Below, one piece after another: positions 1 through 30,517 of a stretch of 30,517 nucleotides of DNA. Position numbers and translations under genes: made by a program. Positions within the stretch are counted from its first letter, which is position 1, and each line of letters opens with the position of its first letter. A model generated the notes under the pieces. That model did not search any database and had not been told where the DNA came from. It saw nothing but the letters and a program-made list of their open reading frames with translations. Source of the DNA: a virus; IMG/VR virus record IMGVR_UViG_3300021139_000081, positions 1 through 30,517 of that record. One strand, given 5' to 3'.

Positions 1-1260
1 ACTTATATTCCGATTGCTAGACAAGTGGGCGAAGAAGTTATTATCGAGCAACGCTTAGACCGTAAAGGAATTGTGCGCTATATGAAGGATGCACAAAGAG
101 CGTATAACTATAACGCGAGTGCTGCCCTTGAGTTTGGTGCATTACAGTCTAAGAGTCCTTATGTTGCGCCAGTAGAAGCTATTGAAGGATTGGAAAATTA
201 CTGGAGTACAGCTAACTTAGAAAATCATGCCTATTTGCCATACAACCATAATGACGAGCAAGGCAATCCAGTACCAGCTCCCCAGAAAGCTCCACCACCA
301 ATGGGCGCGCCTGTCTATATGGAAGGTATGCAAACTGCTAACATGGAATTGATGATGACATCTGGTCAGTACGAACAGACGTTTGGTGAGCAAAGCCAAG
401 AGTTGTCAGGTGTATCTATTGATCGCAGGATAAATCAAGGGAACAGAGCAACATTCCATTTCCAAGATGCACAAGCTAATACTATTCAATTTGTTGGTAA
501 GATTATTATTGATTTAATTCCTAAGATATATGACACAAAACGTATTGTAAGAATCTTGGGTGAAGATGGATCTGAAGATCAGATTATGATTGATCCAGAA
601 GCTAAACAAGCAATGATGCAACATGAACAAGAAGAAGAAGCAAAAGTTAAAACCATTTTTAATCCATTGGTCGGCAAATACGATGTAGTGGCAGAATGTG
701 GGCCAAGTTATGATACTAAGCGTCAAGAAGCGTTTGATGCGATGACTAAGCTATTAACTGCACAGCCAGCTTTGTCACAAGTGATTGGTGATTTGTATAT
801 GGGAAGCGCAGACTTTCCTGGCGCGGATAAGTTGCAAGAACGTATGCGTAACTGGATTCCACCTAATATTTTAGGAACTGGGCCATCTGAGCAAGAACAA
901 CAAATGATGGCGCAATTACAACAATCACAACAAGTTATCCAACAATTGCAACAACAACTCCAAGAGAAACAATCTTATGTAGCTATTGAAAAACAACGTG
1001 CTGATATTGATGCGTTGAATCATTTAGCATTACGTTATGAGAACGAGCGTCAGGATGTAATTTCAGCATTTAAAGCTGAGACTGATCGCATGAAAGCATT
1101 AATTGGGCAAATGAGTCCAAAACAAATCAATGAAGTTACTAATAAAACGGTAACAGAAATTGAGGAAGAAGAAGTGCCTGGTAAGGAGTTTGAAAAAACA
1201 AACTTTGATCCTTCACAAGTAATAAGCCAATATTTACCTAACTTACAACAGGAGCAATAA
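1..1260 (+). CDS. Portal protein, C-terminal part (5' truncated by window edge)
   Basis: This is the C-terminal 419 residues of a P22-type portal, the dodecameric ring at the head vertex through which DNA is packaged and ejected. The frame is open from base 1. It contains the conserved stretch around YMKDAQRAYNY (within the first 50 residues), where the family has its core crown/stem helices, followed by an acidic QEEEA segment. The last ~130 residues are Gln-rich coiled coil (QQQLQEK region) and end with an acidic EEEE tail, as expected for the barrel/C-terminal helix. The N-terminal part lies at 29841-30517. By family knowledge a short segment between the two pieces is absent. The scaffold gene starts at the base after the stop codon. 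Confidence 0.9.
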   Translation, partial: TYIPIARQVGEEVIIEQRLDRKGIVRYMKDAQRAYNYNASAALEFGALQSKSPYVAPVEAIEGLENYWSTANLENHAYLPYNHNDEQGNPVPAPQKAPPPMGAPVYMEGMQTANMELMMTSGQYEQTFGEQSQELSGVSIDRRINQGNRATFHFQDAQANTIQFVGKIIIDLIPKIYDTKRIVRILGEDGSEDQIMIDPEAKQAMMQHEQEEEAKVKTIFNPLVGKYDVVAECGPSYDTKRQEAFDAMTKLLTAQPALSQVIGDLYMGSADFPGADKLQERMRNWIPPNILGTGPSEQEQQMMAQLQQSQQVIQQLQQQLQEKQSYVAIEKQRADIDALNHLALRYENERQDVISAFKAETDRMKALIGQMSPKQINEVTNKTVTEIEEEEVPGKEFEKTNFDPSQVISQYLPNLQQEQ

Positions 1261-1959
1261 ATGGAAGATACATCTACAACGCAAATAGATGCTGAATTAC
1301 CACAAGAAATAGAAACACCTAAAGAAGAAACGAAACAAGAGAATAGTTATAACGAGTTGCCTGATTGGGCAAGACGTAGGATGGGAGAGCTTGCTGCTGA
1401 AAAAAACGCAGCAAAACAAAAACTTGAGGAATTGCAAGCTAGACCTACGCAACAATCTGAGCAAACTTATAGTCCGCAGGAAAACATACAAGAGTTGGCA
1501 ATGACGTATGCCAAACAGATAGCTCAAGAGCAATTTCAACAGCAATCTTTTGTTGCTAAGATGACTGAAATTGAAAAGAATGCTAAGGAAGAATTTGGAG
1601 ATGTTTATGACAAATCTGTGACTAACTTGCAATTAGCTGGAGTTGGTGGCCAAGACTTTTTACAAGCGTTGGCAGCTATTCCTAGTCCAGAAAAGGTTAT
1701 TACATTCTTAGGCAAGTCTGAAAACATAAATGAAGCAATCCGTATTGCTAATTTGTCACCATTACAAATGGGAGTTGAATTGACTAAATTATCTAGTAAA
1801 GCTACAAAAGAATTAGGGAAACAAAAATCCAACGCTCCAGCACCAGTTGGGGATGTAGATGGGGGATCTAGTCGAGCAACAGGAACAGTTGAGCCAGATC
1901 CTTCAGATTCTCAAGCATGGATTCGTTGGAGATCTGCTAACGCTAGAAAAAAACGGTAA
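1261..1959 (+). CDS. Scaffolding protein (P22 gp8-like position)
   Basis: This 232-residue, highly charged protein is predicted to be the internal scaffold that directs coat assembly and leaves before or during packaging. The N-terminal ~45 residues are acidic and Pro/Glu/Thr-rich. Residues 45-110 form a helical, Gln/Lys/Glu-rich coiled-coil stretch. The C-terminus is basic (ARKKR), matching the coat-binding basic helix-loop-helix known from P22 gp8. It follows the portal stop codon directly and is separated from the coat gene by a strong hairpin. Assignment rests on position between portal and coat and on composition, not on a sequence motif. A 14 bp hairpin after the gene may limit read-through or shape the coat mRNA. 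Confidence 0.75.
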   Translation: MEDTSTTQIDAELPQEIETPKEETKQENSYNELPDWARRRMGELAAEKNAAKQKLEELQARPTQQSEQTYSPQENIQELAMTYAKQIAQEQFQQQSFVAKMTEIEKNAKEEFGDVYDKSVTNLQLAGVGGQDFLQALAAIPSPEKVITFLGKSENINEAIRIANLSPLQMGVELTKLSSKATKELGKQKSNAPAPVGDVDGGSSRATGTVEPDPSDSQAWIRWRSANARKKR

Positions 1960-1964
1960 ATTTA

Positions 1965-2000
1965 TTAACCCCTGTTGAATTTTATGTCAATAGGGGTTAA
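1965..2000 (+). terminator. 14 bp hairpin between scaffold and coat genes
   Basis: TTAACCCCTGTTGA (1965-1978) pairs with TCAATAGGGGTTAA (1987-2000), giving 14 bp with one G-U pair and an 8-base loop. It starts 5 bases after the scaffold stop codon. There is no clean T-run immediately after it, so it may be an attenuator or an mRNA processing/stabilising stem for the coat message instead of an efficient intrinsic terminator. The following 2001-2122 is a leader without ORF, containing a T8 run and a GGAGAA ribosome site before the coat start. Confidence 0.55.
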
Positions 2001-2122
2001 AATATTTATATAGGTCAAAATGAACCGTTAATCATTGTATTGGGCGTAAATAATTTCTCTCTAGCCAAGACGAAAAGTAAGTTTTTTTTATTTTTTATCC
2101 AAACCTTTATGGAGAATTATTT

Positions 2123-3325
2123 ATGACTACGAATTCGTTATTAACGATTAGTCAGATCACCAATGAAGCGGTGCGTCTGTTTACTCAAACCAATGCGTTT
2201 TTACGCACAGTATCTCGTCAATATGACGATCAATTTGCTCGCACAGGAGCAAAAATTGGAAGCACACTCCGCGTTCGTTTACCAAACGATTACACGGTAT
2301 CTACTGGCCCTGCTATTACCCCACAAGGTACTAACGAGCAAAATACAACTTTGACAGTTGCTACTCAAGCAAACGTACCTGTTTCTTTCGGTACTGCTGA
2401 AAAAACATTGTCTTTAGATGACTTTAGCGAGCGTGTTTTAGCTCCTGCGGTTAATCGTTTAGCTGCTTATGTTGCTGCCGACTTAATGAATGTTGTAAAC
2501 CTTTCAGCTAACTTAGTTGCTAACTTGTCTGGTACAACATTGTCAAGTCCACAAGCTCAACAATGGTTACAAGCTGGTGCAGCTCTCGACCAAAACTTAG
2601 CTCCACGGATGGATCGTAAGATTATTCTTGATCCAGTTACACAATCTCGCACAATTAGTTCTTTGGCTGGTTTGTTTAACCCACAAGTTAAAATCTCTGA
2701 CCAATACGAAACAGGTATTATTTCGCGTGATACATTAGGTTTTGATTGGATGTACGATCAGACAACTCAAGTTCACACAGTTGGTTCTTTCTCTGCTGGT
2801 ACAGTAAACGGTGGTTCACAAACTGGTACTACATTAACTGTTAACGCTATTACAGGTACATTAAACAAAGGTGATGTTATTACCATTGCTGGTGTATATG
2901 CAATTAACCGTTTAACAGGTCAGTCACAAGGTACATTGCGTCAATTCGTAGTTACATCAAATGTATTATCTGGTGCAACTTCAATTCCAATTTACCCAGC
3001 AATTACTCCAGCTCCTGCTGCGTTTAATACTGTAACTGCATCTCCATCTGATACTGCTGTTATCAGCTTGGTAATGCCAGCTAGCTCACAGTATCGTCAA
3101 AACTTGGCATACTTCCCAGAAGCATTTACATTAGCTTGCGCTGATTTGGAAATGCCTACTGCTGGTGTGGTACAAGCTGCAAGAGCGCAATTTGATGGAA
3201 TTTCATTGCGTATGATCGAAGCGTATGACGTTATGTCAGATAGCTTGATTACTCGTATGGACATTCTGTATGGTTATGCTGCAATCAAGCCTGAATGGGC
3301 TACTGTAGTTGCTGACATCGTGTAA
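2123..3325 (+). CDS. Major capsid (coat) protein, P22 gp5-like
   Basis: This 400-residue protein is recognisable as a P22-type coat protein with the HK97 fold. The N-terminus has the family pattern of an early helix followed by SQITNEAVRLF...FLRTVSRQYDDQFA and GSTLRVRLPNDYTV, then the TGPAITPQ and VPVSFGTAEKTLSLDDFSERVLAP segment. Residues ~228-325 (Gly/Thr-rich, GDVITIAGVYAINRLTG) fit the inserted beta-barrel-like I-domain that P22-type coats carry. The C-terminus (GVVQAARAQFDGISLRMIEAYD) resembles the closing P-domain. Start at 2123 is set by GGAGAA nine bases upstream. The gene is isolated by a hairpin before and an intrinsic terminator after, which fits separately tuned high expression. 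Confidence 0.93.
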   Translation: MTTNSLLTISQITNEAVRLFTQTNAFLRTVSRQYDDQFARTGAKIGSTLRVRLPNDYTVSTGPAITPQGTNEQNTTLTVATQANVPVSFGTAEKTLSLDDFSERVLAPAVNRLAAYVAADLMNVVNLSANLVANLSGTTLSSPQAQQWLQAGAALDQNLAPRMDRKIILDPVTQSRTISSLAGLFNPQVKISDQYETGIISRDTLGFDWMYDQTTQVHTVGSFSAGTVNGGSQTGTTLTVNAITGTLNKGDVITIAGVYAINRLTGQSQGTLRQFVVTSNVLSGATSIPIYPAITPAPAAFNTVTASPSDTAVISLVMPASSQYRQNLAYFPEAFTLACADLEMPTAGVVQAARAQFDGISLRMIEAYDVMSDSLITRMDILYGYAAIKPEWATVVADIV

Positions 3326-3346
3326 TTTGCGTTGTAGATGTATGGG

Positions 3347-3375
3347 TGGACTCCTCATAAGGGAGTCCATTTTTT
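3347..3375 (+). terminator. Intrinsic terminator after the coat gene
   Basis: TGGACTCC (3347-3354) pairs perfectly with GGAGTCCA (3362-3369) around a 7-base loop. It is followed at once by six T residues (3370-3375). This is a textbook Rho-independent terminator, 21 bases after the coat stop codon and 16 bases before the next gene. Confidence 0.85.
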
Positions 3376-3391
3376 AAGATAAGGGATAGAC

Positions 3392-4135
3392 ATGAGCCAA
3401 CCATTGCCAACAACTCCTAGAGACATTATTCAATTATCTTTAAAAACTGCAAATGTGATTGGTGTAGGTCAAACTCCTTTAGCTGAGGATATAAACGATT
3501 GTTTTAATATGCTTAACATGATGCTTGCCCAATGGCAACGCAGACGTTACATGGTATATAACTTAGAAACAATTGGTATTCCTGCGACTGGCCAAGTATC
3601 GTATACCATTGGCACAGGGCAAAATTTTAATATAGCTCGACCAGTAAAATTAGAGGCTGCATATTTTAGGATGCAAAGCGGTACTCCATTACCTGTTGAT
3701 TATCCATTACAGGTATTACGCGCTCAAGAAGATTATGACAGAATCTCAATTAAAACTTTAAATGCGTTTCCACAGTACATTTATTATTCAACTGGTTATC
3801 CTATTGGTAACATCTTTGTATGGCCTGTACCTAATAATCAATATCAAATATTTATTACAGTAATGGTTCAACTAGAATCATTCCAAAATTTAAGTCAGCA
3901 AATTATATTGCCGCCTGAATATTTAGATGCAATGCAATGGAATTTGACCGATCGCATTATGACAATGTATGGGATGCCTGAGAATCCAAAAATTACAAAG
4001 TATGCCGAAGCAAGTATGCGCGCTATTGAAGAAGTTAATTCACAAATACCATTGTTGCATATGCCTGTTGCGTTGCGTGGTAAGTCTGGTGCATACAATA
4101 TTTATGGGGACTTCTACGTTGGAAGTGCTGGATAA
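3392..4135 (+). CDS. Head completion / tail accessory factor, P22 gp4-like
   Basis: This 247-residue protein matches the P22 gp4 family, which forms the ring below the portal that closes the packaged head and gives the tail its binding site. The N-terminal helical pattern (TPRDIIQLSLKTANVIGVGQ, then ...FNMLNMMLAQWQRRRYMVYNLE) is characteristic. It is followed by a beta region with YTIGTGQ, and RPVKLEAAYFR, a common motif in these adaptors. P22 gp4 is also reported to have peptidoglycan-hydrolysing activity; nothing here proves that. AAGGGA seven bases before the ATG supports the start. The stop overlaps the next start as TAATG. Confidence 0.85.
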   Translation: MSQPLPTTPRDIIQLSLKTANVIGVGQTPLAEDINDCFNMLNMMLAQWQRRRYMVYNLETIGIPATGQVSYTIGTGQNFNIARPVKLEAAYFRMQSGTPLPVDYPLQVLRAQEDYDRISIKTLNAFPQYIYYSTGYPIGNIFVWPVPNNQYQIFITVMVQLESFQNLSQQIILPPEYLDAMQWNLTDRIMTMYGMPENPKITKYAEASMRAIEEVNSQIPLLHMPVALRGKSGAYNIYGDFYVGSAG

Positions 4136-5556
4136 TGGCAAAAATAGCTTTAATCAATGGCTCTTATCAAGCTCGAAGCGTTATAGCATCTGCACAGCGT
4201 TGCGTTAATCTTTATTTAGAAGCCAACCCTGAAACTAGTGTATTTCCATTTACGCACTATCCAACACCAGGATTAACATTATTAGGTAGTGTTCCTGCGT
4301 TTTCTTGGAGAGGATTATATTACGCGTCAAACAATCAACTATATGGTGTTTGCGGTAGTAACGTATATTATATTAGTGAAGATTATGCATTTACATTAAT
4401 CGGAACAATTACATCGGCATCTGGGACAGTATCCATGAATGATAATGGTACAGATCTTATTCTTGTCGATGGCACATTAAATAATGGATGGATTATTCAT
4501 TTATCTACAAATGCTTTTTCAAAAATTGATCAAGCAGGATTTTATGGTGGCAATCAAGTTAATTATGTAGATGGATACTTTGTGCTTAACTATATTGGCA
4601 CAACAGAATGGTATATTTCTTTACCACTTACAACAACTTTTGATCCAACATATTTTGCATCCACAACTGGATCATCGGATTTATTAGTTGGGATTGGTAT
4701 TGCTAAACGGTATCTTTATTTGTTTGGTGAAAATACAACAGAAGTTTGGTTTAATGAAGGAAATACAACATTTCCGTTTGGTAGATTACCTGGCACATTC
4801 ATGCAATATGGATGCGCTGCAACAAACTCTATTACGATGATAGATGGCGATTTATACTGGGTAGCGCAATCATTACAAGGTCAAGCATATATTTGCAGAA
4901 CAAATAACTTTAATGCTGGAATTGTTTCTACTTTTGCAATTAACAACGAATTACAGGGTTATTCAACGCTATCCGATGCAATTGGGTATTCTTACGAGTT
5001 AAATGGTCATTTTTTCTATGTTGTAACATTTCCAACTGCTAATAAAACTTGGGTTTATGACTTATCAAATCAACAATGGAACGAATGGAATGCAGTAGAT
5101 ATTGATGGAACATTGAATAGACATCGTTCTAATTGTTTCGCATTTGCATACAATCAATTAGTTGTTGGTGATTTTGAGAATGGTAATTTATATGCGATAG
5201 ATCAAGACAATTACACAGATAATGGACAACCAATTACTCGAATTCGTGGGTTTTACCACATGGAAGATGATTCATCAAGTCGCGTACATTATCGTAACTT
5301 TATTGCTGAAATGGAATCAGGTAATGGTTATTTAAATAGCTCAACCGAAGTTAATTTACGTTGGTCAGATGATCGCGGTAAGTCTTACAGCAATCCCGTT
5401 ATGCAAAATTTAGGTCAAGAAGGACAATATTTAACAAGCATTAAATGGAATCGTTTAGGAATGGCAAGAGATCGTGTATTTGAAATTTTCTGGAGTGTTC
5501 CAACAAAAACGGCGTTATCTGGTGCTTTTGTAGACGCGTTACCGAATAATGGCTAA
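4135..5556 (+). CDS. Packaged DNA stabilisation protein, P22 gp10-like
   Basis: This 473-residue protein belongs to the gp10 / phage stabilisation family: a beta-propeller ring sitting between gp4 and the needle/tailspike that plugs the head. The start (MAKIALINGSYQARSVIASA, then RCVNLYLEANPE) and the GLTLLGSVPA...RGLYYASNNQLYGVCGSNVYYI segment are the family hallmark. Many short beta repeats with aromatic residues follow (IGIAKRYLYLFGENTTEVWFN). It begins by a 1-base TAATG overlap with the gp4-like gene and ends with an 8-base overlap (ATGGCTAA) into the next, so the three are translationally coupled. Confidence 0.88.
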   Translation: MAKIALINGSYQARSVIASAQRCVNLYLEANPETSVFPFTHYPTPGLTLLGSVPAFSWRGLYYASNNQLYGVCGSNVYYISEDYAFTLIGTITSASGTVSMNDNGTDLILVDGTLNNGWIIHLSTNAFSKIDQAGFYGGNQVNYVDGYFVLNYIGTTEWYISLPLTTTFDPTYFASTTGSSDLLVGIGIAKRYLYLFGENTTEVWFNEGNTTFPFGRLPGTFMQYGCAATNSITMIDGDLYWVAQSLQGQAYICRTNNFNAGIVSTFAINNELQGYSTLSDAIGYSYELNGHFFYVVTFPTANKTWVYDLSNQQWNEWNAVDIDGTLNRHRSNCFAFAYNQLVVGDFENGNLYAIDQDNYTDNGQPITRIRGFYHMEDDSSSRVHYRNFIAEMESGNGYLNSSTEVNLRWSDDRGKSYSNPVMQNLGQEGQYLTSIKWNRLGMARDRVFEIFWSVPTKTALSGAFVDALPNNG

Positions 5557-7363
5557 TTTAGCAACCAACTTACCTGTATTAAGAACACCATATTTAGATA
5601 CGAATGGTCAGATAACTCAACCCTGGCTTATGTTTCTAGTGCAATTGTATCAACGCACAGGTGGAGATCAAACTCCGCCATTAAATTTAACTCAAATTCA
5701 ACAAACTTATTTAAACGCTTTAAATATTTTAAGTTCTAATGGATTTGCTGGTTCAATAACTTATACAACAAATACAGCAAATGTAACATTATCTACAACA
5801 GTTACAGGCATAACTAAAGGTAATGGTACTGCATTATCGGCCGCAGTATCAGGCACAGATTATTCTTTGCCAGTTTTAATAAGTTCTGCAAATGGCTTTG
5901 CTGGTATTGTAGTCAATGGTACAAGCAATGCAACTGTAACGATGAAAACAACGATTACAGGAATTTTAAAAGGAAATGGTACTGCCATATCTGCTGCAGT
6001 ATCTGGAGTGGATTATGCTCCGCCTACAAGTGGCACAAGCATACTTTATGGCAATGGTGCTGGTGGTTTCTCAAATGTAACCATAGGATCTGGAGTTTCA
6101 TTTACAGGCGGTACATTAAGTGCGACTGGATTGGGTGGAACTGTTACAAGCGTTGCATTATCATTGCCTTCTATATTTACTGTTACAGGCTCACCAGTAA
6201 CAACAACAGGAACATTAACAGGATCACTAAATTCACAAACTGCAAATATTGTTTTTGCAGGGCCATCAACAGGTAGTTCAGCAACTCCCACATTTAGAGC
6301 ATTGGTATCAAACGATATTCCTGCGCTTAATTATGTAACTTCGGTATCAGGAACTTCACCAATATCTGTAACTTCTGGCTATACACCTACAGTTAGCATT
6401 TCTCAAGCATCTGCTACAACAAACGGTTATTTATCTAGCACAGACTGGAATACGTTTAATAACAAAGGTTCAGGTACTGTAACGTCTATTACATCCACAA
6501 CTTTAACCATTGGTGGCACATCTGCAATCCCTACAATTAATTTAACAAGTGGAATTGTTACTGCTGGCACTACAGGATCTTCAACTTTAATTCCTGTTAT
6601 AACCGTTGATACTTACGGCAGGGTAACTAACGTAACAACTGCATCAAACCCACAAGGAACGGTTACAAGCGTTTCAGGAACAGGAAGCGTCAATGGTATT
6701 ACCTTAACTGGAACGGTAACTTCTAGCGGTTCTTTAACGCTTGGTGGCACATTGTCAGGTATTGGTAACAGTCAATTAACCAATAGCACCATTTCAGGTG
6801 TTGCTTTAGGTGGCAACTTATTTAATTTAACTGCTGGGACTGGTGTCAGTTTTAGCACAGGAACTACTTACAATGGTTCTGCTGCTATAACGATTAATGC
6901 GACTGGATCGGGTGGAACGGTTACATCTGTAGCAGCATCTGGTGGTACTACAGGATTAACATTTAGCGGATCACCGATTACAACATCTGGAACTATAACA
7001 CTAGGTGGTACACTTGGAACAGGATATGGCGGTACAAATCTTACAACTTATACAACTGGCGATATATTATATGCGTCAGCTACCAATACATTATCTAAAC
7101 TTGTAGTTGGAACTACAGGCTATACATTAACTGTTGCAAGCGGTATACCAGTATGGAAACCACCTTATGTAAGAACATCCTTTACTGCTACAGCAAGTCA
7201 AACAACATTTTCTGCGACTTATAATGTTGGATATGTACAGGTATTTATGAATGGTGTTTTATTAAATGGTGCAGATTATACGGCAACTAATGGGACATCT
7301 GTTGTATTGTCTGTGGCTGCAAACGCTGGCGATATAGTTGAATTGATTGCATACAATGTCTAA
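5549..7363 (+). CDS. Repetitive tail fibre/needle-position protein
   Basis: This 604-residue Gly/Ser/Thr-rich protein occupies the slot where P22 encodes the tail needle gp26. The N-terminus (LPVLRTPYLDTNGQITQPWL, residues 8-27) is a conserved attachment-type sequence. Residues 64-106 and 115-157 are a tandem 51-residue repeat, each starting NGFAG and ending SG(T/V)DY. A long beta-repeat shaft follows with GTVTSV-type motifs at least five times. Residues ~490-540 (TTGDILYASATNT) resemble the N-terminal region of the fibre at 13062. The last ~60 residues (VFMNGVLLNGADY) look like a small beta domain also present at the end of the 12574 protein. Likely a trimeric fibre; a needle role is inference from position only. 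Confidence 0.75.
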   Translation: MANLATNLPVLRTPYLDTNGQITQPWLMFLVQLYQRTGGDQTPPLNLTQIQQTYLNALNILSSNGFAGSITYTTNTANVTLSTTVTGITKGNGTALSAAVSGTDYSLPVLISSANGFAGIVVNGTSNATVTMKTTITGILKGNGTAISAAVSGVDYAPPTSGTSILYGNGAGGFSNVTIGSGVSFTGGTLSATGLGGTVTSVALSLPSIFTVTGSPVTTTGTLTGSLNSQTANIVFAGPSTGSSATPTFRALVSNDIPALNYVTSVSGTSPISVTSGYTPTVSISQASATTNGYLSSTDWNTFNNKGSGTVTSITSTTLTIGGTSAIPTINLTSGIVTAGTTGSSTLIPVITVDTYGRVTNVTTASNPQGTVTSVSGTGSVNGITLTGTVTSSGSLTLGGTLSGIGNSQLTNSTISGVALGGNLFNLTAGTGVSFSTGTTYNGSAAITINATGSGGTVTSVAASGGTTGLTFSGSPITTSGTITLGGTLGTGYGGTNLTTYTTGDILYASATNTLSKLVVGTTGYTLTVASGIPVWKPPYVRTSFTATASQTTFSATYNVGYVQVFMNGVLLNGADYTATNGTSVVLSVAANAGDIVELIAYNV

Positions 7364-7751
7364 AGAATTCATAACTTCAATTATGCATAATGACAGAGTT
7401 TGGAATTCTGTCAAAGTAGATGATGTAACTAAAGAAATGTATGGGTATTCCGATAGTAACAATTATGTTATTAATGATTATGGATTTATTATGTTTCGCG
7501 GTTTGACACCAACTATGCAAGAAATTCATGTCTGTATGTTGAAGTGCAAAAATACTCAAGAAATTGTTAAAAAAGCTATTGACGAAGTAAGGGCAACAGG
7601 TGTAAAAAAATTCCTTGCGCCTATTGGTGATTGGAACAAAAGTGCATTAAAATTGAGTATGGCTTGTGGATTTATTGAAGAAGGCAGAATTTCAAAAGCC
7701 TATATTAGAAATGGCAACTTTCATTCCATGATTTTAATGGGGAGCAAATAA
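7356..7751 (+). CDS. GNAT-fold acyltransferase-like protein, P22 gp14 position
   Basis: This 131-residue protein has a GNAT-like pattern: a beta-rich first half, then KNTQEIVKKAIDEVRATGVKKFLAPI, NKSALKLSMACGF (residues 94-106) and EEGRISKAYIRNG (108-120), resembling the acetyl-CoA-binding helix and the GF..EG motif that closes the fold. In P22 the small head-assembly protein gp14 lies in this position and belongs to a GNAT-like family (family knowledge). The ATG at 7356 overlaps the preceding stop by 8 bases (ATGTCTAA), like the overlap at 5549, so I prefer it to the TTG nine bases upstream. It ends TAATG into the next gene. Confidence 0.7.
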   Translation: MSKEFITSIMHNDRVWNSVKVDDVTKEMYGYSDSNNYVINDYGFIMFRGLTPTMQEIHVCMLKCKNTQEIVKKAIDEVRATGVKKFLAPIGDWNKSALKLSMACGFIEEGRISKAYIRNGNFHSMILMGSK

Positions 7752-8440
7752 TGAGTTTTATATCAAATGCAATTGGTAGTTTATTTGGGACAACCCAACA
7801 AGCTGATGCCGCTACTCTTGCTTCACAACAACAAGCACAATCTCAAGCTGCAGCTCAAGCCGCTTTACAGAAAAATCTTGCTCCATATTCGCAAATTGGG
7901 ACAGCAGTTTTGCCTCAATTACTTAAATCTTTAGGTTATAACGGAACTTTTGATAGCTCAGGGAATATATCAGGTATCACAGGATCAGGTTTTCAATTTA
8001 ATCCTACCGATTTACAAAATACACCTGGTTATCAATTTACATTAAATCAAGGTTTGCAAGGTGTTAATAATCAAATGTCATCGCAGGGTTTATTAGGGAG
8101 TGGCGCACAGCAAAAAGCTATTGCAAATTATACAACTGGGTTAGCTCAAAATACTTACAACCAACAATATCAAAATGCATTAAGCCAATATATGACTAAT
8201 GCTGGTCAGTTAGGTAATTTATTAAATCTTGGTCAAAACGCTGCCGCTGGTATTGGTCAGGGTGCTTATAACTCAAATGTAAATGCTGGAAATGCTTTGG
8301 CTGCAGGTACAACTGCTGCTGGTTCACAAACAGCTAATACAATGAATTCATTATTAGGTGCAGGAAAAGCTGCTGCTAGTATTTATTCTGTGGCAAATAC
8401 ACCTTCTGTTGCAGCTTCTATAGCTGCTTTATTTGCATAA
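7751..8440 (+). CDS. DNA ejection protein, P22 gp7-like
   Basis: This 229-residue Ala/Gln/Gly-rich protein begins with a short hydrophobic N-terminus (FISNAIGSLFG). The middle segment NTPGYQFTLNQGLQGVNNQM, then GLLGSGAQQKAIANY, is widespread in predicted ejected internal proteins of podoviruses. The rest is low-complexity amphipathic sequence with Ala-rich helices, suited to crossing or lining the cell envelope channel. It is the first of three consecutive genes whose order matches P22 genes 7, 20 and 16, and P22 gp7 is of similar length. The start overlaps the previous stop (TAATG). Confidence 0.75.
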   Translation: MSFISNAIGSLFGTTQQADAATLASQQQAQSQAAAQAALQKNLAPYSQIGTAVLPQLLKSLGYNGTFDSSGNISGITGSGFQFNPTDLQNTPGYQFTLNQGLQGVNNQMSSQGLLGSGAQQKAIANYTTGLAQNTYNQQYQNALSQYMTNAGQLGNLLNLGQNAAAGIGQGAYNSNVNAGNALAAGTTAAGSQTANTMNSLLGAGKAAASIYSVANTPSVAASIAALFA

Positions 8441-8448
8441 GGAATAAT

Positions 8449-9936
8449 ATGGACTTTGCACAATCAACAAATGTAATACCTCAAAAAATGGTAACACCTA
8501 ATTTTGATCAAATTCCAGAAGGAATTAATCAAATTTTAAATATACAAAAAAATAAAGTTGGACTTGAGCAAGCTAAACAATCTTTATTAGCAAACAAATC
8601 CGTATCTAAAGCAATTAAAGAAAATACGAGCGAAGATGGCAATTTAGATGTTCCAAGCATTATTAGTCAATTATCAAAAGATGAAAATGCATCTATTAAT
8701 TTGCCTCAATTAGCAACACAACTGTTGCAATTAAAAGGTCAGCAATTTACTACGGATACTGCAAAATTAACTAATTTAGCAACAAAAAACACATTGGCTG
8801 GTCAAAGACTTGCGCCAATGGTGGCAGATATTAATGATAACAAATTAATACCGAGAGAAAGATTAATTAATGAATATGCTCATTTAACAAAAGTTGGAGT
8901 ATTTACCCCACAAGAAGCTATGCAACATATTGGGATGCTTCCTGAAAAGTCTAATGATCCTGAACAAGAAAAATTAAATATTCATAACTTTATTAAAAAC
9001 GAGCATTTAGCAACAATTAACAACGAACAGTTATTAAGCAAATTATTGCCACAACAGCAATATATTGCCACAGGAGCAGGAACGCAGATATTAAACGTAA
9101 ATCCATTAACAGGAAAATCAAATCCTAATGGATTTATACAAGGTCAAATGCCTGTAGGAACTCCATTAGTAGCGCAAGAAGGAAATAATCTTGGATTACC
9201 TGCTGGTACTCAATATCTTTTAGGCCCAAGTGGTGCGCCTACTATTATTCCTCAAGGTAGTTCACAAGGACAAACTACAAATCCTGCTCCAATGGTATCT
9301 GGATTAGCACCAACAACTACAGCGAATCTTGATACAGGTAACACTTTAATTAAATCCGCAAGAGAGGAAGCGAGCAAAGTACCTGATATTCGTTTTAACA
9401 CCAATAAAATTATTGAATTGGCTAAGAAAACAACAACTGGTAGCGGTGCTGATTTAGTTCGTAACTTGCGTGGTGGTTTTGCTGTATTGCCATATACAGA
9501 TGATAAAGCAACAAACTTTGATTTATTAGGCCATCAATTATCTTTACAAACACAAGCTGCAGCTAATTCACCAGGAATTAATGGAACAAATGCTGGTCAA
9601 GCATTGGCTTCACAAATTGGCGGACACGAACATTGGACTGAAGATGCTCTTGTACAAGCATCTCGTATTAATAGAGCAATGGCAGAAGCAAAAGAATTGT
9701 TTAACGAAGGCATTAAAAATCTTACTCCTGAAAAAGCAATTAAATACCAAAACTCATGGAATAAGACATTGGATGTTAATACATTGCGTTTGTATGATGC
9801 GTTTAAAAATAAAAGTGAAGATCCAAATGGATATAAAGAAATTGTTAAAGAACTTGGTGGGCCAAAATCTGAAAGATTTATTAATGCTGCAAAACATTTA
9901 GATAAGATTAATGAATTAATATTGAAGGGTGAATAA
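8449..9936 (+). CDS. Putative internal ejection protein, P22 gp20 position
   Basis: This 495-residue protein has no motif I can name. The first ~210 residues are helical, with repeated Gln/Leu/Lys heptad-like stretches. A Gly/Pro/Thr-rich linker follows at ~215-290 (NPLTGKSNPNGFIQGQMPVG, then PAGTQYLLGPSGAPTIIPQG). The C-terminal ~200 residues are again helical. Its place between the gp7-like gene and the large lysozyme-bearing protein, plus size close to P22 gp20, suggest the middle ejection protein. GGAATA before the ATG supports the start. It ends with a TAATG overlap into the next gene. Confidence 0.6.
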   Translation: MDFAQSTNVIPQKMVTPNFDQIPEGINQILNIQKNKVGLEQAKQSLLANKSVSKAIKENTSEDGNLDVPSIISQLSKDENASINLPQLATQLLQLKGQQFTTDTAKLTNLATKNTLAGQRLAPMVADINDNKLIPRERLINEYAHLTKVGVFTPQEAMQHIGMLPEKSNDPEQEKLNIHNFIKNEHLATINNEQLLSKLLPQQQYIATGAGTQILNVNPLTGKSNPNGFIQGQMPVGTPLVAQEGNNLGLPAGTQYLLGPSGAPTIIPQGSSQGQTTNPAPMVSGLAPTTTANLDTGNTLIKSAREEASKVPDIRFNTNKIIELAKKTTTGSGADLVRNLRGGFAVLPYTDDKATNFDLLGHQLSLQTQAAANSPGINGTNAGQALASQIGGHEHWTEDALVQASRINRAMAEAKELFNEGIKNLTPEKAIKYQNSWNKTLDVNTLRLYDAFKNKSEDPNGYKEIVKELGGPKSERFINAAKHLDKINELILKGE

Positions 9937-12551
9937 TGGGCGCACCAATATCATCTAAAGATTTGTTATCGGAAGCAGGTGTCATTGAACCAAAAGGTAC
10001 GGTTACTTTTGGCGATCCTAGCATTAATCAAGATAAAAAAATATCAGATGAAATTTTAAACCATCCAAACGTAGATAAATATTTACGATACATCAATGCC
10101 TATGAAGGAAGTCCAAAAGAAAATCAAACTGTAGGATTTAAAGAGTTTGAAGATCTTAAAGATCATCCTAGACAATCTATTAAGTTTAATAAAAAAGGCG
10201 ATTCAAGTGATGCGGCAGGATACGGTCAATTACTTAGCAAAACTTGGGATGAGCAAAAGAAAAAACAAGGTTTAGAGGATTTTAGTTTAGAAAACCAAAA
10301 GCGCGCTATGGTGGGATTATTGCGCGATAAAGGTGTTCTTGAAAGTGTATTACAAGGTGATTACGATTTTGCTAATACAAAAGCAAAAAATATATGGGCC
10401 AGTTTGCCAGGTTCTACTATTGGAAAAGCAACAGGTCAGACACCTAAATTAAATCCAACTGCGGAAGCAATTTTAAAAGAACAGCCAACTCCTTCTCAAA
10501 TAAGTGCTAATGATTTACTAAAAGAAGCAGAATCTTTTTCTAGCGAACCAACAGATAAAAAAACATACGCGCCATCCGATGTTATTGCAGCATTATTAAA
10601 TAAAAAACTAACAGGGGTTAATCTTGTAAACCCTAAAGAAATTCCACCTGGATCTATATTAGAGAAATTATTAGGTGGTATTGAGGCTGGCGCATCTGCT
10701 GTAACTGGTGCGGTGACTGGTATTCCTGCTACAATGGCTTATGGTTATGTACCACCTGGCAGTCCGCAATCTGCGTATGATGAAGCTAATAAACGTATGC
10801 AAGCCATACAACAGTTTCAATATCAACCTAAGACGCAAACAGGTCAGAATCTTGTAGAAATGCTTGGTGGCTTACCTAAAATGATTTTAGGCACATCTGC
10901 GCCATTACCACCTATGCTTGGTATTGAAAACCAATTAGGCGGTGCTTTAGCTTATGATCGACCACCACAGGTTACTAAACCATTTAACCCAAATAAATAC
11001 GCGTTAAATGAACCCATAGTAGAACGACCATCCAATGTTGTACCTATGCCTACATTAACAGGTGTTGGCGCAGCAGAAGTAGAAAACAATCCTTATTCTG
11101 GTCATTTATCAGGTGAATCTTATGGTCGTGGAGAAGTATTCCCCCAGATTAAATTATCTAAAATTGCTAATGATGTGCCAGTTGATGAACAAACAACTCG
11201 CGCTCAAATATTGCAAAATGTTTTAAAAGTTTTCAAACTTATTAGACCAGGTGTTTTGACAGGGAATGAAGGAACATTAAGACAAGAATATGTAACTGCA
11301 AAACGTGCTGCTGAAACTCCTAGTGGTCAATTATTAAAAGAGCAAATTGCTAATGAACAAAATGCTTTAACTAAATTTGCACAAGATCGAGTAGAAAAAA
11401 CAGGAGCAAGCCCTAAGTTAATCAATGATGAAGAACGAGGCAACGCTTTAAACAACGCTTTAATTGGTCATTATGATTTCGAAACAGGCGAATTTGAAGG
11501 GTTTAAAGGTTATTTAAACAAACTAAAAGATGATATTTATAAATATGCTTTAAAGAAAGTTGGAAACAATCCTGTTGAATCATCAAACTTAGATAAACTG
11601 TTAAATTCAAAACAATTTGAAGCTGAATTAGAGTTGCGTGGCAATACAAATTTTACAGGTGGATTACGCAAATTATTAGATTTGCATAAAACAGAAGGTT
11701 TTGAAGGCACTAAACCGAATACTCTTGCAGGGTTAGAAAAACTCCGTCAATCGCTTAATCTTCAATGGACACCTGAAAATAGATATGCGATAGGTAAAGC
11801 TATTAACGCAATTGATGATGATATTGCCAAAGCTGGTGGGCCAGGCGCAATTCAAACAGGTAGAAATCTGCATGAATTAGAAAAAACAATCTTTGGCTCT
11901 AAAGGTATGGATACTATATTTGGTGATTTTGATCCAAACGGTATTAAAAAAGGTGTTGGTGTAGACAAGATTATGAGCAAATTAAATGGTTTAGATACTG
12001 CTCAATGGAAACATATTTATGATACTGCCGATAATATATCTAAAGGTTTCATTCGCGTAGGAAACTACAACTTCAAAGTACCGAAAGATATTATTGCTCA
12101 AGCAAATATGGTTAAAAACGAGATGAAAGGTTCTTTAGCTCGTGAAGTATATGCTGCTGGTGAAGATAAAGCTGGAGTATGGAATCAAAACTCAGTAAAT
12201 AAGATTTTGAATTCAAGAGAAAGCAAGATTCGTTATGCATTTGATCCCGAAGAACAAAAAGCATTTCACGAACTTAATTTAGCAGGTCAAATGATGCCTG
12301 GCATACATTCTTATGAAGGTGGTGCTATGCAAGCTGAAAGAATGGGATTAGTTGGTAGAGCAATAGAAAAATTACCATTTATAGGAAGTGCTGCTGGCGC
12401 AACAACAGGAAGTGGGCTTATAACTAAACTTGGCGCGGCAGGCGGTGAAGCAGGTAAAAACATTATTTTAAAAGATTTAAGCAAAAAAGAAGCTGCAAAA
12501 CTTTTAGAACAGATGCAAAACAATTATAATTTAGGTAGCTTATCTAAGTGA
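9936..12551 (+). CDS. Large internal virion protein with lambda R-type lysozyme domain, P22 gp16 position
   Basis: This 871-residue protein is fused near its N-terminus (residues ~45-165) to a domain resembling lambda endolysin R (GH104 transglycosylase). It shows AYEGS with a candidate catalytic Glu57, DHPR (76-79), AAGYGQLLSKTWDE (93-106), GLEDFSLENQKRA, and IWASLPGS (153-160), all in the same order as lambda R. One difference is AGYGQ where lambda has AGRYQ. A linker and a hydrophobic Ala/Gly segment follow (~245-270, EAGASAVTGAVTGIPATMAYG), then long helical sequence, and near the end a Gly/Ala-rich stretch that may be membrane-active. It likely enters the cell with DNA and opens peptidoglycan locally. 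It is the third member of the ejection trio. Confidence 0.8.
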   Translation: MGAPISSKDLLSEAGVIEPKGTVTFGDPSINQDKKISDEILNHPNVDKYLRYINAYEGSPKENQTVGFKEFEDLKDHPRQSIKFNKKGDSSDAAGYGQLLSKTWDEQKKKQGLEDFSLENQKRAMVGLLRDKGVLESVLQGDYDFANTKAKNIWASLPGSTIGKATGQTPKLNPTAEAILKEQPTPSQISANDLLKEAESFSSEPTDKKTYAPSDVIAALLNKKLTGVNLVNPKEIPPGSILEKLLGGIEAGASAVTGAVTGIPATMAYGYVPPGSPQSAYDEANKRMQAIQQFQYQPKTQTGQNLVEMLGGLPKMILGTSAPLPPMLGIENQLGGALAYDRPPQVTKPFNPNKYALNEPIVERPSNVVPMPTLTGVGAAEVENNPYSGHLSGESYGRGEVFPQIKLSKIANDVPVDEQTTRAQILQNVLKVFKLIRPGVLTGNEGTLRQEYVTAKRAAETPSGQLLKEQIANEQNALTKFAQDRVEKTGASPKLINDEERGNALNNALIGHYDFETGEFEGFKGYLNKLKDDIYKYALKKVGNNPVESSNLDKLLNSKQFEAELELRGNTNFTGGLRKLLDLHKTEGFEGTKPNTLAGLEKLRQSLNLQWTPENRYAIGKAINAIDDDIAKAGGPGAIQTGRNLHELEKTIFGSKGMDTIFGDFDPNGIKKGVGVDKIMSKLNGLDTAQWKHIYDTADNISKGFIRVGNYNFKVPKDIIAQANMVKNEMKGSLAREVYAAGEDKAGVWNQNSVNKILNSRESKIRYAFDPEEQKAFHELNLAGQMMPGIHSYEGGAMQAERMGLVGRAIEKLPFIGSAAGATTGSGLITKLGAAGGEAGKNIILKDLSKKEAAKLLEQMQNNYNLGSLSK

Positions 12552-12573
12552 AAAAAGGCTAACGAGGAATAAT

Positions 12574-13059
12574 ATGAATGGATCTTTACTACCTAACGCA
12601 AAACAACAATTTTTTGATGCAAATGGGATTCCTCTTGCAAGTGGTAAGGTTTATTATTACATTCCTTACACAACTACCCCTAAGAATACTTATCAAGATT
12701 TAAACTTAACTATTTTAAATACAAACCCTATTGTTTTAGATGCTGCTGGTGAATGTATTGCGTGGGGTGCAGGAATTTACAGGCAGCAAGTTTATGATGT
12801 AAATGGTAATCTTATTTGGGATCAAAATACTTTAGCTTCTGGTACTGGTGGAGAAGAATATCAAACAGCAACACAAGGTCAAATTTTATTTAATTTAACA
12901 ACAGTAACATATATTGTTGGTTCAAATACATTAAATGTTTATGTTAATGGAAGTAAACAAATTAAATCATTAAATTATAACGAGACATCTAATTCATCAA
13001 TAACATTTATTTCTGGATTAAATGTTGGTGATATTGTTGAATTTACGGTTACATTTTAA
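12574..13059 (+). CDS. Tail fibre/spike head-binding adaptor-like protein
   Basis: This 161-residue beta-rich protein has a pattern known at the N-terminus of many phage tail proteins: LPNAKQQFFDANGIPLASGK, VYYYIPYTTTPKNTYQD, NPIVLDAAGECIAWGAGIYR and VYDVNGNLIWDQ. The layout (GKVY..., NPIVLDAAG, YDVNG) recalls the P22 tailspike head-binding domain (GKIY, NAAGK, YDANG). I therefore infer that it anchors a fibre to the virion. Residues ~112-161 (NTLNVYVNGSKQI, VGDIVEF) resemble the C-terminal domain of the 5549 fibre. Here the module is a free-standing gene in front of the shaft and spike genes. GAGGAATAAT before ATG supports the start. Confidence 0.65.
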   Translation: MNGSLLPNAKQQFFDANGIPLASGKVYYYIPYTTTPKNTYQDLNLTILNTNPIVLDAAGECIAWGAGIYRQQVYDVNGNLIWDQNTLASGTGGEEYQTATQGQILFNLTTVTYIVGSNTLNVYVNGSKQIKSLNYNETSNSSITFISGLNVGDIVEFTVTF

Positions 13060-13061
13060 TT

Positions 13062-14255
13062 ATGACAATATCTCGTAACTTATCATTTCTTGCTGAAGGA
13101 GTATCCTCGACAGGTGTGTTAGGTGCGAGCAATGGTGGTTCAGGACAAAATACAGTTACTACAGGCGATTTATTATATGGTTCTGCTACTAACACATGGT
13201 CAAAGTTATCAATAGGTTCTACAGGCACGATTTTGCGTGTTGTTGGTGGCATACCATCATGGGGAACTGATTATACAGGAACAGTTACAAGCGTTGACGC
13301 TTCTGTGCCTTCATTTTTATCTATTTCTGGAAATCCAATAACAACATCTGGAACATTGGCAATAACATATTCAGGTACTGCATTACCTGTCGCAAATGGT
13401 GGTACAGGCTTAACAAGTCTGCCTGCAAACTATATTGCTTATGGCAATGGAACAGGCGCATTTAGTTCTAGCTCTACATTAACCTATAACGGAACAACTT
13501 TATTTGCTGGTAATTTTGTACCTTCAAGTTCTAGCGTACCTACAAATGGATTATTTTTACCAGCTACAAATACTATTGGTTGGTCTACTAATAGTTCTCA
13601 AAGGATGCAAATTGGTGCAACTGGTGGTGTTTCCATTGGTAACACTACAGACCCAGGCGCAACTAATTTAAGTGTAACTGGAAGTACAACTGCTGCTTCA
13701 TTTTCTACTGCTGGCAACTTAACTTTTACTGGCACTAGCAATCGTATTCTTGGCGATATGAGTACGGCTACTTTAATAAATCGCCTTGCATTTCAAACAA
13801 GTACAACAAATGGTACTACCGCCTTTGTAATTCTTCCAAATGGTACATCCGCCGTTGCTAGATTTCAAGCATATAACAATTCAGACCCAACAAATGCTTC
13901 ACAGGCTCAATTTAGTGTTGAATCCACTTCTGATGTTCGTCTTTCTTCAGGTAGAACTGGGACTGGTACTTATTTACCATTAACAATTTACGCAGGGGGT
14001 AGTGAAAGAGCAAGAGTATTTACTTCAGGTGGTGTTTCTATAGGAAATACAACTGACCCTGGCGCTACTAATTTATCTGTAAGTGGTACTATTAATACAA
14101 GCGGATATACTGTAGCTACTTTGCCTACAGGAGTAACTGGAGCAAGAGCTTATGTGACTAATGCTTTAACTCCTACATTTGGAGCTACTGTAGTTGGTGG
14201 TGGAGCAGTAACAATTCCAGTATTTTATAACGGAACCAACTGGATTGTTGGTTAA
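13062..14255 (+). CDS. Repetitive tail fibre protein
   Basis: This 397-residue Gly/Ser/Thr/Asn-rich protein is a likely trimeric beta-structured fibre. Residues ~18-67 (GGSGQNTVTTGDLLYGSATN then GIPSW) resemble residues ~490-540 of the 5549 fibre. GTVTSV and a VANGGTGLTSLPA motif follow, both common in phage fibre shafts. The sequence GGVSIGNTTDPGATNLSV occurs twice, near residues 188 and 323. The final ~45 residues (ARAYVTNALTPTFGATVVGG, ending VFYNGTNWIVG) form a common fibre tip. It starts two bases after the previous stop with no obvious ribosome site, suggesting coupling. Confidence 0.75.
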   Translation: MTISRNLSFLAEGVSSTGVLGASNGGSGQNTVTTGDLLYGSATNTWSKLSIGSTGTILRVVGGIPSWGTDYTGTVTSVDASVPSFLSISGNPITTSGTLAITYSGTALPVANGGTGLTSLPANYIAYGNGTGAFSSSSTLTYNGTTLFAGNFVPSSSSVPTNGLFLPATNTIGWSTNSSQRMQIGATGGVSIGNTTDPGATNLSVTGSTTAASFSTAGNLTFTGTSNRILGDMSTATLINRLAFQTSTTNGTTAFVILPNGTSAVARFQAYNNSDPTNASQAQFSVESTSDVRLSSGRTGTGTYLPLTIYAGGSERARVFTSGGVSIGNTTDPGATNLSVSGTINTSGYTVATLPTGVTGARAYVTNALTPTFGATVVGGGAVTIPVFYNGTNWIVG

Positions 14256-14269
14256 TTAAAGGTTTAAAT

Positions 14270-15916
14270 ATGACAACATTAATACCAAAATTTGAACAAC
14301 CATTTGCAGGTGCTGTCAATCTACCAATAAATCAAAAGTTACAACAAACCATTAATGTTCTTGATTTTGGTGCTGACCCCACTGGTGCAACTGATAGCAC
14401 TGCGGCTATTCAAGCTGCGCTTACGGCTGCAGGGAGTGAAGGCATTATTTATTTTCCAAAAGGAACTTTTCTTTTATCTGCCACATTAAACGCATTAGGA
14501 AATCAACAATTAATTGGCGCAGGTCATAACAATACTATTTTTAGACGTTTTACAGACTACGGGAATACATTGTATTTTGCTAACGCTGGCGGTGCTAACG
14601 TGTCTGGAATTTGGTTTTGGCATGGAATTGTTCCTTCTGATGGTGCAACAACTTTACCTGATAAAGTAACTACAGGGTCGCATATATATGTTGCTAATTG
14701 CCAAACTATTGTTATTGAAAATTGTTGGTTTTGGCGTATGGTGTTTCAAATTAATATTGCTCAAGGCGCAGGTGTAAGAATTCGTAATTGTAATTTGCAA
14801 GGATATTGGAATACACAATACACCGCTACTCAAGAAGGTATAGCCTGTATTAGTCTTGCAACTTCTGGCTATACGCAGCTTATTGAAATAAATAATAACT
14901 ATTTTGGTGGGTACCCAGGTGGCGCGCAATCTGTAATATTTACCCCTAATGATGGCGCACCTGTAACTGTTAATTTTGCAGGCACTCAAGCGGGAAGTCA
15001 ATATGGTGTTTTAGCGTACCAATGTGAAGGACTTTTAATTAAAGATAATTACTTTGGTGGAATGACATATAACTATGTTTTAATTTCCCCTAACGGAATT
15101 ATGTCCCAAATAAGAATTGAGGGAAACTTTTTTGATGGCGGTAGTTATTTTACTCCTGTTATTAATTTTCAACCTTCTGTTTCTGGAAACTTTGCATATA
15201 ACGTAGTTATCTCAGATAACACTTTTACAGGTGGTTTAAATTCATATCAATCAATTGGGTCATCTAACCCATTTTCGGGGAGTGGGTTGCCCACCCTTGC
15301 TGCGTATGTAATATCTAATAACTCTATAGTAAACAATTTAGGAAGCGGTATATTTTTACGAGATACTTGGGGTGGGGTAATTTCTGATAATCAAATTAGT
15401 TCATATAACAGCCGTCAAATTGCACATAGTTCAGATGTTAATTATTGTTCAGGGATTTATGTAGATAGCTCTGTTAGTGTTGCAATTAACGGAAATTTAC
15501 TTGGCGGCGGTATTAATACTGCGTACCCAAATGGATATTCTTATCTAGGTATTGTTGCAAATGTAGGAAATACTAACGTAACTCAAAAGATAAACGTAGC
15601 TAATGGAAACGGTACAACTGGACTTATTAAAGGTCGTATTGATAGAATAATTACTAATATATCTGCTAACTATACGATGAATGGGTCTGAAGATTTAATT
15701 ATTGCTACGGTCACCGCAGGTATACAAATAACTGCACCTTCAAATGTACCGCCTGGGTATACATTTACTGTAAAAGATGGTGGCGGCAATTTTGCTACTT
15801 ACAATAGCTCCGTTATTGGTACTGTTGATGGCGTTGTCAATAAAGTAATGGGAACTAATTATCAGTCTATGACTTTTGCTTGGAATGGCACTCAATGGAA
15901 TGTAATAGGTAATTAA
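14270..15916 (+). CDS. Tailspike with pectate-lyase-type beta-helix (putative depolymerase)
   Basis: This 548-residue protein carries the pectate lyase superfamily start motif NVLDFGADPTGATDSTAAIQ (residues 29-48). GIIYFPKGTFLLSATL and GAGHNNTIF follow, then many parallel beta-helix rungs with N-N and ISDN/ISNN turns (IEINNNYFGG, IRIEGNFFDGG, VISDNTFTGG, GVISDNQISSYNS). Such spikes usually bind and cleave host surface polysaccharide. The C-terminal ~90 residues (YTMNGSEDLIIATV, PPGYTFTVKDGGGN, AWNGTQWNVIGN) form a small beta domain typical of spike ends. AAAGGT before the ATG supports the start. Substrate cannot be told from sequence. Confidence 0.85.
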   Translation: MTTLIPKFEQPFAGAVNLPINQKLQQTINVLDFGADPTGATDSTAAIQAALTAAGSEGIIYFPKGTFLLSATLNALGNQQLIGAGHNNTIFRRFTDYGNTLYFANAGGANVSGIWFWHGIVPSDGATTLPDKVTTGSHIYVANCQTIVIENCWFWRMVFQINIAQGAGVRIRNCNLQGYWNTQYTATQEGIACISLATSGYTQLIEINNNYFGGYPGGAQSVIFTPNDGAPVTVNFAGTQAGSQYGVLAYQCEGLLIKDNYFGGMTYNYVLISPNGIMSQIRIEGNFFDGGSYFTPVINFQPSVSGNFAYNVVISDNTFTGGLNSYQSIGSSNPFSGSGLPTLAAYVISNNSIVNNLGSGIFLRDTWGGVISDNQISSYNSRQIAHSSDVNYCSGIYVDSSVSVAINGNLLGGGINTAYPNGYSYLGIVANVGNTNVTQKINVANGNGTTGLIKGRIDRIITNISANYTMNGSEDLIIATVTAGIQITAPSNVPPGYTFTVKDGGGNFATYNSSVIGTVDGVVNKVMGTNYQSMTFAWNGTQWNVIGN

Positions 15917-15924
15917 GGAAAAAA

Positions 15925-16023
15925 ATGAAAATATTTACATTAGAAGATAACGAAGCAATGCAAATTAACTTAGATAAACAAATAGCTACTTTAGCTAATC
16001 CACCGATACTACCACTACTTTGA
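15925..16023 (+). CDS. Small protein, 32 aa
   Basis: A short ORF (begins MKIFTLEDNEAMQINLDKQI) lies 8 bases after the tailspike stop and has a good AAGGAA ribosome site. It has a short helical middle and a hydrophobic PPILPLL end. No family recognised. It fits the tight packing between spike and the next structural gene. A TATAAT hexamer (16031-16036) follows but lacks a convincing -35. Confidence 0.45.
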   Translation: MKIFTLEDNEAMQINLDKQIATLANPPILPLL

Positions 16024-16055
16024 ATTAATTTATAATATAGAAAAAGGAAATTACG

Positions 16056-16400
16056 ATGAATCCATTTGCTCAAGGGCCATTTAGTCCATGCGGTAAAACA
16101 GTTTCTTTTACTGCTGCGTCTACTGCTCCAACACCAGTTCAAGCTGCAAATTATGAACCAGCAGGTATGTCAGGGCAGTATCTTATTGTAAACTCAGGAA
16201 CGGTATTGGTATATTTGGGTGTTGGAAGCACATCAACTCAAGCAACTGCTAATTCAGCAAAAATTACAACAAGTGGTAATGCAATCCCATTATTGCCAGG
16301 TCAAAGTGTTATTTTAAGTTTTGGCATGAATTCATACTTTACAGGTGTAGCTGATTCTTCAACGTCAATAGTATTTGTTACTCCAGGTTCAGGTTTGTAA
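16056..16400 (+). CDS. Hypothetical small beta-rich structural protein
   Basis: This 114-residue protein is rich in Ser/Thr/Gly/Val with short alternating hydrophobic strands (GQYLIVNSGTVLVYLGVGST, PLLPGQSVILSFGMN, SIVFVTPGSG). The pattern suggests a beta-sandwich, such as a small virion decoration or spike-associated protein. It has a strong AAAGGAAA ribosome site and lies between tailspike and lysis genes. Composition resembles the 131-residue protein at 26549. I do not recognise a named family. Confidence 0.6.
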   Translation: MNPFAQGPFSPCGKTVSFTAASTAPTPVQAANYEPAGMSGQYLIVNSGTVLVYLGVGSTSTQATANSAKITTSGNAIPLLPGQSVILSFGMNSYFTGVADSSTSIVFVTPGSGL

Positions 16401-16401
16401 A

Positions 16402-16614
16402 ATGTCTGATTTTGAAATTGATCCAGTCAAATATGGGCAACTTTGGGAAAAAGTGGATCAATTGACTACTAAAGTTGATAAGTTAGAATCTGGAATGGCT
16501 GAGTTATTAGAATTGGCTCACAAAGGAAAAGGCGCATTTTGGATTGGGATGGTCGTTGTATCGGCTGTATTTACTGCGATTGGTTATTTATCACAAGCAT
16601 GGATGAGTAAATGA
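16402..16614 (+). CDS. Coiled-coil plus single-TM protein, candidate holin/antiholin
   Basis: This 70-residue protein has residues 10-35 as a coiled coil (YGQLWEKVDQLTTKVDKLES) and residues ~45-66 as one transmembrane helix (FWIGMVVVSAVFTAIGYL). That architecture is seen in XhlA-type and other small lysis-associated membrane proteins. I chose the ATG at 16402, one base after the preceding stop. An upstream in-frame TTG would give an implausible extension inside the previous gene. The stop overlaps the following 3TM holin start (ATGA), so both are made together. Role as holin modulator is inference from context. Confidence 0.6.
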   Translation: MSDFEIDPVKYGQLWEKVDQLTTKVDKLESGMAELLELAHKGKGAFWIGMVVVSAVFTAIGYLSQAWMSK

Positions 16615-17108
16615 ACTGGTTAGCTCAAATTGCTCCTGGCATTGCAACAGCTCTTGGTGGCCCATTGGCAGGACTCGCGGTAACTGCAATATCTAAAGCA
16701 TTAGGAATTGATGAAAAAGACGTACAGTCTACTATTGAATCAGGGAAATTAACATCTGATCAATTAACTTCTATCAAACAAGCGGAATTGGAATTACAAA
16801 AACAAGCTAATGAATTAGGTTTAGACTTTGCAAAATTAACGACCGATGATCGTAAGTCTGCTAGAGACATGGAAGTTGCAACAAAATCATCTGTACCTGC
16901 AATCTTATCTTTTTTAGTTATTGGTGGATTTGGTGTAATTACTGCATTAAAAGTTTTAGGTTATTCAATCGTACAAGATCCAACTATTCAAGATTTATTA
17001 ACCACTCTTAGAGATGGAGTTATTTTGGTGCTTTCATTTTATTTTGGAAGCTCACAAGGAAGCCAGGATAAAGATTCTATGTTACACAATTCAACACCTG
17101 TAAAATGA
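16611..17108 (+). CDS. Holin of the 3TM (gene transfer release) family
   Basis: This 165-residue protein resembles the 3TM holin family. It has an N-terminal hydrophobic glycine-rich segment (IAPGIATALGGPLAGLAVTA, residues 7-26), a charged middle helix with AELELQKQANELGLDF, and the DDRKSARDMEV motif (79-89). Two membrane segments follow, at ~95-118 (PAILSFLVIGGFGVITAL) and ~135-147 (DGVILVLSFYFGSSQGS), and the GSSQGSQDK end is typical. It would permeabilise the inner membrane to release the endolysin encoded next. Start and stop both overlap neighbours as ATGA. Confidence 0.8.
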   Translation: MNWLAQIAPGIATALGGPLAGLAVTAISKALGIDEKDVQSTIESGKLTSDQLTSIKQAELELQKQANELGLDFAKLTTDDRKSARDMEVATKSSVPAILSFLVIGGFGVITALKVLGYSIVQDPTIQDLLTTLRDGVILVLSFYFGSSQGSQDKDSMLHNSTPVK

Positions 17109-17701
17109 ACTTAAACCATCTTCAAGAATTAAATATTGGTGAACAATGGTTGTCTGCATTAAATGAAGTTTTTGATAAATACGAGATTAATAGTCCAATA
17201 CGTCAAGCATCTTTTATTGGTCAATGCCAAGTTGAAAGTAAAAACTTTACTAATTTAGAAGAAAATTTAAATTATTCTGCAGCGCGGATTAATCAAATTT
17301 GGCCACAAATATCTATTGAAAAAGCACAAAGCGCAGTTGCTAAAGGCAAAGATGCTATTGCAGAATTAATTTATGGCAATCGCGCAAATTTAGGAAATAC
17401 TTTCGATGGCGATGGTAGTAAATTTTTTGGCAGAGGTCTTATACAATTGACTGGTCGTTCTAATTACACATCGTTTGCAAACGCTATACAAGATTCTGAA
17501 ATATTGAATAATCCATCTTTAGTTGCAACTCCAAAGTATGCAGCTCTAAGCGCAGGATGGTTTTGGTTTACAAGAAAAATAAACTCACTAGCAGATGTTG
17601 AAGATTACAACAGAATGACATTAAGGGTAAATGGTGGGTTACTTGGTCTTGATGATCGCATAACCCACATTAAAAAAGCATTGTCTATTTTGCAAGTTTA
17701 A
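17105..17701 (+). CDS. Endolysin, GH19 chitinase-like
   Basis: This 198-residue protein matches phage GH19 lysozyme/chitinase-type endolysins, which cut the glycan of peptidoglycan. QASFIGQCQVESKNF (residues 34-48) holds the first catalytic Glu (E44), where most relatives have HES or HE. LEENLNYSAARINQIWP (51-67) carries the second acidic residue of the family motif. GNRANLGNTFDGDGSKFFGRGLIQ (one conserved block from ~91) and LTGRSNY follow. There is no signal peptide, so export depends on the upstream holin. It is the last gene of the rightward late block; a small leftward ORF overlaps its last 17 bases. Confidence 0.88.
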   Translation: MNLNHLQELNIGEQWLSALNEVFDKYEINSPIRQASFIGQCQVESKNFTNLEENLNYSAARINQIWPQISIEKAQSAVAKGKDAIAELIYGNRANLGNTFDGDGSKFFGRGLIQLTGRSNYTSFANAIQDSEILNNPSLVATPKYAALSAGWFWFTRKINSLADVEDYNRMTLRVNGGLLGLDDRITHIKKALSILQV

Positions 17702-17834
17702 TTTTTTTATACGGTAATCCATGATGTAACCAGGTATTGTAAACAACGGTATTGCGTGAATCGTTGTAAACCCAATTCTTATCTTTGTAAGGTGGATTGT
17801 TATTTGAATATTTAGAGTATGAATGTGCTTTCAT
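17685..17834 (-). CDS. Small protein, 49 aa
   Basis: This leftward ORF starts MKAHSYSKYSNNNPPYKDKN and ends YKKIKLAK; it is basic and Tyr/Asn-rich. Its ATG overlaps the stop of the upstream HTH gene as ATGA, the coupling used throughout this operon, which is the main reason to believe it. Its 3' end runs 17 bases into the end of the endolysin gene on the other strand. No family recognised. Confidence 0.5.
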   Translation of the reverse strand: MKAHSYSKYSNNNPPYKDKNWVYNDSRNTVVYNTWLHHGLPYKKIKLAK

Positions 17835-18025
17835 TTTGGCTCACCTATGCATTTATAAAGTTTGTATTCTTTAGATTTATGCCATTTATCAACGATGGTA
17901 TAACCTGCCTTACGCAGCTCTCCAACTCTAGTTGATAGCTTCATACCACCACCTTCTAAAAATGCGTCTAGTGGGCTTATCCAGCGTTTCTTGGCTAGTT
18001 TTACAATTATTTGATGTTGCGTCAT
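17831..18025 (-). CDS. Small helix-turn-helix protein
   Basis: This 64-residue winged-helix-like protein has a first helix MTQHQIIVKLAKKR, then WISPLDAFLEGG, the probable recognition helix KLSTRVGELRKAGY (residues 29-42), and a short wing ending YKLYKCIG. This matches the small phage HTH proteins in which 'SPLDAL..GG...L..R..DLR..G' is typical. It could bind DNA as an early regulator. The start is fixed by AAGGGG six bases upstream of the ATG; the start and stop overlap flanking small ORFs as ATGA. Confidence 0.7.
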   Translation of the reverse strand: MTQHQIIVKLAKKRWISPLDAFLEGGGMKLSTRVGELRKAGYTIVDKWHKSKEYKLYKCIGEPK

Positions 18026-18105
18026 TTTATTCCCCTTATAATTTCAGTCATTAAAATTACAATCCCACATAAAAACATTCCGATGCCTATACAAAATCGT
18101 ATCAT
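18022..18105 (-). CDS. Tiny membrane peptide, 27 aa
   Basis: This 27-residue ORF (MIRFCIGIGMFLCGIVILM, then TEIIRGIK) is essentially one transmembrane helix with a basic end. It starts 3 bases after the preceding stop and its own stop overlaps the HTH start (ATGA). The HTH gene's GGGG ribosome site lies inside it. The hydrophobic pattern plus precise coupling on both sides make it more likely real than chance. Function unknown. Confidence 0.5.
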   Translation of the reverse strand: MIRFCIGIGMFLCGIVILMTEIIRGIK

Positions 18106-18108
18106 TTG

Positions 18109-18564
18109 TCACTCGCTTTCTCTAATTAATCTTGCAAATTCGTAAACTCCATTAGTTATGTTTTTTCCTATTCCAGATTCGGGTTTAAAAACTTTAAACC
18201 ACGCAGATTCTATTTCTTCATCTGTTAGTGTCTTAAATGGGTGTACTTGGGTGTTAAATTGGGTGTAATCAGGTTGCGGATGATTGCATCTTGCTTTCAC
18301 AACTTCATAACATCGTTTAATAAATTCATCATTAGTTATTTCATTGTTTTCTAATATAAATAAACTAGAAGAAAACACTTCCCAAGCCATCAATGGAACA
18401 TGAGCAACCAATACCTCATCTGTCAGTTCACGCATTGGGTGGGTGTAAAGAGGTATTTGTTTTTTTGACCACTTTTCTTTTGTAACTGTAATTTGATAAT
18501 CTCCTTCTTCCCATTCATTAGTATCTAATTTGTCTGTAGTCCACGCTACTGGTTCATTGTTCAT
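18109..18564 (-). CDS. Hypothetical phage protein with PLYTHP motif
   Basis: This 151-residue acidic protein begins NNEPVAWTT and contains IPLYTHPMRELTDEVL (residues ~37-52), a motif found in many phage early proteins of unknown function. The C-terminus (HPFKTLTDEEIESAW then VYEFARLIRESE) closely resembles the end of the neighbouring 18561 protein. No catalytic residues can be named. Start overlaps the upstream stop (ATGA). Confidence 0.65.
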   Translation of the reverse strand: MNNEPVAWTTDKLDTNEWEEGDYQITVTKEKWSKKQIPLYTHPMRELTDEVLVAHVPLMAWEVFSSSLFILENNEITNDEFIKRCYEVVKARCNHPQPDYTQFNTQVHPFKTLTDEEIESAWFKVFKPESGIGKNITNGVYEFARLIRESE

Positions 18565-18989
18565 TTCTCTTGTGCCTTTCTTAGTATTGCTCTAGCAAAA
18601 TCAAACAAATCACCTGTTTCGTAAAAAATTGTTTTTATTTCCTCATTGGTTAATGTCTTTGCTGGATGGGTGTAGAGTGGAAAAATCCCTTTTTTATCTT
18701 TATTATCTAAATTCTGATAGTCCTCATTAGTAAACCATGTGCCTAAATCATCCATCCAAATATATGGTTCATTGTAAGAAACATACTCACCAACAATGTG
18801 GCTAGCGGTGCGGTCAAATGATTCAACTTCTTGTGTAAAGTCAGATAACCTTTGTAGTGCGGCTTCTTTTTTCAACGCTTCTATTTCAGCTTGTTGTTGA
18901 CGTAGCATGGTGGCAACTTTTTTAGAAAACACAGTACCAATTTCGTATTCCCAATTTTCTACTTCAAAAGCTAGTTCATTTGCTGTCAT
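18561..18989 (-). CDS. Hypothetical phage protein with PLYTHP motif (paralogue of neighbour)
   Basis: This 142-residue protein has an N-terminal coiled-coil part (KKVATMLRQQQAEIEALKKE, residues 23-42). FPLYTHPAKTLTNEEIKTIF and a helical end DLFDFARAILRKAQEK follow. The shared order PLYTHP, (K)TLT(N/D)EEI, FAR.I with the downstream protein suggests duplication or a shared interaction module. It overlaps the upstream 59-residue gene by 14 bases. Confidence 0.65.
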   Translation of the reverse strand: MTANELAFEVENWEYEIGTVFSKKVATMLRQQQAEIEALKKEAALQRLSDFTQEVESFDRTASHIVGEYVSYNEPYIWMDDLGTWFTNEDYQNLDNKDKKGIFPLYTHPAKTLTNEEIKTIFYETGDLFDFARAILRKAQEK

Positions 18990-19155
18990 TTTCTAAACCA
19001 TATAATATTTTTAACAAATCATTTTTTTGTAAAATTAATTGCGCTTTGCAATCATCTAACTCTGCCTGAAGTTGTCGTAGCAAATCAGCAGCATCTTTTA
19101 CAAAACCTCTTGGGTGTGCATCTTCAATTAATTGCGCCAATTCTTCTGTGGTCAT
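18976..19155 (-). CDS. Small coiled-coil protein, 59 aa
   Basis: The ORF begins MTTEELAQLIEDAHPRGFVK and continues DAADLLRQLQAELDDCKAQL, an amphipathic helical sequence. The start overlaps the preceding stop (ATGA) and the 3' end overlaps the next gene by 14 bases. It resembles the helical N-terminal part of the following 142-residue protein. No known family; reading-frame coupling supports it. Confidence 0.6.
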   Translation of the reverse strand: MTTEELAQLIEDAHPRGFVKDAADLLRQLQAELDDCKAQLILQKNDLLKILYGLENDSK

Positions 19156-19301
19156 TTAGTAGGGCCTCCAAACAATGATTGCTCTAAAAGTCTGATCTGT
19201 TCGCTATGTTCTCTTAATTGAACTTGTTGCTGCTCTATTAACTTCATAGCAGATTCAAACTGTTGTTTCCAATACTCGGATTGTTGTTCAAAGTTTTCCA
19301 T
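19152..19301 (-). CDS. Small coiled-coil protein, 49 aa
   Basis: The ORF begins MENFEQQSEYWKQQFESAMK and continues LIEQQQVQLREHSEQIRLLE. It is Gln/Glu-rich with clear heptad periodicity, so probably an extended helix or dimeric coiled coil. It overlaps the upstream gene by 14 bases and the downstream gene by ATGA. No named family. Confidence 0.6.
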   Translation of the reverse strand: MENFEQQSEYWKQQFESAMKLIEQQQVQLREHSEQIRLLEQSLFGGPTK

Positions 19302-19587
19302 TAAAAAATTCCTCTGTGGCACGTTCTTCAGCTAATTTCTCACGTCTTTCATACGACATACAATACAAAAACCGACCTAGTTTCTCAAAATCTTTTGTTT
19401 CTAAATATTCTTCGATTGATCTAGCTTCTTCAATCGTTGCATTATTTAAATCTTCACAAAAGTTTTCAAACAAACAATTGCTGTAATTTGAATTGTTATA
19501 TAGCAATTCCTGTTTGCGTTCACGAACCAAATCTTCATCTGCATAGACTGTTGTATCGGTAGTCAACCAAGCGTCATAATTTAACAT
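19288..19587 (-). CDS. Hypothetical acidic early protein, 99 aa
   Basis: This protein is rich in Glu, Asn and Tyr (LNYDAWLTTDTTVYADEDLV, then EEARSIEEYLETKDFEKLGR). I chose the ATG at 19587 over two in-frame upstream ATGs. It has AAAGGGG at the usual 6-base spacing, and it overlaps the stop of the tiny membrane ORF as TAATG. No recognised family; mostly helical by composition. Confidence 0.65.
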   Translation of the reverse strand: MLNYDAWLTTDTTVYADEDLVRERKQELLYNNSNYSNCLFENFCEDLNNATIEEARSIEEYLETKDFEKLGRFLYCMSYERREKLAEERATEEFFNGKL

Positions 19588-19673
19588 TACCATCCCCTTT
19601 GAATAATCCACATAATCATAGCTGGCCCTGCAACTACTAAAACTCCTATTACTGCTTCAATAAATGTTTGCAT
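19587..19673 (-). CDS. Tiny membrane peptide, 28 aa (first gene of leftward operon)
   Basis: The ORF reads MQTFIEAVIGVLVVAGPAMI followed by MWIIQRGW, a single transmembrane helix. It has AAAGGGG six bases before its ATG and a promoter-like element 41 bases upstream. Its stop overlaps the next start (TAATG), and the next gene's ribosome site lies within its last codons. Second tiny membrane peptide of this operon. Confidence 0.6.
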   Translation of the reverse strand: MQTFIEAVIGVLVVAGPAMIMWIIQRGW

Positions 19674-19713
19674 TTAATTCCCCTTTAAATGTGTTGTTAA
19701 GTACTACAATTAC

Positions 19714-19742
19714 AGAATAATTAAGTTTTGTTAATTTATCAA
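19714..19742 (-). promoter_or_regulatory. Sigma70-like promoter for the 19673-17685 operon
   Basis: On the minus strand TTGATA (19742-19737) is followed after 17 bases by TATTCT (19719-19714). The predicted start near 19707 would give a ~34-base leader before the ATG at 19673. Confidence 0.5.
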
Positions 19743-19758
19743 CAAATATTTGCATAAT

Positions 19759-19773
19759 TAGGGTTTATCCCTA
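19759..19773. repeat. Inverted repeat TAGGG-tttat-CCCTA
   Basis: A perfect 5 bp inverted repeat lies 16 bases upstream of the -35 box of the preceding promoter entry. It may be an operator, or a hairpin at the end of the exonuclease message; it has no T-run on either strand. Confidence 0.3.
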
Positions 19774-19801
19774 GTAGTTTTGCAAAAATGCGACATAAAG
19801 G

Positions 19802-19858
19802 TAGTCTGGGAGAGTTGTGAAGGAGCTAAAAGGGGGTAAAGCTCACTCCCCCAGACTG
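19802..19858 (-). terminator. Structured 3' end overlapping the exonuclease stop
   Basis: AGTCTGGG (19803-19810) pairs with CCCAGACT (19850-19857), and inside it GAGCT (19823-19827) pairs with AGCTC (19840-19844). The outer stem on the minus strand includes the last codons of the exonuclease gene and its TGA. There is no U-run, so it is either a poor terminator or an RNA stability/processing element. Confidence 0.4.
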
Positions 19859-20589
19859 AGGTTATTCTTTAATTTAAAATACGTTACTAAACATTGAAAC
19901 ATTTTCCAATGATGTTGTAAATCATTTTCATTTATTTCGTGGATTTGCGTATCATCATCGGACACAAATGCAATTGCACATCTAGCTCTTGGCATATTTA
20001 ACCCATGTGCATAAGCAACTAGTTGTAAAATATGTTCTGTATAGACGGCTGCGTTTTCAAGGGATAATTTCGTCTTAAAATCAACCACTATGCCTTCTTC
20101 CGAGTGTAAATCGACTTTACCTGCAAAACCTAATGGATGTGCAAACGATTGCTCTGGTTTCCAAAAATGATCGCCAAAATGATCTCTTAATTTTTTTTCT
20201 GTGCGTCTGACATAATCAGGATACTCAGGCATAAACTCTTGGTTAAAATATGATTCCAATATGTTGTGCATATTAGTACCACGAACCATGGCATCTAAAC
20301 CTGTGGATCGTGAATCTTGTATTACTCGTGTCAACCAATCGGCCTCTGGCTCGTTATCATTGCGTGGTAAGGTAAGGCCAGCAAGTAAGACTTGTTCTTG
20401 TTTCCAGCGTTCTAATCCAGGCTTTGCTAGGCATCCAATAATTGTAGTTACAGATGGAAGCAAACCTTCTTTTTTAGCATCACGCAAATCTGTCGTGCGT
20501 ACATTTCCGTTTTTACCAACGCGCGTATAGCTAGGCTGGCCATCTTTTGTGTACCAATGTGCTGAATTACTTTCTTGTGTAACAATCAT
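19843..20589 (-). CDS. PD-(D/E)XK exonuclease, RecB/Cas4-like
   Basis: This 248-residue protein is predicted to resect double-stranded ends to give single strands for the ERF protein. Nuclease signatures appear in order: GTNMH (104-108), GFAGKVD with D160, VVDFKTK (168-174, D170 and K172), and the RecB-type helix QLVAYAHG (189-196, Q189 and Y193). The start at 20589 is fixed by AAAGGGG seven bases upstream; an upstream in-frame ATG adds 18 residues through the operator and promoter region and is rejected. It is the last gene of the ERF-SSB operon, or is expressed from its own promoter at the 20629 palindrome. Confidence 0.8.
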   Translation of the reverse strand: MIVTQESNSAHWYTKDGQPSYTRVGKNGNVRTTDLRDAKKEGLLPSVTTIIGCLAKPGLERWKQEQVLLAGLTLPRNDNEPEADWLTRVIQDSRSTGLDAMVRGTNMHNILESYFNQEFMPEYPDYVRRTEKKLRDHFGDHFWKPEQSFAHPLGFAGKVDLHSEEGIVVDFKTKLSLENAAVYTEHILQLVAYAHGLNMPRARCAIAFVSDDDTQIHEINENDLQHHWKMFQCLVTYFKLKNNLSLGE

Positions 20590-20628
20590 ATTTTTCCCCT
20601 TTATGATTTTGAAGTGAATAATACACCT

Positions 20629-20646
20629 TTCATGCAAGTGCATGAA
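20629..20646. promoter_or_regulatory. 18 bp palindrome, candidate operator upstream of the exonuclease
   Basis: TTCATGCA (20629-20636) and TGCATGAA (20639-20646) form perfect 8-base arms around a 2-base centre. On the minus strand a TATTAT hexamer (20623-20618) lies just downstream, so the palindrome covers the expected -35/spacer region of a promoter for the exonuclease. A dimeric repressor site is the simplest reading. Confidence 0.5.
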
Positions 20647-20665
20647 TTTTTAATAAATTGGTTAT

Positions 20666-20839
20666 CTATTGATATGTAAAAACTTCTGACAAATCGACAG
20701 CACGTTGCGCTACCTGATTAACAAAACGAGCTAAGCCCACTTGGTCAAACTGGTATACGGTGCGTTCTTCATCGACACCATAAGGCTCGATATATGTGTC
20801 AGAACAATTTTTAGCATATTCACGAATCATAAAATCCAT
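20666..20839 (-). CDS. Hypothetical protein, 57 aa
   Basis: The ORF starts MDFMIREYAKNCSDTYIEPY and continues GVDEERTVYQFDQVGLARFV. It starts 7 bases after the SSB stop with a good AGGTGA ribosome site. It is acidic and mostly helical, with no family I recognise. It lies between SSB and exonuclease, suggesting an accessory role in recombination (context inference only). Confidence 0.6.
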   Translation of the reverse strand: MDFMIREYAKNCSDTYIEPYGVDEERTVYQFDQVGLARFVNQVAQRAVDLSEVFTYQ

Positions 20840-20846
20840 AAATCAC

Positions 20847-21266
20847 CTAAAATGGTATATCACTATCTAATTCACCTAAAGACTGCGAAGCATGATTACT
20901 GATCTCTCCACGATCTTTTGGCGGCTCTTTTACTTCCTTACTACCCAACAACTGCAACACACTTACAACAATATTTGTAGCAAACTTTTCAACACCATTT
21001 TTATCGGTATATTTATTTGTTTTAATCTTGCCTTCAATGTAAACCTGACTACCTTTTTTAACGTACAAACTAGCTACTTCTGACAACTTACCAAAACAAG
21101 TAATGTTGTGCCATTCAGTAGCTTCTCTAAACTGCCCAGATGGTTTATCTTTGTACTTTTCGCTAGTCGCTAAACTAAAGTTGGTTAATGATTCGCCAGA
21201 TTGCAATGCTTTGGTTTCTGGTTCTTTCCCGACATGACCTACTAAAATAACTTTATTGATTGACAT
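20847..21266 (-). CDS. ssb: Single-stranded DNA-binding protein
   Basis: This 139-residue OB-fold SSB protects single strands made during replication and recombination. It opens with the canonical SINKVILVGHVGKEPE and continues TNFSLATSEKY, EWHNITCFGKLSEVASLYVKKGS (split across ~50-73), QVYIEGKIKTNKYTD. The tail is short and ends SDIPF, the acidic C-terminal peptide that recruits partner proteins (usually DDIPF). Its start overlaps the end of the ERF gene by 14 bases, giving a coupled annealing-SSB pair. Confidence 0.93.
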   Translation of the reverse strand: MSINKVILVGHVGKEPETKALQSGESLTNFSLATSEKYKDKPSGQFREATEWHNITCFGKLSEVASLYVKKGSQVYIEGKIKTNKYTDKNGVEKFATNIVVSVLQLLGSKEVKEPPKDRGEISNHASQSLGELDSDIPF

Positions 21267-21837
21267 TTTCAGTTCCTAATTTTTTTTCTAACATAGAAAT
21301 AGCGTTCATAGCTTGCATACGGTCAAACAGTGATATAGAGGGCTTTTTAAAGTAAGCGCATAGCTTCTCTACATCTGATCCTGTTTGCTCAATTAAAGCG
21401 GTTATAGACGCAATCTGTTGCGGTGTAATAGATGGTGATTTGCTTTTTTCTGATGCTTCATTGCCATCATCGTCAGCTTGAACAATCCCGATTACAGCAG
21501 CTAAAGCTCCCCTTCTCATATACGTTAAACAAGCCATACATCCCTGTGGATCGTTTTTAGAAACAGGAAAAGACATTGTTTGCTCAATATATTGACCAGA
21601 TGAGTGGGCAAGAATAGTAGTCAAAGACATTTCGCCATCAATATAATTGCCAGGAAACTGCATTACTGACAAACCATTGCTAGATAACAGCGATCTGCAA
21701 GCATCCCATACGGATTCAAGATCAGCGTAACTAGATTTAAAAAATGGATTCTTGGAATCTTTTTTAGCGTGACCTAATTGGCTTTGTACTAAAGCAAGAG
21801 CTGTAGCTAATTCATTAATATTTTCAGATGAGTTCAT
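21253..21837 (-). CDS. erf: ERF-family single-strand annealing protein
   Basis: This 194-residue protein belongs to the ERF superfamily named after P22 Erf, ring-forming recombinases that anneal complementary strands. Features are ELATALALVQSQLGHAKKDS, then NPFFKSSYADLESVWDACRS (residues ~27-46), GLSVMQFP, TTILAHSSGQYIEQTMSFPV and DPQGCMACLTYMRRGALAAV, the ERF core order. A linker rich in Asp/Ser leads to a C-terminal helical part. The start at 21837, two bases after the upstream stop, has GGGG at 7 bases. The longer in-frame version would overlap the upstream gene with an implausible N-terminus. Confidence 0.9.
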   Translation of the reverse strand: MNSSENINELATALALVQSQLGHAKKDSKNPFFKSSYADLESVWDACRSLLSSNGLSVMQFPGNYIDGEMSLTTILAHSSGQYIEQTMSFPVSKNDPQGCMACLTYMRRGALAAVIGIVQADDDGNEASEKSKSPSITPQQIASITALIEQTGSDVEKLCAYFKKPSISLFDRMQAMNAISMLEKKLGTENVNQ

Positions 21838-21838
21838 A

Positions 21839-22039
21839 TTAATGCCCCATGTATTGAACAAATGCAGAACGTGGCATACCACACTCAAACCAAATCACTT
21901 GTTTATCTTCTTCAGACAATGTGCTTAATTCCATGTGTTCTAATGCTTCAAGCAAACGCATTTGACGTTCTTCCTGCATCATTCTCATTTCTTGCATATC
22001 ATCGTCAATGTTGAATGTATCTATTGTGTCTTGTGTCAT
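21839..22039 (-). CDS. Hypothetical acidic protein, first gene of leftward early operon
   Basis: This 66-residue protein is rich in Met, Glu and Asp (MTQDTIDTFNIDDDMQEMRM, then LLEALEHMELSTLSEEDKQV). It is likely helical, with no named family. AAAGGGGAAA seven bases before the ATG is the strong ribosome site typical of this operon. It is the first gene behind the leftward promoter and precedes ERF by one base. Confidence 0.65.
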   Translation of the reverse strand: MTQDTIDTFNIDDDMQEMRMMQEERQMRLLEALEHMELSTLSEEDKQVIWFECGMPRSAFVQYMGH

Positions 22040-22055
22040 AAATTTCCCCTTTATG

Positions 22056-22071
22056 TAAGCAAAAGTGCTTA
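22056..22071. promoter_or_regulatory. Inverted repeat at the leftward transcription start, candidate operator
   Basis: TAAGCA (22056-22061) and TGCTTA (22066-22071) form 6 bp arms around AAAG. It sits immediately downstream of the leftward -10 box, around the expected start of transcription, where a repressor would block the operon. The HTH protein encoded at 22161 is the natural candidate ligand (inference). Confidence 0.4.
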
Positions 22072-22077
22072 TTAAGA

Positions 22078-22106
22078 ATACTAAACTAAATTAAGATTTG
22101 TTGCAA
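22078..22106 (-). promoter_or_regulatory. Leftward early promoter (sigma70-like)
   Basis: Minus strand: TTGCAA (22106-22101), 17-base spacer, TAGTAT (22083-22078). It would drive the gene at 22039 and the ERF/SSB/exonuclease operon. The -35 box is shared with the rightward promoter. Confidence 0.55.
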
Positions 22107-22130
22107 GTATTTTTTAAGATAGTGTAGAAT
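22101..22130 (+). promoter_or_regulatory. Rightward early promoter (sigma70-like)
   Basis: Plus strand: TTGCAA (22101-22106), 18-base spacer, TAGAAT (22125-22130). It would start near 22137 and transcribe the HTH gene and the structured region. TTGCAA is its own reverse complement, so the same six bases act as -35 for both directions. Confidence 0.55.
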
Positions 22131-22160
22131 AAATAAAAATATAACAACGAAAGTTAATTG

Positions 22161-22412
22161 ATGAAAGTACATTTTTCAGACAACCAAATTATTGAGTTGT
22201 TAGGTGGCACAAAAAGGGTATCAAAATTATGTAACGTAGCTCCCCCAGCAGTAACACAATGGCGATCAAGGGGTATTCCACATGGACAATTATTGTTTTT
22301 GGCTGCATTGTTAGAAAAAGAATCACATGGATTGGTCACAAGAAAGGATTTATTTCCTAAAACGTATTTTTTTGTGTGGCCTGAACTTGCAGAAAATAAT
22401 AAAGTAGTTTAA
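22161..22412 (+). CDS. Cro/YdaS-like helix-turn-helix regulator
   Basis: This 83-residue protein has a DNA-binding domain in residues ~8-50: IIELLGGTKRVSKLCNVAPP (10-29) then AVTQWRSRGIPHGQLLFLAA (30-49). That fits the helix-turn-helix of Cro/YdaS-type repressors, with AVTQWRSRGIP as recognition helix and following turn. The C-terminal ~30 residues are aromatic and charged. I use the ATG at 22161; an adjacent in-frame TTG would add one residue. The ribosome site is weak (GAAAG), fitting low expression. First gene of the rightward early transcript; likely acts on the divergent control region just upstream. Confidence 0.75.
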   Translation: MKVHFSDNQIIELLGGTKRVSKLCNVAPPAVTQWRSRGIPHGQLLFLAALLEKESHGLVTRKDLFPKTYFFVWPELAENNKVV

Positions 22413-22417
22413 GATGT

Positions 22418-22805
22418 AATTGTCAGGGTTGGCACTTTGATAATCAGGCTCTATTCACATGGGCTGGTAATGACCTATATGGTCGTCAAATTGCCAACCT
22501 AACTAGCCCAGTTGAATATGGCTTGACATAGCCTGATCTCTATAGAGTTGAGTCAGTAAATGCGAACCGTTGATTAACCTTACTATAGGCAAATCAACAC
22601 CTTTCAGAAGCGCATGGCGAAAGCCCCCACCTAGTGTGATAGATAGCATTAGAGATTGGGAACTGTCCTAGACCTTAATTGGTGGAATATCGTGGTAGAC
22701 TTGGTAATACTAGACCTGAACAAGCACAACAACCATTTATCTATTTTGACTGAGACTAAAGCATCCCTCAGACGAATAATAGTCTTACTCGGATAGGACT
22801 ATTTT
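22418..22805 (+). ncRNA. Candidate structured RNA with pseudoknot, unknown family
   Basis: The 434 bases 22413-22846 hold no credible ORF: every plus-strand ATG I checked meets a stop within about ten codons. Hand counts give ~40% GC against ~30% nearby. Helices by hand: P1 22426-22434/22492-22500 (9 bp, one G-U); P2 22443-22450/22530-22537 (8 bp); P3 22460-22468/22502-22510 (9 bp, one G-U); P4 22472-22475/22481-22484. P2 encloses P3, and P1 crosses both, making a pseudoknot. Downstream: 22569-22575/22592-22598; a GGC-GAAA-GCC tetraloop hairpin 22616-22625; 22627-22631/22681-22685; 22657-22661/22666-22670; 22750-22754/22767-22771; and a 10 bp terminal hairpin 22778-22787/22794-22803 followed by a short T-run. 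I cannot match it to tmRNA, RNase P, 6S or a group I/II intron. Confidence 0.6.
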
Positions 22806-22846
22806 GCCTTCAACATCTACAAACCCTAGCCGAATAGATAATTATC

Positions 22847-23053
22847 ATGGACAATTCGCACGTTATGGAATATAAAAAATCTGAAAGATTTCGTGCTATT
22901 TGTGAAGCAACAACAACACTAAAAACAAATTTACAACAAAGAAGAAAATATTTAGATTTAGTTGAAGAAAAAAGAGGTAAGATTGCAAGAACAGAATTAG
23001 AGCAGGAAATGATTAAGCAGTTCAACATACTCAAAAGGGGAAACAATGAGTAA
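22847..23053 (+). CDS. Hypothetical small helical protein, 68 aa
   Basis: This protein is basic and helical (SERFRAICEATTTLKTNLQQ, then RKYLDLVEEKRGKIARTELE). No family recognised. The ATG at 22847 has no ribosome site; another in-frame ATG lies six codons in, also without one. The gene follows the structured region directly, and bases 22850-22856 are complementary to 22418-22424, so translation may depend on RNA structure. The next gene starts inside its end, with AAAGGGG. Confidence 0.55.
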   Translation: MDNSHVMEYKKSERFRAICEATTTLKTNLQQRRKYLDLVEEKRGKIARTELEQEMIKQFNILKRGNNE

Positions 23054-23189
23054 TTATTTAATAATATTAGTGGGATTGATTTACGTTTATATTGGTATTT
23101 CTTTTTTTTTAAAGAATCAATATGGCATGGGAATTACTTTTTTAGCTTATGCGTTAGCTAATCTAGGTTTATGGATCGAGGCACAATGA
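23046..23189 (+). CDS. Two-TM membrane protein, 47 aa
   Basis: This protein begins MSNYLIILVGLIYVYIGISF and has a second hydrophobic helix GITFLAYALANLGLWI. The short polar loop FLKNQYGMG between them fits a helical hairpin. It has a strong AAAGGGG ribosome site five bases before the ATG, overlaps the previous gene by 8 bases, and its TGA overlaps the next ATG. Function unknown; early expression would fit a superinfection-exclusion or membrane-remodelling role, but nothing proves it. Confidence 0.6.
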   Translation: MSNYLIILVGLIYVYIGISFFLKNQYGMGITFLAYALANLGLWIEAQ

Positions 23190-23743
23190 TTGCCGTTTTA
23201 TTTGCTAGAAATGATAGCCGTTATAAAGAATTATCAGGATTTGATGTTTATGATATTGATCGTGATGCTAGAACATATTGTGATTCATATCCTGTAATAG
23301 CTCATCCACATTGTCGTGCTTGGGGCATATTAAGTCACATGGCTAATCCCAGACCTGACGAAAAACAATTAGCTTATTTTGCTTTAGCGCAAGTAAGATT
23401 AAATGGTGGAATACTTGAACATCCTGCAAGTAGTAGATTATGGAAACTTGCTAAATTACCTTTAAAAGAAGAATTTTCTGATAATTTTGGTGGATTTACA
23501 ATTGAAATAGATCAATATGATTTTGGTCATGTAGCTCATAAAATGACAAAATTATATATATGCGGCATAGATCAATCAGAATTACCAATTTTACCTCAAA
23601 AACGTACAGAAACACCAAAACGATCTATATGTGGGAATGTACCTGAAACAGTTAGATGCACACAATATCAACGTGAATATACACCAGATTCGTTAATTGA
23701 TTTTTTTACAAAAATTTGCGAGAAAATAAATGATAAATCCTAA
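23186..23743 (+). CDS. Conserved phage protein with HPHCRAWG motif
   Basis: This 185-residue protein belongs to a conserved phage family of unknown function that I recognise by MIAVLFARNDSRYKELSGFD, VYDIDRDARTY, AHPHCRAWG (residues ~39-47, usually HPPCRAWG), NPRPDEKQLAYFALAQVRLN and GGILEHPASSRLW. The Rossmann-like opening and a PPC-like loop recall cytosine-C5 methyltransferases, but the typical SAM motif is not clear here, so I do not call it an enzyme. The C-terminal ~70 residues look less conserved. The ATG at 23186 overlaps the preceding stop (ATGA), preferred over an upstream in-frame ATG inside that gene. Confidence 0.65.
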   Translation: MIAVLFARNDSRYKELSGFDVYDIDRDARTYCDSYPVIAHPHCRAWGILSHMANPRPDEKQLAYFALAQVRLNGGILEHPASSRLWKLAKLPLKEEFSDNFGGFTIEIDQYDFGHVAHKMTKLYICGIDQSELPILPQKRTETPKRSICGNVPETVRCTQYQREYTPDSLIDFFTKICEKINDKS

Positions 23744-24053
23744 TGATGAGATTCAATACATTGTCGATCTTATTGATGACTACGCTGCTGCCGATGGTCG
23801 TTTATCTGCTTTAGAAAGCTATAAATCAGCTCTTAAAGCGTTAAAGATGAAAGAAAGCACACAGACATCGGTAGCTGGTAAAGAAATGGATGCGTATGCT
23901 TCTGATGAATATATACAGTTTTGTGAAGAAATTGAGCAAGCTCGTATAAAATATACATCCTTAAAATTAAAAATAGAAACAGCAAAAATGAAAATTGAGG
24001 TCTGGAGAACAGAACAAGCAACTAACAGACAAATAGAAAAACTAACACGTTGA
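23730..24053 (+). CDS. Hypothetical helical protein, 107 aa
   Basis: This protein is almost wholly helical and charged, with a central DUF-like pattern seen in phage recombination operons: AADGRLSALESYKSALKALK, MKESTQTSVAGKEMDAYAS, YIQFCEEIEQARIKYTSLKL. It ends in a basic helix. Overlaps the upstream gene by 14 bases and the next by a TTGA start-stop. Likely an accessory to the nuclease that follows (context only). Confidence 0.6.
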   Translation: MINPNDEIQYIVDLIDDYAAADGRLSALESYKSALKALKMKESTQTSVAGKEMDAYASDEYIQFCEEIEQARIKYTSLKLKIETAKMKIEVWRTEQATNRQIEKLTR

Positions 24054-24325
24054 AAAAAGCAGAAAAAGAATTATATGGAAAAATTGCAAGATTGGGATGT
24101 TGCCTCTGTAGGCATCTTGGATACGGTGAGACACCAAGCGAAATCCACCACATCCAAAAAAATGGAATACCAAGATACCAAAGAGAAGTTATCGGACTTT
24201 GCCCAGAGCATCATCGAGGAAATAGTGGTATTCACGGACTTGGGAAAAGAGGATTTGAGGTTCGCTACGGAATTGACGAGCAAGCCCTATTACAGAAAAC
24301 AATGGAACTTATAGGTTTAGATTAG
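24050..24325 (+). CDS. Ref-like recombination enhancement nuclease (HNH fold)
   Basis: This 91-residue zinc-binding HNH protein resembles the RecA-dependent nuclease Ref of phage P1. It has LGCCLCRHLGYGETPSEIHH (residues 15-34; Cys17/18/20 and His33/34), then GLCPEHHRGNSGIHGLGKRG (49-68; Cys51, His54/55, His62). In Ref these residues bind zinc and form the nuclease centre. The start is TTG overlapping the previous TGA; no in-frame ATG precedes the conserved region, so a TTG start is likely. Ref needs host RecA filaments, so it could cut D-loops during recombination-dependent replication. Ends 8 bases before the convergent SprT-like gene. Confidence 0.75.
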   Translation: MKKAEKELYGKIARLGCCLCRHLGYGETPSEIHHIQKNGIPRYQREVIGLCPEHHRGNSGIHGLGKRGFEVRYGIDEQALLQKTMELIGLD

Positions 24326-24333
24326 AAAATAAA

Positions 24334-24672
24334 TCACAACTCAAGGGGATCGAATCCGAATTCATCGGCCACAGCAGTTGCATAACGTCTAAAAACTGCA
24401 TCATGTTTATCCCAATTTTTATTACGGTATCGCTTCATGTGGATCATTTCGTGCGCTAGTGTTTTAAGTATGGTTTCAAAATGGCTGCATTTGGCTTTAG
24501 AAATGGTTATAAGGTGCATATCATCATCAAATATATATGTGCCATAGGCATCTTCTTCAGACGTTACATTAAACTTTATACAAGCTGTATTAGGCATTTC
24601 CCAATGATTAAAGGGTTTCATTTGGCAAAGCATAATATACATTGCTTCAAGAGTTTTAGATGTAGGTGTCAT
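24334..24672 (-). CDS. SprT-like zinc metalloprotease
   Basis: This 112-residue protein carries TLAHEMIHMK (71-80) with the HExxH motif His74-Glu75-His78, and His90 in WDKHDAVFRRYA is placed like the third SprT ligand. SprT-like domains cleave DNA-protein crosslinks in cells; phage versions are unstudied. Half of the usual zinc-ribbon C-terminus is absent. Its start overlaps the metallophosphoesterase stop by 4 bases (ATGA), so the two are co-expressed. Confidence 0.7.
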   Translation of the reverse strand: MTPTSKTLEAMYIMLCQMKPFNHWEMPNTACIKFNVTSEEDAYGTYIFDDDMHLITISKAKCSHFETILKTLAHEMIHMKRYRNKNWDKHDAVFRRYATAVADEFGFDPLEL

Positions 24673-25682
24673 ACAGAAAACACTTTACCTCGAAATTGCA
24701 CTTCACCTTGTTCTTCATCATAAACTTGGATCATTTCTGGCATTAAAAGCTGGGATTTATGCCAAGTCATTAATACAAATCCTGATCGCCAGTTGACAGG
24801 GTTATCCTCGCAGTAATCTATAAATTGATTTCCTTTAGGATAAGCTAATGTTCCTGTTTGAACACCATAGCGAGTCCCATTTTTGAAATGTGGGGAATGA
24901 TCTGTATAGGGGTCAACTGACAAAACGTGAGTATGACCAGTAACAATATTTAAACCAGAGTGTAATGTATTGTTTGCGCCACCATATTTACCACCCTTCC
25001 AACGGTGTTTTATTTGAGTATCGTTATTAATAAAATATGACCAACATGATTTCCATATTGGAAAATGATCTTTTAAAGATGTGCCAGGCACTCCAGCATA
25101 CATTGGTGCTTGATTGATAAGAAATTGCTCAAATCGAGCATCATGGTTTCCAAGACACCAAATTAAATTACTGTGAAACTTAGTTGTTTTTTCAATTTCA
25201 CCTAAATAATGCTGTACTGCTTGTAATTCTTCTACAACTGACGGTGCTTTATTCCAATTGATTGGACTATGACGGCTATTTGTTGTGCCATCAAATGCAT
25301 CACCATTACATATAATAACTTCTGGCTGAAACTCTTTAATACATTCTAACAATGCACGAAAAGCGGTGGTTTCATCATCAGGATAAAAATGAGCATCACT
25401 AAAAACTAAAACACGACCTTTTTCTAATGTTGTACCCCTTCGGACATTGTGTCGGGTTTCTTCTAATCTGCGGTTATGTTGTAATTTAACATTTTCAATA
25501 TGAACATTATTAAAATATTTTTCATCTGTCAGCAATTGAATGTTATATTTAGCTTCAATATTTCTTCTTCTTCTAAGAACATTTCTTTTATCTATGCCTA
25601 ATGAATCAGCTAATTTTGTGGCTGATTTTAAAGATTGCCACAAACTTATAAAATCTTCATCGCTACAAAGTGCTGCTGGCAT
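24669..25682 (-). CDS. Calcineurin-like metallophosphoesterase with N-terminal HTH-like region
   Basis: This 337-residue protein has the metal-binding signatures of the family in order: DAH (96-98), NGDAFD (126-131), GNHDAR (178-183), His241, and GHTH (249-252). Such phage enzymes hydrolyse phosphodiesters, but their target is unproven. Residues 1-45 (SLKSATKLADSLGIDKRNVL then RRRRN) look like a helix-turn-helix with a basic patch, so it may bind DNA. AAGGG six bases before the ATG sets the start. First gene of a two-gene leftward unit divergent from the VRR-NUC gene. Confidence 0.8.
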   Translation of the reverse strand: MPAALCSDEDFISLWQSLKSATKLADSLGIDKRNVLRRRRNIEAKYNIQLLTDEKYFNNVHIENVKLQHNRRLEETRHNVRRGTTLEKGRVLVFSDAHFYPDDETTAFRALLECIKEFQPEVIICNGDAFDGTTNSRHSPINWNKAPSVVEELQAVQHYLGEIEKTTKFHSNLIWCLGNHDARFEQFLINQAPMYAGVPGTSLKDHFPIWKSCWSYFINNDTQIKHRWKGGKYGGANNTLHSGLNIVTGHTHVLSVDPYTDHSPHFKNGTRYGVQTGTLAYPKGNQFIDYCEDNPVNWRSGFVLMTWHKSQLLMPEMIQVYDEEQGEVQFRGKVFSV

Positions 25683-25736
25683 AATTGGCCCTTAGATGGT
25701 TTATACTGATTTATAACATAATTATATTGATATACA

Positions 25737-26021
25737 ATGACATACGCAAAAAAAGTGGATTTAAACCACACAGAAATTGTAAAGACTTTTCGTGATTTAG
25801 GTGCAACTGTGTTTGACGCATCTGGAATTGGTCGAGGATTTCCAGACATTGTTTTAGGTTACAACAATATTACTTGTCTTGTTGAGATCAAATCAAGTGA
25901 AAAAAAGAAATTTACAGAAGCGCAGCTTAAATTTATGAGCGAGTGGAAAGGTTCTTCTGTTGTAAGAATAAATGATGTTGGTGGCGCAATTCGTTTAATA
26001 AAATTACTTGATTTGCAATAA
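25737..26021 (+). CDS. VRR-NUC (PD-(D/E)XK) nuclease
   Basis: This 94-residue minimal VRR-NUC domain has GIGRGFPDIVLGYN (30-43, Asp37), LVEIKSS (48-54, Glu50 and Lys52 as the E-x-K pair), and FTEAQLKFMSEWKG (59-72, Gln63). The family acts as structure-specific nucleases or Holliday-junction resolvases in phages. Its placement before the packaging genes suggests branch resolution before DNA packaging (inference). The 54-base gap to the divergent metallophosphoesterase gene is very AT-rich and must hold both promoters, but I see no clear consensus. Confidence 0.8.
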   Translation: MTYAKKVDLNHTEIVKTFRDLGATVFDASGIGRGFPDIVLGYNNITCLVEIKSSEKKKFTEAQLKFMSEWKGSSVVRINDVGGAIRLIKLLDLQ

Positions 26022-26035
26022 AGTTATAGTAAAAT
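26008..26035 (+). promoter_or_regulatory. Promoter for the late rightward block
   Basis: TTGATT (26008-26013), 16-base spacer, TAAAAT (26030-26035). Its -35 overlaps the end of the VRR-NUC gene. The predicted start falls on the next hairpin entry. Confidence 0.45.
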
Positions 26036-26040
26036 AAACT

Positions 26041-26056
26041 ATCTCAATGGTGAGAT
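26041..26056 (+). other. 5' end hairpin ATCTCA-atgg-TGAGAT
   Basis: A perfect 6 bp stem with 4-base loop begins where the preceding promoter would start transcription. A stem at the extreme 5' end usually protects mRNA from decay. The ribosome site AAAGGA (26065-26070) follows unpaired. Confidence 0.4.
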
Positions 26057-26076
26057 TTCTTTGCAAAGGAAAAAAA

Positions 26077-26340
26077 ATGAAAGATTATGATGTTAAGGAA
26101 ATGTCTGATTCAAGCAAAAAGATGAAATATGAATCAACTGCTGAAAAAGATAAAGTAGGCAAAATGGGTCTTAAAGATCCTGGTCATTTACAACGTGCAG
26201 CCGATTATGCTAATGAGTGCCGCGTTGGTGATAAGCCAATGATTGTACCACCTGCTGGCCCTAAACCTGAGCCAGTTCGCGTAAATGGTGTGCCAATGCC
26301 TAAGGAATCAAACGTCAGTTCTGGTAACAGAGGCAAGTAA
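26077..26340 (+). CDS. Hypothetical basic protein, 87 aa
   Basis: The protein opens with a charged Lys/Glu/Ser-rich half (MKDYDVKEMSDSSKKMKYES, then DPGHLQRAADYANECRVGDK) and ends with a Pro/Val-rich tail (PPAGPKPEPVRVNGVPMPKE). No named family; similar small proteins occur before terminase genes in other podophages. I chose the ATG at 26077 with AAAGGA six bases upstream rather than the in-frame ATG at 26047, which lies inside the leader hairpin. Stop overlaps the next start (TAATG). Confidence 0.6.
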   Translation: MKDYDVKEMSDSSKKMKYESTAEKDKVGKMGLKDPGHLQRAADYANECRVGDKPMIVPPAGPKPEPVRVNGVPMPKESNVSSGNRGK

Positions 26341-26546
26341 TGGCTACCAAAAAAGTACCATCTTTATTAAAGTTGGCTGCTGACGTTAAAACTGAAAATA
26401 CCGAAGTTGCTAATTGGCAAGCTAGAGAAGATCTGGCTTGTCTTACACGCGCAAGAGAAGTTGAAGCAGACAAAAAACGTATGATGGCAGTAAAGAAAAT
26501 TGCTGCTTCTCAAATGAAAAACCTACAAAAAATTACAGGAAAATAA
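26340..26546 (+). CDS. Hypothetical basic helical protein, 68 aa
   Basis: This protein (MATKKVPSLLKLAADVKTEN, then KKRMMAVKKIAASQMKNLQK) is helical and positively charged, with a run of Lys-rich amphipathic turns. No family recognised. TAATG-coupled to the gene before and 2 bases from the gene after. Confidence 0.6.
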   Translation: MATKKVPSLLKLAADVKTENTEVANWQAREDLACLTRAREVEADKKRMMAVKKIAASQMKNLQKITGK

Positions 26547-26548
26547 TC

Positions 26549-26944
26549 ATGGCATATACAGGCGTAGCAGTAACTGATCCAGTATTTGATACTTGTTTTG
26601 CAAATCAACAAATTGGATATTCTTTAGCTGCTGAAAGTTCAGTAACTCAAGCAACTAGCAAATCGACAGCGGTAACTGCTAATACAAGCAATATTCAGAT
26701 TACTATGAATAATGCTGCTTTGGCTGCTGGCGCAATTGTTAGTTTTACATTAAATAATTCATTATTATCTGCAAGAGATGTGTTAATTGTAAACGTATCT
26801 GGCGGTATTGCTACTGCTGGTACTTATACTGCATTTGTATCTAACATAAGTACAGGTGTTGCAACAATTAGCTTGTATAACATTTCTGGTGGTTCGTTAT
26901 CAGAAGCAGTTAAATTAAACTTAGCAATTATTCATGGTCAGTAA
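26549..26944 (+). CDS. Putative small virion protein, beta-rich
   Basis: This 131-residue Ala/Ser/Thr/Val-rich protein has a regular strand pattern (NIQITMNNAALAAGAIVSFT, DVLIVNVSGGIATAGTYTAF, ISLYNISGGSLSEAV), fitting a compact beta-sandwich. The composition differs from its Lys-rich neighbours and resembles head decoration proteins of podophages, including the 114-residue protein at 16056. AGGAAAA upstream supports the start. Decoration is inference from composition. Confidence 0.6.
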   Translation: MAYTGVAVTDPVFDTCFANQQIGYSLAAESSVTQATSKSTAVTANTSNIQITMNNAALAAGAIVSFTLNNSLLSARDVLIVNVSGGIATAGTYTAFVSNISTGVATISLYNISGGSLSEAVKLNLAIIHGQ

Positions 26945-26946
26945 AA

Positions 26947-27105
26947 ATGAAAAACGGTCTTTATGCAAATCTCCATGCGAAACAAAAACGCATAGCTGAA
27001 GAAAAAGAAGAAGGTAAGAAAGTTGAGCGCATGAGAAAGCCAGGTACTAAAGGTGCGCCAACTGCCAAAGCGTTTAAAGAATCAGCTAAGACTGCTAAGA
27101 AATGA
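26947..27105 (+). CDS. Small basic phage protein, 52 aa
   Basis: The protein begins MKNGLYANLHAKQKRIAEEK and ends KPGTKGAPTAKAFKESAKTA plus KK. This is a family I recognise from many phages, with the fixed pattern NGLYANIHAK, then MRKPG.KGAPTA.AF..SAKTAKK. Function is unknown; the strong positive charge suggests DNA or virion association. It ends with an ATGA overlap into the next gene. Confidence 0.75.
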   Translation: MKNGLYANLHAKQKRIAEEKEEGKKVERMRKPGTKGAPTAKAFKESAKTAKK

Positions 27106-27374
27106 AAAAGCACGACAAACCAATACCACATAAAACAACTGGTAAGGGTAAGACATATAATCCTACTGACAAAGGTGCAGGAATGACTGCTAAAGGTCGT
27201 GAGGAATATAACGAAAAGAATGGAAGTAATTTAAAAGCACCAGCTCCAAATCCAAAGACAAAGAAAGACGAAGGCCGTAAGAAATCTTTTTGCGCGCGGA
27301 TGGAAGGGGTAGTTAAAAACGCTAAAGGCCCAGCAGAACGAGCCAAAGCATCTTTAAAAAACTGGAATTGCTAA
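27102..27374 (+). CDS. DUF6321-like basic protein
   Basis: This 90-residue protein has the pattern GAGMTAKGREEYNEKNGSNL, KAPAPNPKTKKDEGRKKSFC, ARMEGV and KASLKNWNC at the end. It fits the DUF6321-type proteins common in aquatic phages, which sit beside terminase genes. Two conserved Cys (in SFCARM and the last residue) might be paired or bind metal. Function unknown. Coupled to its neighbours by ATGA and TAATG. Confidence 0.7.
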   Translation: MKKHDKPIPHKTTGKGKTYNPTDKGAGMTAKGREEYNEKNGSNLKAPAPNPKTKKDEGRKKSFCARMEGVVKNAKGPAERAKASLKNWNC

Positions 27375-27655
27375 TGGATATTGAATTATTAGATAGCAGA
27401 AGTATATTAGAAAAGTTAATGAATCATTTTGGTTGGTATAAAACTCAAATGTCAGACGTTAAAATTGACAAATTAGAAGTTGATTACCGTTTTATTGTCG
27501 AAGTTCCAAAGGAAGTGCAAGATGCCATTAATCAAAAGCAAGTCGAAAAAAGCAATAGACAAGAACATAGAAACAGAAATCAAAGCAGGAAAACCACAAA
27601 AGCAAGCAGTAGCGATAGCATTAAACGTACAACGAGCAGCGCAAAAAAAGGATAA
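27374..27655 (+). CDS. Hypothetical protein, 93 aa, C-terminal half overprinted by the next gene
   Basis: The first ~50 residues look like a real domain ([20 protein letters not shown], then [20 protein letters not shown]), a helix-strand unit of unknown function. From residue ~50 the sequence becomes [20 protein letters not shown]-type low complexity, exactly where the 27522 gene begins in another frame. The tail may be tolerated overprinted sequence. Start from TAATG coupling. Confidence 0.6.
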
Positions 27656-27665
27656 AAAGAAATGA
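27522..27665 (+). CDS. Conserved small basic protein, 47 aa ([11 protein letters not shown] family)
   Basis: The start [20 protein letters not shown] and continuation [20 protein letters not shown] form a family found in very many phages, with almost no change in the first ten residues. It has AAAGGAAG at the correct spacing. It lies +1 shifted inside the 3' half of the 27374 gene for 134 bases and extends 10 bases past it. Function unknown, but the strong conservation makes this ORF real. ATGA overlap with the next gene. Confidence 0.8.
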
Positions 27666-27889
27666 TGATCCCATTTCACATTGACCAAATTAACGAAATA
27701 TTAAAGTATCTTGATGACGTACCACATAGGTTTAGTCGTGGACTTGTTGATTACTTTAAGAACCATGTTGAAAACCATGTAAAACAAGCTGAATCTGAAG
27801 TTGCTAATGTTGAAAAAAAAGTAGTTGAAGAAGTAAAACAAAACATTACTGAAGTTAAAACTGAAATTTTAGACGTAGTACAAAAATGA
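27662..27889 (+). CDS. Small coiled-coil protein, 75 aa
   Basis: The N-terminus is a globular-looking helix ([20 protein letters not shown]), followed from residue ~35 by a long amphipathic Val/Glu/Lys helix with heptads ([20 protein letters not shown]). No family recognised. Two consecutive ATGs; the first overlaps the upstream stop. Coupled by ATGA to the next small gene. Confidence 0.6.
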
Positions 27890-28044
27890 ACGATTTACTA
27901 TTAGAGTTTTACCTAACTTGGGTAGAGATGGTAAAGATCGTACCCAGCAATCGCCTTGAACAACAACGAGGCGAGTTATTAGCACAAAAACTATTAAATG
28001 TATCCACTAAGATACAAGAAGAATTAAATAAAGTTAAAAACTAA
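27886..28044 (+). CDS. Small helical protein, 52 aa
   Basis: The protein begins [20 protein letters not shown] and continues SNRLEQQRGELLAQKLLNVS, helical and slightly acidic. No family recognised. Its ATG overlaps the upstream TGA (ATGA), which supports translation. It is the last gene before the AT-rich gap in front of the terminase genes. Confidence 0.55.
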   Translation: MNDLLLEFYLTWVEMVKIVPSNRLEQQRGELLAQKLLNVSTKIQEELNKVKN

Positions 28045-28145
28045 GATATAATAATTTTAAGGAAACTTAATTAAATTCATAAGTTATTGATTTAATTAGT
28101 TATTGATTAATTCTATTAAAAAGCATTTCCTTATTATAAAAAGCG
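28045..28145 (+). promoter_or_regulatory. AT-rich gap with direct and inverted repeats upstream of terminase
   Basis: GTTATTGATT occurs at 28083-28092 and again at 28099-28108. TAAGGAAA (28058-28065) is complementary to TTTCCTTA (28126-28133). A TATAAT hexamer (28047-28052) with TTAAAT 17 bases upstream could be a promoter. Possible roles: promoter for terS/terL/portal, or terminase recognition (pac) site; neither is shown. Confidence 0.35.
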
Positions 28146-28481
28146 ATGATAGCTCACGAACCAACTGACGTTACAAGAGAAGTAGTTAAGACTTCAAGTG
28201 GACTAGGTTTGCCACAAGAACAGATATGCGCTTTAGTTGGCATACTTGATTCTAAGACATTACGAAAACATTATGAAAAAGAACTTGCGCTTGGCAAAGC
28301 AGAAGCAAGCTCTAAAATCGCTAACTCTTTATTCAATAAAGCTCAGAATGGTGATACTACTGCAATGATCTGGTGGACTAAGGCACAGATGAAGTGGAGT
28401 GAAACTGTTAAACAAGAATTGACTGGTGCTGACGGTGGCGCATTAACAGTCCACTTGTTACCTCAAGATGAAAATGCGTGA
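28146..28481 (+). CDS. Terminase small subunit
   Basis: This 111-residue protein lies immediately before the large subunit, in the universal order. Residues ~8-45 form an HTH-like DNA-binding region (VTREVVKTSSGLGLPQEQIC, then GILDSKTLRKHYEKEL). It continues with GKAEASSKIANSLFNKAQNG and DTTAMIWWTKAQMKW, the oligomerisation part typical of TerS. It recognises the concatemer for packaging. The stop overlaps the GTG start of the large subunit. Confidence 0.85.
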   Translation: MIAHEPTDVTREVVKTSSGLGLPQEQICALVGILDSKTLRKHYEKELALGKAEASSKIANSLFNKAQNGDTTAMIWWTKAQMKWSETVKQELTGADGGALTVHLLPQDENA

Positions 28482-29833
28482 AACTACATAATAAACAAGT
28501 AGAAGCATTAAATGTAATCAATGGAAGCGCGACTTATGCCATGTTATTTGGTGGCAGTCGATCTGGCAAAACTTTTCTTATTGTTAGACAAGTTATCGTA
28601 AGGGCAATGAAAGCTCCTAAATCGCGTCATGCCATATTACGGTTTAGGTTTAATCAAGTTAAGAACTCTATTGTTTATGACACTTTTCCAAAGGTCATGG
28701 ATTTATGTTTTCCAGGCATCCAGTACAAGATTAACAAAACTGATTGGTTTATTACCTTGCCGAACGGTTCAGAGATATGGTTCGGTGGCCTTGATGACAA
28801 GGAACGTACGGAGAAGATTCTAGGTATGGAGTTTGTAACTTTATATTTAAACGAGTGTTCGCAGATACCTTATCCTAGCGTTGGAATAGCAATTACACGT
28901 TTAGCACAAAAAGTAGAACAGATTATTGAGGGTAAGCATCCTACGCTGCTTAAACCTAGAATGTACTTTGACTGCAATCCACCTAATAAAAACCATTGGA
29001 CTTATCAATTATTTATTCAACATCGAGATCCAGATACTAAAGAAGTTATATCTAATGAGTTTGAGTATGTACATTTTCAAATTAATCCATACGATAACAA
29101 AGAAAATTTATCAGATGGTTATTTAGACACACTTAAAAACCTAAGCGCAAGATTAAGAAAACGATTTCTGGAAGGAGAATTTGCCGATGCTAACCCTAAT
29201 CAATTATTTGCGGAAGAATTTATCGACAAATGGCGAGTGGAAGACGAACGTCTACCTGACTTTGTACGGGTTCTTGTCGGTGTTGATCCAAGCGGTTCTG
29301 GTGATACTGATAATGCAGATAACGATGCTATTGGAATCGTGGTCGGTGCTTTGGGTGTAGATGGTAATGCTTATTTATTAGAAGATTGTACGGTTAAAGC
29401 TGGCCCTGCAACATGGGGAAAGGTAGTTGTATCTGCGTTTGAACGTCATAAAGCAGATCTTGTATTAGCTGAATCCAACTTTGGTGGTGCAATGGTAGAG
29501 CAAGTAATACAATCTGCACGACCAAGAACGCCATATAAAGCTGTAAGTGCTTCTCGCGGCAAGGTAATTCGTGCTGAACCCTTTTCACTTTTGTATGAAC
29601 AAGGTAAAATAAGACATTGTGGCAGATTTATTGAGCTTGAAGATGAAATGGCTGGATTTTCTACGCAAGGATATATAGGTAATCTATCACCTAACAGGGT
29701 AGATGCTTGGATTTGGGTATTAACAGAGTTGTTTCCTGGCATGGTGCGTGAAAAAGTTGAGAAAAAATTAACAATACCAAGAAAACCCCCAATGATTACT
29801 AGAAATGGTAATTATGGTGGTTCTTGGATGTGA
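28478..29833 (+). CDS. Terminase large subunit (ATPase and nuclease)
   Basis: This 451-residue packaging motor has Walker A GGSRSGKT (25-32) and Walker B TLYLNE with catalytic Glu126. A coupling-like region CNPPNKNHW (166-174) follows. The RNase H-like nuclease has acidic residues in VGVDPSG (Asp270), LAESNFGG (Glu332) and NRVDAWIW (Asp409). It pumps DNA through the portal and cuts it at the end of a headful. The start is GTG overlapping the terS stop (GTGA); the nearby ATG at 28474 is in another frame. The portal follows after 7 bases. Confidence 0.93.
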   Translation: MKLHNKQVEALNVINGSATYAMLFGGSRSGKTFLIVRQVIVRAMKAPKSRHAILRFRFNQVKNSIVYDTFPKVMDLCFPGIQYKINKTDWFITLPNGSEIWFGGLDDKERTEKILGMEFVTLYLNECSQIPYPSVGIAITRLAQKVEQIIEGKHPTLLKPRMYFDCNPPNKNHWTYQLFIQHRDPDTKEVISNEFEYVHFQINPYDNKENLSDGYLDTLKNLSARLRKRFLEGEFADANPNQLFAEEFIDKWRVEDERLPDFVRVLVGVDPSGSGDTDNADNDAIGIVVGALGVDGNAYLLEDCTVKAGPATWGKVVVSAFERHKADLVLAESNFGGAMVEQVIQSARPRTPYKAVSASRGKVIRAEPFSLLYEQGKIRHCGRFIELEDEMAGFSTQGYIGNLSPNRVDAWIWVLTELFPGMVREKVEKKLTIPRKPPMITRNGNYGGSWM

Positions 29834-29840
29834 GGACTAT

Positions 29841-30517
29841 ATGGCAGATAGAGAAAAAGACATTATAGAAAGAGCGCAAGAAAACTTTAAAGCGTGTCTT
29901 GATTGGGAACAATCTACACGGCAACGGTTTAGAGAAGATATGCGCTTTTTATTTGCAGATTCTGATAACCAAGATCAATGGGAGCCAGCAGTCAAAGCTA
30001 GAAGGCATTTAGCTACTCAACCAATGATTACCATTAACAAAGTCCATACGCATTGGTTAATGATTGTAAATCAGATGAAGGAAAATAAGCCATCTATTCA
30101 AGTTCATCCTACTAATGGTGAAGCGACATACGAAGCAGCTCAAATATATGAGGGTTTGATTCGTCATATTGAATACAAGTCTAATGCTAAAGTTGCATAC
30201 GATATTGCTACTGAACAACAAGTTGGCGGTGGTATTGGTTATGTGCAGGTCATTACAAAATATGCAGATGATTCCACTTTTGACCAAGAAATTTTTATTA
30301 AAGAAATACCCGATGCAATGTCTGTGTTTCTTGATCCTCATATTAAGAAACGTGATGGTTCAGACGCAAAGTTTGCATTTATTTATGAGGATATGCCAAG
30401 ACGCGAGTTTGAAAGAAAGTATCCGAATGTAAAGCTACCATCTACAAGTCCATCTGGCAATCAACAATGGATTACTAAAGACGTTGTAAGACTCGCCACA
30501 TATTTTGAAAAAGAAAC
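29841..30517 (+). CDS. Portal protein, N-terminal part (3' truncated by window edge)
   Basis: The first 225 residues of the P22-type portal are present and open to the last base. Family features: AQENFKACLDWEQSTRQRFR, DQWEPAVKARRH with QPMITINKVHTHWLMIVNQM (the conserved Q/R-N-rich core), and IATEQQVGGGIGYVQV. GAGGA before the ATG fixes the start. The remaining C-terminal 419 residues are at 1-1260; the family's middle segment is absent at the join. Confidence 0.9.
   Translation, partial: MADREKDIIERAQENFKACLDWEQSTRQRFREDMRFLFADSDNQDQWEPAVKARRHLATQPMITINKVHTHWLMIVNQMKENKPSIQVHPTNGEATYEAAQIYEGLIRHIEYKSNAKVAYDIATEQQVGGGIGYVQVITKYADDSTFDQEIFIKEIPDAMSVFLDPHIKKRDGSDAKFAFIYEDMPRREFERKYPNVKLPSTSPSGNQQWITKDVVRLATYFEKE

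Follow-up and report, generated by a model that had tools for sequence, protein, structure and literature searches.

Overprinting of the phage phrog_2423 gene by an upstream gene that has probably lost its own tail

In a stretch of viral DNA of 30,517 nucleotides (IMG/VR virus record IMGVR_UViG_3300021139_000081, positions 1 to 30,517; hereafter the window), a 93-residue gene, ORF1 (27374..27655, + strand), was found to run in another frame through nearly the whole of a conserved gene of 47 codons, phrog_2423 (27522..27665, + strand). We consider it likely that ORF1 lost its native tail in the lineage of the window, that its stop codon was removed, that it was thereby extended over phrog_2423, and that the extended frame has been under selection.

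A first-pass annotation, made from the letters of the window, had described an overlap of 134 bases between the two genes, and the overlap was confirmed at 27522..27655 on the + strand. ORF1 begins with the ATG at 27374 and ends with the stop codon at 27653-27655; use of a TTG two codons upstream would give a protein of 95 aa. The phrog_2423 gene runs from the ATG at 27522 to the stop codon at 27663-27665, and its product matches the phrog_2423 profile over nearly the full length (E=3.6e-20; residues 1-45 of 47 on profile positions 1-45 of 52). Both starts are preceded by motifs that, read by eye, resemble Shine-Dalgarno sequences: GGAA (27364..27367, + strand) lies 6 bases before the start of ORF1, and AGGA (27510..27513, + strand) lies 8 bases before that of phrog_2423, inside ORF1 codons. 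The two starts are 148 bases apart, and phrog_2423 is in the +1 frame relative to ORF1. Therefore, the third and second codon positions of phrog_2423 fall on first and third positions of ORF1, respectively. The ORF1 frame read over phrog_2423 is referred to below as frame A.

ORF1 consists of a conserved N-terminal part of about 45 residues and the overprinted tail. Outside the overlap (27374..27521, + strand), the core EKxMNHxGWYKT is conserved and the gene is under purifying selection. A family search with ORF1 gave no match in Pfam at E 1, a best NCBIfam match to an unrelated model (E=0.047), and only marginal matches in PHROGs (E=0.016 and 0.11). An AlphaFold2 model built from a 16-row alignment was poor, with a mean pLDDT of 53 and a pTM of 0.18. 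Judging by its position and composition, ORF1 may assist head assembly or packaging as an accessory protein whose basic tail is replaceable.

The pair belongs to a cassette of mini-genes, all on the + strand. Upstream are the phrog_16028 gene (26947..27105, 52 aa, E=9.3e-19) and the DUF6321 gene (27102..27374, 90 aa, E=3.8e-18), the stop codon of which shares one base with the start of ORF1 (TAATG); the other cassette genes are joined by overlaps of 1-11 bases. The pair had been placed in front of the terminase genes. It is indeed upstream of them, but not directly, as two small genes lie between: one at 27662..27889, the start of which overlaps the phrog_2423 stop by 4 bases, and one of 52 aa at 27886..28044, for which no family scored above the curated cut-off. 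These are followed by the genes of the terminase small subunit (28146..28481, phrog_309 E=9.2e-15) and large subunit (28478..29833, PF04466 E=2.7e-19). In the literature search, the term DUF6321 was not found, nor were the names phrog_2423 and phrog_16028 as spelled here.

Judged from its distribution, phrog_2423 is the older frame, in agreement with the first-pass annotation, and it occurs without the long overlap. By tblastn, phrog_2423 was detected in 524 of 50,697 named phage records at E 0.01, whereas ORF1 had no match among them at E 1. In five matching records that were inspected, the annotated upstream gene overlaps phrog_2423 by 1, 14, 1, 0 and 0 bases; three of the five have portal, GroES, coat or terminase genes at a distance of no more than about 1.5 kb from phrog_2423. 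Frame A is open for at least 134 bases in 3 of 76 other distinct phrog_2423 genes (L104, L045 and L048, all above 54% G+C; L029, where frame A is open far past phrog_2423, is outside this set), and it is open for at least 120 bases in none of the 28 phrog_2423 genes below 45% G+C that are without the long overlap. In L045 and L048 (about 57% G+C), frame A remains open until 188 bases beyond the start of phrog_2423 and contains neither an ATG nor a GTG start. L104, in which frame A is open for 137 bases and an ORF of 78 aa from GTG or 73 aa from ATG can be read, was considered as an independent overprint. This candidate was dismissed, as the matches of its relatives L115-L117 begin only at about residue 20 and fall mostly within the overlap, and the upstream part differs; in L116 and L117 that part runs through the frame of another gene. 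L104 has 55% G+C, where open frames come easier, and L114 is its own contig.

Scanning viral contigs with ORF1 yielded 30 loci. Sixteen of them (L001-L016) encode ORF1 at 66-100% identity with a start offset of 148 and an open tail. The same layout was found in L113, a genome contig in a Methylococcales MAG, which gives a weak hint as to the host; the phages of this lineage are known here from environmental sequence only. All 18 lineage loci (the window, L001-L016 and L113) have the long-overlap layout, and they comprise 13 distinct sequences over 292 bases. Among these 13, the overlap measures 134 bases in nine, 137 in one and 140 in three, and ORF1 has 93-95 aa in every one, so that its length agrees among orthologues within the lineage and differs from the 73-84 aa of its short-tailed relatives. 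L029 and L030 were ruled out as relatives of ORF1, as they match only residues 48-93 and 46-76, which is phrog_2423 read in the other frame.

The short-tailed relatives represent a second layout. In L017-L028 the first part of ORF1 is encoded at 38-55% identity, and a second scan added L032 (29 loci in all). With the exception of L021, which is cut off by the end of its contig, the proteins of L017-L028 and L032 are 73-84 aa long and finish with a basic, Lys-rich tail of their own that reads KPALKKATTRK or similar. Among the 12 loci L017-L028, 10 have phrog_16028 as the next gene found, and phrog_2423 follows ORF1 directly in L023 and L032, in which ORF1 stops 29 and 26 bases inside phrog_2423. 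Whether the upstream ORF stops earlier in relatives, a check proposed in the first-pass annotation, can thus be answered with yes: it has its own tail there, and it overlaps phrog_2423 not at all or by 26-29 bases. The start offsets of 226 in L023, 211 in L032 and 148 in the lineage of the window are all 1 mod 3, i.e., the two genes have the same relative frame in both layouts. In a DNA alignment, the lineage of the window lacks a net 63 bases relative to L032 and a net 78 relative to L023, within the native-tail stretch. We infer that the change went from the short to the long overlap. As a separate observation, L078, L088 and L092 have a 67-aa ORF that does not visibly resemble ORF1 but shares 50 bases with phrog_2423, in the same frame as ORF1.

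Considering these layouts, we propose that the ancestral ORF1 was a small cassette gene ahead of the terminase genes that adjoined phrog_2423, with its own Lys-rich tail and a stop codon about 26-29 bases into phrog_2423; L032 and L023 would still display this arrangement. In the lineage of the window, some 21-26 codons with the native tail would have been lost in frame, and the old stop would have been removed by changes in phrog_2423 codons, after which the ORF1 frame would have continued, as a second frame, across nearly the whole of phrog_2423. The likeliest role of the tail may be that ORF1 needs a soluble, basic and probably disordered C-terminal extension in which the exact residues matter little, and phrog_2423 read in frame A would happen to supply an extension that replaces the lost one. 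The tail is probably translated and retained.

Substitutions were compared in both frames, as the first-pass annotation had suggested. Within the overlap, parsimony changes per site were 0.45, 0.14 and 1.41 at the first, second and third codon positions of phrog_2423 (20, 6 and 62 changes at 44 sites each). The values by codon position were 0.63, 0.26 and 1.14 in the first 43 ORF1 codons, which precede the phrog_2423 ribosome-binding motif. Among the overlap changes in five sister pairs, 2 were silent in both frames, 25 in phrog_2423 only, 2 in ORF1 only and 3 in neither. Rough dN/dS was 0.05 for phrog_2423 and 0.22 for the part of ORF1 outside the overlap. The tail gave 1.65, a value that is inflated because nearly all changes that are silent in phrog_2423 are non-silent in ORF1. 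Selection on tail residues was not detected in the five sister pairs, in which the rate of changes that are silent in phrog_2423 and alter ORF1 was 0.183, compared with a synonymous rate of 0.204 in ORF1 outside the overlap. The tail residues are therefore nearly unconstrained, and substitutions in the overlap follow the codons of phrog_2423. Conservation of the tail across phages had been named as something that would refute the extension; the frame is indeed open in 13 of 13 distinct sequences, but the residues were not seen to be conserved beyond the constraint of phrog_2423.

The Ser/Lys/Arg-rich look of the tail is a by-product of phrog_2423 read in frame A. It had been taken as the mark of a frame extended over an existing gene, and the older gene does yield it. 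The extension appears to have been accompanied by the loss of a native basic tail, which could not be seen from the window. Hydrophobic residues in the tail are below the expectation given an open frame in 13 of 13 sequences (P up to 0.021 each, the values not being independent). Basic charge was unsupported as a selected trait of the tail, since the net charge is below the simulated mean in all 13.

Frame A is held open beyond chance. When the phrog_2423 protein was fixed and its codons were drawn from the usage of the window, the probability of a frame open at least as long was 0.0002 for the window and ranged from 0.00005 to 0.043 among the 13 distinct sequences; simulated frames closed after a median of 14 bases. 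In a neutral simulation that let third positions evolve on the tree at roughly the observed rate, only 1 of 2400 runs (eight settings) left the frame open at all 13 tips. The simulated number of T was as low as the observed 12 in only one of the eight settings, with a lowest count there of 9.

A stop codon arises in frame A when a phrog_2423 codon ending in T precedes AA, AG or GA. In the overlap, T is present at 0 of 101 such would-be stop sites; seven short-tailed relatives have it at 28 of 69, 19 unrelated low-G+C genes at 120 of 197, and L078 and L088 together at 9 of 24. As the sequences are related, these cells do not count as independent. In the two main controls, the would-be stop sites carry T most often or nearly so. 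The depletion of T from phrog_2423 third positions is strong and local. At third positions capable of T, the overlap has T in 12 of 312, the first 43 ORF1 codons in 237 of 317, the upstream gene in 391 of 851 (a count that takes in some frame before its start codon) and the downstream gene in 301 of 512 (L004 having no downstream count). In the phrog_2423 genes of the 28 low-G+C loci without the long overlap, T is present in 339 of 823. T is equally rare in the overlap where it would yield a harmless Ser (3 of 56) and where it would yield Phe, Leu, Tyr, Cys or Trp (9 of 155). This indicates that composition, and not stop avoidance alone, differs in the overlap, and a general shortage of T could also hold the frame open. 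Selection appears, from these sequence patterns, to have kept the extra frame open.

The scarcity of T at harmless Ser sites suits an explanation that we regard as unlikely, in which ORF1 lost its stop codon, the phrog_2423 third positions were poor in T for an unrelated reason (local composition, expression-related codon choice or an RNA-level signal), and no selection acts on the tail. The nearly free change of tail residues is consistent with it, as is the G+C-richer group L104 and L115-L117, which has an open frame A across phrog_2423 and lacks a conserved gene upstream. However, the shortage of T is limited to the overlap and is seen neither before nor after it. Moreover, the low-G+C loci without the long overlap do carry T and never have frame A open for 120 bases, and the sites from which T is wholly absent are those where the controls carry it most or nearly most often. 

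A bolder version of the explanation that we prefer, possible but less likely than not, is that the tail was swapped by overprinting. A protein in need of a basic disordered tail would have lost its native one and recruited the coding sequence of the neighbour, read in another frame, to take over its work, since such reading turns a Lys/Ala-rich gene into a peptide rich in Lys/Arg/Ser/Thr. Selection would then act on the open frame and the bulk composition and not on the residues, and its signature would be the near-exclusion of one base from the third positions of the older gene.

A further explanation is translational coupling, in which the tail peptide itself would be irrelevant. The phrog_2423 ribosome-binding motif sits within ORF1 codons, and short overlaps join the other cassette genes, so that ribosomes on ORF1 might traverse phrog_2423 and thereby set its initiation rate or protect the message. 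For such coupling a stop near the second start would suffice, as in L023 and L032, and the overlap of 134-140 bases in all 13 sequences would be left unexplained; we consider it quite improbable. A +1 frameshift within the overlap that would produce a fusion protein of ORF1 and phrog_2423 is highly improbable. The frames are offset by +1 and other phages have phrog_2423 fused with further cassette domains, but phrog_2423 retains its own start and ribosome-binding motif here, and ORF1 and phrog_2423 adjoin only in L023 among the 12 short-tailed loci L017-L028 (L021 being cut off before this point).

Loss of the native tail followed by extension under selection, the explanation that we prefer, resembles the unidirectional overlap by 3' elongation of an upstream gene described by Fonseca, Harris and Posada (2013, PMC3887535), in which the upstream gene loses its stop and uses one inside the downstream gene. 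Here, in contrast, the native tail appears to have been lost as well, and the frame has remained open across 93-97% of the downstream gene while some 60 changes accumulated at third positions. According to that study, long overlaps of one phase can be explained without selection. In cellular genomes, long overlaps on the same strand have been put down to annotation errors: in the work by Palleja, Harrington and Bork (2008, PMC2478687), none of 715 long co-directional overlaps from 338 prokaryotic genomes was accepted, and the longest real one had 56 bases (holD/rimI). Like those cases, the present overlap is co-directional and longer than 60 bases, and orthologue length serves as the test; unlike them, an overlap of 134-140 bases recurs in 13 distinct sequences, which makes annotation or sequencing error an unlikely cause. 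De novo viral proteins can arise by overprinting of an older, widely distributed frame by a newer one (e.g., PMC3744397 and PMC8227390), whereas here only the tail is new and the N-terminal part of ORF1 is an older gene. No description of the ORF1/phrog_2423 case was found among the listed titles and abstract openings on overlapping genes. For the long overlap of ORF1 there are counterparts in which the apparently earlier layout is preserved, and with it one could examine whether selection can act on a tail in which only the composition is constrained. As a simple signature for finding other cases, we suggest the exclusion of T from the third positions of the older gene.

The cassette genes occur in further arrangements. 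In L039, L060, L062, L064 and L103, phrog_16028, DUF6321 and phrog_2423, which are separate in the window, form one continuous protein, and phrog_2423 and DUF6321 are fused in L038 and L045. In Acinetobacter phage IME-AB2 (L118:701-1541), the region matching phrog_2423 forms the beginning of a far longer gene (7557-8891 of the record), another fusion. Because the mini-genes are fused in other phages, the products of phrog_2423, phrog_16028 and DUF6321 probably act together near the packaging genes. GroES-like genes lie beside the cassette in several loci, recognised by motif only in all but L032. There, a GroES-like co-chaperonin gene (2681-2995) stands just before ORF1 and matches the phrog_3188 GroES profile, and in L113 a GroES-like gene (4424-4723), by motif only, stands just before DUF6321.
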